The translations under genes and the position numbers were made by a program. This document shows positions 1 through 64,000 of a stretch of DNA of 64,000 nucleotides, piece by piece. The stretch spans positions 1-64,000 of the forward strand of contig CANQBC010000004.1 of NCBI GenBank assembly GCA_947589225.1. Direction: 5' to 3'. The stretch's first letter is position 1. Each line of letters starts with the position of its first letter. Under the pieces are notes generated by a model. The model was not told where the DNA came from. It saw only the letters and a list, made by a program, of their open reading frames with translations, and did not search any database. The stretch comes from an uncultured Oscillospiraceae bacterium (lineage in GTDB: Bacteria > Bacillota > Clostridia > Oscillospirales > Oscillospiraceae).

Positions 1-29
1 TCCCCGTCGCTTCCCGCGACAGCTTGCCT

Positions 30-58
30 AATATACTACTTCTTCTCCTCCTTGTCAA
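30..58 (-). promoter_or_regulatory. Sigma-A promoter reading out of the window
   Basis: On the minus strand a perfect -35 TTGACA (53-58) and a -10 TATATT (30-35) are separated by exactly 17 bp. It would drive a gene lying left of base 1, which is not visible here. Confidence 0.6.
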
Positions 59-104
59 CACCTTTTTTCGCTTTTTTCGAAAAAAAATTATGGATCCCCG
101 GGTA

Positions 105-133
105 TTGCCAACGACATCACGCTGTTATATAAT
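105..133 (+). promoter_or_regulatory. Promoter of the first SLH protein gene
   Basis: TTGCCA (105-110) and TATAAT (128-133) have a 17-bp spacer. Transcription would begin near 140, about 70 bases before the start codon at 212. The leader carries the small dyad CCGGCG/CGCCGG region around 147-170. Confidence 0.6.
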
Positions 134-211
134 AATTGTAATGTATCCGGCGTCATGTATCAACCGCCGGATGCGGCTATTATATTCTTTGACGTGGGGG
201 TATGATGTAAA

Positions 212-1744
212 ATGAGAAAATCCGTTTCCTTGTTACTTGTCCTTGTTCTACTGCTGGCCGCAGCTCCCTCCGCCCTTGCCGACGAGGCGGCCGGTAATTA
301 TGACGCCGAAGCCGGCGACGATATTATTTCGCCGGATTGGGACAATTTCGGGACAGATTGGTACAGCCCCGGTATGTTTACCGACGTACCCGAGGGCGCG
401 TGGTACGAGGACGCGCTGGAGCATTGCTATGACGCCGGCATTGTGGAAGGCGTCACCGACACCGCCTTTTCCCCCAACGGCCCTGTGACCGTCGCCCAGG
501 CCATAGCCTTTGCGGCTCGGACGAGGGAATACTTTATGATGTGGACGTCCGAGGAATTTGTTGAGGGCGCGCCCTGGTATCAGGTCTATGTGGACTACGC
601 CCTGGACACGGGCATCATCACCGCCGGCCAGTTTGCCGACTACAACGCCCCCGCTACCCGGCGGGACGTGGCCGTCATCATGCGCGCCGCCATTGACTTC
701 TCCTTTGATGAGCTCTGCCCGGAGGTCTGCGGTGTGGCGGACGGGGTGATACCCGACGTTGAGGCGGGCGATCCCGGCTATGACGCCATATATGACCTCT
801 ATCGCGCCGGGGTGCTCACCGGCACCGGGAACGGCAGCTTCAACCCGAACGCGAAAATAACCCGCGCGGAGACCGTGGCCATTCTGGGCCGTATCATCTC
901 CGATTACGAAAGGCCCATATTCCTCCTCACCGGCAGTGGCATGTACAACGTCTATGTGGGCGGCCTTGGCTTTAAGGTTCCCAAGGGCTTCACGCTGGAG
1001 TACTGGTACGACGATATGGCGGATCTTTACGCCTATGATGAAAACGGCGACGTCTCCGCCTATATCCAAATCTTCTCCATGCTGTATCCCATAACCCAGG
1101 AGGCATTTGACGAGAAGGGAAAGGAGCTTCTCTCCGGCTCCCTCTCCGCTGCGGGCGTCGAGACGGGCGGCAGGGAGCCGGTCATCTCCGACTCCGCCAT
1201 TGCCGGTCTCCACGCCTACACCCTCACCCGGACATATGAGATCGACACGGGCGGGGAACAGGGGCTCGTCTCCACCCTCAGGCGGGAGGAGCTGGCCTTC
1301 AACCCCAACAACAGCACCCTTGTCTGCATCGTTTTCTCGGCTCCGGAGGAAACCGCGGCCAGCTTTATGCCCGCGTATGAATCCATGCTGGCAGGCGCCG
1401 TGGTAGACGAAAACAACGTGGGAGGCGAGGTCAACGAGGAGCTTGAAGCGCTCATGGACAAGGTGGTGGAATTCGTTCCCCAGTATTTTGAGTTCGCCCA
1501 AAGATTCTCGGAGACATTGAAAAAGGAGCTTCCCGACCTGTATGACGAGCTCATGGAGCAGACCACGCAGCTCATCGCGCTTGTCATGGAGCTGTCGGAG
1601 TTTGACACCTCCGACCTCACGGAGGCCGACGCCATGTACCTGATGGGCCGCGTCATGGAGCTTATTTCCTCCATCCCCGGGGCGGAGGAGTCCCTGGAGG
1701 GGGTCTTCAACGACCTGGGTCTGGGGGATCTCATAACCGCGTGA
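212..1744 (+). CDS. Secreted S-layer homology (SLH) domain protein
   Basis: The 510-residue product starts with a classical signal peptide (residues 1-23, cleaved after ALA). Three SLH repeats follow at about 55-107, 115-162 and 178-231; the clearest signatures are FTDVPEGAWYEDAL and GSFNPNAKITRAETVAIL. SLH domains dock surface proteins to secondary cell wall polymers, so this should sit on the outer cell wall. The remaining 280 residues have no family I can name; residues 240-400 form a compact domain that is repeated in the protein encoded downstream, followed by an acidic helical tail. The start is fixed by the signal peptide and the promoter at 105-133. Confidence 0.85.
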   Translation: MRKSVSLLLVLVLLLAAAPSALADEAAGNYDAEAGDDIISPDWDNFGTDWYSPGMFTDVPEGAWYEDALEHCYDAGIVEGVTDTAFSPNGPVTVAQAIAFAARTREYFMMWTSEEFVEGAPWYQVYVDYALDTGIITAGQFADYNAPATRRDVAVIMRAAIDFSFDELCPEVCGVADGVIPDVEAGDPGYDAIYDLYRAGVLTGTGNGSFNPNAKITRAETVAILGRIISDYERPIFLLTGSGMYNVYVGGLGFKVPKGFTLEYWYDDMADLYAYDENGDVSAYIQIFSMLYPITQEAFDEKGKELLSGSLSAAGVETGGREPVISDSAIAGLHAYTLTRTYEIDTGGEQGLVSTLRREELAFNPNNSTLVCIVFSAPEETAASFMPAYESMLAGAVVDENNVGGEVNEELEALMDKVVEFVPQYFEFAQRFSETLKKELPDLYDELMEQTTQLIALVMELSEFDTSDLTEADAMYLMGRVMELISSIPGAEESLEGVFNDLGLGDLITA

Positions 1745-1754
1745 GCCGCCCCGC

Positions 1755-1912
1755 CGCGTACACAAGGCAGCAGGAGCCAAATCCACGCCAGTTTCCGGCG
1801 GTGGATCGCCCCGTGCGGTGTCAAAGCCCTTGCCGGCGCAAGGTGACAGGCGGAAAAGCGCCGAAAAGGAGCCGCGTGGAGCGGTGTGCGCGCTCTATTT
1901 CCGTCACCCCAG
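1755..1912 (+). repeat. Degenerate copy of the queT-leader palindromic element
   Basis: This intergenic stretch between the two SLH genes is similar in order and sequence to the element at 44567-44767. Shared blocks include GTCAAAGCCCTTG, GCGCCGAAAAGG and CCGCGTGGAG, plus a terminal CCGTCACC. The central part is shorter here and the outer 27-base arms have decayed, so the closing stem is lost. It contains no credible gene. Confidence 0.5.
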
Positions 1913-1943
1913 CCTACATATACGCTGTACGGAGAAGTTGAGA

Positions 1944-3161
1944 ATGAAAAAAGCGGTTTCTTTAATCCTCTCCCTTGTTCTCCCGCTCATCCCCGCTCCA
2001 GCCGCGTTGGCAGACGGCGCGGATGCCGTCCCGGTCTATGAACCGGGCACGTTTGTGGACGTCCCGGACGGCGCCTGGTACATGGACGAGCTGATCGTCT
2101 GCTATGAGTCGGGATTCATGAAGGGCAAGACCCCCGCTGTGTTCGCGCCGGCGGAGTCCATCACTCTTGCCGAGTCCATAGCCATCGCCGCGCGGGTACA
2201 CCTCTCCCGGGATAGTGAGGCCGGGAAAAAAGCAGGATTCACTCAGGGCATGCCCTGGTATCAGGTCTATGTGGATTACGCGCTGGAGAACGGCATCATC
2301 AGAGACGGGGAGTTCCCCGACTATAACGCCCCAGCCACAAGGCGGCAGTTCGCGGGTATCATGTACCGCGCCCTTCAAGACACGCCCCTGCCCGATGTAA
2401 GCTGTGTGGAGGACGGGGCTATACCCGATGTGGATCCGTCCAGCCCCTACTATGACGAGATTTACGGACTCTACCGGGCCGGCATTCTGGCCGGGACCTA
2501 CGGCGGAAGCTTCCTGCCCGGCAGCAGTATCGCCCGCTGCGAAGCGGCGGCCATCGTGGCCCGCTCGGAGGAGCCGGCGCTTCTTAAACGGTTTATGCTC
2601 ACAAGGGACGGCTTTTTCAGCTGCTACGAGGGCGGCGTCGGCTTCAAGGTGCCCTCCTGCTATACCGTCCGGGAAAACGCGGCGGGCGTAAACGGCTTTC
2701 TGGCAAAAGAAAACGGCAAGGTCGCGGGAGCGATGGTGGTATTGTCCCGGTATCTGCCCATGTCCAGGGCGGATTTTGAAGATAACCGCACGGCGTTGGC
2801 GGAGGCCGTCGTGAAAGCGGCGGGCCTGTCTCCCATCTCCTCCCCCGTCATCTCCGAGGGTACGCTTCTCGGCTTTCCGGCCGTGACTGTGGAGCTTGAC
2901 TCGACCGAGACGGGGAGCGTCAAGGCTTCAACGCGCTACCGCGTCGACATATTCCTGAACGTCAAAAACAGCAGGATGGTTGCCGTCATACTGGGCTATA
3001 CCATAGGGTGCGAGCGCGACTATACGGCGCTTTACACGGACATGCTGGGTACCGCCAAGGCGGACGGGGCCGCCGGCTCCAGCGCCAACGCGCGCCCGGG
3101 GGTCGCGCAAATCGTGTGCGGCAAATTAAATGGATTGGATAAATTACCCGTGGAATCCTGA
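1944..3161 (+). CDS. Secreted S-layer homology (SLH) domain protein, paralogue
   Basis: The 405-residue product begins with a signal peptide (MKKAVSLILSLVLPLIPAPAALA), which fixes the start at ATG 1944; a longer reading from 1818 would put 42 unlikely residues ahead of it. SLH repeats lie at about 34-85, 95-145 and 160-205. The C-terminal 180 residues are related to the matching part of the previous protein (shared pattern FMLT..G....Y.GGVGFKVP). The acidic tail of the first protein is absent. The pair therefore looks like a tandem duplication, probably both displayed on the cell wall. Confidence 0.82.
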   Translation: MKKAVSLILSLVLPLIPAPAALADGADAVPVYEPGTFVDVPDGAWYMDELIVCYESGFMKGKTPAVFAPAESITLAESIAIAARVHLSRDSEAGKKAGFTQGMPWYQVYVDYALENGIIRDGEFPDYNAPATRRQFAGIMYRALQDTPLPDVSCVEDGAIPDVDPSSPYYDEIYGLYRAGILAGTYGGSFLPGSSIARCEAAAIVARSEEPALLKRFMLTRDGFFSCYEGGVGFKVPSCYTVRENAAGVNGFLAKENGKVAGAMVVLSRYLPMSRADFEDNRTALAEAVVKAAGLSPISSPVISEGTLLGFPAVTVELDSTETGSVKASTRYRVDIFLNVKNSRMVAVILGYTIGCERDYTALYTDMLGTAKADGAAGSSANARPGVAQIVCGKLNGLDKLPVES

Positions 3162-3183
3162 TCCACGCGTTTTTCAAAAAGTT

Positions 3184-3216
3184 GAGAGCACCATACCGAT
3201 AAGGTATGGTGCTCTC
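3184..3216 (+). terminator. Hairpin after the second SLH gene
   Basis: A perfect 14-bp stem (GAGAGCACCATACC with its complement) and 5-base loop lies 22 bases after the stop codon. There is only a weak T-tract after it, so it is either a terminator or an mRNA-stabilising hairpin. Confidence 0.55.
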
Positions 3217-3344
3217 TTATGAAGGGGATGGCCGATGACGCGGACGCACCATCAGGCCGCTTACTAATATACACTATTTCGTGAAATTTTACAAGGGGTT
3301 GCGGGGAATTTTTTATTCGTCCGTTGATTTTAATGTTTAAAAAA

Positions 3345-3379
3345 GCGAAAGCGGCCCGTCATGGCGGGAGAGGGGCCGC
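3345..3379 (-). terminator. Terminator of the PstS-like gene
   Basis: Read on the minus strand, a GCGGCCC/GGGCCGC stem is followed by TTTCGCTTTTTT. It lies about 80 bases downstream of the stop codon at 3457. Confidence 0.6.
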
Positions 3380-3456
3380 CATTTGGATAGGCTGACATTT
3401 TTCAGGCAGGCCCTGGTAAAGCGGGTACTATGAATCTCCGGTCCGGTAAAAGCGGG

Positions 3457-5346
3457 TCAGTCGCCCTCATATCCCAGGTACGCCCTGAACACCACGTTCA
3501 TAGTTTCCATATCATAGTAGGTCGCGTAGTTGAGGGCCGTAAGCTCAATAAGGCCGTCCAGAAGCCGGACATCCTCGTACCAGTTAAAGCCCGTCAGGGT
3601 AAGCTCGGGAAGCGAGGTGCCGTCGCGTCTGAAATAGGCGCGGTAAGAGGGCTCGGAGTACCGCACGGTCTTTACAAGGGGCTCCGCGTCCGCGCCGCGT
3701 ATCTCGTCGAATACGTACTCGCCATTCTCGGGAAGCCCGGGGGACTGCCCGGCGCGGTAGATGATGTCGAACCAGTCATTCGCGGGCATATTCTCCCGCT
3801 CCAGGGTCTCCCGGTTAAACAATATCACTTCGTCCGTCTCGCCGTCGTAGGAGAGGGAGACATATTTGTCGATCCACTCGCCGCCATATCCGCCCTCCCG
3901 GGCGCTCCAGACGAGGGCGTTAAACTCCTCCCGGGTCATGCCAAGGACGTCGATGGAGATCCGGCCGCAGGGGTTTGCGTCGTAGTCATACAGCGTCATG
4001 CTGTCCTCGTCGAAGAATATGACTCCATCATGGGTAAAGCTTGTGGCAAGGTACCAATGATCCGCACACCACCCGCCGTCACGGGATGCCGCGGCGACGC
4101 GGGGGCCGTCCGCTGTGCCCTTTTGCAGCGCAAGGATATTGCCCCGCGCTTCCACATTGGAGTAGACGGGGTCGACCACCACCCTGCCGTCGCGGGTCAT
4201 CAGGCCGTAGAGACATCCGGTGCCGGCGGGCCAGTCATCCATCAGGCGCCTGCCGGCGTAGGGGACAAGGGCGCCGTAGTTGCCGGGGACAAGCTCCGGC
4301 CGATAGTCCGAGTACCATCGGGAGCCCACAAGGGGAAGGAATTTTCTTTCAGAGGGGGCGGTGTCGAGTATCGAGACGTAACCCTCTGCCGCTATAAGCT
4401 TCTGACCGCTATCGGAGAGAAGCCAGTCGTAGATGACCCGCGCCGGGGCGTCATCCGAAAGATTCGCCGGGATGACCACGTATTTGGGGTTCACAAGGGG
4501 ATATGTCCCGCTTCTGATAGTATTCGGGTCGGGCTCCACGCCCTCAAGCTTCAGAAGCTTCAGACCCTCGGCGGCGCGCATCTCCTGGGCGTAGTAGTAC
4601 ACGGAGTAGCCTATGGCGCCGGGGGAGTTGTCGTAGCCCTTGACCGCCTCCATCAGCTCCCCCATGGTGGTGGCTATCCAGTCGGTGGGGGCCTCCATCA
4701 TGGGAGTTCCGTTCATCACAAGTTTCTCCATGAGTGTCTGGCTGCCGGCGCCCTGGTTGCGCTGGAAGGGTATGATCCGCCGATCCTCGCCGCCCAGCTC
4801 CTTCCAGTTCGTTATCTCGCCGGAGTATATGCGCCGGGCCTCGTCCACCGTGATGGAGTCCACGGGGTTATCCTCGTTGACAACGAACACGAAGGCGTCT
4901 GTGGCAAATGGGCTCTTTTCCCACTCAAAGCCCAGCCTCTCCTTCTCCTCCGTCACCTCCCCGTTTGACTCGCCCACGATGAGGATGTCCGCGTCGCCGT
5001 GAATAAGGTTCATGTAGGCGTTGGTGGTCTTGGCGAAGTGGATAAGATCCGCCGCGTCCTCGCGGCTCTCCCCCAGCACCGCCGCGCAGACAGCCTGGGC
5101 AAGGGGCGCGGTGGAAGTGGAGCCGTCAAAGCGCGGGAGCTCATCCCTTGTGAAGCGGGGCGCCCCGATCGCCTCACCGGGGGACTCCGGCACGTCGGGG
5201 GTATCCTGCGGATCAGGCACGGCCGGCGTGGTCGGATCGCCGGCGGCGCCGCCGGTTTCAGGCATTTCCTGCACCTGAGGCCCCGTACACGCGGCGAGGG
5301 AAAGGGCAAGAGCCGCCGTAAGGAGTATCGCAATAAGCCTTCTCAT
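3457..5346 (-). CDS. PstS-like substrate-binding lipoprotein with extra C-terminal half
   Basis: The 629-residue product has a lipoprotein signal peptide with lipobox LAAC (Cys20). Residues 60-330 match the periplasmic phosphate-binding (PstS/PBP) fold: FDGSTSTAPL near the start of the domain, FVVNEDNPVDSIT, the SGEITNWKELGG motif and FQRNQGAGSQT, which in this family surrounds the anion site. Ordinary PstS proteins end near 330. Here another 300 residues follow, including YGLMTRDGRVVVDPVYSNV, which resembles a WG/KWG-type beta repeat. No pst permease genes are adjacent, so it may be a sensor or scavenging protein rather than a transporter subunit. The start ATG has GAGGTGAT just upstream. 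Confidence 0.75.
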   Translation of the reverse strand: MRRLIAILLTAALALSLAACTGPQVQEMPETGGAAGDPTTPAVPDPQDTPDVPESPGEAIGAPRFTRDELPRFDGSTSTAPLAQAVCAAVLGESREDAADLIHFAKTTNAYMNLIHGDADILIVGESNGEVTEEKERLGFEWEKSPFATDAFVFVVNEDNPVDSITVDEARRIYSGEITNWKELGGEDRRIIPFQRNQGAGSQTLMEKLVMNGTPMMEAPTDWIATTMGELMEAVKGYDNSPGAIGYSVYYYAQEMRAAEGLKLLKLEGVEPDPNTIRSGTYPLVNPKYVVIPANLSDDAPARVIYDWLLSDSGQKLIAAEGYVSILDTAPSERKFLPLVGSRWYSDYRPELVPGNYGALVPYAGRRLMDDWPAGTGCLYGLMTRDGRVVVDPVYSNVEARGNILALQKGTADGPRVAAASRDGGWCADHWYLATSFTHDGVIFFDEDSMTLYDYDANPCGRISIDVLGMTREEFNALVWSAREGGYGGEWIDKYVSLSYDGETDEVILFNRETLERENMPANDWFDIIYRAGQSPGLPENGEYVFDEIRGADAEPLVKTVRYSEPSYRAYFRRDGTSLPELTLTGFNWYEDVRLLDGLIELTALNYATYYDMETMNVVFRAYLGYEGD

Positions 5347-5402
5347 AAAAGATCACCTCGTCTCAAGTATACCCGATTCGGGCGGTTTTTCCGATGAGAT
5401 AC

Positions 5403-5434
5403 GAAAAACCCATCCGACGGCGAATGGGTTTTTC
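5403..5434 (-). terminator. Terminator of the lipid-type biosynthesis pair
   Basis: An 11-bp stem GAAAAACCCAT/ATGGGTTTTTC lies directly after the reductase stop codon. It ends in a T-rich arm on the minus strand and separates this operon from the PstS-like gene. Confidence 0.7.
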
Positions 5435-5436
5435 TG

Positions 5437-6237
5437 TCATTTCGCGTAGAGGAAATACACGACGAGGTTGACAAGCCGCGCCGGCAAAAGCCGGGTCAGC
5501 ATCACCAGGGCCTTGTAGGAAAAGCCGATGCTGGAGGCGGGCGGGACGGACTTGCGCAGGGCCATTTTGCGGATATATCTCCCCGCCACAGCCGGGGCCA
5601 TGCCGGTGCGCTCGTCGTGCTCCATCCGGGAGACGGACCGGGCGATGCGCCCGCCGTAGATCTCGTCCCCCGCCGGGGACTTCTCCCTGGCGTCGGTGAA
5701 GCCCGTGGCGATGTCGCCGGGCATGACCGCCGTTAAGGTGACACCGTAGGGACGCAGTTCATTGCGCAGGGCCGCCACATAGGCGTTCAGCGCCGCCTTG
5801 GAGGCGGAGTAGTAGGTCTGGAAGGGGATGGAGATGGCCCCCGCCACGGAGGACACCACCACGATCCGCCCGCTTTTTTGCTCCCGCATGGCGGGCAGGA
5901 CGGCCTTCACCGCGTTCACCACGCCGAAGAAGTTGACGTCCAGCTGCTTTTTTGCCGCCTCAAGCTCCGTAAACTCCACCGCGCCTGAGATGCCAAAGCC
6001 CGCGCAGCAGACGAGGATGTCGATCCGCCCCTCCTTTTCAAGGACGGCTTTGACCACCCGCTCCATGGCGTGGGTGTCGGTGACGTCGCCGGGGAGGTGG
6101 ACGGCGTTTGGAAGCGCGATGTCCCGCCGGCTGGTCTCGTACACCGTGACCCCGGCCTCATGAAGGGCGTTCACCGCCGCAAGGCCGATGCCGCTGGAGC
6201 CGCCGGTGACCAGGGCGACCTTCTTCTCCCTCAGCAT
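5437..6237 (-). CDS. Short-chain dehydrogenase/reductase, candidate 3-keto-sphingoid-type reductase
   Basis: The 266-residue product is a classical SDR: the cofactor motif TGGSSGIG is at residues 10-17, NAG is replaced by CAGFG in the middle, the catalytic Ser lies in VVSSVAG and the Tyr-Lys pair in YYSASK. A C-terminal hydrophobic segment (LVNLVVYFLYAK) may attach it to the membrane, as in 3-ketodihydrosphingosine reductases. The start ATG at 6237 overlaps the end of the upstream gene by 7 bases (ATGCTGA), which implies translational coupling. The substrate is inferred from that neighbour, a serine-palmitoyltransferase-like enzyme; a general ketoreductase is the alternative. Confidence 0.75.
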   Translation of the reverse strand: MLREKKVALVTGGSSGIGLAAVNALHEAGVTVYETSRRDIALPNAVHLPGDVTDTHAMERVVKAVLEKEGRIDILVCCAGFGISGAVEFTELEAAKKQLDVNFFGVVNAVKAVLPAMREQKSGRIVVVSSVAGAISIPFQTYYSASKAALNAYVAALRNELRPYGVTLTAVMPGDIATGFTDAREKSPAGDEIYGGRIARSVSRMEHDERTGMAPAVAGRYIRKMALRKSVPPASSIGFSYKALVMLTRLLPARLVNLVVYFLYAK

Positions 6238-7418
6238 AGATTGTTGGCCTTCAGCACCTTCTGGATGATGCCGGCGGCCTCCTCCACCAAAGCTTCGGTG
6301 TGGGTGGCCATCAGGGAGGTACGCAGCAGGCACTCGTGGGGGGCCACCGCGGGGGGAATGGAGGTGTTGACGTACACGCCCTCGTCAAAGAGCTGCTTGG
6401 TGATGGTGAGGGTGTCGATCATCTCATATGTATAGATGGGGATGATGGGCGTTTCGCTCTGACGGATCTTGATCCCCCGGTCGGTGAGCTGTTTTCTGAA
6501 GTAGGCGGAGATGTGCTGGAGGTTGTCCACCAGCTCCGGGTGATGCTCCAGCTCGTCCAGCGCCGCCATGGCGGTGGCGCAGGAGGCGGGGGTGATGGAG
6601 GCGGAGAAGATGAAGGGGCGGGAGGCGTGGCGCACGTAGTCGCACACGTTGGCGCTGGCCGCCATATAGCCGCCCAGGGAGGCCAGGGACTTGGAGAAGG
6701 TGCCCATGTAGATGTCCACGTCGTCCTCAAGGCCGAAGTAGCTGGCGGAACCGCGCCCGCCCTTTCCGATGACGCCCAGGGCGTGGGCGTCGTCCACCAT
6801 GACGCGGGCGCCGTACTTTTTGGCAAGGCGCACGATCTCCGGCAGGTTTGCGATGTCACCGCCCATGGAGAACACGCCGTCGGTGACGACGAGGCACCCG
6901 GCCTCCTCCGGGACCTTCTGGAGCTGCTTTTCCAAATCGGCCATATCGGCGTGGCGGTAGCGGAGCATGGTGCCGTAGGAGAGCTTGCAACCATCATAGA
7001 TGCTGGCGTGGTTCTCCCGGTCGCAAATGACGTAGTCGCCCCGGCCCACCACGGCGGAGATGATGCCAAGGTTGGACTGGAAGCCGGTGGAGAAGGTGAC
7101 CACGCCCTCCTTGCCCAGGAACTTCGCAAGCTTCGCCTCCAGCTCCAGGTGAAGCTCTAAGGTGCCGTTCAAAAACCGGGAGCCGGAGCAGCCGGTGCCG
7201 TACTTCTCGATGGCCTTCACGCCGGCCTCGATGACGCGGGGGTTGGTGGTGAGGCCGAGGTAGTTGTTGGACCCCAGCATAATGCGGCGCTTGCCCTCCA
7301 TGATGACCTCCACGTCCTGGCGCGACTCCAGCGCGTGGAAGTAGGGGTAGATGCCAAGGCGGCGGGCCTCCTCCGCCTGAACGTTCCCGTGTACGAGCTT
7401 TGTGAATATATCGGTCAT
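6231..7418 (-). CDS. PLP-dependent alpha-oxoamine synthase, serine palmitoyltransferase-like
   Basis: The 395-residue enzyme belongs to the family that condenses an amino acid with an acyl-CoA and releases CO2 (KBL, BioF, HemA, SPT). The PLP lysine lies in GTFSKSLASLGGY, the aspartate in VDDAHALG and the quinonoid-stabilising His in DRENHASIYDG. The segment YGTGCSGSRFLNGT is closer, from memory, to bacterial SPT than to Kbl, which has GFGMASVRFICGT there. It starts after TGGAGG and is coupled to an SDR by a 7-base overlap. Together they could make 3-ketosphinganine and reduce it. Glycine C-acetyltransferase is the conservative alternative, but no threonine dehydrogenase is nearby. Confidence 0.8.
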   Translation of the reverse strand: MTDIFTKLVHGNVQAEEARRLGIYPYFHALESRQDVEVIMEGKRRIMLGSNNYLGLTTNPRVIEAGVKAIEKYGTGCSGSRFLNGTLELHLELEAKLAKFLGKEGVVTFSTGFQSNLGIISAVVGRGDYVICDRENHASIYDGCKLSYGTMLRYRHADMADLEKQLQKVPEEAGCLVVTDGVFSMGGDIANLPEIVRLAKKYGARVMVDDAHALGVIGKGGRGSASYFGLEDDVDIYMGTFSKSLASLGGYMAASANVCDYVRHASRPFIFSASITPASCATAMAALDELEHHPELVDNLQHISAYFRKQLTDRGIKIRQSETPIIPIYTYEMIDTLTITKQLFDEGVYVNTSIPPAVAPHECLLRTSLMATHTEALVEEAAGIIQKVLKANNLC

Positions 7419-7524
7419 AGATGTTTGCCTCCATTTATAAGATGTATTCCAGCCTCCGGCCCGCCCTTTCGCGGTCCGGGGGATTTATATGAATTGAAAT
7501 TGAAAAGAGCGGCCGTTCCCGCGC

Positions 7525-8691
7525 TCAGGTCCGTTTCTCCGCGCCATATACCGTGTCGAGGTACTTGCTCACCCAGGCCGGATCCCGGTCCTGGGTGTAC
7601 TCGTCGATTTGGCAGTCTTTGTAAAGGTCGTCCGCCACCTCCAGTATGATGTCGTGAAGCTCCAGATCTTTCTTGAACTTCTCCGGGATGGTCTCATACC
7701 CCAGGGACGCGCCCAGGATGTTCCCGGCGATCGCCCCGGTGGAGTCGCTGTCGCCGGAGTGGTTGACGGCGGCGATGAGGCACTTTTCAAAGTCGTCGCG
7801 ATACCGCACGGCGCAGTAGACGGCGATGGCAAGGGCCTCGTCCCCCACCCAGCCCTCGCCCAGGGCGCGGATGTTGTCAAGGTCGGCCTCCCCGTTGTGG
7901 GCCAGCTCCAGCGCCCGGCGGATCAGGGCATCAAAGTCCCCAAGCCAAACCCTTGAGGTGACCTCCTCGAACCTTGTGGTGACCTCCTCGGGGAAGATCC
8001 ACTGCATGGCGTTGAGCGCGTTGGTGACGGCACTCTCGATGTCGGCGTCCAGCTCAGAGACCAGCCGCACGATGTGGGCCAGCATGGCGGCGGGGACCCA
8101 GCCCATCGCGTTGCCGTGGGTCAGCGCGGCGGCGCGGGCGGCAAGAAGGTCGGACTCCTCGATAGGGTAGCCGGGCCGCTCGCAGAAGTACAGGCCAATG
8201 GGCGCCACGCGCATGACTCCGCCGCAGCCCTTGGAGTCGTTCAGGGGTTTCTCCATGGAGCCGCGGCACCCGGCCCGGATGGCGGACATACAGGTGTTGC
8301 CGGGGGCGCGGGGACTGACCATCTCCGGAAGGTTCATAAGCCAGGACTGGAAAACGCCCGGCTCCCCCATGCCCTCCAGGGGGTATGTCTCCGTCTGGGT
8401 CCTGTACCACCCTTGATAGGCGTAGGCTATGTACCCGTCGTAATCCCCTCCCCAGATGCCCTTGAACTTGCCCCGGGTGGCGCCAAAGAGCAGACCCGTG
8501 GCGGTGAACAACGTCATCTGGGTGTCGTCGGAGATCTGCCCGACGCCGTTTCTCAGCTCGTACGATCGGATGCCCCCCGGCCCGTATTTTTGGAATATGG
8601 CGCGGGAGCTCATAAACTCCACCGCGTATCCCAGCGCGTCCCCGGCGGCTCCGCCGATGAGACAGCCCCGGAATTTGTCCCGGTCCCTCAC
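7525..8691 (-). CDS. ADP-ribosylglycohydrolase family protein
   Basis: The 388-residue protein shows the DraG/ARH signatures: GCLIGGAAGDALGYAVEF at the N terminus, SDDTQMTLFTATGLL (metal-binding Asp-Asp-Thr) near residue 55 and NHSGDSDSTGAIAGNILGA (second metal site) in the C-terminal part. Members remove ADP-ribose from proteins or DNA, or hydrolyse ADP-ribosyl arginine. I chose GTG 8691, which has AGAGGTG upstream. A GTG at 8718 is also in frame but would fall at the predicted transcription start. No partner ADP-ribosyltransferase or dinitrogenase genes are visible. Confidence 0.82.
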   Translation of the reverse strand: MRDRDKFRGCLIGGAAGDALGYAVEFMSSRAIFQKYGPGGIRSYELRNGVGQISDDTQMTLFTATGLLFGATRGKFKGIWGGDYDGYIAYAYQGWYRTQTETYPLEGMGEPGVFQSWLMNLPEMVSPRAPGNTCMSAIRAGCRGSMEKPLNDSKGCGGVMRVAPIGLYFCERPGYPIEESDLLAARAAALTHGNAMGWVPAAMLAHIVRLVSELDADIESAVTNALNAMQWIFPEEVTTRFEEVTSRVWLGDFDALIRRALELAHNGEADLDNIRALGEGWVGDEALAIAVYCAVRYRDDFEKCLIAAVNHSGDSDSTGAIAGNILGASLGYETIPEKFKKDLELHDIILEVADDLYKDCQIDEYTQDRDPAWVSKYLDTVYGAEKRT

Positions 8692-8722
8692 GCGTTTCAC
8701 CTCTCTAAAGTCACACACAGAT

Positions 8723-8751
8723 AATTTACCGCAATTCCATCAATTTGTCAA
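8723..8751 (-). promoter_or_regulatory. Promoter of the ADP-ribosylglycohydrolase gene
   Basis: On the minus strand TTGACA (8746-8751) and TAAATT (8723-8728) are 17 bp apart. The predicted transcript begins near 8716, which supports the downstream GTG start at 8691. Confidence 0.65.
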
Positions 8752-8809
8752 CAAAGATCCCCCGATTTTTCATACGATTCACTAAATTAAAAAAACTTTA
8801 AAAAGGGGG

Positions 8810-8865
8810 TTGACAAACGGAGCCTGCCGTGGTATTCTTTCGGATGGTTAGCGGATGCTAACCAT
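8810..8865 (+). promoter_or_regulatory. feo promoter with overlapping palindromic operator
   Basis: TTGACA (8810-8815) and TATTCT (8833-8838) have a 17-bp spacer. The palindrome at 8844-8865 (9-bp arms ATGGTTAGC/GCTAACCAT around GGAT) covers the expected transcription start. The half-site GGTTAG is the same as in DtxR/IdeR boxes, although the centre is longer than in the textbook 19-bp box, so a metal-dependent DtxR/MntR-type repressor is the likely reader. A second short dyad AGCTTTT/AAAAGCT follows at 8872-8893. Confidence 0.65.
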
Positions 8866-8920
8866 AAAATCAGCTTTTGAGTTAGGAAAAGCTAATTTTT
8901 GTTATAAGGGGGTAACTCAT

Positions 8921-9136
8921 GTGGTTCCGTTGACATTGGCGGAGGGCGGCGGGAAAAGCACCGTCGTTAAGATCACCGGCCGGGACGAGGTGCGGCAGCA
9001 CCTGGCGGAGCTGGGCTTTGTGGTGGGGGCGGACGTCGTCGTCACAAACAGGCTCGGCGGAAATATGATCGTGTCTGTGAAGGACTCGCGGGTCGCCATC
9101 GACAGGGACATGGCGAACCGGATCATGGTAAGGTGA
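8921..9136 (+). CDS. feoA: FeoA-type SH3-like ferrous iron transport accessory protein
   Basis: The 71-residue protein is a small FeoA-like beta-barrel: PLTLAEGG near the start, HLAELGFVVGADVVV in the middle and DSRVAIDRDMANRIMV at the end match the family pattern. FeoA binds the FeoB G-domain at the inner membrane face and tunes transport. GTG 8921 is preferred because AAGGGGG lies 8 bases upstream; a reading from 8855 would start upstream of that site and add an atypical N terminus. It is the first of two consecutive feoA genes, a common arrangement in Clostridia. Confidence 0.85.
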   Translation: MVPLTLAEGGGKSTVVKITGRDEVRQHLAELGFVVGADVVVTNRLGGNMIVSVKDSRVAIDRDMANRIMVR

Positions 9137-9161
9137 CGGGAGTCGAACCCGCGTCACCTTA
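9129..9161 (+). repeat. Minihelix-like palindrome sharing ends with the queT-leader element
   Basis: Arms TAAGGTGACG (9129-9138) and CGTCACCTTA (9152-9161) enclose GGAGTCGAACCCG. Read on the minus strand it looks like a 7-bp acceptor stem joined to a TpsiC arm (GCGGGTTCGACTCCCGT). The outer arms match those of the element at 44567-44767. It overlaps the feoA stop codon. Confidence 0.55.
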
Positions 9162-9205
9162 GACTTGGGGTAAATTCTGCCCCTCAAAATAAGGAGGTAC
9201 AACGT

Positions 9206-9427
9206 ATGAAAACATTGAAGGACGCGGCGGTAGGCTCCACGGTCACCGTGGCGAGGCTCCACGGCGAGGGCGCTCTGAAGCGGCGCATCATGGACATGGG
9301 CGTCACCCGCGGCGTGGAGATCTACGTCCGCAAGGTGGCCCCCCTGGGCGACCCCATCGAGGTCACGGTGCGGGGCTACGAGCTGAGCATCCGAAAGGCC
9401 GACGCGGAGAACATCGAGGTCGCCTGA
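9206..9427 (+). CDS. feoA: FeoA-type ferrous iron transport accessory protein
   Basis: The 73-residue protein is the second FeoA domain of the operon, with the typical order KDAAVGSTVTV, GEGALKRRIMDMGVTRG and GDPIEVTVRGYELSIRKADAENIEV. It should act at the cytosolic side of FeoB. AAGGAGG precedes the ATG. It differs clearly from the first FeoA, so this is an old duplication rather than a recent copy. Confidence 0.92.
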   Translation: MKTLKDAAVGSTVTVARLHGEGALKRRIMDMGVTRGVEIYVRKVAPLGDPIEVTVRGYELSIRKADAENIEVA

Positions 9428-9505
9428 TTTTTTTTCGCCTCAAAAGTTAGTCAACTATAACAATTATTATCTCCGGCTAACGCCGGGGAACAGGAGGAAC
9501 TGCCA

Positions 9506-11740
9506 ATGGAAATCAAGATCGCTCTTGCCGGGAACCCCAACTCCGGCAAGACCACCATGTTCAACGACCTGACAGGCTCCAACCAGTACGTGGGCAACTG
9601 GCCGGGGGTCACGGTGGAGAAGAAGGAGGGGAAGCTCCGGGGCCATAAGGACGTCACCATCCAAGACCTGCCCGGCATCTATTCCCTCTCCCCCTACACC
9701 CTGGAGGAGGTGGTCAGCCGTACATACCTTGTGGGGGAGCGGCCCAACGCCATCCTCAACATTGTGGACGGCACCAACATCGAGCGAAACCTCTACCTGA
9801 CCACCCAGCTCATCGAGCTTGGCATCCCGGTTGTGGTGGCCCTGAACATGGCGGATCTGGTTCGTAAGAACGGCGACACCATCGATGTCGACAGACTCAG
9901 CCGCGCGCTGGGCTGCCAGGTGGTGGAGACCTCCGCCTTAAAGGGCGAGGGTTCAAAGGCTGCCGCAGAGCTTGCGGTCAGGGCCGCCGAGGAGAAAAAG
10001 GCGGTGGATCTCCCCTCCGTCTTTCAGGGCAGCGTGGAACACGCCATCGCCCACATTGAGGAGTCCATCGAGACGTATGTGGATCCCCAGTTTGTTCGCT
10101 TCTACGCCATTAAGCTCTTTGAGCGGGACGAGAAGGTGCGGGTGGATCTGAAGCTGCCGGAGGATGTGGCGGCGCACATCGACGAGCACATTGTCGACTG
10201 CGAAAAGGAATTGGACGACGACGCGGAGAGCATCATCACCAACCAGCGTTACGCCTATATCGCGGGCGTGGTGGGCAAGGCGGTGAAAAAGAAGCGCTCC
10301 GGCCAGAAGATGAGCGTGTCGGACAGGATCGACAGGGTCGTCACCAACCGCATCCTGGCCCTTCCCATCTTCGCCTGCGTCATCCTTCTCATCTACTTCA
10401 TCGCCATGGGCCCCTCCCCCCAGGCCCTGGTGGACGGCTCCTTCCGGGAGGGCGAGTCCTGGGGTATCGGCATCGGCACCTGGGGCACGGACTGGGCCAA
10501 CGACGTGCTCTTTGGGGAGTGGGTGCCCGGACTTGTGGACAAGGCGCTTCTCAATTCCGAGGGCGAACCCGTGGTGGCCGATTGGCTTTACAGCCTCATC
10601 CAGGACGGCATCGTGGCCGGTGTAGGCTCGGTGCTGGGGTTTGTGCCCCAGATGCTTGTTTTGTTCCTCATGCTGTCCATCCTGGAGGACGTGGGCTACA
10701 TGTCCCGCGTGGCCTTCATCATGGATCGCATCTTCCGGCGCTTCGGCCTCAGCGGCAAGTCCTTCATCCCCATGCTGGTGGCCACGGGCTGCGGCGTGCC
10801 GGGCCTTATGGCCTCCCGCACCATCGAACAGGACAGGGATCGCAAGATGACCCTGATGACCACCACCTTCATGCCCTGCGGGGCGAAGCTGCCCATCATC
10901 GGCCTCATCGCCGGCGCCCTCTTCGGCAACTCCCCCTGGATCGCCGCCTCCGCCTACTTCATCGGTATGGGCTCCATCGTGGTCTCCGGCGTCATTCTCA
11001 AGAAGTTCAAGGCCTTCGCCGGCGAACCGGCCCCCTTCGTCATGGAGCTGCCCGCCTACCACGTCCCCAGCGCCTCCGGCGTGCTTCGCGCCACCTGGGA
11101 GCGCGGCTGGTCCTTCATCAAACGGGCGGGCACCATCATCGTTATCGCCTCCATCATCGTCTGGTTCCTCCAGGGCTTCGGCTTTGAGAACGGCTTCGGC
11201 ATGGTGGAGGATCAGGACAATTCCCTGATGGCCGCCGTCGGCGGGGCCATCGCCTGGATCTTCGCGCCTCTGGGCTTCGGCAACTGGCGCGCCGCCGTGG
11301 CCTCCCTCTCCGGCTTAGTGGCCAAGGAGAACGTGGTCAACACCTTCGGCATCCTCTACCACTTCGCCGGGGAGATCAGTGAGAACGGCGACGAGATCTG
11401 GGCCCTTGTGGCGGCGGATTACACGAAATACTCCGCCTTCTCCTTCATGGTATTCAACCTGCTGTGCGCTCCCTGCTTTGCCGCCATCGGCGCCATCCGC
11501 CGGGAGATGAACAACTGGAAGTGGACCCTCGCCGCCGTGGGCTACATGTGCCTGTGGGCGTATGTGCTGGCGCTGATCGTCTATCAGATAGCCGGCCTCA
11601 TCGGCGGGGCGGTGGGCTTCAACTTCTTCACCGTCGCGGCCCTGGTCCTTCTGGCGGGCATCCTCTACCTGCTCTTCAGGAGGAACCCCTACGACGGGAA
11701 CGGCAGCCGGCTTTCCGACAGAGAGGCCGCCCATGCTTGA
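9506..11740 (+). CDS. feoB: Ferrous iron transporter FeoB
   Basis: The 744-residue polytopic protein has an N-terminal GTPase: G1 GNPNSGKTT at residues 9-17, G2-region threonine in NWPGVTVEKK, G3 DLPG at 54-57 and G4 NMAD near 120. A helical GDI-like spacer follows to about 270. The rest contains repeated membrane segments with the two Gate motifs, including GYMSRVAFIMDR, the conserved Cys in ATGCGVPG and MPCGAKLPI. It imports Fe(II) across the cytoplasmic membrane. AGGAGG lies before the ATG. The 3' end overlaps the next gene by 8 bases. Confidence 0.97.
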   Translation: MEIKIALAGNPNSGKTTMFNDLTGSNQYVGNWPGVTVEKKEGKLRGHKDVTIQDLPGIYSLSPYTLEEVVSRTYLVGERPNAILNIVDGTNIERNLYLTTQLIELGIPVVVALNMADLVRKNGDTIDVDRLSRALGCQVVETSALKGEGSKAAAELAVRAAEEKKAVDLPSVFQGSVEHAIAHIEESIETYVDPQFVRFYAIKLFERDEKVRVDLKLPEDVAAHIDEHIVDCEKELDDDAESIITNQRYAYIAGVVGKAVKKKRSGQKMSVSDRIDRVVTNRILALPIFACVILLIYFIAMGPSPQALVDGSFREGESWGIGIGTWGTDWANDVLFGEWVPGLVDKALLNSEGEPVVADWLYSLIQDGIVAGVGSVLGFVPQMLVLFLMLSILEDVGYMSRVAFIMDRIFRRFGLSGKSFIPMLVATGCGVPGLMASRTIEQDRDRKMTLMTTTFMPCGAKLPIIGLIAGALFGNSPWIAASAYFIGMGSIVVSGVILKKFKAFAGEPAPFVMELPAYHVPSASGVLRATWERGWSFIKRAGTIIVIASIIVWFLQGFGFENGFGMVEDQDNSLMAAVGGAIAWIFAPLGFGNWRAAVASLSGLVAKENVVNTFGILYHFAGEISENGDEIWALVAADYTKYSAFSFMVFNLLCAPCFAAIGAIRREMNNWKWTLAAVGYMCLWAYVLALIVYQIAGLIGGAVGFNFFTVAALVLLAGILYLLFRRNPYDGNGSRLSDREAAHA

Positions 11741-11924
11741 GTTTCTCTCTGAAAATCTGGCGACCATCGTTGTCGCCGCCGTCCTGGCGGCCATCGTGAT
11801 CCTCATCGTGGTCAGGATGGTGAGGGGCCGCAAAAAAGGCGGCTGCTCCTGCGGCTCCGCCTGTTCGTGCTGTCCCAACGCGGGGTCGTGCCACGCAAAT
11901 ACAAAACCCTCCCAAAACCGCTGA
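11733..11924 (+). CDS. FeoB-associated Cys-rich membrane protein
   Basis: The 63-residue protein has one N-terminal membrane helix (about residues 8-28), a basic stretch RGRKKGG and a cysteine cluster CSCGSACSCC...SC. Such proteins follow feoB in many Firmicutes and are thought to help handle iron or electrons at the membrane. The ATG lies inside the feoB 3' end, so translation is probably coupled. Confidence 0.85.
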   Translation: MLEFLSENLATIVVAAVLAAIVILIVVRMVRGRKKGGCSCGSACSCCPNAGSCHANTKPSQNR

Positions 11925-11944
11925 ACCCCATATACCTCCATTTC

Positions 11945-12020
11945 TGAGGCTGCCGAAAAAGGACAACGTCCTTTTTCGGCAGCCTCAAACGCTCCGTGCG
12001 AGAAATCGTCGGAGCGTTTT
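11945..12020 (+). terminator. Double hairpin ending the feo operon
   Basis: The first hairpin (11945-11987) has a 20-bp perfect stem with a 3-base loop. The second (about 11987-12020) pairs AAACGCTCCG with CGGAGCGTTTT and ends in a short T-run. Together they follow the last feo gene by 20 bases. Confidence 0.7.
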
Positions 12021-12100
12021 CTGTTGGGTTCGGAGGGGGCATTATGGACAGGATTTTGATAAAACGCCTCAATGGACGGTAGATTTTTTCACATTCAGGT

Positions 12101-12433
12101 GCTATACTATCCGCATACGCGGATAGTATACTGATTTTTAAGCCGTTTTTCTCCCCGGCTTCGCCGGGAACCAAAAAACACGGCAAATATGCCATTCCCG
12201 CAGAGCGGGTATGGCATACTATTCGCATACGCGGATAGTATATTGACTTTTAAGCCGTTTTTCTCCCCGGCTTCGCCGGGAACCGAAAAACAAGGCAAAT
12301 ATGCCATTCCCGCAGAGCGGGTATGGCATACTATCCGCATACGCGGATAGTATATTGACTTTTAAGCCGTTTTTCTCCCCGGCTTCGCCGGGAACCGAAA
12401 AACACGGCGAATATGCCCGCATGCGCGGATAGT
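12101..12433. repeat. Three tandem 112-bp palindrome-rich repeats
   Basis: Copies begin at about 12101, 12214 and 12326; the third is cut short. Each unit holds three hairpins: ACTATCCGC/GCGGATAGT around ATAC, CCCGGC/GCCGGG around TTC, and GCCATTCCCGC/GCGGGTATGGC around AGA. Minus-strand open frames through it repeat the same peptide and are not genes. A related solo unit lies in opposite orientation at 19150-19240. The 525 bases between feo and the next gene hold only these repeats and the terminator. Confidence 0.85.
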
Positions 12434-12450
12434 TATGGAGGTGCAAAATC

Positions 12451-13041
12451 ATGGCGATCATTCGTGGCACGGCGATGGGCACAGACGGCGTTCTATCCGG
12501 CGTCTCCGTCGAGCTCAAAAACGAGCGGTTCGAGACCGTGTACCAGGCTCTCAGCGACGAGGCCGGTTCCTTCCGCTTGTCTGTCCCGGACGGGACTTAT
12601 CCTTTTCTGACCGCCGTTCGGGAGTACGGCGACCGCTATCTCGAGTATTGGGCGCAAAACGTCCCGGCGCGGGGGGAGCTGACGCTGGACGCGCGCATCG
12701 ACACGCTGGAGGTTTATGGACTGCACGCCTTTCATGTGAAAGGGGCGGCCAACGCTCTGACGATCTATTTTCGCCCAATGAGCCTGCAAAAGTTCAAATT
12801 TGGCGAACCCGACATCGCGCCCGCCCTTGGCGAGGGGGACGTCACGGTCATGGTTGACGGGCAGCGAAGCGAGGTCTATTTGCTCAACCGGGTGCGGGAG
12901 TACGCCGGTGAGGACGTCGGGTTTCTGACCGCCTATCTGCTTCAGGTCTCCGTTCCGCGGGACGCCAATGAGTGGAAGCGGGTGGACGTCACGGTTTACG
13001 ACGGTGACGGCCATTTTGGCTGCGCCACGCTGTTCCGGTGA
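12451..13041 (+). CDS. Protein with N-terminal carboxypeptidase-regulatory-like beta domain
   Basis: The 196-residue product begins with a beta-sandwich signature typical of carboxypeptidase-regulatory or transthyretin-like domains: GTDGVLSGVSVELKN, then DEAGSFRLSVPDGTYPF at residues 37-53. The rest is predicted beta-rich and has no family I recognise. There is no signal peptide or membrane segment, so it appears cytosolic unless exported another way. GGAGGT precedes the ATG. The gene starts right at the edge of the tandem repeat array. Confidence 0.6.
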   Translation: MAIIRGTAMGTDGVLSGVSVELKNERFETVYQALSDEAGSFRLSVPDGTYPFLTAVREYGDRYLEYWAQNVPARGELTLDARIDTLEVYGLHAFHVKGAANALTIYFRPMSLQKFKFGEPDIAPALGEGDVTVMVDGQRSEVYLLNRVREYAGEDVGFLTAYLLQVSVPRDANEWKRVDVTVYDGDGHFGCATLFR

Positions 13042-13105
13042 ACAGGATAGTTTCTTTCGGCGCCCATCTTCTCGACCGAAAAACGAAAAAACAAGGAGGC
13101 CCGCC

Positions 13106-13501
13106 ATGTCTGCGCCCACGTCCGTCGTCGCCGCCCTCATCTGGAGGGACGGGAAATTTATGATCTGCCGCCGTCCGCCCAACAAGGCGCGGGGGAACCT
13201 CTACGAATTTGTGGGCGGGAAGGTGGAACCGGGGGAGACGAAGGAGGAGGCGCTGGCCAGGGAGTGCCGGGAGGAGCTGGACGTCGCCGTCCGCGCCAAG
13301 TCCGTCTTTATGGAGCTTATCCACGAATACCCCGATATGACCGTGGATCTGACGCTCTTCAACGCCGAGCTGACGAAGGGCGAGCCTCAGATGCTGGAGC
13401 ACACGGACATCCGCTGGATCGCGCCGTCGGAGATCCCCAACTACGCTTTCTGCCCCGCGGACGGGGCCATCCTGAAAAAGCTGATGGAGGGGGCTTCGTA
13501 A
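13106..13501 (+). CDS. Nudix hydrolase, MutT/8-oxo-dGTP diphosphatase-like
   Basis: The 131-residue protein carries a complete Nudix box at residues 38-60 (GKVEPGETKEEALARE then REELDV), which binds metal and the diphosphate. The N-terminal pattern VVAALIWRDGKFMICRRP and the size fit MutT/CTP pyrophosphohydrolase-like sanitising enzymes. ATG 13106 has AAGGAGG upstream and is preferred over an earlier in-frame ATG at 12968 inside the preceding gene. It follows that gene in the same orientation with a 64-base gap. Confidence 0.88.
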   Translation: MSAPTSVVAALIWRDGKFMICRRPPNKARGNLYEFVGGKVEPGETKEEALARECREELDVAVRAKSVFMELIHEYPDMTVDLTLFNAELTKGEPQMLEHTDIRWIAPSEIPNYAFCPADGAILKKLMEGAS

Positions 13502-13508
13502 GCGGAAG

Positions 13509-14126
13509 CTACCGGGGCAGAGCCAGGATACCCGCGCAGTAGGAGACCTGCGTAAACGCAAGCTTCGGGAAAGCGCGTTTCAGTTCATCAACGACAAAAT
13601 AGATCTCCTCGTCGTCCCATTCATCGCCGGCCGCCTCCCGGCATTGCTCCAGCTCCTCACGGGTCTCAAAAGCGACGTCGCCGATCAAAATCTGCCCGTC
13701 CTCCTTGAGAAGGCTTTGCAGCGTGTGGAGAAACGCGGCCTTCTGTTCATCCGTCAGATGATGCAGAGAGTACGTCGCCACGATGAAATCATAGCTCTGC
13801 CGATACAAGGGTTCCGCCAACCCCTGCGTAAAATCTCCCTGATAGAGCCTGGCGTTGGGCATTTTCCCGCTTGCCAATTCGATCATCCGGGGCGAGAAAT
13901 CCTGCCCGTAAATCACGCAGCCCTGTTCATATAACTTTGTCGTGAGGGTGCCGGTGCCGAACCCGACGTCAAGCACCGCCGCGTTTTTCTTTTCAAGGAC
14001 GGTTTGATAGATGCGGCCGAGCACATCCTTATACCCGGCGAAGGGATACGTCTTTTCCTCGTCGGAAATACTTACTGCTTTGTCGTAATCATCCGCCCAC
14101 AAGTCAAACCCTGTTTTGTCTAACAA
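13509..14126 (-). CDS. Class I SAM-dependent methyltransferase
   Basis: The 205-residue protein shows a Rossmann-type methyltransferase core: motif I VLDVGFGTGTLT around residues 51-62, an acidic motif II in IYGQDFSPRMIELA and motif IV DFIVATYSLHHLT. The N-terminal FDLWADDYDKAV resembles YrrT-like methyltransferases, but the acceptor cannot be told from sequence. It converges on the Nudix gene (7-base gap), so the two are not co-transcribed. Confidence 0.82.
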   Translation of the reverse strand: MLDKTGFDLWADDYDKAVSISDEEKTYPFAGYKDVLGRIYQTVLEKKNAAVLDVGFGTGTLTTKLYEQGCVIYGQDFSPRMIELASGKMPNARLYQGDFTQGLAEPLYRQSYDFIVATYSLHHLTDEQKAAFLHTLQSLLKEDGQILIGDVAFETREELEQCREAAGDEWDDEEIYFVVDELKRAFPKLAFTQVSYCAGILALPR

Positions 14127-14190
14127 GTCTGTACCTCCCGCTTTCCCTGCGCCCAGGAGCCGCCCACGCGGCCTTATTTAGCCTATTTTT

Positions 14191-14225
14191 ATGCCCGGCT
14201 CTCCTTGTGGAGGGCCGGGCATTTT
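14191..14225. terminator. Hairpin between fakA and the methyltransferase gene
   Basis: ATGCCCGGC pairs with GCCGGGCAT around a loop of about 13 bases. The T-rich side is on the plus strand. It lies just after the fakA stop codon, so it probably ends that minus-strand transcript despite lacking a good U-tract in that direction. Confidence 0.45.
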
Positions 14226-14237
14226 GCCGCTTTTCAA

Positions 14238-15932
14238 TTATTCCGCCGAGATCATGTAGTAGTACACGGGCTGACCGCCGGAGATGAGCTGGATGTCGGC
14301 GTCCGGGAAGATCGCCGAGAGCTTTTCCTCCACGGCGCGGGCCGCCTCCTCCGTCACGTCCTCGCCGTAGAAGATGGTGAGAACCTCCGGGTCAAAGCCC
14401 CGGACGGCGTCGGCGATGCCGCTGATGAGCTCGGCAAGGTCGGAGGTGCTGGCCAAAAGCTGGTTTTCCAGCAGGGCCAGATATTCGCCGGATTTGATGT
14501 GGCTGCCGTCAAACTCCGAGTCCCGCGCCGCGTATGTAACGAGGGCGGTGTGGACGGTGCCGCAGGCGTCGGTCATGGCGTCGGTAAGCTCGTCCGGCTC
14601 CAGGGAGTCGTCGAAGCACACCAGGGCTGAGATGCCCTGAGGTACGGTCTTGGAGGGGATGACCACCACGTTCTTATCGGTGAGCCGGTCGCACTGCTGG
14701 GCGGCCATGATAATATTCTTGTTGTTGGGGAGGACGAAAACCGTCTCCGCGGGGACGGACTGGACGGCCCGCAGGATGTCCTCGGTGGAGGGGTTCATGG
14801 TCTGCCCTCCGGTGACCAGGGCGTCCACGCCCAGGTTCTTGAACACCGCGTGCATCCCGGAGCCGGCGCAGACGGCCACAAGGCCGTATTTCTTCTCAGG
14901 CGGCACGTCCACGGGGCCGGCCTTCTGCTCCTCCTCCATGGCCTCCAGCTCCCGCTCCACCGCCTCAAGGTCGTCGGTGGACTGGGCCTTCCGGCCCGCG
15001 GCAAGGTCGTCGCGCTGGGTGACCATGTTCTCGATCTTGGCAAGCTCCAGAACGCCGTACTGCTGGGCGGCGTTGAGGGCGTCGCCGGGGGTATTGGTAT
15101 GGACGTGGACTTTGAACGCCTCGTCGTCCTCGCCGATGACCAGACTGTCGCCTATGGAGCTCAGATACTCCCGGAAGGGGTCAATGTCAACGTCCGGCTC
15201 CTTCTTGCGGACAATGAAAACGGTGTCGAAAGCGAAGGTGATCTCCTCGTCGGACAACCCCGCGAAGTCCGCACCCTCACTCTCGGGTTCATCGTCCGTG
15301 GCGACGTGTTCGACAGGCTGACCAAGGATGGCGGAGAGCATGCCGCGAAGGATGCAAAGATACCCCTTGCCGCCCGCGTCCACAACGCCGGCCTTTTTGA
15401 GCACGGGGTTTTGCTCGGTAGTGCCGGCCAGGGCCGTATCCCCGGCGGCGATCATCCGGTCGAACATCTCCTCCATATCCTCGCCGGTCTCGGCGTAGGC
15501 CCGCGCCGCCTCGGCGGCGATACGGGAGACGGTGAGAATGGTGCCCTCGGTGGGGCGCATGACGGCCTTGTAGGCCGCGTCCACCCCCCGCTGGAAGGCT
15601 GCCGCCAGCTCGGCGGCGTTGCAGGTTTTCTTCTCCTTCAGGCTCTTTCCGATCCCCCGGAAGAGGAGGGAGAGGATGACCCCGGAGTTGCCCCGCGCGC
15701 CCCGCAGAAGGGCGCTGGCCACGGCGTCAGCCACGGCGGTGACGGTGGCGAAGTCGCCGTTTTTCAGGGCGGTGACGCCGGAGCCCATGGTGAGGCTCAT
15801 GTTGGTACCCGTGTCGCCGTCGGGGACAGGGAACACGTTGAGTTCGTTTATCTGCTGCTTATTCCGCTCCAGGAGAGCGGCCCCTGAGATGATCATTGAC
15901 TTCAGGAGCTCGGCATCTATCGACTGTATCAA
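14238..15932 (-). CDS. fakA: Fatty acid kinase catalytic subunit FakA (DAK2 domain)
   Basis: The 564-residue protein has an N-terminal DhaL/DAK2 domain with the nucleotide-metal motif NVFPVPDGDTGTNMSLTM (residues 31-48) and LLRGARGNSGVILS, a central region and a C-terminal DegV-related domain ending in GGQPVYYYMISAE. FakA phosphorylates acyl chains bound by DegV-type FakB proteins, feeding exogenous fatty acids to phospholipid synthesis. A DegV-family gene in this window (22032) could supply a partner. It follows the Asp23 gene by 14 bases, the usual pairing in Firmicutes. Confidence 0.92.
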   Translation of the reverse strand: MIQSIDAELLKSMIISGAALLERNKQQINELNVFPVPDGDTGTNMSLTMGSGVTALKNGDFATVTAVADAVASALLRGARGNSGVILSLLFRGIGKSLKEKKTCNAAELAAAFQRGVDAAYKAVMRPTEGTILTVSRIAAEAARAYAETGEDMEEMFDRMIAAGDTALAGTTEQNPVLKKAGVVDAGGKGYLCILRGMLSAILGQPVEHVATDDEPESEGADFAGLSDEEITFAFDTVFIVRKKEPDVDIDPFREYLSSIGDSLVIGEDDEAFKVHVHTNTPGDALNAAQQYGVLELAKIENMVTQRDDLAAGRKAQSTDDLEAVERELEAMEEEQKAGPVDVPPEKKYGLVAVCAGSGMHAVFKNLGVDALVTGGQTMNPSTEDILRAVQSVPAETVFVLPNNKNIIMAAQQCDRLTDKNVVVIPSKTVPQGISALVCFDDSLEPDELTDAMTDACGTVHTALVTYAARDSEFDGSHIKSGEYLALLENQLLASTSDLAELISGIADAVRGFDPEVLTIFYGEDVTEEAARAVEEKLSAIFPDADIQLISGGQPVYYYMISAE

Positions 15933-15946
15933 GGCTTAGTCCTCCA

Positions 15947-16297
15947 TCAATCCATACTGACCGAGTCCACATACACGTCCACGGAGCGGACATCAATACC
16001 GGTGGCCTCGGTGATCTTGTATTTTACTTCGCTGATGATGCTGCTGCACAGCACCGGGATGTTGACTCCCTGGTCAACAATGATATGAAGATCGATGAGG
16101 ATATAATCCTCGCCGTAGGCGATGTGTACGCCCTTGCCCATCGCCTCGGGCTTGAGAAGATGCACAAGACCGTCGGTCACGGAGCGCATCGCCATGCCCT
16201 TAACTCCGAAGCAGCTGGTGGCCGCGTCGCCCACCAATGTGGTGATGACGTCCGGCGAAATGGAGATGACGCCGAGATTCGTCTTGAATCTGACCAT
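15947..16297 (-). CDS. Asp23/Gls24 family envelope stress protein
   Basis: The 116-residue protein matches the short Asp23/YloU family: GVISISPDVITTLVGDAATSCFGVKGMA at the start, HIAYGEDYILIDLHIIVDQGVNIP in the middle and VRSVDVYVDSVS at the end. In Firmicutes yloU sits directly upstream of the DAK2 kinase gene, exactly as here. Its molecular role is not established; relatives associate with the membrane. Confidence 0.9.
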   Translation of the reverse strand: MVRFKTNLGVISISPDVITTLVGDAATSCFGVKGMAMRSVTDGLVHLLKPEAMGKGVHIAYGEDYILIDLHIIVDQGVNIPVLCSSIISEVKYKITEATGIDVRSVDVYVDSVSMD

Positions 16298-16350
16298 ATC
16301 GACACCCCTTTTCAGTTATTCAGGATTTGAAACCCAATCATACGCATATC

Positions 16351-16379
16351 ATTATAATACATCACGTCACCGTATACAA
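16351..16379 (-). promoter_or_regulatory. Promoter of the asp23-fakA operon
   Basis: On the minus strand TTGTAT (16374-16379) and TATAAT (16351-16356) are spaced by 17 bp, about 55 bases upstream of the Asp23 start codon. Confidence 0.6.
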
Positions 16380-16456
16380 GAGGGCAAAACCACGATTTTT
16401 TTGAAAAATAGACCCTCTCTTCGCAAAATTCTGATATAAAATATATGCGCCGGGTA

Positions 16457-16485
16457 TTGCAAAAAATAAACACTTAGTGTAAAAT
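16457..16485 (+). promoter_or_regulatory. Promoter of the small membrane protein gene
   Basis: TTGCAA (16457-16462) and TAAAAT (16480-16485) with a 17-bp spacer lie 35 bases before the ATG at 16521, divergent from the asp23 promoter. Confidence 0.6.
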
Positions 16486-16520
16486 ATGTTTTATACCGTA
16501 ATCTATATGGAGGTAAAAAC

Positions 16521-16718
16521 ATGAGCAGGAAGAGGATTGCCATACTTATTTCGGTAATAGCCGCGGTTGCCGCCGCCGTTACGGCTGTGATCGTGTTCCG
16601 CCGGCAGATCGCCGCGTTTATTGAACTTCTGGAGGAAAAATTTCGGAATCCCTCCGGTAAGTCCGTCCCCAGGGAGAACTTCACCGATGAGGAACGCGAG
16701 TCCTTCGCGGACATCTGA
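16521..16718 (+). CDS. Small single-pass membrane protein
   Basis: The 65-residue product has an N-terminal hydrophobic segment (residues 7-26) flanked by MSRKR, then a soluble tail with an amphipathic stretch and an acidic end (FTDEERESFADI). I do not recognise the family. Reality as a gene is supported by its own promoter, a GGAGGT site 7 bases before the ATG and a strong terminator 12 bases after the stop codon. Topology is likely N-in with the tail outside. Confidence 0.6.
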   Translation: MSRKRIAILISVIAAVAAAVTAVIVFRRQIAAFIELLEEKFRNPSGKSVPRENFTDEERESFADI

Positions 16719-16730
16719 GCGCAAAAAAGC

Positions 16731-16757
16731 TTCCCCGTGCCGCTTTGGCACGGGGAA
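16731..16757. terminator. Bidirectional terminator
   Basis: A perfect 11-bp stem TTCCCCGTGCC/GGCACGGGGAA around GCTTT has TTTTTATT on its plus side and GCTTTTTT on its minus side. It serves both the small membrane protein gene and the convergent regulator gene. Confidence 0.85.
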
Positions 16758-16760
16758 TTT

Positions 16761-16970
16761 TTATTCCTCTTTTTTATATTCCAGAATGTCCCCCGGCTGG
16801 CACTCCAGGGCCTCGCAGATGGCCTCCAGGGTGGAGAAGCGGATGGCGCTGACCTTGCCGGTTTTGATTTTGGAGAGATTCACGTTGGCGATGCCCACCT
16901 TCTCCGCAAGGGCGTTCAGGGACATCTTCCGGTCGGCCATCACCCGGTCAAGGCGTAAAATAATTGGCAT
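16761..16970 (-). CDS. Small Xre/Cro-type transcriptional regulator
   Basis: The 69-residue protein is almost entirely one helix-turn-helix domain (MADRKMSLNALAEKVGIANVNLSKIKTGKVSAIRFSTLEAICEAL), like YozG and similar short Cro/CI proteins. It follows a DUF2975 membrane protein by 9 bases. This pair is widespread in Firmicutes, and the regulator is presumed to control its own operon, perhaps through the palindrome at 17662-17682. Confidence 0.85.
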   Translation of the reverse strand: MPIILRLDRVMADRKMSLNALAEKVGIANVNLSKIKTGKVSAIRFSTLEAICEALECQPGDILEYKKEE

Positions 16971-16979
16971 TTGTCCACC

Positions 16980-17597
16980 TCAAAGCGTTTCGTCGGACTG
17001 GCGCTGGAGCTCCTCGCCGTAGCGGAAGATCCAGGAGAGGAAGAACAGCGCCGCCGGGATCAGGAAGCGGGACAGCTCCAGGCGGAAGCTCACCGTGTAG
17101 CTCTTCACGTACTCCTGGTTCAGGAAATACCCGAACTCAAAGAGACGCAGCTCCATGGAGAAAATCAGAAATTCCGCCACACTGTAGACAGCCGCCTGCA
17201 CCAGGGTCATCCAGCCCAGCTTCCCGAGGTTTTCCGACACCGCGGAGTCGAAGGGCCGCCCCTCCGTCATGGGGGCCAGGATCCGATGGAGGATGCCCGC
17301 CTCCACCGCCGCGATGGCCAGCACCAGGGCGCCCGCCAGCATCATCACGACCACCGGCACCAGAGGCCGGGTGCTGCCCGGGACCAGCTGGGCGAGATTC
17401 AGCCGCACATTTCCCAAGGTCAGATGCAGGTCCCCGCCCACCAGCACCGCCACCGTGTCGTCGTTTCGGATGGACAGGTAGTAAGCGAAGGTGATGATGA
17501 TGCCCGCGAACAGGAGGATGGCGGTTGCGATGAAGATCGCCCGGAAGATCTTGGCGAACCGATCCAGCACACGCGCTGTCTTTTTGAGCTTTTCCAT
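16980..17597 (-). CDS. DUF2975 integral membrane protein
   Basis: The 205-residue protein has four predicted membrane spans (about 14-38, 75-100, 125-150 and 175-195) in the arrangement of DUF2975. The signature KLGWMTLVQAAVYSVAEFLI lies before the third span region. Start ATG 17597 has GGAGG 9 bases upstream; the longer reading from 17627 lacks such a site and would begin at the -10 box. Function is unknown. It is co-transcribed with the small Xre regulator. Confidence 0.75.
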   Translation of the reverse strand: MEKLKKTARVLDRFAKIFRAIFIATAILLFAGIIITFAYYLSIRNDDTVAVLVGGDLHLTLGNVRLNLAQLVPGSTRPLVPVVVMMLAGALVLAIAAVEAGILHRILAPMTEGRPFDSAVSENLGKLGWMTLVQAAVYSVAEFLIFSMELRLFEFGYFLNQEYVKSYTVSFRLELSRFLIPAALFFLSWIFRYGEELQRQSDETL

Positions 17598-17627
17598 ATC
17601 TGTGTCCTCCTTTTTGAAGATGGGCAC

Positions 17628-17682
17628 AGTATACCACGGATACTTATGTTTGTCAACTATTATTTAACGATAATCGTTAAAT
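17628..17682 (-). promoter_or_regulatory. Promoter and palindrome of the DUF2975-Xre operon
   Basis: On the minus strand TTGACA (17651-17656) and TATACT (17628-17633) have a 17-bp spacer. Just upstream of the -35 box lies a perfect 21-bp palindrome (17662-17682; ATTTAACGAT, central A, ATCGTTAAAT). Its position suits an activator or autoregulatory site; the Xre protein of this operon is the obvious candidate. Confidence 0.65.
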
Positions 17683-17692
17683 TTTTTATGTA

Positions 17693-18136
17693 CTATTTCC
17701 CCGTGGAGCCGAAGCCCCCCGCGCCGCGCTGGGTTTCGGAAAGCTCCTCCGCCTCCTGAAACTCCGTAAACGCCACGGGCATGACCACCAGCTGCGCGAC
17801 CCGGTCGCCGGGATTGACGGTGACGGGCTTATTGGAGTGGTTCAAAAGCGCAACCATGTACTCTCCCCGGTAGTCGGAGTCCACAACGCCCACCTTGTTG
17901 GCCGGGGCCAGGCCTGATTTAGAGGCGAGCCCCGAGCGGGCAAAGACGAAGCCGGCGTACCCCTCGGGGATCTCGGCGGTGAGGCCGGTGTGGATAAAAA
18001 CCGTCTCGCCGGGGCCGACGGTCAAAGGCGCGTCCATGCAGGCGTGGAGATCCGCCCCGGCGGAGAAGGGGGAGCCGCGTGAGGGGAGGACGGCGCGGGG
18101 ATCCAGCTTCTTGACCTTAATCGTTACGTTTTCCAT
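17693..18136 (-). CDS. dut: dUTP diphosphatase (trimeric dUTPase)
   Basis: The 147-residue enzyme holds the five conserved motifs of trimeric dUTPases: SAGADLHA, ARSGLASKSGLA, GVVDSDYRGEYMV with the catalytic Asp and uracil-binding hairpin, RVAQLVVMP and the C-terminal P-loop-like RGAGGFGSTGK. It hydrolyses dUTP to dUMP and keeps uracil out of DNA. It follows trxB by 34 bases, so co-transcription is likely. Confidence 0.95.
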   Translation of the reverse strand: MENVTIKVKKLDPRAVLPSRGSPFSAGADLHACMDAPLTVGPGETVFIHTGLTAEIPEGYAGFVFARSGLASKSGLAPANKVGVVDSDYRGEYMVALLNHSNKPVTVNPGDRVAQLVVMPVAFTEFQEAEELSETQRGAGGFGSTGK

Positions 18137-18170
18137 ACGTGTATTCCTTTCCTCTTTGCGTGGCCGCAGG

Positions 18171-19088
18171 TTACTTCAGCGCGTTCACGTATCTTGCCGC
18201 CGCCGTGGCGGCCACCGCGCCGTCGGAGGCGGCGGTGATCAGCTGCCGGAGGGCCTTCTTCCGGCCGTCGCCCGCCACGTAAATTCCCGGCGTGCCGGAC
18301 TCGCAGTCCTCCCCCGCCACGGCGTAGCCGGCCTCGTCCAGCCGGAGGACGTTGGCGAAGGCGGCGTTGTTGGGGATCATGCCAATGGCCGTAAAGACGC
18401 CGGGCGTGTCCAGGGTCCGCTCCTCGCCCGTCTCCAGATTTCGCACCCGCAGCGCGGCGACGCGGTTATTCCCGTCCGCCACCACCTCCGCCGGCACAAA
18501 TGGTGTCAAAAATTCCACATTTGCTTTCTTTTTGGCAGCCTCGATCAGGTGCCGCTCCGCCCGGAACTCCCGGCGGCGGTGAACGATGTACACCTTCTCA
18601 CACAGGGACGAGAGGTACAGCGCGTCCTCAAAGGCCGTGTTGCCGCCCCCGACGACGGCGACCTTGCGGCCCCGGAAAAAGGCCCCGTCGCAGGAGGCGC
18701 AGGTGGACACGCCCCGGCCGGAAAGCTCCGCGCCGCCGGGACAGTCCAGTTTTCTGTGTCCCGCGCCGGTGGCGATGATCACGGCCAGGGCCTCAAAATC
18801 GCCCTTGGCGGTGTGGATCAGCTTTACGTTGTCCCGAAGCTCGACGCCCGTGACGGCGGCGGTACGGATCTCCGCGCCCAGCGCCTGGGCCTGCTTCTGC
18901 CAGTTGTCCGCCAGCCGCCAGCCCTCGATCTGGGCGACGGAGGGAAAATTCTCCACGTTTTGCGAATTGATGATCTGTCCGCCGCAGACGGTGATCTCCA
19001 GGATAAGCGTGGAAAGCCCCGCCCTGCGGGCGTAGACCGCGGCTGTAAGCCCCGCGGGACCGCCGCCGATGATGATAAGATCGTACAT
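18171..19088 (-). CDS. trxB: Thioredoxin reductase
   Basis: The 305-residue flavoprotein has the FAD motif GGGPAG at residues 8-13, the redox pair CASC at 130-133, the NADPH-binding VVGGGNTAFEDA and the C-terminal FAD motif GIYVAGDGR (an atypical R where D is usual in GDxR-type ends). It transfers electrons from NADPH to thioredoxin. ATG 19088 follows CGGAGG; a reading from 19157 adds 23 residues with no site. The partner trxA is divergent 225 bases away. Confidence 0.93.
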   Translation of the reverse strand: MYDLIIIGGGPAGLTAAVYARRAGLSTLILEITVCGGQIINSQNVENFPSVAQIEGWRLADNWQKQAQALGAEIRTAAVTGVELRDNVKLIHTAKGDFEALAVIIATGAGHRKLDCPGGAELSGRGVSTCASCDGAFFRGRKVAVVGGGNTAFEDALYLSSLCEKVYIVHRRREFRAERHLIEAAKKKANVEFLTPFVPAEVVADGNNRVAALRVRNLETGEERTLDTPGVFTAIGMIPNNAAFANVLRLDEAGYAVAGEDCESGTPGIYVAGDGRKKALRQLITAASDGAVAATAAARYVNALK

Positions 19089-19149
19089 AAGCGCCTCCGA
19101 AAAGCAAAAAATAAATCTGTACTCGTATACCGTAAAGCGAAGTGGGATA

Positions 19150-19240
19150 CTTGCCATGTTTTTTGTCTCCCGGCGCCAACCGGGGAGACAAACGGTTTGA
19201 ATTTAAATATAATATCCGCATACGCGGATATTATAACACA
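19150..19240 (-). repeat. Solo copy of the 12.1-kb tandem repeat unit
   Basis: Read on the minus strand, this stretch aligns over about 90 bases with one unit of the array at 12101-12433. It has a 12-bp palindrome around ATAC (19208-19235), then CAAACCGTTTGTCTCCCCGG and a shortened final stem. It sits between the divergent trxB and trxA genes. Confidence 0.7.
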
Positions 19241-19252
19241 CTCACAAACAAA

Positions 19253-19281
19253 TTGACAGAGCCGTTTTGGGGAATTATAAT
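19253..19281 (+). promoter_or_regulatory. Consensus promoter of trxA
   Basis: TTGACA (19253-19258) and TATAAT (19276-19281) are both perfect and have a 17-bp spacer. Transcription should start about 25 bases before the trxA ATG. Confidence 0.85.
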
Positions 19282-19313
19282 GATGTTATCAAAAAAACAA
19301 AGGAGGCTTTTAT

Positions 19314-19619
19314 ATGGCTGATATTCTCAATAACGATTCTTTCGACGCGCAGGTGCTGGGCGGCGTCGGCAAGACGGTGGTGGACTTCTTCGCCACCTGG
19401 TGCGGCCCCTGCCGGATGCTCGCTCCCATCCTGGAGGAGGCGGAGCGCGACCACCCGGAGATACGCTTTGTGAAGGTGGACATTGACGAGTCCCCGGAGC
19501 TTGCCGTAAAATACGATGTCACGAGCGTCCCGACCCTCATGAAATTTGTGGACGGTTCCCCAGCCGGAGCCAGCGTCGGGCTCCTGCCCAGGGACGAGCT
19601 TGAGTCGTTCCTGGCGTAA
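19314..19619 (+). CDS. trxA: Thioredoxin
   Basis: The 101-residue protein has the active site WCGPC (residues 29-33), the cis-proline region VTSVPTLMKF and the family length. It is a cytosolic disulfide reductase served by the divergent trxB product. AAAGGAGG precedes the ATG and a strong terminator follows. Confidence 0.96.
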   Translation: MADILNNDSFDAQVLGGVGKTVVDFFATWCGPCRMLAPILEEAERDHPEIRFVKVDIDESPELAVKYDVTSVPTLMKFVDGSPAGASVGLLPRDELESFLA

Positions 19620-19658
19620 AAAAGCCGCCGGGGCGGCGTCTTTGCCAAATCAGACGGT

Positions 19659-19692
19659 CGAAGGACGGGGCAGCCCGTCCTTCGTTTTTTTT
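19659..19692 (+). terminator. Rho-independent terminator of trxA
   Basis: An 11-bp stem CGAAGGACGGG/CCCGTCCTTCG with loop GCAG is followed by eight T residues. Confidence 0.92.
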
Positions 19693-19712
19693 ATGCGTCC
19701 CCGGCGGGGAAC

Positions 19713-20604
19713 TCAGTCTGCGGCCTCGTAGGACCACAGATTTCGGATCTCGCCCTCCATGTCCTCCCAGGCCCAGCCGTGGCAGTTGGAGGGGCGGAAG
19801 GGGTCCAGGACCTGAAAGCCGTCGCTGTCCTTGCCCGTGATCACGATGTAATGCCCCTCCTCGGTGAAGCGGCCCGGCCCCATGATGCAGATGACCGGCC
19901 TGCCCGCCGAAAGCTCGGCCTCCACTGTGGGCTCCCACAGCGGCAGCTCTTTGGCGGTGAGGCCCAGCTTCTCCGCCCCGTCGGAGAAGAGCGTCCAGGC
20001 GGTGCCGTTGCCCGGCTCGCAGTACCCCTCCCGCAGGGCCAGATCCGCGACGCCGGACGGGGTCAGCGTCCCGTCGCCGGTAAGCCCCGCCGCCACCATG
20101 GACAGGGCCGTGGGGCCGCAGCCCGTCCAGCCCATCAGCCCCGCGCCGTAGACTATGTACCCCCAGCGGCTGTCCCACTGGGTGAAGTAGGGGATCTCCC
20201 CCCTTCGTCACGTCTACCGTCAGCGCCGGATCCGGCTCCCGCGGGCCCTCGTAATTTTCTACAAACTCCCGCATCTCCGGGTTTTTCTCCTCCGCCAGGG
20301 CCAGCATCGCGGCGTACTCGTCCGTCTGCGCCGCCCCGTCCCCCTCCTCCGGCGAAACGGCATAGCCCGGCCCGGACACGACGGAGTCCCCCTCTCCACG
20401 CCCGTCCCGCTCCACGAACCGGGTCTCACCTGCCTCTCCGGCGTCCGCGCCGTCCCCGGAGGGTCTGCGCAGAATGAGAACGGTGGCGGCAACGACGCAT
20501 ACGATCAGAACGCACAGCAGCGCCTCCGCCGCCCTTTGCCGTCTCAGCGCCCGGCGCGCCCGGCGCTCCCGCGACAGGCGTCTCGATCCCGTTTGAAGCT
20601 CCAT
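19713..20604 (-). pseudogene. Frameshifted C39-like peptidase with membrane anchor
   Basis: The first part, from ATG 20604 (AAAGGGAGGG upstream), encodes a basic N terminus, one membrane helix (about residues 28-46) and a linker down to TVDVTKG. The reading frame is then lost at a run of six C residues (20198-20203; G6 on the coding strand). With five bases the frame continues as GEIPYFTQWDSRWGY and joins the reading frame ending at 19713, which contains GWTGCGPTALSMV (catalytic Cys), GHYIVITG (His) and VLDPF (Asp), the C39-like triad. The intact gene would encode about 296 residues, an extracytoplasmic cysteine peptidase or amidase. Sequencing error, a real mutation or slippage are all possible. 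Confidence 0.75.
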
Positions 20605-20686
20605 GGCTTTCCCTCCCTTTGAGGCAAGTATACGCCCGTATGAAACGCAAAGGCCGCAGGGGTGCATCAAAACGGAAAAGTTTTTT

Positions 20687-20895
20687 AGCCTGTCGAAAAA
20701 GGCCTTTGGCCTTTTTCCGACAAAGGGGAACGTGCGGGAAACTCCGCATGAATTTTGCAAAATTCACGCGGAGTTTCCCTGCCGTTTTGCTCCGCGCACG
20801 GCCCCCTTGGGGCCGCACACTCCGCAAAACAAAAGGTATTTTTTCCGACGTACGTGCCGCCGGAAAAAACGCTCGGTTTGAATTTTTTGACAATA
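20687..20895. repeat. Hairpin repeat family 1, copy A
   Basis: The stretch contains three nested palindromes: an AAAGGCC/GGCCTTT type stem (20694-20722), GGGAAACTCCGC/GCGGAGTTTCCC around a GCAAAATTC-containing loop (20736-20779), and the stem ending in GCACGTA on the minus strand (20835-20870). Its reverse complement aligns along its length with copy B at 41006-41407. Open frames here are repeat-encoded and not genes. It fills the gap between the C39-like and CotF-like genes. Confidence 0.75.
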
Positions 20896-20952
20896 TGGAA
20901 AAATCCCGTGAGCATACGTCTCACGGGATTTTTCCATATGGGTTTCCGAGCT

Positions 20953-21201
20953 TCAGTTGGCGCTGGCGTACTTCTGCTTCACCTGGTCGATCTTCGCCTG
21001 GGGTACGGTCTCCGTGGAGTACCAGCCCTTCTGGCTCATCTGCTTATAGATGGTGTCCTGCATGCAAAGGGCGTCCGTCAGCGCGGATTTGAAGGCGGTG
21101 TTGACCTTCTCGGTGGAGGATTCGATGGCGCCGTGCATATAGAGGTCGCACACGCCCTTGGTGGTCAGGAGGATGCCCTCCATGATGGTCTTGTCGTCCA
21201 T
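20953..21201 (-). CDS. CotF-like spore coat protein
   Basis: The 82-residue helical protein resembles the CotF domain (DDKTIMEGILLTTKGVCDLYMHGAIES, then LTDALCMQDTIYKQMSQKGWY), a ferritin-like short helical fold found in spore coat proteins of Bacilli and Clostridia. It would be made in the mother cell and placed in the coat; that role is family knowledge. It ends in YASAN. Another small helical protein gene lies 15 bases upstream in the same orientation. Confidence 0.75.
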   Translation of the reverse strand: MDDKTIMEGILLTTKGVCDLYMHGAIESSTEKVNTAFKSALTDALCMQDTIYKQMSQKGWYSTETVPQAKIDQVKQKYASAN

Positions 21202-21216
21202 GTCTGTTCTCCTTCC

Positions 21217-21390
21217 TTACACAAGCGCGTAGAATTTACCGAAGATCTGGCGGTTTTTGTCCACCCACTGCTGGGCCTGGGCCTTGAGCTGGGGATCCTG
21301 GAGCGTGTTCACCGCGTCCTGGCACTGCTTTGCCAGATATTCCGCGTGTCCAAGCGCGTCCTCGATATAGAGCAGTTCTTTGGAGCTCAT
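21217..21390 (-). CDS. Small helical protein paired with the CotF-like gene
   Basis: The 57-residue product starts MSSKELLYIEDALGHAEYL and ends in IFGKFYALV. It is predicted to be two helices and resembles short companions of CotF-like coat proteins in Clostridia. Support for a real gene: GCGAGGTGAT 5 bases before the ATG, orientation and a 15-base gap to the CotF-like gene, and no internal stops. It was probably co-expressed during sporulation. Confidence 0.65.
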   Translation of the reverse strand: MSSKELLYIEDALGHAEYLAKQCQDAVNTLQDPQLKAQAQQWVDKNRQIFGKFYALV

Positions 21391-21502
21391 AATAAAATCA
21401 CCTCGCGGTTATTTTGCCGCGAGGCCGCCTTTTTATTCATAAAAACCGCACGCATATCGGGAGGACAAGAGGAATAGATTTCAAGTAAAGAGGTGACGGA
21501 AC

Positions 21503-21973
21503 ATGAAAATCAATCCAAAAAAACTGATCGTCTGCCTTGCCATCCCCCTCGCCGTGGGGGGACTGGCGGCGGTGTTGTCCATGTCCGGCATGAGGGAATT
21601 CGACGCACTCCGAAAACCCCCGTTGACGCCGCCGGGGTGGGTGTTCCCCGTGGTGTGGACGGCGCTGTACCTCATGATGGGTTTGGCCTCATACCTTGTC
21701 AGCGAGGCCAAGGGGCCGCGAGAGGACATTTCCGCCGCCCTGACGGTCTACGGCTGCCAGCTGGCCCTCAATTTCTTCTGGCCCATCCTCTTTTTCCACT
21801 TCAAGCTGTGGCTCTTCGCCTTTTTCTGGCTTTTGGCCCTGTGGCTCGCGGTCATCGCTACGCTGGCCTTCTTCCGGAAGCTGGACAAACGGGCCGGGAC
21901 GCTCATCCTTCCCTACCTCGTCTGGGTGACCTTCGCGGGGTATCTCAACTTCGGGGTATACCTCCTCAATTGA
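21503..21973 (+). CDS. tspO: TspO/MBR family membrane protein
   Basis: The 156-residue protein has five membrane spans and the family motifs KPPLTPPGWVFPVVWTALYLMMGLASYLV (residues 37-65), LNFFWPILFF and a C-terminal WVTFAGYLNFGVYLLN. TspO proteins bind porphyrins and related ligands in the membrane; the physiological role in anaerobes is unclear. AAGAGGTGACGG lies before the ATG. It is convergent with the DegV gene. Confidence 0.92.
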   Translation: MKINPKKLIVCLAIPLAVGGLAAVLSMSGMREFDALRKPPLTPPGWVFPVVWTALYLMMGLASYLVSEAKGPREDISAALTVYGCQLALNFFWPILFFHFKLWLFAFFWLLALWLAVIATLAFFRKLDKRAGTLILPYLVWVTFAGYLNFGVYLLN

Positions 21974-21988
21974 CCGCGCAAAAACGCT

Positions 21989-22023
21989 GACGGGGATCGA
22001 ACCATTCTTGGTTCGCCCCCGTC
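21989..22023. terminator. Hairpin between convergent tspO and degV-type genes
   Basis: GACGGGGATCGAACCA pairs with TGGTTCGCCCCCGTC around TTCT with one bulge. It has no T-tract, so it is only a tentative terminator. The stem contains a GATCGAACC block that resembles, but does not match, the tRNA-arm-like repeats. Confidence 0.4.
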
Positions 22024-22031
22024 GCATCGGT

Positions 22032-22904
22032 CTATCTTACGTCCCCCAGGAAGAAGATCGCCAGGGTGCCCGGGCCCGAGTGGGCGCCTATGACGGGGCC
22101 AATGGAGTTGATGGTAATATCCAGGGGATGCAGCGCTTCGCTGACCAGGGAGGCCAGGTATTTCGCGTCCTCCTCGCAGTCGCCGTGGCTGATGAATACG
22201 TGCTGGTGGGCGATGTCGTCGCCGGTCTTGGCGCACTTGTCAAATATGGCCTTGATGGCCGCCTTTCTCCCCTTGGCCTTGGACATGTTTATAAGCCGAC
22301 CCTCATCGTCCACATGGAGGACGGGCTTTATATTCAGGAGCGTCCCCACGGCGGCGGTGGCGGCGCTGACCCGCCCGCCCCGCTTGAGGAAGAAGAGGTC
22401 GTCCACCGTGAACCAGTGTACCACCCTGGGGGCGGTAGCGGCGGCAAAGTCGCGCAGCTCCTCCAGGCCGGCCCCCTCCCGCTTTTTCATGGCGGCCAGG
22501 TAGACGAGCAGGCCCTGCCCCATGGAGGCGCATTTGGAATCCACCACGTAGATCTTCCGATCCGGGTACTTTTCCAGCAGCTCCTCCGCCGCGATGGCCC
22601 CGTTCTGGCAGGTACTGGAGAGCGCCGTGGCGAAGCCAATATACAGGATGTCCTGCCCCTTCTCAAGGTAGGGCGTCATGATCTCCACAAACTCGCTGGG
22701 GTTGACGGCGGAGGTGGAGGCGTTGCCGCCGTTCCTCAGGGCCGCGTAAAACTCCCCGCCGGGGATCTCCCGCTCGTCCAGATAGTTGCGAAACTCCCTG
22801 CCATCAAGATTCACCTTAAGCGGCAGAACCTGTATATCCAGCTCCTCCGCCATTGACGCGGGCAGGTCGCAGGAGGAATCGGTAAGTATGATGTAGTTGT
22901 CCAC
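22032..22904 (-). CDS. DegV family fatty acid-binding protein (FakB-like)
   Basis: The 290-residue protein shows DegV hallmarks: ILTDSSCDLPASMAEEL at the N terminus, TSAVNPSEF with the conserved Thr-Ser that contacts the carboxylate, GFATALSSTCQNG and HSGPGTLAIFFLG at the end. Such proteins bind a fatty acid and present it to FakA (gene at 14238) for phosphorylation. It stands alone between a convergent tspO and the tsf terminator. Confidence 0.9.
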   Translation of the reverse strand: MDNYIILTDSSCDLPASMAEELDIQVLPLKVNLDGREFRNYLDEREIPGGEFYAALRNGGNASTSAVNPSEFVEIMTPYLEKGQDILYIGFATALSSTCQNGAIAAEELLEKYPDRKIYVVDSKCASMGQGLLVYLAAMKKREGAGLEELRDFAAATAPRVVHWFTVDDLFFLKRGGRVSAATAAVGTLLNIKPVLHVDDEGRLINMSKAKGRKAAIKAIFDKCAKTGDDIAHQHVFISHGDCEEDAKYLASLVSEALHPLDITINSIGPVIGAHSGPGTLAIFFLGDVR

Positions 22905-23032
22905 TGTGTTTCCATCTCCTCAGATATAAGATTATTCCGTTCTTCATTATATCAATCCCCACGGGTCTTGTCGAGTACAAATTCCTTTCCGTCTGTGCAA
23001 AAAAAGCCCCGAAGGCAAAAAATCCCAACAGC

Positions 23033-23063
23033 AAAAGCCCCGAAGGACACCTTCGGGGCTTTT
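23033..23063. terminator. Terminator of the rpsB-tsf operon
   Basis: A 14-bp stem AAAAGCCCCGAAGG/CCTTCGGGGCTTTT around ACA lies 20 bases after the tsf stop codon. It is symmetric and should work in both directions. A partial second copy (GCCCCGAAGGC) lies at 23006-23016. Confidence 0.85.
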
Positions 23064-23083
23064 TTGCAGGAATGCTGCGCGCT

Positions 23084-23998
23084 TTACTTCACCAGCTTGG
23101 CGACCTCGGCGGCCAGATCGTCCTGGCGCTTCTCGATGCCCTCGCCCTTCTCAAAGCGGACGGCGCCGGCAAACTTCACCGCGCCTCCCATGGCCTTGGC
23201 GGCGGAGGCGATATACTGCTCCACGGTCATGGAGCCGTCCTTGACAAAATCCTGCTGCAAAAGGCAGTTCTCGGAGTAGAACTTGCCCATCTTGCCCATG
23301 ACGATCTTCTCGCGGACCTGGGCGGGCTTGCTGGCCATGGCGGGGTCGTTCTCCATCTGGGCCAGCATGATCTTCTTCTCCTCGTCCAGCGTCGCCTGAT
23401 CCACCTGGCTCTTGTCCCAGAAACGGGGGTTGAGCGCGGCGATCTGCATGGCCACGTCCTTGCCGATGGTCTCCACAGAGGCGGCGGGCAGGGCGGTCTC
23501 CAGGTTCACGATGACGCCGATCTTGCCGCCCATGTGGACGTAGGGGACGGACACGCCGGTGTCGAAGCGGGCGAAGCGGCGGACGTTGATGTTCTCGCCG
23601 ATGACCAGCACCTTCTCGTTCTGGGCCTCCTTGACGGTGAGCTCGGAATTGGGGTACTTGCAGGCCATCAGGGCGTCAAGATCCGCGGGGGCGTCATGGG
23701 CCACAACGGCGGCGATCTGGTGGACGTAATCCACAAAAACATCGTTCTTGGCCACGAAGTCGGACTCGGCGTTGACCTCCACGCACACGCCCACACCGTC
23801 AATAACGGCGGCGTAAGCCACGCCCTCGGCGGCAATGCGGCCGGCCTTCTTCTGGGCGGCGGCAAGGCCCTTCTCACGCAACCATTCGACTGCCTTGTCC
23901 ATATCGCCGTCGGTAGCGGCAAGGGCTTTCTTGCAGTCCATCATGCCCACGCCGGTCATCTCACGAAGATTCTTTACATCTGCGGCGGAAATAGCCAT
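23084..23998 (-). CDS. tsf: Translation elongation factor Ts
   Basis: The 304-residue protein begins with the UBA-like domain (ISAADVKNLREMTGVGMMDCKKAL, residues 3-26) and contains the TDFVAKN-like motif SDFVAKNDVF that contacts EF-Tu. It exchanges GDP for GTP on EF-Tu. It is the second gene of the rpsB-tsf operon, with an 18-base gap. Confidence 0.97.
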   Translation of the reverse strand: MAISAADVKNLREMTGVGMMDCKKALAATDGDMDKAVEWLREKGLAAAQKKAGRIAAEGVAYAAVIDGVGVCVEVNAESDFVAKNDVFVDYVHQIAAVVAHDAPADLDALMACKYPNSELTVKEAQNEKVLVIGENINVRRFARFDTGVSVPYVHMGGKIGVIVNLETALPAASVETIGKDVAMQIAALNPRFWDKSQVDQATLDEEKKIMLAQMENDPAMASKPAQVREKIVMGKMGKFYSENCLLQQDFVKDGSMTVEQYIASAAKAMGGAVKFAGAVRFEKGEGIEKRQDDLAAEVAKLVK

Positions 23999-24016
23999 AG
24001 TTTTCGTCCTCCCGTA

Positions 24017-24754
<738 letters not shown>

Positions 24755-24902
24755 TGTCTGTTCTCCTTTTCATTTTAAGTTCTTACCTCCACGGCGATCA
24801 GCCGGCGCGCAAGCCTTACGGCACCATACGCGACGTCCCGCCGTGTGCGTAATACCCCTTTTGGGGCTTTAGCATTATAACAAAGCCTTTTTCAAATTGC
24901 AA
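24755..24902 (-). promoter_or_regulatory. rpsB promoter and structured leader
   Basis: On the minus strand TTGCAA (24897-24902) and TATAAT (24874-24879) are 17 bp apart. The leader of about 110 bases contains GCCCC/GGGGC near its start and an ACGGC...GCCGT pairing (about 24805-24840). A role in S2 feedback is possible but unproven. Confidence 0.6.
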
Positions 24903-24928
24903 GGATTATTTTGCGCTTTTTGCCGCTT

Positions 24929-26500
24929 TTATTCAAAAAATCTATCGGGTGTGCCGTCCAGGCCCTTTTTAAAGGCGTTCAGCGTCTCCTCCGTCTCCGC
25001 CAGCCAGTAGGGGCGGGCCACGGGGGCGTCGGGCTTTGAGTAGTCAAAGTCGGCATAGTCGAACCACACGGCTATCTTGATCCGCTCATAGTCGCCCATG
25101 TGCGCGAACATGTCCTCTATCCACCCCGGCTTGTCCCCTCCGACGGAGGAGGAGGAAAATTCGGTGATCATCCAGGGGAATCTGTCGAAGGCCCCCGCGA
25201 ATTCCCTGTCTATATCGTCGTATATTTTCGTAAAGCTCCGCCATTCCTCGCCGGTCTCCCGGGCATAGTAAGTGCCGTTGTTGTAGCCGGTGACGCCCAG
25301 TATGTGGGCGTAGCCGTTCCCCGGCCAGTAGGCCGTCCAGGAGTTCCAGTTTGCCGGCGGGAAATCCCTGTCGTTGGGGTTCCAGATCCAGATGGTGTTG
25401 TCCACACCGCGATCCTCAAAAAAGTCGTAGACATACCGCCACGCGGCGATGTAAAGCTCCGGATCCGCCAGATTCACAACGCCGGAGTAGCTTGTCCAGT
25501 CGGAGTTCATCTCGTTGTTGAGCCGGAAAAGCACCGGGTGGCCGAAGTCCTTCAACGCCGCGGCCATGGCCTCCAGGGCCTCGTCATATCGTCCGGCCGT
25601 CACATCGATCAGTGGGGAGGGGGATCTGTCAAGGCCGTCATTTGCCGTGACGGTCATCTGAAGCGTAAGTTCGGTGAGCTTGCCCTGCTCATACCAGTCC
25701 TCCAGCTTCTCCACGGGCAGCGGCTCGTTCAAATGAAAGTATGTCAGCGCCACGGGAAGCTCCCTCTCAAGCCGCTCCTCAAGGGCGTCGATGTCCGCGC
25801 TGAACGCCCCGAACCAGACGCCGTCGGCCTCGCTGATCCTCCTGTACGTCTCCCTCGTCTCCTCCGACCAGTTGTCGGGAACCACCGGGGCATAGTCTGT
25901 CTCAAGCCGGTGTCCGGGACGTTTGAACCCGAAGCCGAGCGAGTCGGCAAAGGCGTCCACCGCCCGCTGTCCCTCCGTCTCATGGAGGCGGCTGTCGTAC
26001 TTCAAAAGCGCCCTTATGAAATACCTGGTGTTGGTGCGGAGCGTGATAAAGCTGTACGTGTCCTCATACCCCTCGGGGATGCTTCCCACGCGGAGGGTGA
26101 TTATATGCTCCTTTCCCCTTGTCTCGTCCCGCAGGATCCGGGCGTTGTTGGCCTCCTGCCAATCGGGGCTCATGTAGAAGCGGTCGAAGTAGTGGTCGAT
26201 ATACTCCTGCACGTCCAGATACGGCGAGCTCTCCTTGGAGACGCGCACATATAGATAGTCGTTCCTGCCGGTCACATACTTCTCCGACAGGGACATGTCA
26301 AGCTCCATATCCTCCGGAAGCCTGGCGTCCCAGCTCAGGGCGTGGTAGACGATGTGAAAACCGTCGTACGCAAACACGTAGGCCAGAGCAATGGCTATCA
26401 CGCCCAGCGCCGCCAGGACAGCAAAGGCCGTTACTATCTTCCTGCCCCTTGACATCGGGGGCTTTTGGGAATTCCCCGCCGCTTTTTCTCTTTTTCTCAT
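24929..26500 (-). CDS. Membrane-anchored GH26-like glycoside hydrolase
   Basis: The 523-residue protein has a basic N terminus and one membrane helix (residues 22-44), so its bulk lies outside the cell. Residues 225-510 resemble the GH26 beta-mannanase barrel: the predicted acid/base Glu330 in FRLNNEMNSDW, WIWNPNDRDFP, and the predicted nucleophile Glu447 in WMITEFSSSS. Residues 60-190 are a separate domain that I do not recognise. No carbohydrate transport genes are adjacent. Substrate specificity is unknown; mannan-type glucans or an own-envelope glycan are both possible. Confidence 0.75.
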   Translation of the reverse strand: MRKREKAAGNSQKPPMSRGRKIVTAFAVLAALGVIAIALAYVFAYDGFHIVYHALSWDARLPEDMELDMSLSEKYVTGRNDYLYVRVSKESSPYLDVQEYIDHYFDRFYMSPDWQEANNARILRDETRGKEHIITLRVGSIPEGYEDTYSFITLRTNTRYFIRALLKYDSRLHETEGQRAVDAFADSLGFGFKRPGHRLETDYAPVVPDNWSEETRETYRRISEADGVWFGAFSADIDALEERLERELPVALTYFHLNEPLPVEKLEDWYEQGKLTELTLQMTVTANDGLDRSPSPLIDVTAGRYDEALEAMAAALKDFGHPVLFRLNNEMNSDWTSYSGVVNLADPELYIAAWRYVYDFFEDRGVDNTIWIWNPNDRDFPPANWNSWTAYWPGNGYAHILGVTGYNNGTYYARETGEEWRSFTKIYDDIDREFAGAFDRFPWMITEFSSSSVGGDKPGWIEDMFAHMGDYERIKIAVWFDYADFDYSKPDAPVARPYWLAETEETLNAFKKGLDGTPDRFFE

Positions 26501-26521
26501 ATGTGCTTCTCCCGTAAAAAA

Positions 26522-26821
26522 CTATACTTGCCTTTCCCCGCCGCCGGCGGGCTTTGCCCGCGGATGCTTCTGCCGGGTCTCCACCCGGTTGTCCTCCACG
26601 AGGATGATGTCGTCCCCGATACGCCGTATGGCGTTCCAGGGGATGATGTAGTCGTCGCTTCTGCCGAAAAGCCCCATGATCTTATAGGCCCCCGGCACCA
26701 CCAGCGCCACCATCCGGCCGGAGGCGGAGTCGAACACCCCGTCGGACACGAACCCCAGCCTGAGTCCGGTATTCACGTTGATGACCTCCTTATACCGAAG
26801 ATCCCCTATCCTGCACTCCAT
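26522..26821 (-). CDS. YlmC/YmxH family PRC-barrel protein
   Basis: The 99-residue protein matches the short PRC-barrel family of sporulating Firmicutes: MECRIGDLRYKEVINVNTGLRLGFVSDG, then VPGAYKIMGLFGRSDDYIIPWNAIRRIGDDIILVE. Its exact job is unknown; members are linked to sporulation by their distribution. Codons after residue 86 form a basic, low-complexity tail. GGGGTGAT precedes the ATG. Confidence 0.85.
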   Translation of the reverse strand: MECRIGDLRYKEVINVNTGLRLGFVSDGVFDSASGRMVALVVPGAYKIMGLFGRSDDYIIPWNAIRRIGDDIILVEDNRVETRQKHPRAKPAGGGERQV

Positions 26822-26860
26822 AATATCACCCCGGGAGATGATATGCGCCGCGCCGCGCCT

Positions 26861-27910
26861 TTATTCCGGCTGCTTCGCCGTCAAAAAGCGCCTTATGAGC
26901 CCTACGCCCTCGGCGCACAGGAGGCTCAGCGCCAACAGCACCGGCAGGGCCGCGGCGGCCGTTGGGACGCTGCCATAGAGAAGCCGGACGAAAAGCCGCT
27001 GGCTCGTCAGGTAGAAGTAGATAAACGAGTGGATCAGGAATACATCGCCGGATCTGCGGCCTATGTAGTTGAACGCGCCGGACAGATACGGGATCCGGCA
27101 CAGTGTCGCCCGGAGAAAGACGACGATGGCGACAGCATAGAAGGTGTCAAAGGCAAGGCCGATCTTGGCCCGGATAAAGGTACAAACCAGCACCGCCGCG
27201 CCGGACGCGCATATAAATCCGGCCCCGGTGCGTCGGGAGAGCTTGTCCAAAACCCCCCGCTGGGCCAGGAACACCCCGGTGCCGAAGGCGAAAAACCAGT
27301 AGATCTCCCGGCAGGTGTCCCAGACGTTGTTGCCCCATATGAAATAGCCAACGACCGGCAGGGCGAAGAGCGGCAGCGCCGCGTAGGGGGCCTTCTTCAC
27401 CGCCCAATAGATGGCCGGGAACAGGGCGTACATCACGATGGCGGCCTCCATATACCACCAGGTCTGGCACATGCTGTACGTCCCGAACAGCGGCCACAGC
27501 CCCAAAAAGTCGATAACGGCCTGACACGCGCCGCGTATCCCGGTGCCGTAGACCTCGGCGGGGGTGAAGCCGGGGCGGCCGAAGAAGATGGACAGCAGCG
27601 TAAAAAGAACGTAGATGAGCCAGTACGGGCGCATCAGCCCCATGAGATGCCGGAGCGTAAAGCGCGGCGCGCTCTCCCCGCCCCGGCGCTCAAAGCTGCG
27701 GCACAGACCGTAACCGGAGAGGAGCATGAAAATGGACACGCAGACCTTGCTGAGCGTAGCCGCCACCCGGGGCAGATCCCCGCCCAGAAGCGGCATGGGC
27801 GCCGGGAGCGTGCCCCCGTAGAGGTGGTGTGTGAGCAGCAATATGAGCGCGGCGCCCTTGCAGACGGAGGTGTCGCGCTTTGAAAAGGCGCTCACGCTGT
27901 CTTTTCCCAT
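26861..27910 (-). CDS. Acyltransferase family 3 membrane protein
   Basis: The 349-residue polytopic protein has about ten membrane spans and the acyltransferase-3 start pattern ([22 protein letters not shown], with the catalytic-type His in HHLYG and [13 protein letters not shown]). Such enzymes O-acetylate surface sugars or lipids. ATG 27910 is preferred; GTG 27916 is an alternative two codons earlier. It starts about 10 bases after the rpoD stop codon and so may be read through from dnaG-rpoD. Confidence 0.8.
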
Positions 27911-27920
27911 CTCCACCGCC

Positions 27921-29093
<1,173 letters not shown>

Positions 29094-29098
29094 TTTCT

Positions 29099-30844
29099 TT
29101 ATCCTCCATTACCCTTTTTCTTCTTCATCTGCTCAAAGGCGGCGGCCAGATCCTCGTCGGTGTGTCTCTTCATGCCGCTTGCCCTGATTTTTTCTATGTA
29201 ATCCCGAAGCGCCTCCCGGGAGGCCGACATCTCCTGCGGCTGTTCCAAAATGCTCATGAGCTGCGCCGCCTCGCCGGGCTCCAACACCGAGGCGATAACC
29301 GCGGGGCCCACCTCCTGATGGGCCCGGGCGCGCTCGAGGATTTTGTCATATACCCTGCCGAGAAAGGGCGCCGTGAAATCGGAACTTTGAAGTTCCCCGA
29401 CGGATCCGGCAAGCTCCGGGTCGGCCATCAGCAGCCTCACTACCCCCTCCTCGGCCCTGGCGGAGGGCAGGTTTTCATACCTCAGGCCCCGCGCCACGGG
29501 CTGTGCCGCGGCCTCCGGTCTCGCGGCCTGACGCTCACGCTGTTTTTTCTCCGACGCGGCTTTTATCCGCGCGGCCCTGGCGGCCTCGGAGACTACCGCC
29601 TCCCGGGACACGCCGGTCATTTGGGCCACCCGCCCGGCGTACAGCTCCCGCTCCACCCGGTTGGGATCTCCAGCCAGAATGTCCGTGGCCTCCCGCAGGA
29701 AGCCCAGCCGTCCGTCGTCCGTATCCATATCGTATTTGGACTTCGCCGTCAGTATTCTATACTCGATGTGGTTGGCGCTCTGCTCCAAAAGCGCCTGAAA
29801 GGCGTCGGGGCCCCTGGCCTTGATGAACTCGTCCGGGTCCTTGGCCCCCTCCATGCGCAGCACCCGCACCTGCAGCCCCGCCGGCTCCAGTATGCCGATG
29901 GCCCTCTGGGCGGCCTTGAGACCGGCCCCGTCCGAGTCGTAGGCGACGACCACCTTCTCCTTGTAGGTTCTCATGAGCCGCGCCTGTTCGGCGGTGAGGG
30001 ACGTGCCCAGGCTCGCCACCGCGCAGTCAAAGCCCGCCTGATGGAGCATCACCACGTCCACGTTGCCCTCGGCCAGGATGAACATATCCCGCTTCGAGCG
30101 TTTTGCGAGGTTCAGCGCGAAGAGGTTCCGGCTCTTCTGAAACACCGGCGTATCGGGGGTGTTCAGGTATTTCGGCTCCCCCTCCCCGAGGATCCTCCCG
30201 GAGAAAGCCACCACGTTGCCCCGCACGTCGATGACCGGGAACACGAGGCGGTTTCGGAACACATCATACGCGCCGCCGTTCCGCCCCTTTTTGGCAAGTC
30301 CCGCCTCGATAAGCTCGGCGTCCGACCACCCCCGGGAGCGCATCTCGTTGGTCAGGGCGTACCAGTCGTCCGGCGCGGCCCCCAGCCCGAAGGCGGTGAC
30401 CGTCTTTTTCGTGAGCCGCCGCTTCCCGATATATTCAAGCGCCGCGGCCCCCTCCGGCTTTGAGAGATTGTCGTAAAACCACCGGGCGGCCAGCTTGTTC
30501 AGCTCAAGTATGCGCGAACGGTGGTTCCTCACCTCTTTGTCCTCCCCGTCCTCCGGCAGCTCCATGTGCGCCCGGCGGGCCAGGAATTCCACCGCGTCCC
30601 GGAAGGAGAGGTTCTCGATCTCCATAATGAAGCCGATGACGTTCCCTCCCTTGCCGCAGCCGAAGCAGTGGTAGATCTGCTTGTCCGGCGACACGGAAAA
30701 GGACGGGGTCTTTTCCGAGTGGAAGGGACAAAGGCCGAACTGATTCGCCCCGCTGCGCTTTGTCAGGCGCACATATTCCGATACGACCTCAACGATGTCG
30801 TTGCGCGCGATAATCTCCTCAATGAACCGGTCCGGTATGGCCAC
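29099..30844 (-). CDS. dnaG: DNA primase
   Basis: The 581-residue protein carries the CHC2 zinc finger ([12 protein letters not shown]...[11 protein letters not shown], about residues 39-66), the Toprim core ([17 protein letters not shown] and [17 protein letters not shown]) and a C-terminal helicase-interaction region. It makes RNA primers for replication. GTG 30844 follows AAGGAGG by 8 bases; a longer reading from 30973 would translate a dispersed hairpin repeat and is rejected. Confidence 0.95.
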
Positions 30845-30884
30845 CCTCTCCACCTCCTTATCCAAGTATTTCCCCAGTAGCAAA

Positions 30885-30920
30885 TATTTTTCCCGGCGGC
30901 ATGTACGCCGGAAAAAATCC
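30885..30920. repeat. Hairpin repeat family 1, short copy D
   Basis: TTTTTCCCGGCG and CGCCGGAAAAAAT pair around GCATGTA. It lies between the dGTPase stop codon and dnaG. Only the hairpin with the conserved loop is present, together with an AAAGCCC...GGGCTTTC dyad at 30928-30950. Confidence 0.65.
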
Positions 30921-30957
30921 CTTGGCATCGAAAGCCCGTCAGGGCTTTCGAGCCAGC

Positions 30958-31971
30958 CTATTTCACGGTCCACGCCATGGGGACGAAAATGCTGTTGTGT
31001 ATCTCAATGGCGTAGGGGTCGGTCATTCCGGAGACGTAATCCGCTGCGGCCCGCCGGACGCCGTCCCTTTCCGCGATGGCGCGGTACTCCGCCGACATTT
31101 TTGCCGGATTTGCAACGAAATAATCAAATATCCCGGAAAGCAGGCCCGAAACCTTCTTCTCCTCCCCTTTTACGACAGGATTGTGGTACACCCGTTCGTA
31201 GAGAAAGTCGAAAAACACGTTGACCGCCCGCTCCACCTCCGGGCTCATCCTGATGACGCCGGAATCGGTACCCTGAGCTATGATGTCCTCAACTATTGTG
31301 TTTATCCGGGCGCTGTACCGGCCGCCCAGGATCTCCCGGACGATCCCGGGTATGTCGTCTCCGCTGAGGGTTCCGGAGCGGATGGCGTCGTCAACGTCAT
31401 GGTTTATGTAGGCTATCTTATCGGCGAGCCGCACCGTCTGCCCCTCCAGCGTGGCGCTCAGGGGGTCGCAGGTGTGGCGCAGGATCCCCTCCCGCACCTC
31501 ATTGGTCAGGTTGAGGCCCCGTCCCTCCTTCTCGAGGATATCCACGACCCTCAAGCTCTGCTCGTAGTGCCGGAATCCCCCGTCATCGGCGAGAAGCCCG
31601 TTTAAGGCCCGCTCCCCGGCGTGGCCAAAGGGCGTGTGCCCCAGATCGTGGCCCAGGGCGATGGCCTCGGTCAGATCCTCATTCAAATAAAGCGCGCGGG
31701 CGATGGTACGGGCGATCCGCGCCACCTCCAGGGTGTGGGTGAGTCTTGTGCGGTAATGATCGCCCTCCGGCTCCAAAAACACCTGGGTCTTTTGCTTCAG
31801 GCGCCGGAACGCCTTGGAGTGGGTGATGCGGTCGATGTCCCGTTGGAAGCAGGTGCGCACGGCGTCCTCCTCCTCGGGGCGGAGCCTTCCCGAGGAATCG
31901 GCGGCGCGGACGCCCCCGTCGCATACAAGCAGCTTTTCCAGTTCTTCGCGTCTCTGACGTATATTCGGCAT
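30958..31971 (-). CDS. dgt: dGTPase-like HD-domain triphosphohydrolase
   Basis: The 337-residue protein has the HD signatures HTLEVARIARTIARAL, GHDLGHTPFGHAGERAL and the later DKIAYINHDVDDA metal ligand region, as in deoxynucleoside triphosphate triphosphohydrolases. It cleaves dNTPs to nucleoside and triphosphate. ATG 31971 follows AAAGGAGGGG. It precedes dnaG in the same direction, an order common in Clostridia, with a repeat hairpin between them. Confidence 0.9.
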   Translation of the reverse strand: MPNIRQRREELEKLLVCDGGVRAADSSGRLRPEEEDAVRTCFQRDIDRITHSKAFRRLKQKTQVFLEPEGDHYRTRLTHTLEVARIARTIARALYLNEDLTEAIALGHDLGHTPFGHAGERALNGLLADDGGFRHYEQSLRVVDILEKEGRGLNLTNEVREGILRHTCDPLSATLEGQTVRLADKIAYINHDVDDAIRSGTLSGDDIPGIVREILGGRYSARINTIVEDIIAQGTDSGVIRMSPEVERAVNVFFDFLYERVYHNPVVKGEEKKVSGLLSGIFDYFVANPAKMSAEYRAIAERDGVRRAAADYVSGMTDPYAIEIHNSIFVPMAWTVK

Positions 31972-32093
31972 TTCGCCCCTCCTTTCGGCCCGGTAATTAC
32001 TATATACGCCGTAAAAGCCAAAATACCTTTTCATTTTTTTAAAATTTTGTTTCAAATGCCCACGGAATATTCGGCCGAAGGGTGAAAAAAGTG

Positions 32094-32122
32094 TTGACTT
32101 TCAAGGGGAAATATGCTAAAAT
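32094..32122 (+). promoter_or_regulatory. str operon promoter
   Basis: TTGACT (32094-32099) and TAAAAT (32117-32122) with a 17-bp spacer and upstream TATGC lie 86 bases before the rpsL start codon, leaving a leader of about 80 bases. Confidence 0.75.
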
Positions 32123-32207
32123 ACCTGCTTGCGTGGGGTTTTTGCGCCCATTTACGGGTACAATATTCCCATGCGAAATGTCTATCATTGAGGAAAGGAG
32201 GAAAACA

Positions 32208-32633
32208 ATGCCCACCATTAACCAGCTTGTCAGGAAGGGACGCGAGACTTCCGTCTACAAGTCCACCTCCCCGGCTCTTCAGAAGGGTCTGAACACCCTG
32301 AAGAACCGCGCCACCGACTTGAGCTCCCCCCAGAAGCGCGGCGTGTGCACCGCGGTCAGAACCATGACCCCGAAAAAGCCCAACTCCGCTCTTCGTAAGA
32401 TCGCCCGTGTGCGTCTTACCAACGGTTTTGAGGTCACCGCCTACATCCCCGGCGTCGGCCACAACCTGCAGGAGCACAGCGTCGTCATGATCCGCGGCGG
32501 CCGTGTCAAGGATCTGCCCGGCGTCCGTTACCACATCATCCGCGGCACCCTCGATACCCAGGGCGTCAACGGACGTATGCAGGCCCGCTCCAAGTACGGC
32601 GCCAAGCGTCCCAAGGCCGGAAAGAAGAAGTAA
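32208..32633 (+). CDS. rpsL: Ribosomal protein S12
   Basis: The 141-residue protein is a standard S12: [23 protein letters not shown]-like [31 protein letters not shown] (containing the streptomycin-site Lys) and [20 protein letters not shown]. It is unusually long at the SPAL/QKGL insertion near residues 18-32, as in many Clostridia. AAAGGAGG precedes ATG 32208. Confidence 0.97.
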
Positions 32634-32755
32634 GCACATCCCCAACAGCGCTCTCGTTGTTGTTTATATATGTATAAACGCCTCGGGGCGCAAACGGAAC
32701 GCGCAGTCGTTTCGAGTACCGTTGACATCATTTTATAATGAAGGAGGGAAGCAAA

Positions 32756-33226
32756 GTGCCCAGAAGAGGTAATGTTCCCAAAAGAGAAATTTTGCCCGAT
32801 CCTGTTTACAACTCCGTGCTCGTCACGAAGCTCGTGAACTCCATCATGCTTGACGGCAAGAAGGGCGTGGCCCAGAAGGTGGTCTACGGCGCCTTCGACA
32901 TCGTCAAGGACAAGACCGGCAAGGAGCCTCTGGAGGTTTTCCAGGCCGCCCTTGAAAACATCATGCCTTCCGTAGAGACCAAGTCCCGCCGCGTGGGCGG
33001 TTCCACTTATCAGGTCCCCATGGAGGTTCGTCCCGCCCGCCGTCAGACCCTCGGTCTCAGGTGGCTCACCACCTACACCCGCGCCCGCGGCGAGAAAACC
33101 ATGCGCGAGAAGCTGGCCGGCGAGATCATGGACGCCGCCAACAACACCGGCTCCTCTGTCAAGAAGCGCGAGGACGTCCACAAGATGGCCGAAGCCAACA
33201 AGGCTTTCGCCCATTTCCGTTGGTAA
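32756..33226 (+). CDS. rpsG: Ribosomal protein S7
   Basis: The 156-residue protein has the family length and motifs [41 protein letters not shown] and the C-terminal [11 protein letters not shown]. Translation starts at GTG 32756, preceded by GGAGGG; the earlier ATG at 32738 overlaps that ribosome binding site. It is the second gene of the str operon. Confidence 0.97.
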
Positions 33227-33302
33227 TCGGCCCCGTATTCCATTTTGTAAGTTTGGCTTAGGGCCGTCGGAGCTCTGAGCGCATCAGGAGAAAGAGTTTT
33301 TT

Positions 33303-35381
33303 ATGCCCAGACAATATTCCTTAGAGAAAACGAGAAATATCGGCATCATGGCCCACATTGACGCCGGAAAGACCACCACCACCGAGCGCATCCTCTTTTA
33401 CACCGGCCGCACCCACAAGCTGGGCGAGGTTCACGAGGGCGCCGCGACGATGGACTGGATGGTACAGGAGCAGGAGCGCGGCATCACGATAACCTCCGCC
33501 GCCACTACCTGCTTCTGGAAGGGTACCCGCATCAACATCATCGATACCCCGGGCCACGTGGACTTCACCGTCGAGGTTGAGCGGTCCTTACGCGTCCTGG
33601 ACGGATCCGTCACGGTGATGTGCGCCAAGGGCGGCGTGGAGCCCCAATCCGAGACCGTGTGGCGTCAGGCCGACACTTACCATGTCCCCCGCATGATCTA
33701 CGTCAACAAGATGGACATCATGGGCGCCGATTTCTTCAACGTCATCCGGATGGTTCACGACAGGCTCAAGGCGAACGCCGTTCCCATCCAGCTGCCCATC
33801 GGCCGGGAGGCCGACTTCCGCGGCATTGTCGACCTCATTGAGATGAACGCGGACGTCTACTATGACGAGCTGGGTCAGGATATGCGCGTGGAGCCCATCC
33901 CCGAGGACATGAGGGAACTTGCCGAGGAGTACAGAGTGAAGCTCCTGGAGGCCGTATCCGACTTTGACGACGAGATCATGGAGAAGTACCTTGAGGGCGA
34001 GGAGATAAGCTCCGACGCCATCAAGGCGGCCATCCGCAAGGCGACGATCGCCAACAAGATGGTTCCCGTGGTCTGCGGCACGTCTTACCGCAACAAGGGC
34101 GTGCAGAAGCTCATCGACGCCATCGTGGACTTCATGCCCTCGCCTCTGGATATCCCGCCCATCAAGGGTGTAAATCCCCAGACCGGTGAGGAGGACGAGC
34201 GTCCCGCCGACGATAACGCCCCCTTCTCCGCTCTCGCTTTCAAGATCATGACCGACCCCTATGTGGGACGTTTGAGCTTCTTCCGTGTCTATTCCGGCAC
34301 GGCCGAGGCGGGCGCCACGGTCATCAACCCCGTGAAGCGTCAGCGCGAGCGCCTGGGGCGCATCCTTCAGATGCACGCCAACCACCGGGAGGACATCACC
34401 CAGGTCTACACCGGCGACATCGCCGCCGCCGTGGGCCTGAAGAACACCACCACCGGCGACACCCTGTGTGACGCCGACCACCAGATAATCCTTGAATCCA
34501 TGGAGTTCCCCGAGCCCGTCATCAGGGTCGCCATTGAGCCGCGCACCAAGGCCGGCCAGGAGAAGATGGCGATCGCCCTGCAAAAGCTGGCCGAGGAGGA
34601 TCCCACCTTTAAGACCTACACCGACGAGGAGACGGGTCAGACCATCATCGCCGGCATGGGTGAGCTTCACCTTGAGATCATCGTGGACAGGCTTCTCCGC
34701 GAGTTCAAGGTGGAGGCCAACGTGGGCCGTCCCCAGGTTTCCTACAAGGAGACCATCAAGGGCACCGCGGATGTGGACTGCAAGTACGCCCGCCAGTCGG
34801 GCGGCAAGGGCCAGTACGGCCACGTCAAGATCCGCATTGAGCCCAACGAGTCCGGCAAGGGCTACGAGTTCCTCAACGAGATCACCGGCGGCGCCATTCC
34901 CAAGGAGTTTATTCCCGCCGTCGACGCCGGTATCCAGGGCGCCATGCTCTCCGGCGTGGTGGCCGGTTACCCCGTGGTGGACGTGAAGGTACACCTGTAC
35001 GACGGCTCCTTCCACGAGGTGGACTCCTCCGAGATGGCCTTCAAGATCGCCGGCTCCATGGCCTTCAAGGAGGCTATGGCCAAGGCCGATCCCACCATTC
35101 TGGAGCCCATCATGAAGGTCACCGTCATCGGCCCCGACGAGTACATGGGCGACATCATCGGCGACATCAACTCCCGCCGGGGCGCCGTAACCGCCACGGA
35201 GATGGAAAACGGCACCGTTCGCGTGACCTGCGACGTGCCTCTCTCCACCATGTTCGGTTACTCCACCGACCTTCGCTCCAAGACCCAGGGTCGCGCCAAC
35301 TACTCCATGGAGCCCAGCCACTTCGTGGAGATCCCCAAGAGCCTGCGCGAGGAGATCGTGCGCGGGCACAATGGGAAATAA
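33303..35381 (+). CDS. fusA: Translation elongation factor G
   Basis: The 692-residue GTPase has the P-loop AHIDAGKTT at residues 17-25, [19 protein letters not shown] and NKMD, plus domains II-V ([16 protein letters not shown] and the C-terminal [14 protein letters not shown]). It drives translocation. It is the third gene of the operon. Confidence 0.98.
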
Positions 35382-35403
35382 GGGCGCATAGCAATAAAAA
35401 CTG

Positions 35404-35432
35404 TTGCAAATTCACTGAGATTGTATTAGAAT
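35404..35432 (+). promoter_or_regulatory. Internal promoter upstream of tuf
   Basis: TTGCAA (35404-35409) and TAGAAT (35427-35432) with a 17-bp spacer lie in the 106-base gap between fusA and tuf. This would allow extra EF-Tu synthesis. Confidence 0.55.
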
Positions 35433-35487
35433 ACACTCAGAAAAAGCGAAACTTTTTTCCAAACATTCTTAAGGAGGAAATTTTACA

Positions 35488-36696
<1,209 letters not shown>

Positions 36697-36717
36697 GCTC
36701 GGAAACTTTAAACCAAT

Positions 36718-36743
36718 AAAGGCCCGCCGTAAGGCGGGCCTTT
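36718..36743 (+). terminator. tuf terminator, first copy
   Basis: AAAGGCCCGCC/GGCGGGCCTTT around GTAA lies 21 bases after the stop codon. Confidence 0.85.
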
Positions 36744-36744
36744 A

Positions 36745-36924
36745 TGACTGTAGACAAAGCCTCGCAGAGTTTCGCGCCTGCAGGCGCGAAAAAAATTTTA
36801 TGCAAATTTCGGCGGCATGTACGTCGAAATTTGCCCCTTTTAGGTTCCCGGAGTGTACGAAGTGCATGGAGGGAACCGGCAAATTTCTTCCGTTGGCAAA
36901 GGCATAGCCTTTGTCAACGGGTTG
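36745..36924. repeat. Hairpin repeat family 1, copy C
   Basis: This 180-base stretch has four stems: TTTCGCGCC/GGCGCGAAA (36769-36790), a 13-bp stem GCAAATTTCGGCG/CGTCGAAATTTGC around GCATGTA, GGTTCC/GGAACC, and CGTTGGCAAAGG/CCTTTGTCAACG. The arms differ from copies A and B, but the order of stems and the central loop are the same. It holds no gene and lies between two identical tuf terminators. Confidence 0.65.
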
Positions 36925-36950
36925 AAAGGCCCGCCGTAAGGCGGGCCTTT
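36925..36950 (+). terminator. tuf terminator, second copy
   Basis: The hairpin is identical to the one at 36718-36743 (AAAGGCCCGCC, GTAA, GGCGGGCCTTT) and lies 207 bases downstream of it, on the far side of repeat copy C. Confidence 0.8.
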
Positions 36951-37016
36951 AAGCTTTTCATAATACGAAAAATTTTTTGGAGGCATCCGCTATCCAGGTT
37001 TTTCCGGGGCACAGCT

Positions 37017-37880
37017 TCACCTCACACTCTGCGCGTACTCCCTGGGTGTGATCCCGTATTCCGCCTTGAACGCGCGGTAAAAGCCCGTGTAATCTCCAAA
37101 TCCGCATTCCGTCCATACCTGGCTGGGCTTGACGCCCTGGGCCATCATTGCACGCGCGATCTGCAGCCTCTTTTTTAATATGTACCTGTGTACGCTGGTG
37201 CCCACAAGGCGGTTGAACTCGTGGCTTAAGTGGTATTTGCTGACGAAAAAGCGGCCGGCAAGCTCCTCCAGCCGCAGACTTTCACCATAATGGCGGGAGA
37301 TGTACTCCACCACCTGGCCGACCACCTGGCTGACCCGGGTCACGTCCCCGGCGGGAGGCGCCTCCCGCTGGGCGACGCGGTTTATCTCCACGAGCAAAAG
37401 CGTCAGCAGGCACTCCGGCATCAGCTCACCGCCGAATTCTCCGTCATGCAGCTCCCCGTAGAGCTTCTCCACGATCTCATAGATCCTCCGCCGGTCCTCC
37501 GGGGTCATGTGAAGCTGGTTTCTGTAACGGGGGCAGCCGGGATCCAGGCACAGCGTCAGATCCGTGTGCTTTGTGGAAAGGCGCTTTATGGCTCTGGGAT
37601 CCACCCACAGGACATATCGCTCGTATGCTTCACGTTCCGGCCGGATATATATCTGGTGCAGCTCCTTGGGCGAGATCAGCAGGATGTCCCCCGGTTCCAC
37701 CTTGTACAACTTGCTCTCAATGGTGTAGGTCACATCCCCGGAAATAAGGAAAAATATTTCATAAAAGTCGTGGTGATGCAGATCCACTTTTTTAAGGTAG
37801 GAGTCCCGCCTGTACTGAAGGTCAAACTCCGGCCTCTTCACGATCTGGCGCGCGTCAAAGGTTGTCGGCCCGTTTGGCAT
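37017..37880 (-). CDS. AraC family transcriptional regulator
   Basis: The 287-residue protein has an N-terminal cupin sensor (LHHHDFYEIFFLISGDVTYTIESKLYKVEPGDILLISPKELH, about 34-74) and a C-terminal double helix-turn-helix (LEELAGRFFVSKYHLSHEFNRLVG, then WTECGFGDYTGFYRAFKAEYGITPREY). It probably senses a small sugar-like ligand. ATG 37880 follows GGGGGAG; the longer frame from 38537 lacks a site and crosses the promoter. The neighbouring genes give no clue to the regulon. Confidence 0.87.
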   Translation of the reverse strand: MPNGPTTFDARQIVKRPEFDLQYRRDSYLKKVDLHHHDFYEIFFLISGDVTYTIESKLYKVEPGDILLISPKELHQIYIRPEREAYERYVLWVDPRAIKRLSTKHTDLTLCLDPGCPRYRNQLHMTPEDRRRIYEIVEKLYGELHDGEFGGELMPECLLTLLLVEINRVAQREAPPAGDVTRVSQVVGQVVEYISRHYGESLRLEELAGRFFVSKYHLSHEFNRLVGTSVHRYILKKRLQIARAMMAQGVKPSQVWTECGFGDYTGFYRAFKAEYGITPREYAQSVR

Positions 37881-37913
37881 GGTCACGCTCCCCCTCTCCC
37901 TGCCGTCGCCTTC

Positions 37914-37942
37914 ATAATAAGTCCGCGCCGTATAAATGTCAA
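37914..37942 (-). promoter_or_regulatory. Promoter of the AraC-type gene
   Basis: On the minus strand TTGACA (37937-37942) and TATTAT (37914-37919) are spaced by 17 bp. Confidence 0.7.
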
Positions 37943-38087
37943 CGAAAATCGCCGCAACTTTTGCAATGTTTTCCCCTGTATACGAAACGGCCATTGAAAA
38001 GGACGCCGGATCGGGGCGGCTTCTCACAACATGGGAACGGCCGCGTCCTCTCTCCACAGGTGAGGTCGCCGCCCCGTACGGGCGCTC

Positions 38088-38116
38088 TTGAACATTGCGC
38101 CCGGTTATGCTAAAAT
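38088..38116 (+). promoter_or_regulatory. Promoter of the guanylate-kinase-like gene
   Basis: TTGAAC (38088-38093) and TAAAAT (38111-38116) with a 17-bp spacer; TATGC precedes the -10 box as at the str promoter. Confidence 0.6.
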
Positions 38117-38144
38117 GTTGACAGTCTATTTTTGGGGTGATCTT

Positions 38145-38723
38145 ATGAGCAGGATATTCTGTCTGGTGGGCAAGAGCGGATCCGGGAAGGATACGCTCTA
38201 CAAGGCCATCACGGCCCGGTATGGGGATCGGTTGACGCCGGTGATCCCCTGCACCACCCGGCCCATGCGGGAGGGGGAGCGCAACGGAGAGGACTATTTT
38301 TTTGTAAGCGAGGCGGAGCTGAAGGAGCTTCAGGCCCGCGGGCAGATCATCGAAAAACGGGAGTACCACACCGTCCAGGGTCTGTGGACCTATTTCACCC
38401 GGCGGTTTTCCCCTCTGGAGGGCCGGGATTACATCGTAATAACCACCCTTGAGGGCGTAAACAGCTTCATCAAAGCCTTTGGAGCGTCGGCGGTACAGCC
38501 CGTGTACCTGACGCTTCCCGACGGCAAGCGCCTCCACCGGTGCCTGGAGCGGGAGGACGGCCAGATACGCCCCGACTACGCGGAGATGTGCCGGAGATAC
38601 CTGGCCGACGAACGGGACTTTTCGGAAAAAAAGCTCGCGGAGATCCCGGGCCTCATACGCGTCAACACCGGCGGCTCGGTGGCCGAGGCCATGGCGGAAT
38701 GGGATAAGATCTTCAAGACGTGA
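38145..38723 (+). CDS. Guanylate kinase-like P-loop protein
   Basis: The 192-residue protein starts with SRIFCLVGKSGSGKDTLYKAI, a P-loop at residues 8-16, followed by PCTTRPMREGERNGEDYFFVSEAEL, which matches the GMP-binding region of guanylate kinases. The lid and C terminus differ from the canonical Gmk (EYHTVQGLWTYFTRRF in place of the usual YYGT segment). A specialised or divergent nucleotide kinase is therefore likely. ATG 38145 has GGGGTGAT upstream. Confidence 0.75.
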   Translation: MSRIFCLVGKSGSGKDTLYKAITARYGDRLTPVIPCTTRPMREGERNGEDYFFVSEAELKELQARGQIIEKREYHTVQGLWTYFTRRFSPLEGRDYIVITTLEGVNSFIKAFGASAVQPVYLTLPDGKRLHRCLEREDGQIRPDYAEMCRRYLADERDFSEKKLAEIPGLIRVNTGGSVAEAMAEWDKIFKT

Positions 38724-38946
38724 TCAAACCGGGCGGATCGCGTTAAACGGCCTCCCGCCCACTTCAATTATGAGAGAAAAACGCCCGCTTTTTCGGAAGT
38801 GAGGCCGCAAGACCGGGACAATTTGCCCCGTATGCTCCGTATACGTCCGTCCGCTGGAGGAATCAGCCCCGCCCCGGATCCGCTTTATGTGGACACACGC
38901 GCCCTGAGAATTTTTTGAGGAGCGCGCGGCCCCGCGAATAACCGGC

Positions 38947-39966
38947 TTAGTCCAGGGCCGCCGTGATGATGGCCATATTGTAGACCTCGTCGGCGTTGCA
39001 GCCGCGGCTAAGGTCGTTGATGGGGGCGTTGAGGCCCTGGAGGATGGGGCCGTAGGCATCGTAGCCGCCCAGGCGCTGAGCGATCTTGTAGCCGATGTTG
39101 CCGGCCTCGATGAGGGGGAAGATGAAGGTGTTGGCATAGCCGGCCACAGAGGAGCCGGGGAACTTGAGCTGTCCCACGGTGGGGCTGACGGCGGCGTCGA
39201 ACTGCATCTCGCCGTCGATGGCCAGATCCGGGGCCATTTCGCGGGCCAGCTTCGTGGCCTCGGCGGAGAGGGCCACCGTGCCGCCCTTGCCGGAACCCTT
39301 GGTGGAGAAGGAGAGGAGCGCCACCTTGGGGTCGATGCCGAAGAGCCTGGCGGTCTTGGCGGTCTCCACAGCCACCTCGGCAAGCTTCTGCGCGCCGGAG
39401 ACGGCCACGTTGCCCTCCTTGTCCAGGGTGTCCTCGTAGGAGAGGTTGATGGCGCAGTCGCCCATGCAGATGGCCCGGAGGTTCTCATCGCCGGTGTCGC
39501 GGGTGAGGATGAAGGCGGAGGACACCAGGTGCGCGCCGGGCTTTGTCTTGATAAGCTGGAGCGCGGGGCGGACGGTGTCCGCGGTGGAGTAGGTGGCGCC
39601 GCCCAGCAGGCAGTCCGCCGCGCCCATCTTCACCAGCATGGTGCCGAAGTAGTTGCCCTTTTTAAGGGCCGCGCGGCACTCGTCCTCGGTCATTTTTCCC
39701 TTCCGAAGGGCGACCATGGTCTCCACCATCTTGTCCATCTCGGGATAAGAGGCGGGATCCACGATCTGGCTGTCGCCGATGTCAAAGCCGCCCTTGGCGG
39801 CAGCGGCCTTTACCTCGTCGGGAGCGCCCAGAAGGACGACCTTGAGAAGGCCCTCCTTCACAAGGCGGTCGGTAGCCTCCAGGATGCGGGCGTCGGTGCC
39901 CTCGGTGAACACGATGCGCCGTCCCGCGCCCTGGAGCTTTTTCTTCAGGTTCTCTATCATTTCCAT
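38947..39966 (-). CDS. pta: Phosphate acetyltransferase
   Basis: The 339-residue enzyme is a short-type Pta: GRRIVFTEGTDARILEATDRL at the start, DCLLGGATYSTADTVRPALQLI in the middle and the signature SSVAGYANTFIFPLIEAGNIGYKIAQRLGG near the end. It converts acetyl-CoA and phosphate to acetyl phosphate for ATP-yielding acetate fermentation. GGAGGT precedes the ATG. No acetate kinase gene lies beside it in this window. Confidence 0.95.
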   Translation of the reverse strand: MEMIENLKKKLQGAGRRIVFTEGTDARILEATDRLVKEGLLKVVLLGAPDEVKAAAAKGGFDIGDSQIVDPASYPEMDKMVETMVALRKGKMTEDECRAALKKGNYFGTMLVKMGAADCLLGGATYSTADTVRPALQLIKTKPGAHLVSSAFILTRDTGDENLRAICMGDCAINLSYEDTLDKEGNVAVSGAQKLAEVAVETAKTARLFGIDPKVALLSFSTKGSGKGGTVALSAEATKLAREMAPDLAIDGEMQFDAAVSPTVGQLKFPGSSVAGYANTFIFPLIEAGNIGYKIAQRLGGYDAYGPILQGLNAPINDLSRGCNADEVYNMAIITAALD

Positions 39967-40043
39967 GGGTATCTACCTCCGTATCTGTTTTAAATTTGAA
40001 TAAGGATATTTTACCACTCTGCGCCGCGCTATGCAAGCTCTTT

Positions 40044-40877
40044 TTATGCCTCCCAGAGTCCCCGCAGGAGTTCTATCTCCCTCTTGTACCCCTCCAGCTC
40101 GTTGGGCGTCTCAAGGTAGAAGGGGAGGCGGCGAAGGGCGGGGTGGTTTATGATGCGGGTGATGGCCTCCAGCCCCAGGGAGCCTCCGCCGATGACCTCG
40201 TGGCGGTCCTTGTGGCTGGCAAAGGGATTTTTGCTGTCGTTTAAGTGGATACATTTGAGCCTGTCTAAGCCGATCCGCTTGTCAAACTCCGTCAGCACCC
40301 CGTCCAGGTCGTTTACGATGTCATAGCCCGCGTCGTAGACGTGGCAGGTGTCCAGGCAGACCCCCAGCTTGTCCGAAAGTACGGTGCGGTCGATGATCTC
40401 CCGCAGATCCTCAAAGCGCCCGCCCACCTCGGAGCCCTTGCCGGCCATGGTCTCAAGAAGGACGGTGGTTCGAAAATGGGGCTTGAGGGTGAGGTTCAGC
40501 GTCTCGGCGATGAGCTCGACGCCTTTTTCCACGCCCTGCCCCACGTGGGAGCCGGGGTGGAAATTGTAGTAATTTCCGGGGAGCCATTCCATGCGCTCCA
40601 GGTCGTCGGCCATGGTCTGCCGGGCGAACTGGAGGGTTTCGGGCTTTGCGGCGCAGGGGTTGATGGTGTACGGCGCGTGGGCCAGGAAGGAGTTAAGCCC
40701 CTTTTCCGCCGCGATTTGAAGAAATTCCGCGATGTCCGCCTCGTCAATGGGTTTCGCCCCGCCGCCCCGTGGATTGCGGGTGAAAAACTGAAAGCAGGAG
40801 GAGCCGGTGTAGAGGGCGTCCTTCGCCAGAGAGGTATAGCCTTTGGAAACAGAGAGATGACAGCCGATGTTGAGCAT
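40044..40877 (-). CDS. nfo: Endonuclease IV (AP endonuclease)
   Basis: The 277-residue TIM-barrel enzyme has family motifs [46 protein letters not shown] and [22 protein letters not shown], which supply the three-zinc ligands. It cuts DNA 5' to abasic sites in base excision repair. ATG 40877 begins [13 protein letters not shown]; longer frames read through repeats. It stands alone. Confidence 0.95.
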
Positions 40878-41005
40878 AAAAAAGCCCCCTTTCTGCCTAT
40901 GGCAATTATAGCCCAGACGGCGGATTTTTTCAAGAGCGCGGGGAAAAAATGCCGCCCGCCGGGGCGCGGACAGAAAAAGCGCCCGGCCTATTGCCGGACG
41001 CCCCA

Positions 41006-41407
41006 GATTGTCAAAAAACTCAAATTGAGTATTTTTTCCGGCGGCATGTACGTCGGAAAAAATACCTTTTGTCGCCCAAGTGTGTCGCAATGGGGTCCCC
41101 GCGCAATCGGGATTGCGTGGGGGGAGGAGGAGCGATGATAGCGCCTGAGCCTCGATAAGGGGCCCCCGACAGGCAAAGCCTGTTGGGGAGAGGACGAACC
41201 GAGCCAGCGTCTGAGGGCGACCGAAGGGAGCCCGAAGCAAAGCGGCTCGTGTGAGGACGATGAGGCGAGGTTAAGCGGCATCCGTGACGACGAGGCGCGC
41301 AGGGCGACGGCAGGGAAATTCCGCGTGAATTTCGCAAAATTCACACGGAGTTTCCCGCACGTTCCCCTTTGTCGGAAAAGGCCAAAGGCCTTTTTCGACA
41401 GGTTGAA
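41006..41407. repeat. Hairpin repeat family 1, copy B, with nested family 3 insert
   Basis: The outer parts (41006-41085 and 41300-41407) match copy A in reverse orientation: a 15-bp stem around GCATGTA, the GGGAAATTCCGC/CACGGAGTTTCCC stem, and GTCGGAAAAGGCC/GGCCTTTTTCGAC. The centre (about 41085-41295) is extra sequence. It contains two related blocks of GAGGA.CGA...AGCG.CTGAG type, also found inverted at 57540-57660. There is no gene in the 575 bases between nfo and rpsR. Confidence 0.7.
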
Positions 41408-41433
41408 AAGCGCACGGCCGAGGCCGTGCGCTT
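41408..41433 (-). terminator. Terminator of the rpsF-ssb-rpsR operon
   Basis: AAGCGCACGGCC pairs with GGCCGTGCGCTT and is followed on the minus strand by TTTTC. It lies 20 bases after the rpsR stop codon and abuts repeat copy B. Confidence 0.75.
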
Positions 41434-41452
41434 CATGTTTTGAATAAATCAA

Positions 41453-41707
41453 TCAGTCGGTCACATAGGGGAGCAGGGCGATCTGCCTTGCCTGCTTGAT
41501 GGCCGTGGTCAGCTGGCGCTGATGCATGGCGCAGGTGCCGGTGGCGCGGCGGGGAAGGATCTTGCTGCGCTCGGAAAGATAGCGGCGAAGCTTCGCGGTG
41601 TCCTTGTAATCGATATGCTGGCACTTGTCCACGCAGAACTGGCAGACCTTGCGGCGCTTGCGAACCTGCGCGGGACGAGCGGGACGGGCTTCTCTCTCGT
41701 TTGTCAT
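41453..41707 (-). CDS. rpsR: Ribosomal protein S18
   Basis: The 84-residue protein has the S18 core [60 protein letters not shown]. It carries four cysteines (CxxC, C and C), a pattern of the zinc-binding S18 form. AAGGAGG precedes ATG 41707. It closes the operon rpsF-ssb-rpsR. Confidence 0.97.
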
Positions 41708-41755
41708 GGACAATAACCTCCTTTTGAGATTGATAAAAAGTTGTTTGGATCAGAT

Positions 41756-42232
41756 TCAGAAGGGCAGATCGCCGTCGTCGTCAGACAGATCGGCGAAGTC
41801 TGAGCCGGAGGGAGCGGAGTAACCGCCCTGGCCGCCGAAGCTTCCGCCGGCGGGGGCGTCGCTGTACTGGCGGCTATAGCCGCCGCCACCCTGGTTCCCG
41901 TCGCCGTCGCGCTTGGAGTCGCCGAAATACACGTTGTCGGCCACCACCTCGGCGCTGCGGCGCTTGTTGCCGTCTCTGTCAGTCCAGTCCCGGATCTGAA
42001 GGCGTCCGGACGCCACGGCCATACGGCCCTTTGAGAAATACTTGCTTACGAACTCAGCGGTGTTTCGCCAGGCGACCACGTCAATGAAGTCGGTCTGACG
42101 CTCGCCGCCCTCCCGGGAGGCGAAGTCCCGATCCACCGCCAGGGTAAAGGTTACCACCGGCGTGCCGGACTGGGTGCGTCTGAGCTCCGGGTCGCGGGTG
42201 AGGCGGCCCATGATCACAATGTGATTGAGCAT
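41756..42232 (-). CDS. ssb: Single-stranded DNA-binding protein
   Basis: The 158-residue protein has an OB fold (LNHIVIMGRLTRDPELRRTQSGTPVVTFTLAVDR) and ends in the acidic protein-interaction tip DLSDDDGDLPF. The linker is rich in Gly and Tyr. It covers single-stranded DNA during replication and repair. It sits between the genes for S6 and S18. Confidence 0.97.
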   Translation of the reverse strand: MLNHIVIMGRLTRDPELRRTQSGTPVVTFTLAVDRDFASREGGERQTDFIDVVAWRNTAEFVSKYFSKGRMAVASGRLQIRDWTDRDGNKRRSAEVVADNVYFGDSKRDGDGNQGGGGYSRQYSDAPAGGSFGGQGGYSAPSGSDFADLSDDDGDLPF

Positions 42233-42244
42233 CTTGCGTCCTCC

Positions 42245-42541
42245 TTATTCCGGCTGAACGGTAACCAGAGAACGCATCACGCCCTCGGTGATGCCGAGCA
42301 CGCGGTAGAGCTCCGCGGGGAACTCGGGGGAAGATGTGAACTTCACCAGCACATAGTAGCCCTCGGGCTTGTCGTTGATGGGGTACGCAAGCTTGCGCTT
42401 GCCCCACTCCTCGACCTCGCCAAGGGTGCCATTGGCCTCGATCAGAGACTTGAACTTCTCCACGATGGCGGAAGTATCCTCCTCGTTGAGATCCGGGTCA
42501 ATGATGTACAGAAGCTCGTACTTTTCTGCGGTTTTTGCCAT
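42245..42541 (-). CDS. rpsF: Ribosomal protein S6
   Basis: The 98-residue protein matches S6: YELLYIIDPDLNEEDTSAIVEKFKSLIEANGT, GKRKLAYPINDKPEGYYVLVKF and ITEGVMRSLVT. AAAGGAGG precedes ATG 42541. It is the first gene of its operon; the insertion sequence lies about 135 bases upstream and could have affected its promoter. Confidence 0.96.
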   Translation of the reverse strand: MAKTAEKYELLYIIDPDLNEEDTSAIVEKFKSLIEANGTLGEVEEWGKRKLAYPINDKPEGYYVLVKFTSSPEFPAELYRVLGITEGVMRSLVTVQPE

Positions 42542-42650
42542 TTTTTTGCACCTCCTTTTGGACTTATGGCCTTCGCGGCGAACGAAGGCAAGGCTGCCTG
42601 CCGACAGCAAGCCTATAAATTATACATGAAAAAGATGTTTTGTCAAGAGC

Positions 42651-42676
42651 AGATCCCCAAAAAACCTTGAATTTTT
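42651..42676. repeat. Left 26-bp direct repeat flanking the insertion sequence
   Basis: The 26 bases beginning AGATCCCCAAAAAACC recur without change at 43754-43779 on the other side of the element, as expected for a target-site duplication. Confidence 0.85.
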
Positions 42677-43753
42677 TGTAGGGTTTACAATGATGTGTGA
42701 CAGATAACAAAAAAGGTAGCGAATAGGGAGTACCCGTGATAAGGTAAAGTTGCCGAGACCAAACCGAAAGGCGGGTAGACCTATTCGCTATGGATAAGAT
42801 AACACAAACAGCCCGGTATAGGCAAGCATTAATTTTATACGCGCAGAAGCACGGCGTGACAAAAGCGGCAATTCGATACAGGACGAACCGGCAATACATC
42901 TACCGGTGGATGAAACGCTATGACGGTACGCTGTCATCCCTGGAGGACCGCTCCCACCGTCCGCACAGCCACCCCAACCAGCATACGGCCGAGGAGATCC
43001 GGCTCATAGACAACATGCGCCGCCGCAACCCCAACGCCGGCCTCGTGGTGTTCTGGGTCAAGCTTCGGCAAAAGGGGTACAAGAGATCTATATCGGGCTT
43101 GTACCGATTCCTGCGAAAGCGCGGTCAGATGGCCGTGAAACCTCCCAATCCCAAGTATATCCCCAAACCTTACGAACAGATGGATCATCCCGGCCAACGT
43201 GTGCAGATAGACGTGAAGTTCGTCCCAAGCTCCTGCCTTGTGGGCGAGGCGGCACGAGAAGCGAGCGAGTGCGGCGGTTATTACCAGTACACCTTTCTCG
43301 ACGAGTACAGCCGCTTCCGCTATCTTGAGGCGTTCAAGGAACACAGCACATACTCGTCAGCTGAATTCATCAGGCATTGCGCGAAGAAGTTCCCCTACCC
43401 CATCGAGTGCGTACAGACGGACAACGGCACGGAGTTCACCAACAGGCTTATCCCCCAGTGTTCAAAGAAAAAGACGCTCTTTGAGGCGACGCTAAGCGAA
43501 TTGGGCATCCGTCACAAGCTGATCCGGCCCTATACGCCAAGGCACAATGGCAAGGTGGAGCGCCGCCACCGCAAGGACAACGAGTATTTCTACGCTGCCC
43601 ACAAGTTTTACTCCTTCGAGGATCTCAAAACTCAGCTTGCCCGTTGGAACAGAGCCTACAACCATTTCCCCATGCGTCCTCTATGCTGGCAGTCCCCCTT
43701 TCATGTGCTTTCTTCGTTCTCTTTTTGTGTAACACATCATTGACAAACCAACA
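42677..43753 (+). mobile_element. Insertion sequence, IS481/IS1202-like
   Basis: The 1077-bp element starts TGTAGGG and ends CCAACA. Its ends are imperfect inverted repeats of about 26 bp that share CAATGATGTGT and TGACA/TTACA. It encodes one DDE transposase and is flanked by a perfect 26-bp direct repeat. Long duplications of this kind are reported for IS1202-related elements, whereas typical IS481 elements give much shorter ones (from memory). Confidence 0.8.
42790..43743 (+). CDS. DDE transposase of the insertion sequence
   Basis: The 317-residue protein has an N-terminal helix-turn-helix (KHGVTKAAIRYRTNRQYIYRWMKRYD, residues 20-45) and a retroviral integrase-type core with Asp141 (QIDVK), Asp211 (QTDNG) and Glu257 (KVER). 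The spacing of about 45 residues between the last two is larger than the usual 35. The C terminus is encoded by the right inverted repeat. It appears intact. Confidence 0.88.
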   Translation: MDKITQTARYRQALILYAQKHGVTKAAIRYRTNRQYIYRWMKRYDGTLSSLEDRSHRPHSHPNQHTAEEIRLIDNMRRRNPNAGLVVFWVKLRQKGYKRSISGLYRFLRKRGQMAVKPPNPKYIPKPYEQMDHPGQRVQIDVKFVPSSCLVGEAAREASECGGYYQYTFLDEYSRFRYLEAFKEHSTYSSAEFIRHCAKKFPYPIECVQTDNGTEFTNRLIPQCSKKKTLFEATLSELGIRHKLIRPYTPRHNGKVERRHRKDNEYFYAAHKFYSFEDLKTQLARWNRAYNHFPMRPLCWQSPFHVLSSFSFCVTHH

Positions 43754-43779
43754 AGATCCCCAAAAAACCTTGAATTTTT
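43754..43779. repeat. Right 26-bp direct repeat flanking the insertion sequence
   Basis: It is identical to 42651-42676. The next base differs on each side, which fixes the length at 26. Confidence 0.85.
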
Positions 43780-43828
43780 CCAGGACGGGGAGTAAAATGA
43801 GGTAAATTTCGGCGAAAGGTTCCTATAC

Positions 43829-44431
43829 ATGAATGATCGCGATATGAACCGTGAAATGGAGACGGTGCTGTCGTCCCTCGAGGGCCGCCCCCGTCTCCTC
43901 CTTCACGCCTGCTGCGCCCCCTGCGCCAGCTCCGTGCTGGAGCGGCTCTATCCCCATTTTCGGGTGACGCTTTATTACTTTAACCCCAACATATACCCGG
44001 AGGAGGAGTACGAAAAACGCGCCGGGGAATTCCCGAAGCTCCTGAGGGCGGCGGGGATGGAGGATGTTGAGCTGATCCTGCCCGCGTATGGGCCCGGGGA
44101 GTTCTTTGAGGCCGCGAAGGGCTTTGAAGCCGCCCCGGAGGGCGGGGAGAGGTGCGAGCGGTGCTTCGATCTGCGCCTTTCCCAAACGGCAAAGCTGGCA
44201 AAGGAGGGCGGTTACGACTTTTTCTGCACCACCCTCACCGTAAGCCCCCACAAGAACGCGCGGAGCATAAACGCCATCGGGGAACGTCTGGGCGGCGAGT
44301 GGGGCGTCCGGTGGCTCCCCTCGGATTTTAAGAAGAGGGACGGCTATCTGCGCTCTATCCGCCTGTGCCGGGAGTACGGCATCTACCGCCAGTGCTTCTG
44401 CGGGTGCGTCTACTCCGCCGGGGAGCGGTGA
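43829..44431 (+). CDS. queH: Epoxyqueuosine reductase QueH
   Basis: The 200-residue protein shows the QueH (DUF208) pattern: HACCAPCASSVLERL with the Cys-Cys and CxxC (residues 26-32), YYFNPNIYPEEEYEKR, CERCFDLRLSQTA, TTLTVSPHKNA and the C-terminal YRQCFCGCVYS. These cysteines bind iron-sulfur and metal centres. It carries out the last step of tRNA queuosine synthesis, reducing epoxyqueuosine. The next gene encodes a queuosine precursor transporter. Confidence 0.92.
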   Translation: MNDRDMNREMETVLSSLEGRPRLLLHACCAPCASSVLERLYPHFRVTLYYFNPNIYPEEEYEKRAGEFPKLLRAAGMEDVELILPAYGPGEFFEAAKGFEAAPEGGERCERCFDLRLSQTAKLAKEGGYDFFCTTLTVSPHKNARSINAIGERLGGEWGVRWLPSDFKKRDGYLRSIRLCREYGIYRQCFCGCVYSAGER

Positions 44432-44480
44432 CATCCGGGCGGATTTATTCGCGTTCTTTATTAATTTACTCCAAACCCCC

Positions 44481-44509
44481 TTGCGGAACCTCCCACATTA
44501 TGCTAAAAT
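44481..44509 (+). promoter_or_regulatory. Promoter of queT
   Basis: TTGCGG (44481-44486) and TAAAAT (44504-44509), 17-bp spacer, TATGC before the -10 box. Transcription should start near 44516, giving a leader of about 280 bases. Confidence 0.65.
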
Positions 44510-44515
44510 ACCTCC

Positions 44516-44793
44516 GACAGGTTTCCACACCCTGTCCAGGCACACTCTCCACGGCGGTGTGTCTTGTAAGGTGACGGGCGCCGAACCCGCGCCGGTTTCT
44601 GACGGCGGATTTGCGCCCGGACTTCGTCAAAGCCCTTGGCAATACGAAAGTATTCCCTGCGGGCTTTTCCTCGCCCGAAGGTCAATCCGCTCGCCAGAAA
44701 CCGCTTGCACTCCACGCGCCGAAAAGGGCCCGCGTGGAGTGGCGTGGGTTCGACTCCCGTCACCTTAAAAACAAAAAATGGAGGCAACCTGAA
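44516..44793 (+). ncRNA. Long structured queT leader with closed multi-branch fold
   Basis: The leader begins with two small hairpins (GACAGG/CCTGTC and CACAC/GTGTG). A 27-base stem then closes a domain from 44567 to 44767 with only a few mismatches. Inside are CGGTTTCTG/CAGAAACCG with further stems (AAAGCCC/GGGCTTT, AATAC/GTATT) and the hairpin ACTCCACGCG/CGCGTGGAGT (44710-44740). Its 3' end GTGGGTTCGACTCCCGT looks like a TpsiC arm. Relatives at 1755-1912 and 9129-9161 show it is a dispersed element. I could not match it to the known preQ1 aptamers by eye. No gene lies in this gap. Confidence 0.55.
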
Positions 44794-45306
44794 ATGAAAG
44801 GCAAATTTTCCGTCCGCAAGCTGGCGATCGCCGCGGTGACAGCGGCCATGTACACGGCCCTCAGCTTTGTGTCCTACGAGCTGGGCTCCGCCTTTGGCCC
44901 GATCCAGTTTCGCATCTCCGAGTCCCTGACGTTGCTGCCGTTTCTGTTCCCGGAGACGGCCTGGGGGCTGTTTGTGGGGTGCGTCCTTACGAATCTCCTG
45001 AGCCAGTACGGCGCGGTGGACATCATATTCGGATCCCTGGCCACGCTGCTGGCGGGTCTCTGGACGGCCCGGTGTAAGAGCAAGTGGACGGCGGCCATTC
45101 CGCCGGTCGTTTGCAACGGGCTTATCACCAGCGCCGTTATCGCTTACGGCATGACCGGCCTGTCCCCGGCGTTTCTCGCCACATGGGGATACAACATGAT
45201 AACCGTCTCCACTTCGGAGGCGGTCCTGTGCTTCGTGTTTGGGATCTTGTTGGTCGAAGCCCTGAGAAAGAGCGGCGCCGCGAGTAAGCTCCGCGCCGAA
45301 GCATGA
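44794..45306 (+). CDS. queT: Queuosine precursor transporter QueT
   Basis: The 170-residue membrane protein has five to six spans and the QueT signatures VSYELGSAFGPIQFRISESLTLLPFLFPETAWGLFVGC and LLSQYGAVDIIFGSLATLLAG. It is an ECF-type S component importing queuine or preQ1. It follows queH, which suggests salvage for tRNA modification. ATG 44794 follows TGGAGGC, and its leader is the structured element described separately. Confidence 0.92.
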   Translation: MKGKFSVRKLAIAAVTAAMYTALSFVSYELGSAFGPIQFRISESLTLLPFLFPETAWGLFVGCVLTNLLSQYGAVDIIFGSLATLLAGLWTARCKSKWTAAIPPVVCNGLITSAVIAYGMTGLSPAFLATWGYNMITVSTSEAVLCFVFGILLVEALRKSGAASKLRAEA

Positions 45307-45381
45307 TACGGGGGCGGATACCCATACCGGCCCGCGACCCCCGCGCATAGAGACGATCTTGCAGAAAGAGAGGTTGATCCC

Positions 45382-46251
45382 ATGAAGGTCAGAAAAGCCG
45401 TCATCCCCGCCGCGGGGCTGGGGACGCGTATGCTCCCCGCCACAAAGACCGTCCCCAAGGAGATGCTGCCTTTGGTGGACAAGCCTGTTTTGCAGTACAT
45501 CATTGAAGAGGCCGTGGAGTCCGGTATCGAGGACATCCTCATTGTCACAAACAGGGCGAAGTCGGCGATGGACGACTACTTTGACTACTTCCCGGAGCTT
45601 GAGCACCGCCTTTGCCGTTCGGGCCGCGAGGAGCAGGCCCACCAGCTTCGCGCTGTCGCCGATATGGCGAATTTCTTCTATGTCCGCCAGCGGGAGACCA
45701 GGGGTCTGGGGCACGCCATCGCCCGCGCCCGGCATTTTGTGGGCGACGAACCGTTTGCGGTGTTGCTGGGCGACGACATTATGATGTCGAAAACTCCCGT
45801 CCTGAAGCAGCTCATCGACGCCGCGGAGAAATATAACTGCTCCTGTGTGGGAGGGCAGGCCGTCTCCGACGAAGCTCTTCCGGCATACTGCACTACCGAC
45901 CTGACCCATGTGGAGGGCCGGGTCTACGACGTACATCACATCGTCGAAAAGCCCAAGCCCGAGGAGGTCATGTCCAATTTTGCCATCCTGGGCCGCTATG
46001 TGCTGACGCCGGACATCTTCGACATCCTGGACGCCACGCCTCCGGGACGCAACGGCGAGATACAGTTGACCGACGGACTTGCCGAGCTGTGTCACCGGGA
46101 GCGGATGGTCTACGTGGACTTTGAGGGCCGGCGGTTCGACACGGGGAACCTCACGGGCTTTCTTGAGGCCACCATGGAATTTGCCCTCCGGCACCATGAG
46201 ACGGGCGCGTGGCTGAGAGAATATATTAAGGAGAAAGCAAAGGATCTGTGA
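45382..46251 (+). CDS. galU: UTP-glucose-1-phosphate uridylyltransferase
   Basis: The 289-residue enzyme has the nucleotidyltransferase start KAVIPAAGLGTRMLPATKTVPKEMLPLVDKPVLQYI, then GLGHAIARARHFVGDEPFAVLLGDDIM and EKPKPEEVMSNFAILGRYVLTPDIF. It makes UDP-glucose for glycolipids and cell surface glycans. AGAGGTTGAT precedes the ATG. It lies just upstream of four large membrane protein genes, which fits a shared role in surface glycosylation (inference). Confidence 0.95.
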   Translation: MKVRKAVIPAAGLGTRMLPATKTVPKEMLPLVDKPVLQYIIEEAVESGIEDILIVTNRAKSAMDDYFDYFPELEHRLCRSGREEQAHQLRAVADMANFFYVRQRETRGLGHAIARARHFVGDEPFAVLLGDDIMMSKTPVLKQLIDAAEKYNCSCVGGQAVSDEALPAYCTTDLTHVEGRVYDVHHIVEKPKPEEVMSNFAILGRYVLTPDIFDILDATPPGRNGEIQLTDGLAELCHRERMVYVDFEGRRFDTGNLTGFLEATMEFALRHHETGAWLREYIKEKAKDL

Positions 46252-46264
46252 TCCCATGGCGCCC

Positions 46265-46293
46265 TTGACAATTCATGCTCGCCGTGGTATTTT
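46265..46293 (+). promoter_or_regulatory. Promoter of the four-paralogue membrane protein operon
   Basis: TTGACA (46265-46270) and TATTTT (46288-46293) have a 17-bp spacer that ends CCGTGG, as at the feo and DUF2975 promoters. Transcription should begin near 46300, only about 20 bases before a terminator-like hairpin. Confidence 0.6.
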
Positions 46294-46320
46294 TATCTGT
46301 GCGAGGGTCGAGATCAACCA

Positions 46321-46350
46321 AAAGGGGCGCGCCCTGTGGCGCGCCCCTTT
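46321..46350 (+). terminator. Terminator of galU or leader attenuator
   Basis: A perfect 13-bp stem AAAGGGGCGCGCC/GGCGCGCCCCTTT around CTGT, followed by GATTTG. It follows galU by 70 bases but lies after the promoter at 46265-46293, so that promoter's transcripts must pass it. Confidence 0.65.
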
Positions 46351-46397
46351 GATTTGACGGTGATCCCCGCTTCACGCAGGATCTGGAGGTGCCCGAT

Positions 46398-48167
46398 ATG
46401 CCCGAAAAACGCCGTCGGTATATGCTCCCCGCCATCGTCGCCGCCCTGGCGCTGACGGCGGTGTGCGGCTTTGCGGCCTTCACGGTTCCCAGCGCGGACG
46501 ACTATATGTACGCCTCCTTCCTGGACGGGGGCCTTCGCGGCCTCATGACGCGTATGGCCGAGCATTACCGGGACTTCAACGGCCGCGTCCTTGTCCACGC
46601 GGCGGCGGCCGTCATCCTTCACCTGGGCTTCTGGAGCTTCGGCGTCCTGTGTCCGCTGACCGTCGCCGCCATCCCGGTGCTCTCCGCCCTCTCCGAAGGG
46701 CGCGGACGGGGCTGTGCCGTGACAGTGACGGCGATTTTCGCCGCGGCGTTCCTCTCCCTCCCCCGTAAGGTCCTGGGTTGGGGCGTTTACTGGGTGGCGG
46801 CGTTCTGTAACTACGCCCTGCCCACGGCGATGCTCTGTCTGCTTTTATATCTCGGGCTGCGGGCCCGGAACGGCGCGCGCTGGGCGGCGGCGCTGACGCC
46901 CCTCCTGGCGCTCCTTTGCGGGGCGACCACCGAGCAGTCCGGCGCCCTGGCTGTGGCGCTGGCCCTCTATTTTGCCGTAAAATCGTTATTCACCCGCCGC
47001 GCCCGGTTGCCGTCTCTCATCAGCGTATTCACCGCGGCGGCGGGCCTTTACACCATCTTCCTCTCCCCGGCCACGTCCTCAAGGGCTAAAACCGAGACGG
47101 GGATCGCGTCCCTCTCCGACCTTTTGCGGGGACTGCCCGCGGGACTGGGGCGCGCCGCCCGGGAGTTCCACACCGACGGGTGGTTCGCGCCGCTGATGCT
47201 GGCCGCCCTCTTCCTGCTGACGGCCCTGTGTTTCAAAAGGCGCGGCGACAGGCTTCTCTGCGCCTGCGCCCTGGCGTCGGCGGCGCTTGCCCTGACGGGC
47301 GGACTTTCGTCCTCCTGGCTCCTTTGGACGGCCGTTCTCACGCTGGCGGCCCTCGCCGCCGCGGCGCTCATTGCCTCGAAACGGGAGACACCGGGGCTCC
47401 TTGTTCTTCTGGGGCTCGCGTCCATCGCGGTGATGATCCCTACCACCAGCATCGCCGGCCGGACGGTAATGCCCTTTTACCTCTTCATCCTCGCCGCCGT
47501 GTCCCTGCTGGCGGCCGGGGAGATCGAGGAGCGCCCCGCTCTCGCCTCCGCCGTCCCGGCGGCGCTTTTCTGCCTGGGGCTCCTCACAGCTCTCCCCATG
47601 GCCCGGGGATTCGCTCAAAACTACCGGGTGGAGAGGCTGAACGCGGAAAACGCGCGGGCAGCACGGGAGACCGGGATCCTGAATTTTTGCGTAGACTACG
47701 ACTACCGGTACACCTGGACGAAGATGAACGCCTCCTTCTCACAGGATTATCTGGCCCGCCAGGGCCTTCCGGCGGACACGGAGATAAACTGGTACGCCGA
47801 GGTACGCCCCCAGGTCTATGTTGACGGGCAAAGGCAGTATCCGGCGTATCTGCCCGGCGACGGCGGCGCGCTTCTCACCCTCCGGCTTTTGGAGGCCCTG
47901 GGCGGCGACATCCGGCCGGATCCCAATTACGACCACCTTCTTATTACGCTTCCGTGGAGCACGGTGCATATGGACATGGCGCTGGACGGTTCCACCTCCT
48001 TCACCGTCTCCGGCGGCGGGACTTACAACGCCCAGGCGCTGTCCATGGAAAACAGAACGTGGTTTTCACCGGAGGTGTACGAGCGGGTCTTTGGCCTTAC
48101 AATAGAATTTGACGCGCGGGCGCGGACCTATTACATAACCGCTCCGGAGAGTACGGGCAGCGGCTGA
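46398..48167 (+). CDS. Polytopic membrane protein, DUF6056-like, paralogue 1
   Basis: The 589-residue protein has about ten predicted membrane spans up to residue 400 and a C-terminal extracytoplasmic domain of about 185 residues. Motifs shared by the four tandem paralogues are SADDY (32-36, just after span 1), FNGR, FCNY, CGATTEQSG and later DYDYRYTW. An acidic pair after the first span is typical of GT-C glycosyltransferases that use lipid-linked sugars, so a sugar transferase is a reasonable guess. The end RTWFSPEVYERVFGL resembles part of a Cu-amine-oxidase-N-like domain. ATG 46398 has GGAGGT upstream; GTG 46389 is a weaker choice. Confidence 0.65.
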   Translation: MPEKRRRYMLPAIVAALALTAVCGFAAFTVPSADDYMYASFLDGGLRGLMTRMAEHYRDFNGRVLVHAAAAVILHLGFWSFGVLCPLTVAAIPVLSALSEGRGRGCAVTVTAIFAAAFLSLPRKVLGWGVYWVAAFCNYALPTAMLCLLLYLGLRARNGARWAAALTPLLALLCGATTEQSGALAVALALYFAVKSLFTRRARLPSLISVFTAAAGLYTIFLSPATSSRAKTETGIASLSDLLRGLPAGLGRAAREFHTDGWFAPLMLAALFLLTALCFKRRGDRLLCACALASAALALTGGLSSSWLLWTAVLTLAALAAAALIASKRETPGLLVLLGLASIAVMIPTTSIAGRTVMPFYLFILAAVSLLAAGEIEERPALASAVPAALFCLGLLTALPMARGFAQNYRVERLNAENARAARETGILNFCVDYDYRYTWTKMNASFSQDYLARQGLPADTEINWYAEVRPQVYVDGQRQYPAYLPGDGGALLTLRLLEALGGDIRPDPNYDHLLITLPWSTVHMDMALDGSTSFTVSGGGTYNAQALSMENRTWFSPEVYERVFGLTIEFDARARTYYITAPESTGSG

Positions 48168-48188
48168 GGCCGGAAGGGGGATCCCCGT

Positions 48189-49982
48189 TTGAAAAATAAA
48201 CATCGGCGTTTGGACGGGCAGACCGCCCTCGCCCTTTTTGTGACCGCGCTGTCGCTCACAGCCGTGGGGATTTTCGCGTATTTCACCGTGTGGAGCGCGG
48301 ACGATTACCTGTACGCCACCTTCCTTGACGACGGGCTTAAAAACTACGCGCGCCTTCTGGCGTATCATTACAAAAGCTTCAACGGCCGCGTCATCGTACA
48401 CATCGCGGCGCAGATCATCCTGAACTTCGGCCCCTGGCTCTTTGCGCTCGTCTGTGTCTCCCTCTGCGCGGCCATTCCGGCCCTTTCCGCGCTGGCCGAC
48501 GGTCAGGCGCGGAGCCGGACGCCCCTCTGCGTGGCCATATTCACCGCGGGCTTTCTCGCCATACCGGCGGGAGCGCTCAGCCAGGGCGTATACTGGATCT
48601 CGGCTTTTTGCAACTATATGCTCCCCACCGCCATGATGTGCCTTCTCCTCTTTACGGGGCTTTGCGCGCCGGAGGGGAGGTCGTGGCCGCGCCGTCTCTT
48701 TCCGATCCTGGCCGTCCTGTGCGGGGCGACCACCGAGCAGTCGGGGACCGTGGCCTTGCTGCTGACGGCGTATTTTGCCGTCAAGGCCGTTGTGAGGCGC
48801 CGGGGGCGCGTTTCAGCCCTGTCCGGCCTTGCCGGGGCGGCTTTCGGACTCTGGACGGTATTCCATTCACCCGCCACAAGCGCGCGGGCATCGGACGAGG
48901 CGTCTGTCAGGTCGCTCTCGGAGCTTGCCGGCCGCGTTTCAGACTGGCTCTACGTGTCCGCGAAGCAGCTCTCCATGGGTTGGCTCATCCCGCTGGCGCT
49001 GGCGGCGCTCTTCGTTCTCACCGGCCTCGAGGCCGAAAAGCGCCGGCACGGACTGAAATGGGCCTTTTGCGGGCCCGCCCTTTTGGCGCTGGGGGCTCTT
49101 TTTTGGGACTCCCAGTGGCTTTTCGCGGCGCTTCTTGTGCTGGCGGGGCTTGACGGGGCGGCGCTCATTGCGCTCAAGCGGGAGTGCCCCGGACTTCTTG
49201 TGTTCATGGGCCTCGCTTCCCTGACGGTACTCGTCACCACCACCAGCCTCGCCGGAAGGACGGCGCTGCCCATGTGCGTATATCTCCTGGCGGCGGTGTC
49301 GGTGACGCTGGCAGGCGCGGATGTGAAAAAACCGGCCATCGGCCGGTGCCTTCCGGCGGCGCTTATGTGCGCAAGCCTTATATCCGCCGTCCCAATGGCC
49401 AGGGGCTGGGCCTACAATTGGGAAACCGAGCGTATAAACCGGGAAAACGCGCAAATCGCCCGTGATACCGGTCACCTTGACTATTGCCTTGACTACGACT
49501 ACCGGTATACCTGGATCAAGATCGACGTGATGTTCGCCAACGAATACCTGCGTGTCCACGGCCTCGACCCGGAAGGGACGGAGATCAGCTTCTACACACG
49601 CTCCCGCCCCCGCACATATGCCGCCGGGCAGGAGCAGTACCCGGCCTACCGCACCACGGACGGTAAGGTGTATTTCCATCTGCGCGTCCTGGAGGCGTTC
49701 GGCGGGACGATCATCCCCCGGGAGGGCTTTTCGGGCTTTGACCATCTGACCGTCACCCTGCCCTGGATGAGCGCCGACATGGACACCGACTGGACCGACC
49801 GCGTCGCCTTCTCGGCGACCGATGGGAGAACGTGCGCCGCCCGGCGGATCACAGCGGAAAACAGGACGTGGCTGCCGGCGGAGGTGTATACCGGCTTTTT
49901 CGGGCTTGAGATCGACTATGACGAGGCGGGCGACGCCTATTTCATATCCGTTCCGGAGGTGGAGCAGAGAGATGGGAACTGA
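48189..49982 (+). CDS. Polytopic membrane protein, DUF6056-like, paralogue 2
   Basis: The 597-residue product has the same plan as its neighbours: span 1, SADDYLYATFLDDGL, SFNGRVIVHIAAQ, ISAFCNYMLPTAMM, CGATTEQSGTVA, spans to about 410, then a soluble domain with DYDYRYTWIK and RTWLPAEVYTGFFGLEIDYDE. It starts at TTG 48189, eight bases after GGAAGGGGG. It is 21 bases after paralogue 1 and its end overlaps paralogue 3 by 11 bases. Function is unknown beyond the GT-C-like pattern. Confidence 0.65.
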   Translation: MKNKHRRLDGQTALALFVTALSLTAVGIFAYFTVWSADDYLYATFLDDGLKNYARLLAYHYKSFNGRVIVHIAAQIILNFGPWLFALVCVSLCAAIPALSALADGQARSRTPLCVAIFTAGFLAIPAGALSQGVYWISAFCNYMLPTAMMCLLLFTGLCAPEGRSWPRRLFPILAVLCGATTEQSGTVALLLTAYFAVKAVVRRRGRVSALSGLAGAAFGLWTVFHSPATSARASDEASVRSLSELAGRVSDWLYVSAKQLSMGWLIPLALAALFVLTGLEAEKRRHGLKWAFCGPALLALGALFWDSQWLFAALLVLAGLDGAALIALKRECPGLLVFMGLASLTVLVTTTSLAGRTALPMCVYLLAAVSVTLAGADVKKPAIGRCLPAALMCASLISAVPMARGWAYNWETERINRENAQIARDTGHLDYCLDYDYRYTWIKIDVMFANEYLRVHGLDPEGTEISFYTRSRPRTYAAGQEQYPAYRTTDGKVYFHLRVLEAFGGTIIPREGFSGFDHLTVTLPWMSADMDTDWTDRVAFSATDGRTCAARRITAENRTWLPAEVYTGFFGLEIDYDEAGDAYFISVPEVEQRDGN

Positions 49983-51780
49983 GAAGAAAGCGGGAGAAAG
50001 GGCGGGCCGCGTCCTCGTCTGGTGTGCTCTCGGGTTCTGCCTTGCCGCGGCGGCGTATCTGGCGTACACCACGCTTCCGTGCGCCGACGACTTCTGGTAC
50101 AGGAACTTCTTTAATTACGGCTTTAAAAAATATCTGTCGACCATGAAGCTCCACTACGAGACCTTCAACGGACGCGTGCTGGTTCATGTGGCGGCCCAGG
50201 CGATCCTGAAGGCGGGAAACGCGGCTTATGTCCTGACGGTGCTGGCGTTTATCCTCGCGGCGCCCTCCATGGCGCTCCTGTCCCGAGGCGGGGAGAAGCG
50301 GGACTTGCCCGTGGCGGCGGCCCTCTTCGCCGGCGGCTTTCTGCTCATTCCCAAGGACTTCATGGTAATGGCGGTGCTGTGGATCTCCTCCTTTTGCAAT
50401 CACGTCCTCCCCGTTGCGCTGATCTGCGGCCATGTGTGGTTGTTTACCTCCGCCCTGCGGAGGGAAAGGAACGGAGCCCTTGTCTGGCTCGGCTGTCTGA
50501 CCCTGGCCTTCGCCTGCGGCGCCACCACCGAGCAGACGGGGCTCGCCGCGGTGCTCCTGACGGGGTATTTCTTTGTGAAAAGCCTGTTCCTCCGCCGGGG
50601 CAGGTGGATGACCTTCCTGTCCACGCTCCTGTCGGCGGCGGGCATCGCGTCGGTGTTTCTCTCTCCGGCCACCATGACCAGGATGCGCCTTGGCACAAAG
50701 CTGGGCGGGCCGGTCGCGATCATCCGGGGGATGTACGCAAACCTCGGCCCCGCCGCCGCGGAGCTGACAAATTCGCCGCTGCTCCCCATACTTTTCGCCG
50801 CCCTTTACATGCTGGCGGCGGCAAAGCTTTCCGAGAGGCTTCGCGGGCGCTGGCCGCTGTACGCCGGCGGCGTCCTCTCCCTGCTGGCGCTGAGTACGCC
50901 GTTCCTGTCCGGAGGCGCCCTCACCGCGCTCTTTACGCTCCTGTGCTTTGCGGCGGCGGCTTCGGGCGTCGCGCTGATGGTGGCGGGGGAGGAGACGCCC
51001 GGACTGCTCGTGCTTTTCGGAATGGGAATGCTGGCCATTATCCTGACCACGGATATGGCCCAGAACAGGACGCTCCTGCCCACCTGCCTCTACGTTCTGG
51101 CCGCCGTGTCCTCCATGGCGCCCGAGAGGCTCCGCCGGCTTTCCCCTTTATGCTCCGGGCTCGTCTCCGCGGCCCTGGCTCTGACGGCGCTGGCGATGCT
51201 CGTCCCCACGCTGCGCGGCGTGACCTACAACTACGGCGTGGAGCTTGAGAACCGGGAAAACGAAAGGCGCGCCCACGAGACGGGGCGGCTCAACTACCGG
51301 ATCGATTACGATTTCGATTACACCTACATCAAGATGAGCGCCAGCTTTGAGCCGGCGTATCTGGAGGGCATCGGGCTCGACGCCGATACCGAGATACACT
51401 ACTACGGGGTGGAGTGGCCGAACCTCTTCGTGGACGGGGAGCTTCTCTTCCCGGTCTACCCCGGCCCGGACGGGCTTCCCATGTTCCACATCCGCCTCAT
51501 AGAGGAATTTGGCGGCCGTGTTGATCCGATAAATGGGGATTACGGCCATCTGGAGCTGACGATGCCGGGGATCCGCTGTGTTATGACCACGGAGTCGGAG
51601 AACCGATCTACCTTTACGTGGACCGGCGCGGACGGGACGGAGCACACCGCAAGCTATGCGAGGGTGTTTGCCGAGTCCAGGACATGGTTCCCGATGGAGC
51701 TGTTCACCGAGGTTTTCGGGCTGTCCTTCAGCTTTGACGAGGCGAACAACGCCTGGACTGCCGCCGGCCCGGCGGAGTGA
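49972..51780 (+). CDS. Polytopic membrane protein, DUF6056-like, paralogue 3
   Basis: The 602-residue product shows CADDFWYRNFFNYGFKK after span 1, FNGRVLVHVAAQAIL, SSFCNHVLPVALI, CGATTEQTGLAAVLLTGYFFVKSLF and a terminal soluble domain ending RTWFPMELFTEVFGLSFSFDE. ATG 49972 lies inside the end of paralogue 2 (11-base overlap) and has GGAGGTGG upstream, which implies coupled translation. It is closer in length and motif details to paralogue 4 than to 1 or 2. Confidence 0.65.
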   Translation: MGTEKKAGERAGRVLVWCALGFCLAAAAYLAYTTLPCADDFWYRNFFNYGFKKYLSTMKLHYETFNGRVLVHVAAQAILKAGNAAYVLTVLAFILAAPSMALLSRGGEKRDLPVAAALFAGGFLLIPKDFMVMAVLWISSFCNHVLPVALICGHVWLFTSALRRERNGALVWLGCLTLAFACGATTEQTGLAAVLLTGYFFVKSLFLRRGRWMTFLSTLLSAAGIASVFLSPATMTRMRLGTKLGGPVAIIRGMYANLGPAAAELTNSPLLPILFAALYMLAAAKLSERLRGRWPLYAGGVLSLLALSTPFLSGGALTALFTLLCFAAAASGVALMVAGEETPGLLVLFGMGMLAIILTTDMAQNRTLLPTCLYVLAAVSSMAPERLRRLSPLCSGLVSAALALTALAMLVPTLRGVTYNYGVELENRENERRAHETGRLNYRIDYDFDYTYIKMSASFEPAYLEGIGLDADTEIHYYGVEWPNLFVDGELLFPVYPGPDGLPMFHIRLIEEFGGRVDPINGDYGHLELTMPGIRCVMTTESENRSTFTWTGADGTEHTASYARVFAESRTWFPMELFTEVFGLSFSFDEANNAWTAAGPAE

Positions 51781-51788
51781 GAGAGAAC

Positions 51789-51807
51789 GGCGCCGCGAAG
51801 CGGCGCC
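51789..51807 (+). other. Intergenic hairpin between paralogues 3 and 4
   Basis: GGCGCCGC/GCGGCGCC around GAA fills the only gap in the second half of the operon. It has no T-tract, so it may tune mRNA stability or expression of paralogue 4. Confidence 0.5.
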
Positions 51808-51823
51808 AAGGGGAAATGGGACA

Positions 51824-53644
51824 ATGGAGACTAAAGAGAAAAAACGTATCGATATTGGCGGCGTCCTCACATGGGCCGCGCTGACGGCGGGACTTGTCTG
51901 CTGCGGGTATCTGGCCGCGACCACGGCAAGGAGCGCCGACGATTACTGGTACAGGCTCTTTTTGCGCTATGATCTTCGCAAATTCGTGGACACCGTCCTG
52001 GAGCATTATAGGACCTTCAACGGGAGGACGCTTGTCCATCTGGCGGCGGCCGTCATACTGAGGATCGGCAACGGGGCCTTCGCGGCCGTGATGCTGGCGT
52101 CGGTAACGGCCATCCCGGCGCTGACGTTCCGGGCACGCGGCGGCGGCAGGAGGGATCTGCCCCTGGCGGCCGCCCTCTTTACCGCGGGGTTTCTGGCGAT
52201 GCCGGTAAACTTTATGGTCATGGGTGTCCTGTGGATCTCCGCCTTTTGCAACTACGTTCTCCCCACGGCCATGATATGCCTTGAGATCCGGCTTTTCGAG
52301 CGCGTATCGGCGGCGGAGAATACCGGCGCGTGGACACGCGCCCTCTGTGTCGCCTGGGCCTTCGCCTGCGGCGCCACCACGGAGCAGTCGGGCCTCGCGG
52401 CCACTGTTTTAATGGGCTGGTTTTTCGTAAAAAGCTTACATATCCGCAAAAACCGCGGATTTACCGCCCTCTCGCTTTTGGCCTCCTCGGCGGGAGTGCT
52501 TTCCGTATTCTGTTCTCCGGCTACGCTGGACAGATTCCGCAAGGGGGCGAAGCTCGGGAACATCCTCGACACCATCGGCGGCATGTACAACGACCTTGGC
52601 CCCGCCGCCGCGGAGTTTACGGCGTCGGTGCTTGTGCCGGCGCTTTTCGCGGCGGTATTCCTGCTCACGGCGCTGAGGCTCAAAAGGCGGCTCCACAAGA
52701 GCTGGCCCCTGTATGTGGGCGCGGCCTTGGCGGCGGTGTCGCTGTGTACGTTCCTCATGGGAGGGGAGCTGCTGAGAGCCTCCTTCACATCCATGTGCTT
52801 CCTCGCGGCGGCGGTGGGAATCGCCCTCATCGCCCTGAAGGACGAGACGCCGGGGATCCTCACCCTTCTGGGCATGGGGACGCTGGCCATCATCCTTCTG
52901 ACCAACGAGGCCCACGACAGGACGCTGGTTCCCACCGTCCTCTACCTTCTGGCGGCGGTGTCCGTCATGGCGCCGGAGGAGCTTCGCCGTCTGCCCGGCG
53001 CCCTGCCCGGCGCGATACCCGCAACGCTCGTCCTGGCCTCGGCGATCGCTTTGATCCCCATGTTCAGGGGCGTGACCGCCAACTACGCCGTGGAGCGGCA
53101 GAACAACGCCGTGGCTGCCGCCGCCCGGGAGACCGGCGTCATGAGGTACTGCGTGGACTACGACTACCGGTACACGTACTCCAAAATAAACACCACATTT
53201 GACGAGAGATATCTGGAATACTGGGGCCTGGACGCTTCCACGCCCATTGAGTTTTACACAAACGGGGCCGTGAGGAAGAATCTCTTCGCCCACGGACGGT
53301 ATCTCTATCCCACCCTGTGCAACGGAAACGGGGACACGCTCATTCATATTCGCATCATCGAGGACTTCGGCGGCAGTGTGGAGAATGTGGGCAAGACCTT
53401 CACCGAGCTTATGCTGACCCTTGGCGACACGGTGTGCCATATGACCACGGACGGCGATGGGATGTCCACCTTCACCTGGACGGACGGAAACGGCGCCGTC
53501 CGGACGCGGGTCTACCCCCGCGTGGCCGACGAGTCGCGGACCTGGTTCCCCATGGAGCTTTACGAGGATGCCTTCGGCCTCACGTTCACCTACGATGGCA
53601 AGCTCCCGGGCTGGATCGTCGCCTGGCCGGGAGAGCGGGAATAA
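51824..53644 (+). CDS. Polytopic membrane protein, DUF6056-like, paralogue 4
   Basis: The 606-residue product has SADDYWYRLFLRYDLRKF after span 1, TFNGRTLVHLAAA, SAFCNYVLPTAMI, CGATTEQSGLAATVLMGWFFVKSL, several further spans, and a soluble domain with DYDYRYTYSKINTTFDERYLEYWG and RTWFPMELYEDAFGLTFTYDG. ATG 51824 is chosen because it gives the same N-terminal architecture as the paralogues. It is the last gene of the cluster and is convergent with the YolD-polymerase operon. Confidence 0.65.
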   Translation: METKEKKRIDIGGVLTWAALTAGLVCCGYLAATTARSADDYWYRLFLRYDLRKFVDTVLEHYRTFNGRTLVHLAAAVILRIGNGAFAAVMLASVTAIPALTFRARGGGRRDLPLAAALFTAGFLAMPVNFMVMGVLWISAFCNYVLPTAMICLEIRLFERVSAAENTGAWTRALCVAWAFACGATTEQSGLAATVLMGWFFVKSLHIRKNRGFTALSLLASSAGVLSVFCSPATLDRFRKGAKLGNILDTIGGMYNDLGPAAAEFTASVLVPALFAAVFLLTALRLKRRLHKSWPLYVGAALAAVSLCTFLMGGELLRASFTSMCFLAAAVGIALIALKDETPGILTLLGMGTLAIILLTNEAHDRTLVPTVLYLLAAVSVMAPEELRRLPGALPGAIPATLVLASAIALIPMFRGVTANYAVERQNNAVAAAARETGVMRYCVDYDYRYTYSKINTTFDERYLEYWGLDASTPIEFYTNGAVRKNLFAHGRYLYPTLCNGNGDTLIHIRIIEDFGGSVENVGKTFTELMLTLGDTVCHMTTDGDGMSTFTWTDGNGAVRTRVYPRVADESRTWFPMELYEDAFGLTFTYDGKLPGWIVAWPGERE

Positions 53645-53756
53645 CCTCCGGAAGGGCAGACGCGGAAACCTGACGGCGGCTGCCCGCCGTGACCGACGCC
53701 GGTACCGCCCCGGTATGCGGCCGGCGTTCGCATCTCGCCCTTTGGCCCTTCCCGGC

Positions 53757-54146
53757 TCACCTTCCCCCCAGATCCACGATGTCCCGTGTCTCAATTTTGG
53801 CGTTTGTCAGCAGAAGGACGCCGGAGGCGGGGTGGCTGGCGATGTACTCCCCCGTGGTGACGCGGTAGCGGCCCAGATCGGCGCCGTTCTCGGTTTTCAG
53901 GCTCTCAAACCATGTCACCGTCACCGGGTCGCCCCGCCGGAAGGAGCGCAGGCGCCGGTCGAGCTGTTCGGCCCTGTCCGGGGCGATCTCCGGGCGGGGT
54001 GCGTACCTCAGCTCCCGGGCCGCCAGGGAGTCGTCGAGGCCCCGGAGCGCGGAGAAGGGCGCGAAGATTTTGGCCCGGTCGGCCCGCGCCATTTTGGGGT
54101 AGCCGCTGCTGCGGCGGGCGTTGATGATGTCCTGATAGATGTTCAT
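53757..54146 (-). CDS. YolD-like protein
   Basis: The 129-residue protein has the YolD-like core of Clostridia, RSSGYPKMARADRAKIFAPFSALRGLDDSL (residues 12-41), then a basic region and a beta-strand pattern VTVTWFESL...GRYRVTTGEYI. YolD-like proteins are encoded with Y-family polymerases and are proposed to be UmuD-like or accessory partners. The ATG overlaps the polymerase stop codon by 4 bases (ATGA), showing a tight operon. Confidence 0.8.
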   Translation of the reverse strand: MNIYQDIINARRSSGYPKMARADRAKIFAPFSALRGLDDSLAARELRYAPRPEIAPDRAEQLDRRLRSFRRGDPVTVTWFESLKTENGADLGRYRVTTGEYIASHPASGVLLLTNAKIETRDIVDLGGR

Positions 54147-55498
54147 TTTCTGTGTCCTCCTATCTGGCCGTGCCGCTCCCTGGCGGTGGCCCCCTCCAAA
54201 AAATCGTGGCCCTTTAAAAGGGCGTTTTTGCCGTATTTTCTGTGTATGTCCAGCACGGCCTTCTGAAGCGCGCTCTCCCGCGCCTCGCGCTCATGGCCGC
54301 TGAACATGTCAAGCTGTTCCGTCCGCTCCTCCGCGCCGGAGAGGCGGATAGCGGTGAGGTTGATCCGACGCACCGTGAGCTCCCGGTTGACGATCCGGTC
54401 GTAGAGCTCCAGAGCCGCCCCCACCACCCGTGACAGGGCGTCCGTGGGACTGCCCAGGGGCTGGGTTCCGTGGGCGGAGACGGGGACTTTTCTCCCATAG
54501 CGGTCGGATCTGACGGCGCCGCCCCAGGCGGCGTTTTCCCGGTCGTAGCCGACGTGGAGCACCATGGCCCCGGCGATGAGGCCCCTGTCCGTCAGATCCA
54601 GCGCCAGCTCCTCGGCCATCTCCCGGACGATGATCCGGGCTTCGCCAAATGTGTAGGGCCGGGACAGCACCTGCCCGGTGCTTCGGGAGGTGTCTGACGG
54701 GCGGTAGGACTTGATGTCCTCCATGGTGCAGCTCTCCTCCCCCCAGGCGTGGTCTATGAGGATCTCCGCGTCCACGCCGAAGGTTCGGAAAAGCGCGCCC
54801 TCGTCCCGAAGGCTCAGCCGCGCCAGATCCCCCATGGTAAACACGCCCAGCCTCGCCAGCCGCGCCGCCGTGCCCCCCGCCACCATCCAGAAATCGGTGA
54901 TGGGCCGGTGATCCCAGAGGAGCCGGCGGTAGCTCAGCTCGTCAAGCTCCGCTATCCGCACCCCCTCCCGATCGGGCTTCGCCCTCTTGGCCACGATGTC
55001 CATGGCGATCTTGGCAAGATACAGGTTCGTGCCCAGACCCGCCGTGGCGGTGATGCCCGTGCGGGCCAGTACGTCCCGGATCATGGCCATGGCAAGCTCC
55101 CGGGCCGTCACTTTCAGGGGCTTTACGTATTTGGCCGCGTCGATGAACACCTCGTCAATGGAGTAGATGTGTATGTCCTCCGGGGAGACGTATTTGAGGT
55201 AGGTGGCGTAGATTTTGGCGGATGTCTCCACGTAGAGGCCCATCCGCGGCCGGGCGATAATGAAATCCACGTCCTCCCCGGTGCGGGCCTTCACCTCCCG
55301 GAGCTTTTCATAGACCTCAAAAAGCCGGGGCCTTCCCGGCACGCCCAGAGCCTTGAGGGCCGGGGACACGGCCAGGCAGATGGTCTTGTCCGTTCGCGTT
55401 TCGTCCGCCACTACGAGCTTCGCCGCCAGCGGGTCGAGCCCCCTGTCCACGCACTCCACCGAGGCGTAAAAGGATTTGAGATCGATGCAGATAAACAT
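54143..55498 (-). CDS. Y-family DNA polymerase (UvrX/UmuC-like)
   Basis: The 451-residue enzyme has the palm motifs ICIDLKSFYASVE (Asp6) and YSIDEVFID (Asp105, Glu106), a thumb and a little-finger domain, and a probable sliding-clamp motif QLDMF at residues 395-399. It is a translesion polymerase of the UvrX/UmuC type that commonly pairs with YolD-like proteins. ATG 55498 begins MFICID and has GAGGCGG nearby; a longer frame to 55612 lacks a good site. Its promoter faces that of an Xre/ImmA-type gene pair. Confidence 0.88.
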   Translation of the reverse strand: MFICIDLKSFYASVECVDRGLDPLAAKLVVADETRTDKTICLAVSPALKALGVPGRPRLFEVYEKLREVKARTGEDVDFIIARPRMGLYVETSAKIYATYLKYVSPEDIHIYSIDEVFIDAAKYVKPLKVTARELAMAMIRDVLARTGITATAGLGTNLYLAKIAMDIVAKRAKPDREGVRIAELDELSYRRLLWDHRPITDFWMVAGGTAARLARLGVFTMGDLARLSLRDEGALFRTFGVDAEILIDHAWGEESCTMEDIKSYRPSDTSRSTGQVLSRPYTFGEARIIVREMAEELALDLTDRGLIAGAMVLHVGYDRENAAWGGAVRSDRYGRKVPVSAHGTQPLGSPTDALSRVVGAALELYDRIVNRELTVRRINLTAIRLSGAEERTEQLDMFSGHEREARESALQKAVLDIHRKYGKNALLKGHDFLEGATARERHGQIGGHRK

Positions 55499-55690
55499 AT
55501 ACGCCGCCTCTTTGGCCCCCGGCGGGGGCCGCCCCGGCTTTTCGCCGCGGCTGCGGGGGACGAACGCGCCGCCCCCCGCCTTCCTTATCATTCTACGATA
55601 CAGGGTGTCCAAAAAACGGACACCTTGGCGCCGGCGCTCACGCCCTGGCGCGCGGACTTCGGTGTGAATACCGGCTCCAAAAGATCCCTC

Positions 55691-55812
55691 TTGACAAAAT
55701 GGGAAGTATGATGTATACTATGGCAAACAAACTTCTCACCTATGGCCATATTATAGGCGATTATACTTCCCTTGTCAAGGGGCCAATTGAAATTAGTGAG
55801 AAGTAAAACTTC
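55691..55812. promoter_or_regulatory. Divergent promoters with repeated GAAGT operator half-sites
   Basis: Plus promoter: TTGACA (55691-55696), TATACT (55714-55719), 17-bp spacer, toward the Xre gene. Minus promoter: TTGACA (55773-55778), TATAAT (55750-55755), 17-bp spacer, toward the polymerase. Each spacer contains GGGAAGTAT(G/A)AT (55701-55712 and, inverted, 55760-55771). Further half-sites are ACTTC at 55731-55735 and a dyad GAAGT-AAA-ACTTC at 55800-55812. This 330-base gap contains no gene. Confidence 0.7.
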
Positions 55813-55828
55813 CCAGGGGGGCGCGGGA

Positions 55829-56221
55829 ATGAAATTTGGCGAAAAAATAAGGGCCCTGAGGCTCCAAAAGAAAATATCCCAGGAGGAGGCGGCGCGGGCG
55901 GCGGGCATCTCCCGCAGGGCCTACGGCTCCTACGAGCAGGACGGGGTATATCCCCGCAACCGGGAGATATACGCGCGTCTGGCGGCGCTCTTTGCGTGCG
56001 ATGTAAACTACCTTCTCACCGAGGATGAGGACTTTGTGGCCAGAGCGGGGGAGAAGTACGGGGCGCGGGGCCGCGCGCAGGCCCAGGAGCTGGTGCGGGA
56101 GGCCACGGCTCTCTTTGCCGGCGGCGATCTTGCCGACGAGGACAAGGACGAGATGCTCCGGGCCATCCAGGAGGCGTACTGGATAGCCAAGGAGCGCAAC
56201 CGGAAATACGCGGGTAAGTGA
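55829..56221 (+). CDS. Xre family repressor, ImmR-like
   Basis: The 130-residue protein has a Cro/CI helix-turn-helix at residues 3-60 (GEKIRALRLQKKISQEEAARAAGISRRAYGSYEQDG) and a helical C-terminal region. It is followed after 1 base by an ImmA/IrrE-type metallopeptidase, as in ImmR-ImmA and DdrO-IrrE pairs, in which the peptidase cleaves the repressor. The divergent target is a mutasome operon. ATG 55829 has AGGGGGG upstream. Confidence 0.82.
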   Translation: MKFGEKIRALRLQKKISQEEAARAAGISRRAYGSYEQDGVYPRNREIYARLAALFACDVNYLLTEDEDFVARAGEKYGARGRAQAQELVREATALFAGGDLADEDKDEMLRAIQEAYWIAKERNRKYAGK

Positions 56222-56222
56222 T

Positions 56223-56753
56223 ATGTATATGAAACCCATTGAGATCGCGAAGCGCGCGGACGCCCTGATAAACTGGTGCGGCGGACGTGACCCCGGGGAC
56301 ATCGCGCGGGAGCTGGGGATCGAGGTATTGCCCCGGGAGTTTTCCGCCCAGAAGGGGGCCTACACGATCATTATGCGGGTACCGTTTATCTTCATCAAAT
56401 CCGACCTTGACCCGGTGACGGAGAAGATCGTTCTGGCCCATGAGCTTGGCCACCACGTCCTCCACCGCCGTGAGGCCGAGGAGAAGGGCGGCTTTCAGGA
56501 ATTTGACCTTTTTAACGCCCTCTCCGACCGCATGGAGTACGAGGCCAACGTCTTTGCCGCCCAGCTGACCCTGCCCGATGAGGAGATCCTGGAATACATC
56601 CAGCGGGGGTTTGATACCCGCAAGATCGCCGCCGCCATGGGCTCCGACGTGAATCTGGTGGCCCTGAAGGCCGATCTGCTCATCGCCCGCGGCCACGCCC
56701 TTATACGCCAGGATCACAGGACGGGCTTTCTGTCCTCCCATGCCGCCGGATGA
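56223..56753 (+). CDS. ImmA/IrrE family metallopeptidase
   Basis: The 176-residue protein has the zinc motif HELGHH at residues 73-78 (His73, Glu74, His77) and the downstream EYEANVFAAQLTLPDEEI, which supplies the third ligand region of COG2856 peptidases. These cleave a cognate Xre repressor on a damage or signalling cue. The gene begins one base after the repressor gene, so the pair is certainly co-expressed. Its activating signal cannot be seen. Confidence 0.88.
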   Translation: MYMKPIEIAKRADALINWCGGRDPGDIARELGIEVLPREFSAQKGAYTIIMRVPFIFIKSDLDPVTEKIVLAHELGHHVLHRREAEEKGGFQEFDLFNALSDRMEYEANVFAAQLTLPDEEILEYIQRGFDTRKIAAAMGSDVNLVALKADLLIARGHALIRQDHRTGFLSSHAAG

Positions 56754-56785
56754 CGCGATAGATAAATGACCGGGCGGATCGCGGA

Positions 56786-56841
56786 TGAAGTAATAAAAAG
56801 ATGGTAGACACGAAAGTGGCTGCCATCTTTTTATTACTTCA
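56786..56841. terminator. Long hairpin after the ImmA-like gene
   Basis: Arms TGAAGTAATAAAAAGATGG (56786-56804) and its exact complement (56823-56841) enclose an 18-base loop with further pairing around GAAA. A CTTTTTATTACTTC arm gives a T-rich end. It may terminate the operon or be a small palindromic element. Between it and 57048 I see no gene, only a GTCGAACCCACGC block (about 56866-56878) recalling the queT-leader element ends and a few small dyads. Confidence 0.5.
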
Positions 56842-57048
56842 CGTTTAACGCCTTTATTAGCGGAAGTCGAACCCACGCTTCCCCCGACTATCGTCTGATC
56901 AAGGGAGGGCGCTCCCCGCTGTCTTGCAACGACAGTGATCGTTGTCCCGTGCGAAACGCTCCGTTTCACCTTTGGCGCTCCGCATATCTCCGGACGTTCC
57001 TATACGGATCATTATGTGTCCTTTCTTGTCTGCGCGGCAAATGAGCGG

Positions 57049-57465
57049 CTATTGCTCCGCATACTTTGCGTAATCCGCCCATAATGCCCTTGCAAACCCA
57101 TTCAGATAAGTCTGATCGATCTCATTTTCGAAAGCGAGCTCCTGCGCGTACCCGCAGGCGTTTGCCTTATGAAGATCGCCCGTAATTTTGATATGGCCTC
57201 CACGGCAAGCCGTAAACTCCACATAACAGTGTGATCCATACGGTTCTTCCAGCCTCGCGGAGCCTTGAAGCCTTTCACACAGCCGGCTCAGCGATGCGGA
57301 AAAAATCGCAAGTCCTCGAACATCCATATCCATCACAGACTCCCCGGAAAATCCACAGCTGGATACCCTTACCTTCAAGCTGGTATTCACCGGGAAAAGC
57401 AGATCATCCCGATGTACTTCCGGCCTTAATTCCAAAAGGAAATTTTCTGCTTCCAACCGATACAT
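57049..57465 (-). CDS. Hypothetical protein, WapI-like immunity family candidate
   Basis: The 138-residue protein is predicted to be alpha/beta and cytosolic (LEAENFLLELRPEVHRDD, GFSGESVMDMDVRGLAIFSASLSRLCERLQGSARLEEPYGSHCYVEFTACRGGHIKITG). The pattern recalls small proteins annotated as WapI-type immunity proteins, but I cannot confirm this and no toxin gene is adjacent. GGGAGCG precedes the ATG. Codon use is less GC-rich than in the neighbouring operons, and it lies in an accessory-looking stretch. Confidence 0.6.
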   Translation of the reverse strand: MYRLEAENFLLELRPEVHRDDLLFPVNTSLKVRVSSCGFSGESVMDMDVRGLAIFSASLSRLCERLQGSARLEEPYGSHCYVEFTACRGGHIKITGDLHKANACGYAQELAFENEIDQTYLNGFARALWADYAKYAEQ

Positions 57466-57529
57466 ATTATCGCTCCCTATTTTATACTAATGCCCAATTA
57501 AAGCAAGACATTCGCAATGGTCTTTTTCG

Positions 57530-57700
57530 CATCGTCGTCGCTGAACACGCTTTACCTCGGGCTCCCTTCGGTCGCTCTCAGGCGCTGTGTTCGCTCCTCC
57601 TCTCCCCACCGGGCCACGGCCCGCCGGGGATCCCGGTTGCGTCAGCCGCCTTGAAAATACCAAAGGGTATTCCCCGCGGCGTATTCCTTGCCTAACACGA
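57530..57700 (-). repeat. Family 3 repeat (relative of the insert in copy B)
   Basis: On the minus strand 57541-57610 reads GGAGAGGAGGAGCGAACACA, then GCGCCTGAGAGCGACCGAAG, then GGAGCCCGA. This aligns with the middle of repeat copy B (41085-41240). The 417 bases between 57466 and the tRNA-Arg gene contain this, a GTTCCGCC/GGGCGGAAC hairpin (57755-57775) and a terminator, but no gene. Confidence 0.55.
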
Positions 57701-57786
57701 AAAATCCTCGCCGCTCGGCATCTCCTTTTAAATGGGTATTAGTATTGATTTCCCGTTCCGCCTATCGGGCGGAACAGTCACAGCAA

Positions 57787-57818
57787 AAAGACGACACAGC
57801 CAACGCCATGTCGTCTTT
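57787..57818 (-). terminator. Terminator of the tRNA-Arg transcript
   Basis: On the minus strand AAAGACGACA pairs with TGTCGTCTTT, followed by TTGCTG. It lies 65 bases after the tRNA 3' end. Confidence 0.65.
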
Positions 57819-57882
57819 CTGAGCCACTTGCAATTTGCCGCCCGGGGGCTTCCTTGCGGAGCGCCCCCCCGAGCGGCTTTTT

Positions 57883-57959
57883 TGGTACGCCTGAAGGGAC
57901 TCGAACCCCCGGTCTCGCGGTTCGTAGCCGCGCACTCTATCCAGCTGAGCTACAGGCGC
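57883..57959 (-). tRNA. tRNA-Arg (anticodon ACG)
   Basis: On the minus strand the sequence begins GCGCCTGTAGCTCAGCTGGA, has the anticodon loop CTACGAA (anticodon ACG) and TpsiC arm GGGGTTCGAGTCCC, and ends with an encoded CCA. The acceptor stem pairs over 7 bp with one G-T pair. Confidence 0.95.
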
Positions 57960-57986
57960 ATACCGCGCTTTTTCAAGCGCCTTATT

Positions 57987-58015
57987 ATAATAGCATTGCG
58001 TGTGTAAAAATGCAA
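57987..58015 (-). promoter_or_regulatory. Promoter of tRNA-Arg
   Basis: On the minus strand TTGCAT (58010-58015) and TATTAT (57987-57992) are 17 bp apart, about 28 bases before the tRNA 5' end. Confidence 0.65.
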
Positions 58016-58210
58016 GCATTATTTTTGTGTTTTTAAAAATTTTCTCCCATTCCCGGATAAATATTGATACGCCTTCGCCTTCATCAAACTTGCCAAAACA
58101 TAACCGTGGCAGACAGCAAAGGTATGAGTATGGTGAAAACGCGGGGTACTCAGTGGACTTTACAGAAAGCGTACCGGCAGAAAATTTTTCAAAGGGGCAG
58201 CAAAAAAGTG

Positions 58211-58239
58211 TTGACAACCGCTCCGCCATGAGGTACAAT
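58211..58239 (+). promoter_or_regulatory. Promoter of tRNA-Val
   Basis: TTGACA (58211-58216) and TACAAT (58234-58239), 17-bp spacer, 13 bases upstream of the tRNA. Confidence 0.75.
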
Positions 58240-58252
58240 AAGTGACGCTGAC

Positions 58253-58329
58253 GGACGATTAGCTCAGCTGGTATGAGCATCCGCTTGACGTGCGGAGGGT
58301 CACAGGTTCAAGTCCTGTATCGTCCACCA
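58253..58329 (+). tRNA. tRNA-Val (anticodon GAC)
   Basis: The sequence starts GGACGATTAGCTCAGCTGGT, has the anticodon loop TTGACGT (anticodon GAC), a TpsiC arm CAGGTTCAAGTCCTG and an encoded CCA after ATCGTCCA. The acceptor stem GGACGAT/ATCGTCC is perfect. Confidence 0.95.
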
Positions 58330-58330
58330 G

Positions 58331-58370
58331 AAAGCCTCAGAGCCGCAACGGTTCTGAGGCTTTTCTTTTT
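58331..58370 (+). terminator. Terminator of tRNA-Val
   Basis: AAAGCCTCAG pairs with CTGAGGCTTT around an inner GCCG/CGG stem, followed by TCTTTTT. Confidence 0.85.
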
Positions 58371-58416
58371 CTGGAAAATCCGACTTTGTTAGTAGCTTGT
58401 TAGTAACGGCATAGTT

Positions 58417-58448
58417 AAGGGCTTTTGAGGTCATCCCCAAAAGCCCTT
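58417..58448 (-). terminator. Hairpin after the small orphan gene
   Basis: AAGGGCTTTTG/CAAAAGCCCTT with a 10-base loop sits at the end of the open frame 58452-58685 on the minus strand. The preceding 58390-58410 contains the direct repeat TTGTTAGTA, an AT-rich relic of unknown origin. Confidence 0.5.
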
Positions 58449-58451
58449 GTT

Positions 58452-58685
58452 TTATAGTGCCCTGATTTTGCGCATGATGCTGTCATTTAATGTGTCTATC
58501 AGCTCATCAATAACATCCCACGCCGCACCATCGTCCTTGCCAGCCACAACCACGAGGACATCGCCGCCCTGTGCGATGAGGTGTTCCACATGGACGCGGG
58601 GGTGCTGAGCAAAGTAATACATTAAAGATTCATAATTTGAGGGAGATGAGTATATGGTATAAAATAAGTGAGAAGCCACAGCCAC
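58452..58685 (-). CDS. Small hypothetical protein
   Basis: The 77-residue frame begins at GTG 58685; an internal ATG at 58622 would give about 56 residues (MYYFAQHPRVHVEHLIAQGG onward). The sequence looks like a real soluble alpha/beta peptide, but neither start has a good ribosome binding site. I do not recognise a family. It lies between tRNA-Val and the M56/BlaI pair in a lower-GC accessory stretch and could be a gene remnant. Confidence 0.35.
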   Translation of the reverse strand: MAVASHLFYTIYSSPSNYESLMYYFAQHPRVHVEHLIAQGGDVLVVVAGKDDGAAWDVIDELIDTLNDSIMRKIRAL

Positions 58686-58771
58686 GACGCATTTAGAGAG
58701 TCCAAACCATGTACGGATATTTGTATTCAGTCGTACCCATACGCTAAAATGGAGCGTTTGAGGAAGAAAAA

Positions 58772-58799
58772 AGCGCCCAAGCTTTTACACTCGGGCGCT
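58772..58799 (-). terminator. Terminator of the BlaI-M56 operon
   Basis: On the minus strand AGCGCCC/GGGCGCT with a 14-base loop is followed by TTTTTTCTTCC. It lies about 80 bases after the M56 gene stop codon. Confidence 0.75.
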
Positions 58800-58876
58800 G
58801 TGATTAAATATCTTATGAGGACTTTTGGCTTATAGACAAACTGGAAGTTACATATAGAACAAATCAACTGAGTACA

Positions 58877-60313
58877 TTATATTGAAGAAGATGCTATACG
58901 AACTTGAACGTTAGCCTCAAACGCATCCCCATCTTTATTAGGATTAATTACAATCCATCTGCGTCCAGGGCTGTTTCCTTCGTTATCAGTGGTCATCTCG
59001 ATAATACATTGTTCACCAGGAGCGATTGTCTTTGGACCTGCCATAACATCTCTGCTACTGGCATTTCCCCGCTTAACTAAGACTTGAATTGAGTACTCAC
59101 CAGTATTTTCAATCATTACATGGTAAGCAGAACAATCGTCAGTAGTATCAAAGTAGTCATACCATGCGCTTGTTCCGTTTGAAGTAGCAATCTGATCTAT
59201 GCCAAGGCGAGCGGTGCTAATGTCGTTAAAAATTGACGTTCCATCAATCTCTGTGTCAGGAGTATCGTAATTGCTACTGTTACTAATATTTATTGCGCTT
59301 TGCGCATCTGGGGTGTTTCTATCATTTACAGAATCACTGATTTTCCCATCTGGTTTGCCGGGTTCTGCTGTTACCGGATTAGTTACGAAACACACCGTCA
59401 CCACAGCACAAGCGGCAACAGCCGCGACAATGATCCAAAACGCCGGTTTTTTGTAATGCAGCACCTTTTTCACTCTTTCTTTTACGCCAACTTCTCCAAA
59501 GGCCAGCGGGCAGACCGTGACCAGCCGCCGCCCGGAACTGCACTCTAACAGAGCGGAGGAATATTGCTTTTTCCCGTCCACGTCCATCCGCCGGATGACC
59601 TTTTCGTCGCAGGCCAGCTCAATGTCTCTGCACAACAGCACATAAGCCACCCAGCACAGCGGGTTGAACCAGTGGACCGCCAGGATGAGAAAGCCCAGCG
59701 GTTTCCACCAGTGGTCACGCCTTGCCAAATGTGCCTTTTCGTGGGCAATTACCGGTTTCATGGAAGCTGCGTCCATGTTGGATGGCAGATAAATCCTGGG
59801 CCGGACCAATCCCAGAATAAATGGAGATCTTACATGATCGCACAGAAAGATGTTTTCTTCATAGGGGACTCTTTCCGCAACACTCCGATGTACCCGTACA
59901 TAACTGATTAGAGCATATAGCAGCATAACGGCTATACCGATGAGCCAGATCGCTGACAGAACAGATGTCCAGACATAAAGCGGGTTGACGCTGCCCGCCG
60001 GATTCGGCGCGAAGGCTTCTCCCAGAACAGGGTTGACCACGTTGTTGACGGCGGGGATGCCGCTACTGACAGCGGGCGTTTCGTATTGGATATTATGGGC
60101 GTTGAAGGTCTCGGCGCTGGGGATCAGGCTCATCACGCTCTCGAGGGAGACGGGGACTGCCAACCGCAAAGCGACGAGCCCCCACAAAAGAACGGCGATC
60201 CATTTTGGTGCCTTCTTCAGCAGGAGCCGAAGTAACACCACCGCTAAAATCAGCCAGCTTGCGGCAATGCTCATGTTCAAAATCCTCACGAATGGTTCCA
60301 CCATATTATTCAC
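58877..60313 (-). CDS. BlaR1/MecR1-type M56 membrane metallopeptidase with novel C-terminal domain
   Basis: The 478-residue protein has four spans (about 14-34, 38-54, 115-138 and 305-322) and the M56 zinc site HEKAH at residues 191-195, with DIELACDEKV as the downstream Glu/Asp region. BlaR1 normally ends in a penicillin-binding sensor; here the outside domain is about 150 residues long and contains no SxxK motif. It starts with a Ser/Asn-rich linker and has a beta-rich segment (YSIQVLVKRGN, GEQCIIEMTTDNEG). It should sense something else and inactivate the BlaI-type repressor, whose gene overlaps by 8 bases. Confidence 0.85.
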   Translation of the reverse strand: MNNMVEPFVRILNMSIAASWLILAVVLLRLLLKKAPKWIAVLLWGLVALRLAVPVSLESVMSLIPSAETFNAHNIQYETPAVSSGIPAVNNVVNPVLGEAFAPNPAGSVNPLYVWTSVLSAIWLIGIAVMLLYALISYVRVHRSVAERVPYEENIFLCDHVRSPFILGLVRPRIYLPSNMDAASMKPVIAHEKAHLARRDHWWKPLGFLILAVHWFNPLCWVAYVLLCRDIELACDEKVIRRMDVDGKKQYSSALLECSSGRRLVTVCPLAFGEVGVKERVKKVLHYKKPAFWIIVAAVAACAVVTVCFVTNPVTAEPGKPDGKISDSVNDRNTPDAQSAINISNSSNYDTPDTEIDGTSIFNDISTARLGIDQIATSNGTSAWYDYFDTTDDCSAYHVMIENTGEYSIQVLVKRGNASSRDVMAGPKTIAPGEQCIIEMTTDNEGNSPGRRWIVINPNKDGDAFEANVQVRIASSSI

Positions 60314-60671
60314 CTGCCTTGTCGATCAGCTCACGAATCTCGTTGATTTCCTCGGCTGTCAGCTTCTTCTCGCTGGTAAAGGCGGCAAGAAAAGCCGGAA
60401 GCGAACCCGCAAAGGTCTCGTCCACATACTTCTTGCTGTGAAGGGCATAGAACTCCTGCCGGGACAGGAGGGAGGTCACCACACCGTTATTGTTCTGGAA
60501 CAGCCCCTTGTCGCAAAGCCGGCGCAGTACCGTGTGCGTCGTCGTCCGCTTCCAGGTGAGTTTTGCCGAGGCGAGCTTTATAAGCTCGGCGGTCGTCACC
60601 GGCTCCCTCTCCCAAATGATGTCCGCAAAGCGGGCCTCCACAGCCCCCAACTGAATTTCCGCCATAAGCAC
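60306..60671 (-). CDS. BlaI/MecI/CopY family repressor
   Basis: The 121-residue protein is a winged-helix repressor with the family start IQLGAVEARFADIIWEREPVTTAELIKLA, TWKRTTTHTVLRRLCDKGLF (recognition helix) and a C-terminal dimerisation and cleavage region. It represses its own operon through the TACA-TGTA dyads at 60682-60721. The M56 peptidase is co-transcribed with an 8-base overlap. Confidence 0.92.
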   Translation of the reverse strand: MLMAEIQLGAVEARFADIIWEREPVTTAELIKLASAKLTWKRTTTHTVLRRLCDKGLFQNNNGVVTSLLSRQEFYALHSKKYVDETFAGSLPAFLAAFTSEKKLTAEEINEIRELIDKAGE

Positions 60672-60681
60672 GTCCTCCCGT

Positions 60682-60732
60682 CTACATGATGTAGTCTACA
60701 TTGAGTCTACACTATGTAGACGGATTTGTCAA
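60682..60732 (-). promoter_or_regulatory. BlaI-type promoter with two operators
   Basis: On the minus strand TTGACA (60727-60732) and TAGACT (60704-60709) are 17 bp apart. The perfect dyad GTCTACA-CTA-TGTAGAC (60705-60721) overlaps the -10 box and spacer. A second dyad CTACAT-G-ATGTAG (60682-60694) lies just downstream. Both match the TACA/TGTA pattern of BlaI/MecI operators. Confidence 0.8.
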
Positions 60733-60756
60733 TAGCTTTTTTGAATTTTAAAAAAC

Positions 60757-60789
60757 AGCCCGTCTGATCTGTCAGAAATCAGACGGGCT
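60757..60789 (-). terminator. Terminator of the ychF-DUF1624 operon
   Basis: On the minus strand AGCCCGTCTGAT/ATCAGACGGGCT is followed by GTTTTTTAAAA. It lies 165 bases after the DUF1624 stop codon. Confidence 0.85.
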
Positions 60790-60952
60790 TTCGTATACAC
60801 CCGGAAACCGTCAGCTAACAATAATAAGTGAATTTAGTTCCTCATCACTGTCAAGCCAAGGGCTCTGAGGCTTTTTTTGTGCCCTGCATTAATGGAACGC
60901 GGAGGATCAACCGGCGGGATCCCTCCGCGATTCTCTTTGGTCGTTCTCTTTT

Positions 60953-61672
60953 TCAGGATCTGCTTATCAGGAACTTCACGCCGAGGATGACCGCGTATAG
61001 AACAGGCTGGTGGATCACATAGATGAGAAGGCTCCTGCGGCCGATTTGGGGAAGTACCGGGCAGGTGAAGGTATAAAACCTCTCGGGGAGTTTGTGTTCC
61101 ACCACGTAGAGGCCCGCCCAGGCGCCCAGGAGGAACACAAAGATCCAGGGGAAGATGGGAAACCAGTCGGCGCTGTAGAATGCGTCGGGAACCCAGCCGA
61201 AGGGGAAGAGCCAGTTGGCGGCGGCCCCGATGGACGTATGGTTCACGAGCCACCCGGTAAATATGAGCATCCCGATGTAAACTACCGGCGCGACCGCTCG
61301 AGGTATGGAGTCCCACGCCTTATGGGTCAGGGCGAAAAACACCATGGAGAAGCCCAGCAGATGGAGGACGCCGAAGCGGATGGGTTCGTTGATGATGGGA
61401 AGGCTCGTCACCACGGTCATCCCCATGGCGATGGCGAAGCAGAGGACGCCGCGCTTCAGGTTGCTGCGGGAAAAGCGGCAGCACAGGCCCGCCAGGAAGA
61501 TGAAAAGTCCCGCGAAAAAGTAGTGAAGCACGTCAAAAACGGGGTTTGTAAAAAGCCACTCCGGGGCGCCGCAAAGGACAATCAGATCCAAAAGTCCGTG
61601 GTGAATGACCATAAGTATAAGGGCAAGTCCCCGCGCCGCGTCGATGGCGTCTATGCGTTTTTTCTTCTCCAT
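60953..61672 (-). CDS. DUF1624/HGSNAT-like membrane acyltransferase
   Basis: The 239-residue protein has seven predicted spans and begins RIDAIDAARGLALILMVIHHGLLDLIVL, the pattern of the heparan-alpha-glucosaminide acetyltransferase catalytic family (His in IHHG). Other conserved parts are GVLHLLGFSMVFFAL and FPWIFVFLLGAWAGL. Such proteins are thought to move acetyl groups across the membrane onto sugars; the acceptor here is unknown. It starts three bases after ychF. Confidence 0.82.
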   Translation of the reverse strand: MEKKKRIDAIDAARGLALILMVIHHGLLDLIVLCGAPEWLFTNPVFDVLHYFFAGLFIFLAGLCCRFSRSNLKRGVLCFAIAMGMTVVTSLPIINEPIRFGVLHLLGFSMVFFALTHKAWDSIPRAVAPVVYIGMLIFTGWLVNHTSIGAAANWLFPFGWVPDAFYSADWFPIFPWIFVFLLGAWAGLYVVEHKLPERFYTFTCPVLPQIGRRSLLIYVIHQPVLYAVILGVKFLISRS

Positions 61673-61675
61673 GGT

Positions 61676-62773
61676 TCACACGTTGAAGCGGAAGAGGGTC
61701 ACGTCGCCGTCGCGCATCACGTACTCCTTGCCCTCGCTGCGCACAAGGCCCTTTTCTTTGGCCGCCGCCATGGAGCCGCACGCCTCCAGGTCGTCGAAGG
61801 CCACGATCTCGGCCCGGATGAAACCCCGCTCGAAGTCGGAGTGGATCTTCCCCGCGGCCTGGGGGGCGTGGGTGCCCCGGGTGATGGTCCAGGCCCGGCA
61901 CTCGTCCGCGCCGGCGGTGAGGAAGGAGATGAGGCCCAAAAGCTCGTAGGAGCATTTGATGAGCCTGTCAAGGCCGGACTCGGAAAGGCCCAGCTCCTCC
62001 AGGAACATGGCCCGCTCGGACTCGTCAAGCTCCGTCAGCTCCTGTTCGGTCTTGGCGCAGATGGGGAGGACCTGGGCGCCTTCGGCGTCCGCGCGCTCTT
62101 TGACCGCCCGGTAGTAGGCGTTGTTGGCAAAATCCGCGACGCCCTCCTCGTCCATATTGGCCGCGTAAATGACGGGCTTCAGGGAGAGAAGGTCGGAGGC
62201 CGCGACGAGGGCCGCGTCGTCCTCGGAGTCCGTCTCGAAGCTTCTGGCGGACTTGCCCGCGTCCAGGTGCGCGTGAAGGGCCTCCAGCACCTCGGCCTCG
62301 TGCCGGAGCTTCTTGTCCCCGCCGCGAGAGGCTTTCTGGGCCTTTTCCAGGCGGCGGTCCACCATCTCAAGGTCGGCCATGATCAGCTCCAGGTCGATGA
62401 TGTCGATGTCCCTGATGGGGTCGGCCCCGCCCTCCACGTGGATGACGTTCTCATCGTCAAAGCACCTGACCACATGGACGATGGCGTCCGTGCGGCGGAT
62501 GTTCTCAAGGAATTTGTTTCCTAAGCCCTCGCCCTTGGACGCCCCGCGCACAAGGCCGGCGATATCCACGAATTCGATGACGGCGGGGGTGAATTTTTTG
62601 GGCTTGTACATATCCGCCAGGTACTGGAGCCTCCTGTCCGGCACCGTGACGGTGCCCACGTTGGGTTCGATGGTGCAGAAGGGGTAGTTTGCCGCCTCCG
62701 CCCCGGCGTTGGTGATGGCGTTGAAAAGGGTGGACTTGCCCACATTGGGGAGCCCGACGATGCCTAATTTCAT
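61676..62773 (-). CDS. ychF: Redox-regulated ATPase/GTPase YchF
   Basis: The 365-residue protein has GLPNVGKSTLFNAIT (P-loop, residues 6-20), the FVDIAGLVRGASKGEGLGNKFL G3-to-switch region, a coiled-coil helical insert and the C-terminal TGS-like domain with the signature FIRAEIVAFDDLEACGSMAAAKEKGLVRSEGKEYVMRDGDV. It is the universal Obg-related ribosome-associated ATPase. AAGGAGATTTGAGAAGAA lies before the ATG. Confidence 0.97.
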   Translation of the reverse strand: MKLGIVGLPNVGKSTLFNAITNAGAEAANYPFCTIEPNVGTVTVPDRRLQYLADMYKPKKFTPAVIEFVDIAGLVRGASKGEGLGNKFLENIRRTDAIVHVVRCFDDENVIHVEGGADPIRDIDIIDLELIMADLEMVDRRLEKAQKASRGGDKKLRHEAEVLEALHAHLDAGKSARSFETDSEDDAALVAASDLLSLKPVIYAANMDEEGVADFANNAYYRAVKERADAEGAQVLPICAKTEQELTELDESERAMFLEELGLSESGLDRLIKCSYELLGLISFLTAGADECRAWTITRGTHAPQAAGKIHSDFERGFIRAEIVAFDDLEACGSMAAAKEKGLVRSEGKEYVMRDGDVTLFRFNV

Positions 62774-62838
62774 TTCTTCTCAAATCTCCTTGTGTTTCAA
62801 GACTTTTTGATATTCTCAAGGGCGGTTTTACGCCATTT

Positions 62839-64000
62839 CTACGCCATTGTCGTGTTTTTCGCCTCAAATAACTGGACGGCTTTACTCAAAGAATCGTCCG
62901 TTACATGGACATAAGTATCCATCGTCGTCTTTATACTTGCGTGTCCCAACAGTTTTTGAAGCGCCTTTGGCTGCATACCGCTCTCAATCGCTCTCGTCGC
63001 GTAAGTGTGGCGAAGTGTGTGCATGGAAAAGGGCGGTATTCCCGCCATTGCACACAGCTTGTAAAGGTGTGTGTCGTAAGAACTGTTTTTAGCGGGCATC
63101 CCAGTTCGGAAATTGATAAACACCAAATCCCGCATATCAAGACTTGCAGTTTGCCCTGTACGCCTGTCGGTATAAGTCAGGACTTGCACCAGGTCATTCG
63201 ATAGCTTTTGCTTTTTCCGCAGTTCTTGAAGCTCCAGCAAAAGATTGTATGCGCGAGTTGTCAGTGGAATCGTTCTGTAACTGGATTGCGTTTTGGGAGG
63301 ACCGGCACGCCACGTTTTCTGCTTGTGCCTGAACTCAAGAGCTTTGTTTACGGTCAGCGTTTTATTTTTGAAGTCAATTGCATCCCAAGTAAGGCCAATC
63401 ATCTCTCCTGTTCTAAGTCCTGTTTCTAAAATCAAGGCGTACTGATAATAATTGTGCGAGGATTTTGCAACCTCTAAAAACTTCTGCTGTTCCTCCACGC
63501 TCAACACCCTGTGGTCACTTGGCGCCTTGATAGGCTTAGTGTACCGCACCCCATCCATCGGATGCTTGGATATGACATCATTCATCACAGCCGCACGAAA
63601 CATTGTGCCCATAGTGATATACACCTGTCGGATGGTAGACCCGGCGTAATCGTCCATCATACCATTCAATATCATTTTGCAGTGCATGGGCTTCACGTCG
63701 GAGATGACCATTTTGCCGATTGCAGATTTTACGTTTTTATCATATCGCTCCTTGTAATTCCTCCGTGTATTGGGAGAGAGGTCAGCTATCAGGTTATCAT
63801 ACCAATAGTTGAACCAGGTATCGACTGTAACTGTGGATGTAATGCCGGTGGAACCGTGCGTATCCTCATATCTGGAGTCTGCCAGCCAATTTCTGGCCTC
63901 GGGAAGCGTATCAAAATACTTCTCGACCCGCTTGCCGCTTCGGGTCACATACCGTGCGGAGTATTTCCTGTCCTTGCGTTGAGAGAGCCCTTTGCCAAGT
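62839..64000 (-). CDS. Tyrosine recombinase (phage/ICE integrase), 5' end beyond the window
   Basis: The visible part is at least 387 residues. It has an N-terminal arm-binding segment ([26 protein letters not shown]), a SAM-like core-binding domain and a catalytic domain with Arg in [27 protein letters not shown] and the Tyr in MDTYVHV. Coding sequence continues in frame past base 64000, so the start is not in the window. GC content is lower than in ychF, consistent with a mobile element that inserted just beyond ychF. Its target site should be near the integrase 3' end (about 62775-62838). Confidence 0.92.

Follow-up and report, generated by a model that had tools for sequence, protein, structure and literature searches.

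Gene content of the locus

The window analysed here is a stretch of 64,000 nucleotides from the genome of an uncultured Oscillospiraceae bacterium (contig CANQBC010000004.1). It contains a cassette of four genes, in which a yolD-like gene and a Y-family polymerase gene are divergent from the genes of an Xre repressor and an M78 peptidase. The preliminary description of this arrangement was correct in its coordinates, and the ATGA overlap which it reported for the polymerase and yolD-like genes is indeed present.

53757..54146, minus strand: YolD-like accessory gene, 129 aa; follows the polymerase gene in the operon and shows homology to YolD-like proteins adjoining other UvrX-like polymerases
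54143..55498, minus strand: UvrX-like Y-family DNA polymerase, 451 aa; ATG start, IMS and IMS_C domains
55829..56221, plus strand: Xre repressor, 130 aa; N-terminal HTH and two C-terminal helices linked by an LFAGG[DE] loop
56223..56753, plus strand: M78 (ImmA/IrrE, COG2856) metallopeptidase, 176 aa; HELGH motif, assigned by Pfam

The polymerase matches the Pfam families IMS (4.7e-24) and IMS_C (4.7e-12) and is the sole IMS match, and thus the one Y-family polymerase, of the window genome, which also encodes RecA. Residues D115 and E116, which we take to be the catalytic acids, as well as Q395 and F399, presumably the clamp-binding motif, are invariant in 25 aligned sequences. The conserved acidic residues of the Y-family polymerase and the YolD-like partner encoded in its operon are features of a UvrX-YolD mutasome. 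The YolD-like protein of the window matched no Pfam family, and only two of 20 aligned YolD-like sequences, the window protein among the 20, matched PF08863; its name is therefore based on homology and position. The coordinates of the polymerase and yolD matches abut likewise in 15 of 17 loci of the genus, the exceptions being L004 and L017. The cassette neighbours checked by Pfam are two DUF6056 proteins, a WapI-like protein, an M56 peptidase and a BlaI-type repressor; no gene of an integrative conjugative element (ICE) was found among them.

Repressor and metallopeptidase

The Xre protein is a small repressor with an HTH and C-terminal helices, as is typical of ImmR/ImmA-type systems. Within its 130 aa only HTH families were matched (HTH_3, 4.7e-9), and the S24 peptidase domain of LexA and HdiR is lacking. 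The most conserved Xre segment measured is the linker between the helices: in 20 diverse sequences the mean share of the commonest residue is 0.92 for loop positions 95-100 versus 0.51-0.65 in the seven helices, the F[AS]GG motif being absent in 12 of 100 Xre rows. The second protein matches Peptidase_M78 (PF06114, 1.2e-17) at residues 29-141. Its HELGH motif is found in all 15 genus loci read as well as in the window, and HEXXH in 61 of 64 wider M78 open reading frames. With 176 aa it is too short for a GAF-like sensor domain as known from DdrO-IrrE.

The likeness to ImmR-ImmA and DdrO-IrrE pointed out in the preliminary description is supported and extends to CapH-CapP, although the fold matches are weak. 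The best Foldseek match of the Xre model is DdrO (6jq1, E 6.6e-3, weak), and the best PDB sequence match of M78 is CapP (2e-4). A search with the M78 model placed IrrE and PprI at ranks 1, 2, 4 and 5 with weak E values of 0.04-0.17 (best 4.2e-2), and the last third of the model matches HTH domains. VIA-align returned for the M78 model HTH-like matches to this last third only, IrrE being absent from its rows.

The divergent promoter region

Two predicted promoters, each with a 17 bp spacer and aligned in 17 loci, face each other between the operons, and four candidate operator sites lie in or next to them:

55691..55719, plus strand: predicted xre-M78 promoter; TTGACA (55691-55696), TATACT (55714-55719)
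55750..55778, minus strand: predicted polymerase-yolD promoter, facing the xre promoter; TTGACA (55773-55778), TATAAT (55750-55755)
55700..55708, no strand: candidate operator half-site 1, TGGGAAGTA, within the spacer of the xre promoter
55731..55739, no strand: candidate operator half-site 2, ACTTCTCAC, between both -10 boxes; ACTTCCCA in the remaining 16 genus loci
55760..55771, no strand: candidate operator half-site 3, ATTATACTTCCC, within the spacer of the polymerase promoter
55797..55815, no strand: candidate operator 4, TGAGAAGTAAAACTTCCCA, a 19-bp imperfect palindrome in the xre leader

Judged by sequence only, the spacers of both divergent promoters thus hold conserved half-sites. Predicted face-to-face promoters were found in 44 of 46 loci (all but L142 and L221), though the operators differ between loci; L190 and L211, two of the 31 divergent loci outside the genus, were omitted from this test. 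Equal or better scores for the promoter pair were reached in none of 2200 mononucleotide and none of 2200 dinucleotide shuffles of the 44 loci (of 2300 run, 100 came from L142 and L221, which have no promoter pair and could not count). The layout is not special to polymerase loci, as it was also seen at 23 of 38 other Xre loci, where up to three mismatches in all were allowed and no shuffles were made. It therefore belongs to the switch.

The half-sites do not indicate a genome-wide regulon. With at most one mismatch, GAAGTNNNACTTC occurs 65 times per strand of the genome versus 144 times for the reversed control, which is no excess. The promoter-operator pattern TTGACANNNNGGGAAGT gave 35 matches with at most two mismatches versus 24 for the control, and the one exact match is the cassette locus. 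No operator site was found in the 450 bp upstream of recA.

Conservation of the arrangement

The conserved co-occurrence of the four genes, proposed in the preliminary description as a check, was found within the genus and beyond. The four-gene arrangement is kept in each of the 17 genus genomes that have this polymerase lineage, and the polymerase is 67-89% identical in 16 relatives. The cassette is the only part of the window matched in all 15 relatives compared. Its flanks vary from species to species: of 105 pairs, 7 have the yolD side in common and 13 the M78 side.

With Xre as the only query, 394 genomes of the order yielded 72 places (a 73rd, cut at a contig start, was left out). M78 adjoins Xre at 63 of them, adjacent meaning a gap of at most 0.9 kb, and a Y-family polymerase is divergent at 34. 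The latter number includes L180 and L193, which the script put into the class "other" but whose coordinates on inspection showed a divergent polymerase, and L211, whose polymerase is only an open piece of 88 codons; the same-strand class takes in partial polymerase matches (L170, L187). No polymerase is in view at 30 of the 72 places, a class which is inflated by loci at contig ends and, for the phylum set, by flanks of 1.5 kb. The cargo of this kind of Xre is thus not fixed. In a sample of the phylum M78 is adjacent at all 30 places and the polymerase is divergent at 12, two of these being the window itself and a locus already counted. A chance neighbourhood is rejected by the linkage in genus, order and phylum sample.

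The Xre switch is repeatedly paired with a polymerase in the phylum at large as well as in phages and on plasmids. At least two types of polymerase are involved, and a tree forces at least seven changes. Divergent polymerases are present in the phages NatCom_19828 and NatCom_34192, in the Evtepia phage NatCom_42594 and on a plasmid of Monoglobus pectinilyticus. On plasmids of Ruminococcus albus 7 and Campylobacter sp. RM16192 and on a second M. pectinilyticus plasmid the polymerase lies downstream on the same strand. Altogether a Y-family polymerase is nearby in seven of the nine phage and plasmid records opened, out of 16 matches in total. For 84 of 93 other UvrX-like polymerase loci the narrow profiles used detected neither regulator within 2.5 kb. 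The preliminary description knew of no report of this arrangement, and a literature search aimed at it likewise found none.

Relation to LexA

In the window genome, which is 97.3% complete, no LexA match was found. Its four S24 matches appear, when their sequences are read by eye, to be proteins resembling signal peptidases and an orphan S24 domain that lacks an HTH. None of the 17 genus genomes with the cassette gave a full-length LexA-like match. A LexA box at the polymerase operon of relatives had been named beforehand as evidence against the proposal; none of the 18 cassette loci has the exact box GAACN4GTTC in the 600 bp ahead of the polymerase, and a LexA-type box with at most one mismatch occurs in one of the 18, versus 3.0 expected. 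Control of the cassette polymerase by LexA was therefore rejected. Among more distant polymerase relatives, nine of 75 have an exact box within 250 bp, versus 0.19 expected from shuffles; the 75 are what remains of 80 named loci once L031, assigned to the cassette loci, and four loci close to contig starts are set aside.

The term "LexA-independent" from the preliminary description fits the genus but not every genome with the arrangement. Outside the genus LexA scores over the cut-off in 10 of 30 cassette genomes, versus 14 of 26 non-genus relatives, so that LexA and the switch are not strictly exclusive. The same genus also contains a second polymerase lineage, which in six genomes is divergent from a LexA-like S24 repressor. 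G008, with a polymerase fragment of uncertain lineage at a contig end and a LexA-like gene on the same strand, is not counted among the six. These LexA-linked polymerases are only about half identical to the cassette polymerase and have different neighbours; they give no support for a regulator swap at one orthologous site.

Comparison with known switches

ImmA of ICEBs1 from Bacillus subtilis is reported to cleave ImmR at F95-M96, a position in the linker joining two predicted C-terminal helices (PMC8960796); this linker matches the conserved Xre loop. The cargo is there an integrative conjugative element, whereas the cassette carries a Y-family polymerase and a YolD-like protein. DdrO of Deinococcus has 129 aa and a fold like that of Xre. 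IrrE (PprI) is described as cutting the C-terminal domain of DdrO and thereby derepressing repair genes (PMC8072749, PMC10904395), and as using an added GAF-like domain in sensing single-stranded DNA (PMC10904395). The DdrO-IrrE regulon comprises many genes including recA, in contrast to the cassette with its exact promoter-operator pattern at its own locus only, and the translesion cassette of Deinococcus is reported to be under LexA, not DdrO (PMC8072749). CapH-CapP, described as a repressor and a protease activated by single-stranded DNA, controls a CBASS immune operon (PMC10904395); its effector is anti-phage and the CapP chain has 291 aa.

Damage-responsive repressors which control a translesion polymerase, sometimes as their sole target, are described for HdiR-UmuC of lactococci and streptococci, UmuDAb of Acinetobacter and LexA-YqjW/YqjX of Bacillus (PMC8565304, PMC6511836). 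The LexA substitutes at such polymerases which were considered here (HdiR, UmuDAb and repressors of Bacteroidetes) are, like LexA, S24 serine autoproteases, worked according to PMC8565304 by RecA filaments, whereas the cassette has a separate repressor and metallopeptidase. Another Xre-family regulator, DdiA of Myxococcus xanthus, takes part in a response to DNA damage that does not depend on LexA. The authors of that study saw no autoregulation and no evidence that DdiA is proteolysed, and DinB is reported to rise independently of DdiA (PMC12288472).

Proposed switch and alternative explanations

The interpretation given in the preliminary description is partly supported. We consider it probable that the cassette is an autonomous ImmR/ImmA-type protease switch with a mutasome, the UvrX-like polymerase and the YolD-like protein, as cargo. 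Gene content, conserved linkage, the layout of promoters and half-sites and the lack of a detected LexA or LexA box are read directly from the DNA; repression, cleavage, damage signal and promoter competition are the steps which we infer. Xre would occupy some four operators in the divergent region of 330 bp, repressing its own promoter as well as that of polymerase-yolD. The start sites predicted for the two facing promoters, near 55726 on the plus strand and 55743 on the minus strand, are separated by about 16 bp, so that each transcript would cross the other promoter, and RNA polymerase should not be able to use both simultaneously. The activation of M78 would most likely follow DNA damage, as that of ImmA, IrrE and CapP does, although the signal may differ in a protein too short for a PprI-style GAF-like domain. 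Active M78 would then cut Xre in the LFAGG[DE] loop between the C-terminal helices, the Xre dimer would fail, and the polymerase and its YolD-like partner would be produced.

It is quite possible, though we do not favour it, that the cassette is part of an immunity region from an ICE or temperate phage, in which Xre-M78 silences the element while the polymerase, expressed early, aids the element and not the host on induction. The same switch occurs on an ICE-like contig, there without polymerase (L222), on plasmids and, with a divergent Y-family polymerase, in gut phages, and the flanks of the cassette vary between species as described above. However, those neighbours which were checked by Pfam are not element genes, the cassette alone is shared by all the relatives compared, and the polymerase is kept in 16 relatives.

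That the switch is real but answers to a cue other than DNA damage, such as zinc, a peptide signal, oxidative stress or cell contact, seems rather unlikely. ImmA of ICEBs1 is reported to act also near cells without the element (PMC8960796), one model has IrrE responding to zinc (PMC8072749), and the cassette M78 cannot fit a GAF-like domain. On the other hand ImmR-ImmA, DdrO-IrrE and CapH-CapP are all described as responding at least partly to DNA damage, the cargo is a lesion-bypass polymerase, and a LexA-like repressor occupies the equivalent place in the same genus. COG2856-Xre pairs have also been listed among toxin-antitoxin-like modules (PMC2701414), but it is very improbable that Xre-M78 is such a pair merely beside the polymerase operon: nearly half of the Xre places in the order have the polymerase at the same divergent place, and the promoters of both operons interlock and have the same half-sites, which a bystander is not expected to keep.

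Implications

If the protease switch with mutasome cargo is real, mutation could be induced by it without involvement of LexA, the usual SOS repressor. A dedicated two-protein metalloprotease switch would explain induced mutagenesis in bacteria without a detected LexA, for example in this genus. It would also indicate that one regulatory module is traded by mobile elements and their hosts among the control of transfer, lysogeny and mutation. The linked versions on plasmids of R. albus 7 and M. pectinilyticus make the idea testable. Tentatively we suggest that induced mutagenesis may have a second, widespread route in the phylum as well as in phages and plasmids. ImmR/ImmA-type metalloprotease switches may have become linked more than once to Y-family polymerases from at least two subfamilies, and their face-to-face promoters could make the state of the polymerase all-or-nothing and possibly bistable, rendering a fraction of the cells transiently mutator without LexA.

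Organization of the cassette

The preliminary description had claimed a YolD-like gene and a Y-family polymerase gene, overlapping by ATGA, divergent from an Xre repressor and an ImmA/IrrE-type peptidase. Gene coordinates and Pfam confirm this set and its order, and the end of the polymerase gene indeed overlaps the start of yolD. The features of the region are:

49822-53644, plus strand: DUF6056 proteins, two tandem paralogues
53757-54146, minus strand: YolD-like gene
54143-55498, minus strand: polymerase gene, start codon ATG at 55498
55691-55719, plus strand: predicted xre promoter, TTGACA-17-TATACT
55778-55750, minus strand: predicted polymerase promoter, TTGACA-17-TATAAT
55829-56221, plus strand: Xre repressor gene
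56223-56753, plus strand: M78 (ImmA/IrrE) peptidase gene
57049-57465, minus strand: match to the WapI-like immunity protein family (PF24716, 3.4e-8)
58877-60671, minus strand: BlaR1-type M56 peptidase and BlaI/MecI-type repressor, another protease-repressor pair, about 2 kb from the cassette

The polymerase is UvrX-like, contains IMS and IMS_C domains (Pfam) and matches phrog_1268 at 2.2e-67. In an alignment of 25 sequences, residues D115, E116, Q395 and F399, which we take from the family to be the catalytic acids and the clamp motif, do not vary. No Pfam family matches the YolD-like protein; it can be aligned with YolD-like proteins adjoining other such polymerases, and two of the 20 aligned proteins match PF08863.

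Linkage within the genus

Sixty related genomes, including that of the window, were surveyed, 34 of which belong to the genus. Polymerases of the window's lineage (67-100% identity) are found in 17 of them, and in all 17 Xre and M78 are divergent from the polymerase, although the M78 genes of L011 and L012 run off the end of the retrieved sequence. The four-gene linkage, whose conservation the preliminary description had proposed as a check, is conserved. The Xre proteins of the genus loci are 82-92% identical to that of the window. The flanks mostly differ between loci: of 105 locus pairs, 7 have anything in common within 4 kb on the yolD side and 13 on the M78 side, chiefly inside the cluster L266, L267 and L269-L271. 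Comparing the window with 15 loci, the cassette alone was matched in 15 of 15; neighbours farther from it were matched in L265 and L275 alone.

LexA and a second polymerase lineage

In six genus genomes (G003, G007, G020, G025, G026 and G028), polymerases of a second lineage, about 47-54% identical, are paired divergently with a LexA-like S24 repressor. By eye, a palindrome like GGAAGCANNNTGCTTCC is present between polymerase and LexA-like genes in L019 and L024-L028; judged from these sequences, such a palindrome, in place of the usual GAACNNNNGTTC box, is apparently the site used by LexA-like repressors in this genus.

Full-length LexA-like matches were absent from all 17 genomes that carry the Xre-M78 cassette; several had partial ones. 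The window genome gave no LexA match at all, and 9 of 14 control genomes did match. Absence of LexA from this genome is probable, not proven, since it is 97.3% complete. RecA is present, and the single Y-family match in the genome is the cassette polymerase.

Searches starting from the regulator

A profile of 17 genus Xre proteins, run on 394 genomes of the order, identified 73 Xre places in 66 genomes, of which 72 were fetched and their neighbours classed by profile. M78 adjoins Xre on the same strand at 63 of the 72 places. Thirty-four places have a Y-family polymerase divergent from Xre at no more than 0.9 kb, eight have one downstream in the same orientation, and 30 have none. The 34 comprise 29 with M78, three without M78 by script, and L180 and L193, which the script had put under "other" since the open Xre frame continues upstream in them; the divergent polymerase of L211 is an 88-codon open piece only. 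Three of the 34 places belong to the genus. The polymerases of other genera that were compared directly are about 22-25% identical to that of the window and therefore represent a second Y-family type; all four checked match IMS at 2.9e-40 or better.

A wider profile, run on 398 genomes of the phylum, located 30 Xre places, each with M78, in 28 genomes. The polymerase is divergent at 12, two of which (the window and L158) had been counted before, and on the same strand at one; in L255 and L257 the divergent polymerase lies at some distance. Several Xre-M78 loci that lack a divergent polymerase (L162, L183, L185, L209, L210, L212, L214, L280 and L282) encode a second, longer HEXXH-motif protein on the opposite strand; its annotation in L280 and L282 is ImmA/IrrE.

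When "polymerase divergent" is scored as a character on a tree built from 100 Xre proteins (72 plus 28), it requires 25 changes, gains and losses pooled, of which at least seven are forced by starred branches. Because the tree is built on few columns and leaves many forks open, this count is a range. None of 500 shuffles was as low (mean 32.6). The pattern may reflect repeated recruitment of the switch to polymerases.

Xre matches were also found in 10 phage and 6 plasmid records, and a Y-family polymerase lies near Xre in seven of the nine opened.

Gene layout around Xre in named records

Phage NatCom_19828: polymerase divergent; metalloprotease adjoins repressor
Phage NatCom_34192: polymerase divergent; metalloprotease adjoins repressor
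Evtepia phage NatCom_42594: polymerase divergent; M78-like frame after repressor
Monoglobus pectinilyticus plasmid: polymerase divergent
Second M. pectinilyticus plasmid: polymerase downstream, same strand
Ruminococcus albus 7 pRUMAL02: polymerase downstream, same strand; repressor, ImmA/IrrE, polymerase, YolD-like
Campylobacter sp. RM16192 p16192 (other phylum): polymerase downstream, same strand
Vescimonas record: Xre-M78 pair, no polymerase in view
Streptococcus dysgalactiae record: Xre-M78 pair, no polymerase in view
L105, named contig of an Oscillospiraceae bacterium: Xre, M78, polymerase and YolD-like, all on one strand

Predicted promoter and operator layout

The two predicted promoters of the window face each other with predicted starts about 16 bp apart, so that the transcripts would overlap at their 5' ends only and each RNA polymerase would have to cross the opposite promoter. 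Putative GGGAAGT-type half-sites are located in both promoter spacers, between the -10 boxes and, in the xre leader, as a palindrome of 19 bp. Among 46 loci (17 of the genus and 29 of 31 others) 44 have a face-to-face pair, each with at most three mismatches in total and an outer span of 82-118 bp. For these 44 loci none of 2200 mononucleotide and none of 2200 dinucleotide shuffles scored as well; three of the latter contained any pair with up to three mismatches. By eye, the putative operators vary by group (for example, ACGCAATT in L205 and L220, GGTGAAA in L149 and L150), and the promoter layout is constant across groups despite these differences. The layout, with up to three mismatches, is also found at 23 of 38 Xre loci without divergent polymerase and therefore belongs to the switch, the Xre-M78 pair with its divergent promoter region, the polymerase being cargo.

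The polymerase operon of L008, L012 and L014 begins with an additional ORF, about 120 codons long, inserted between polymerase and promoter; that of L014 matches PF01042 (RidA/L-PSP), and the other two are similar by eye.

Repressor and peptidase

In its AlphaFold2 model, Xre comprises an HTH and two C-terminal helices (67-95 and 103-123) with a short joining loop. Among 20 diverse sequences, the commonest residue has a mean share of 0.92 at residues 95-100 (LFAGG[DE]) and of 0.51-0.65 in the seven helices, including the recognition helix; an F[AS]GG motif is found in 88 of the 100 Xre proteins. ImmR is cleaved at F95-M96, a site in the linker that joins its two predicted C-terminal helices (PMC8960796), and DdrO at L106-R107, within a loop (PMC8072749).

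DdrO is the top Foldseek match of the Xre model (6jq1, E 6.6e-3, TM 0.45); the HTH of the model has CapH, DdrO and ImmR among its many Xre-domain matches. By sequence, the best PDB match of the Xre profile is the phage phi106 repressor 9sf2 (1.2e-4). M78 matches CapP at 2e-4 and IrrE at 0.15 in sequence searches, and its model (mean pLDDT 70.7) weakly matches IrrE/PprI. PprI is activated by ssDNA according to PMC10904395, which also notes CapP-CapH.

Relation to known damage regulators

In a full-text literature collection covering a minority of subscription papers and no bioRxiv preprints, no description was found in which an Xre-ImmA/IrrE pair regulates a Y-family polymerase linked to it. 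Published work describes YolD-polymerase operons under LexA control (PMC6511836), COG2856-Xre pairs with targets left open (PMC2701414), HdiR and UmuDAb, S24 proteins that stand in for LexA (PMC8565304), and DdiA (PMC12288472). The divergent wiring of polymerase and Xre-M78 is real, conserved and widespread, and the best inference from the well-studied relatives is that the cassette probably acts as a protease-triggered damage switch.
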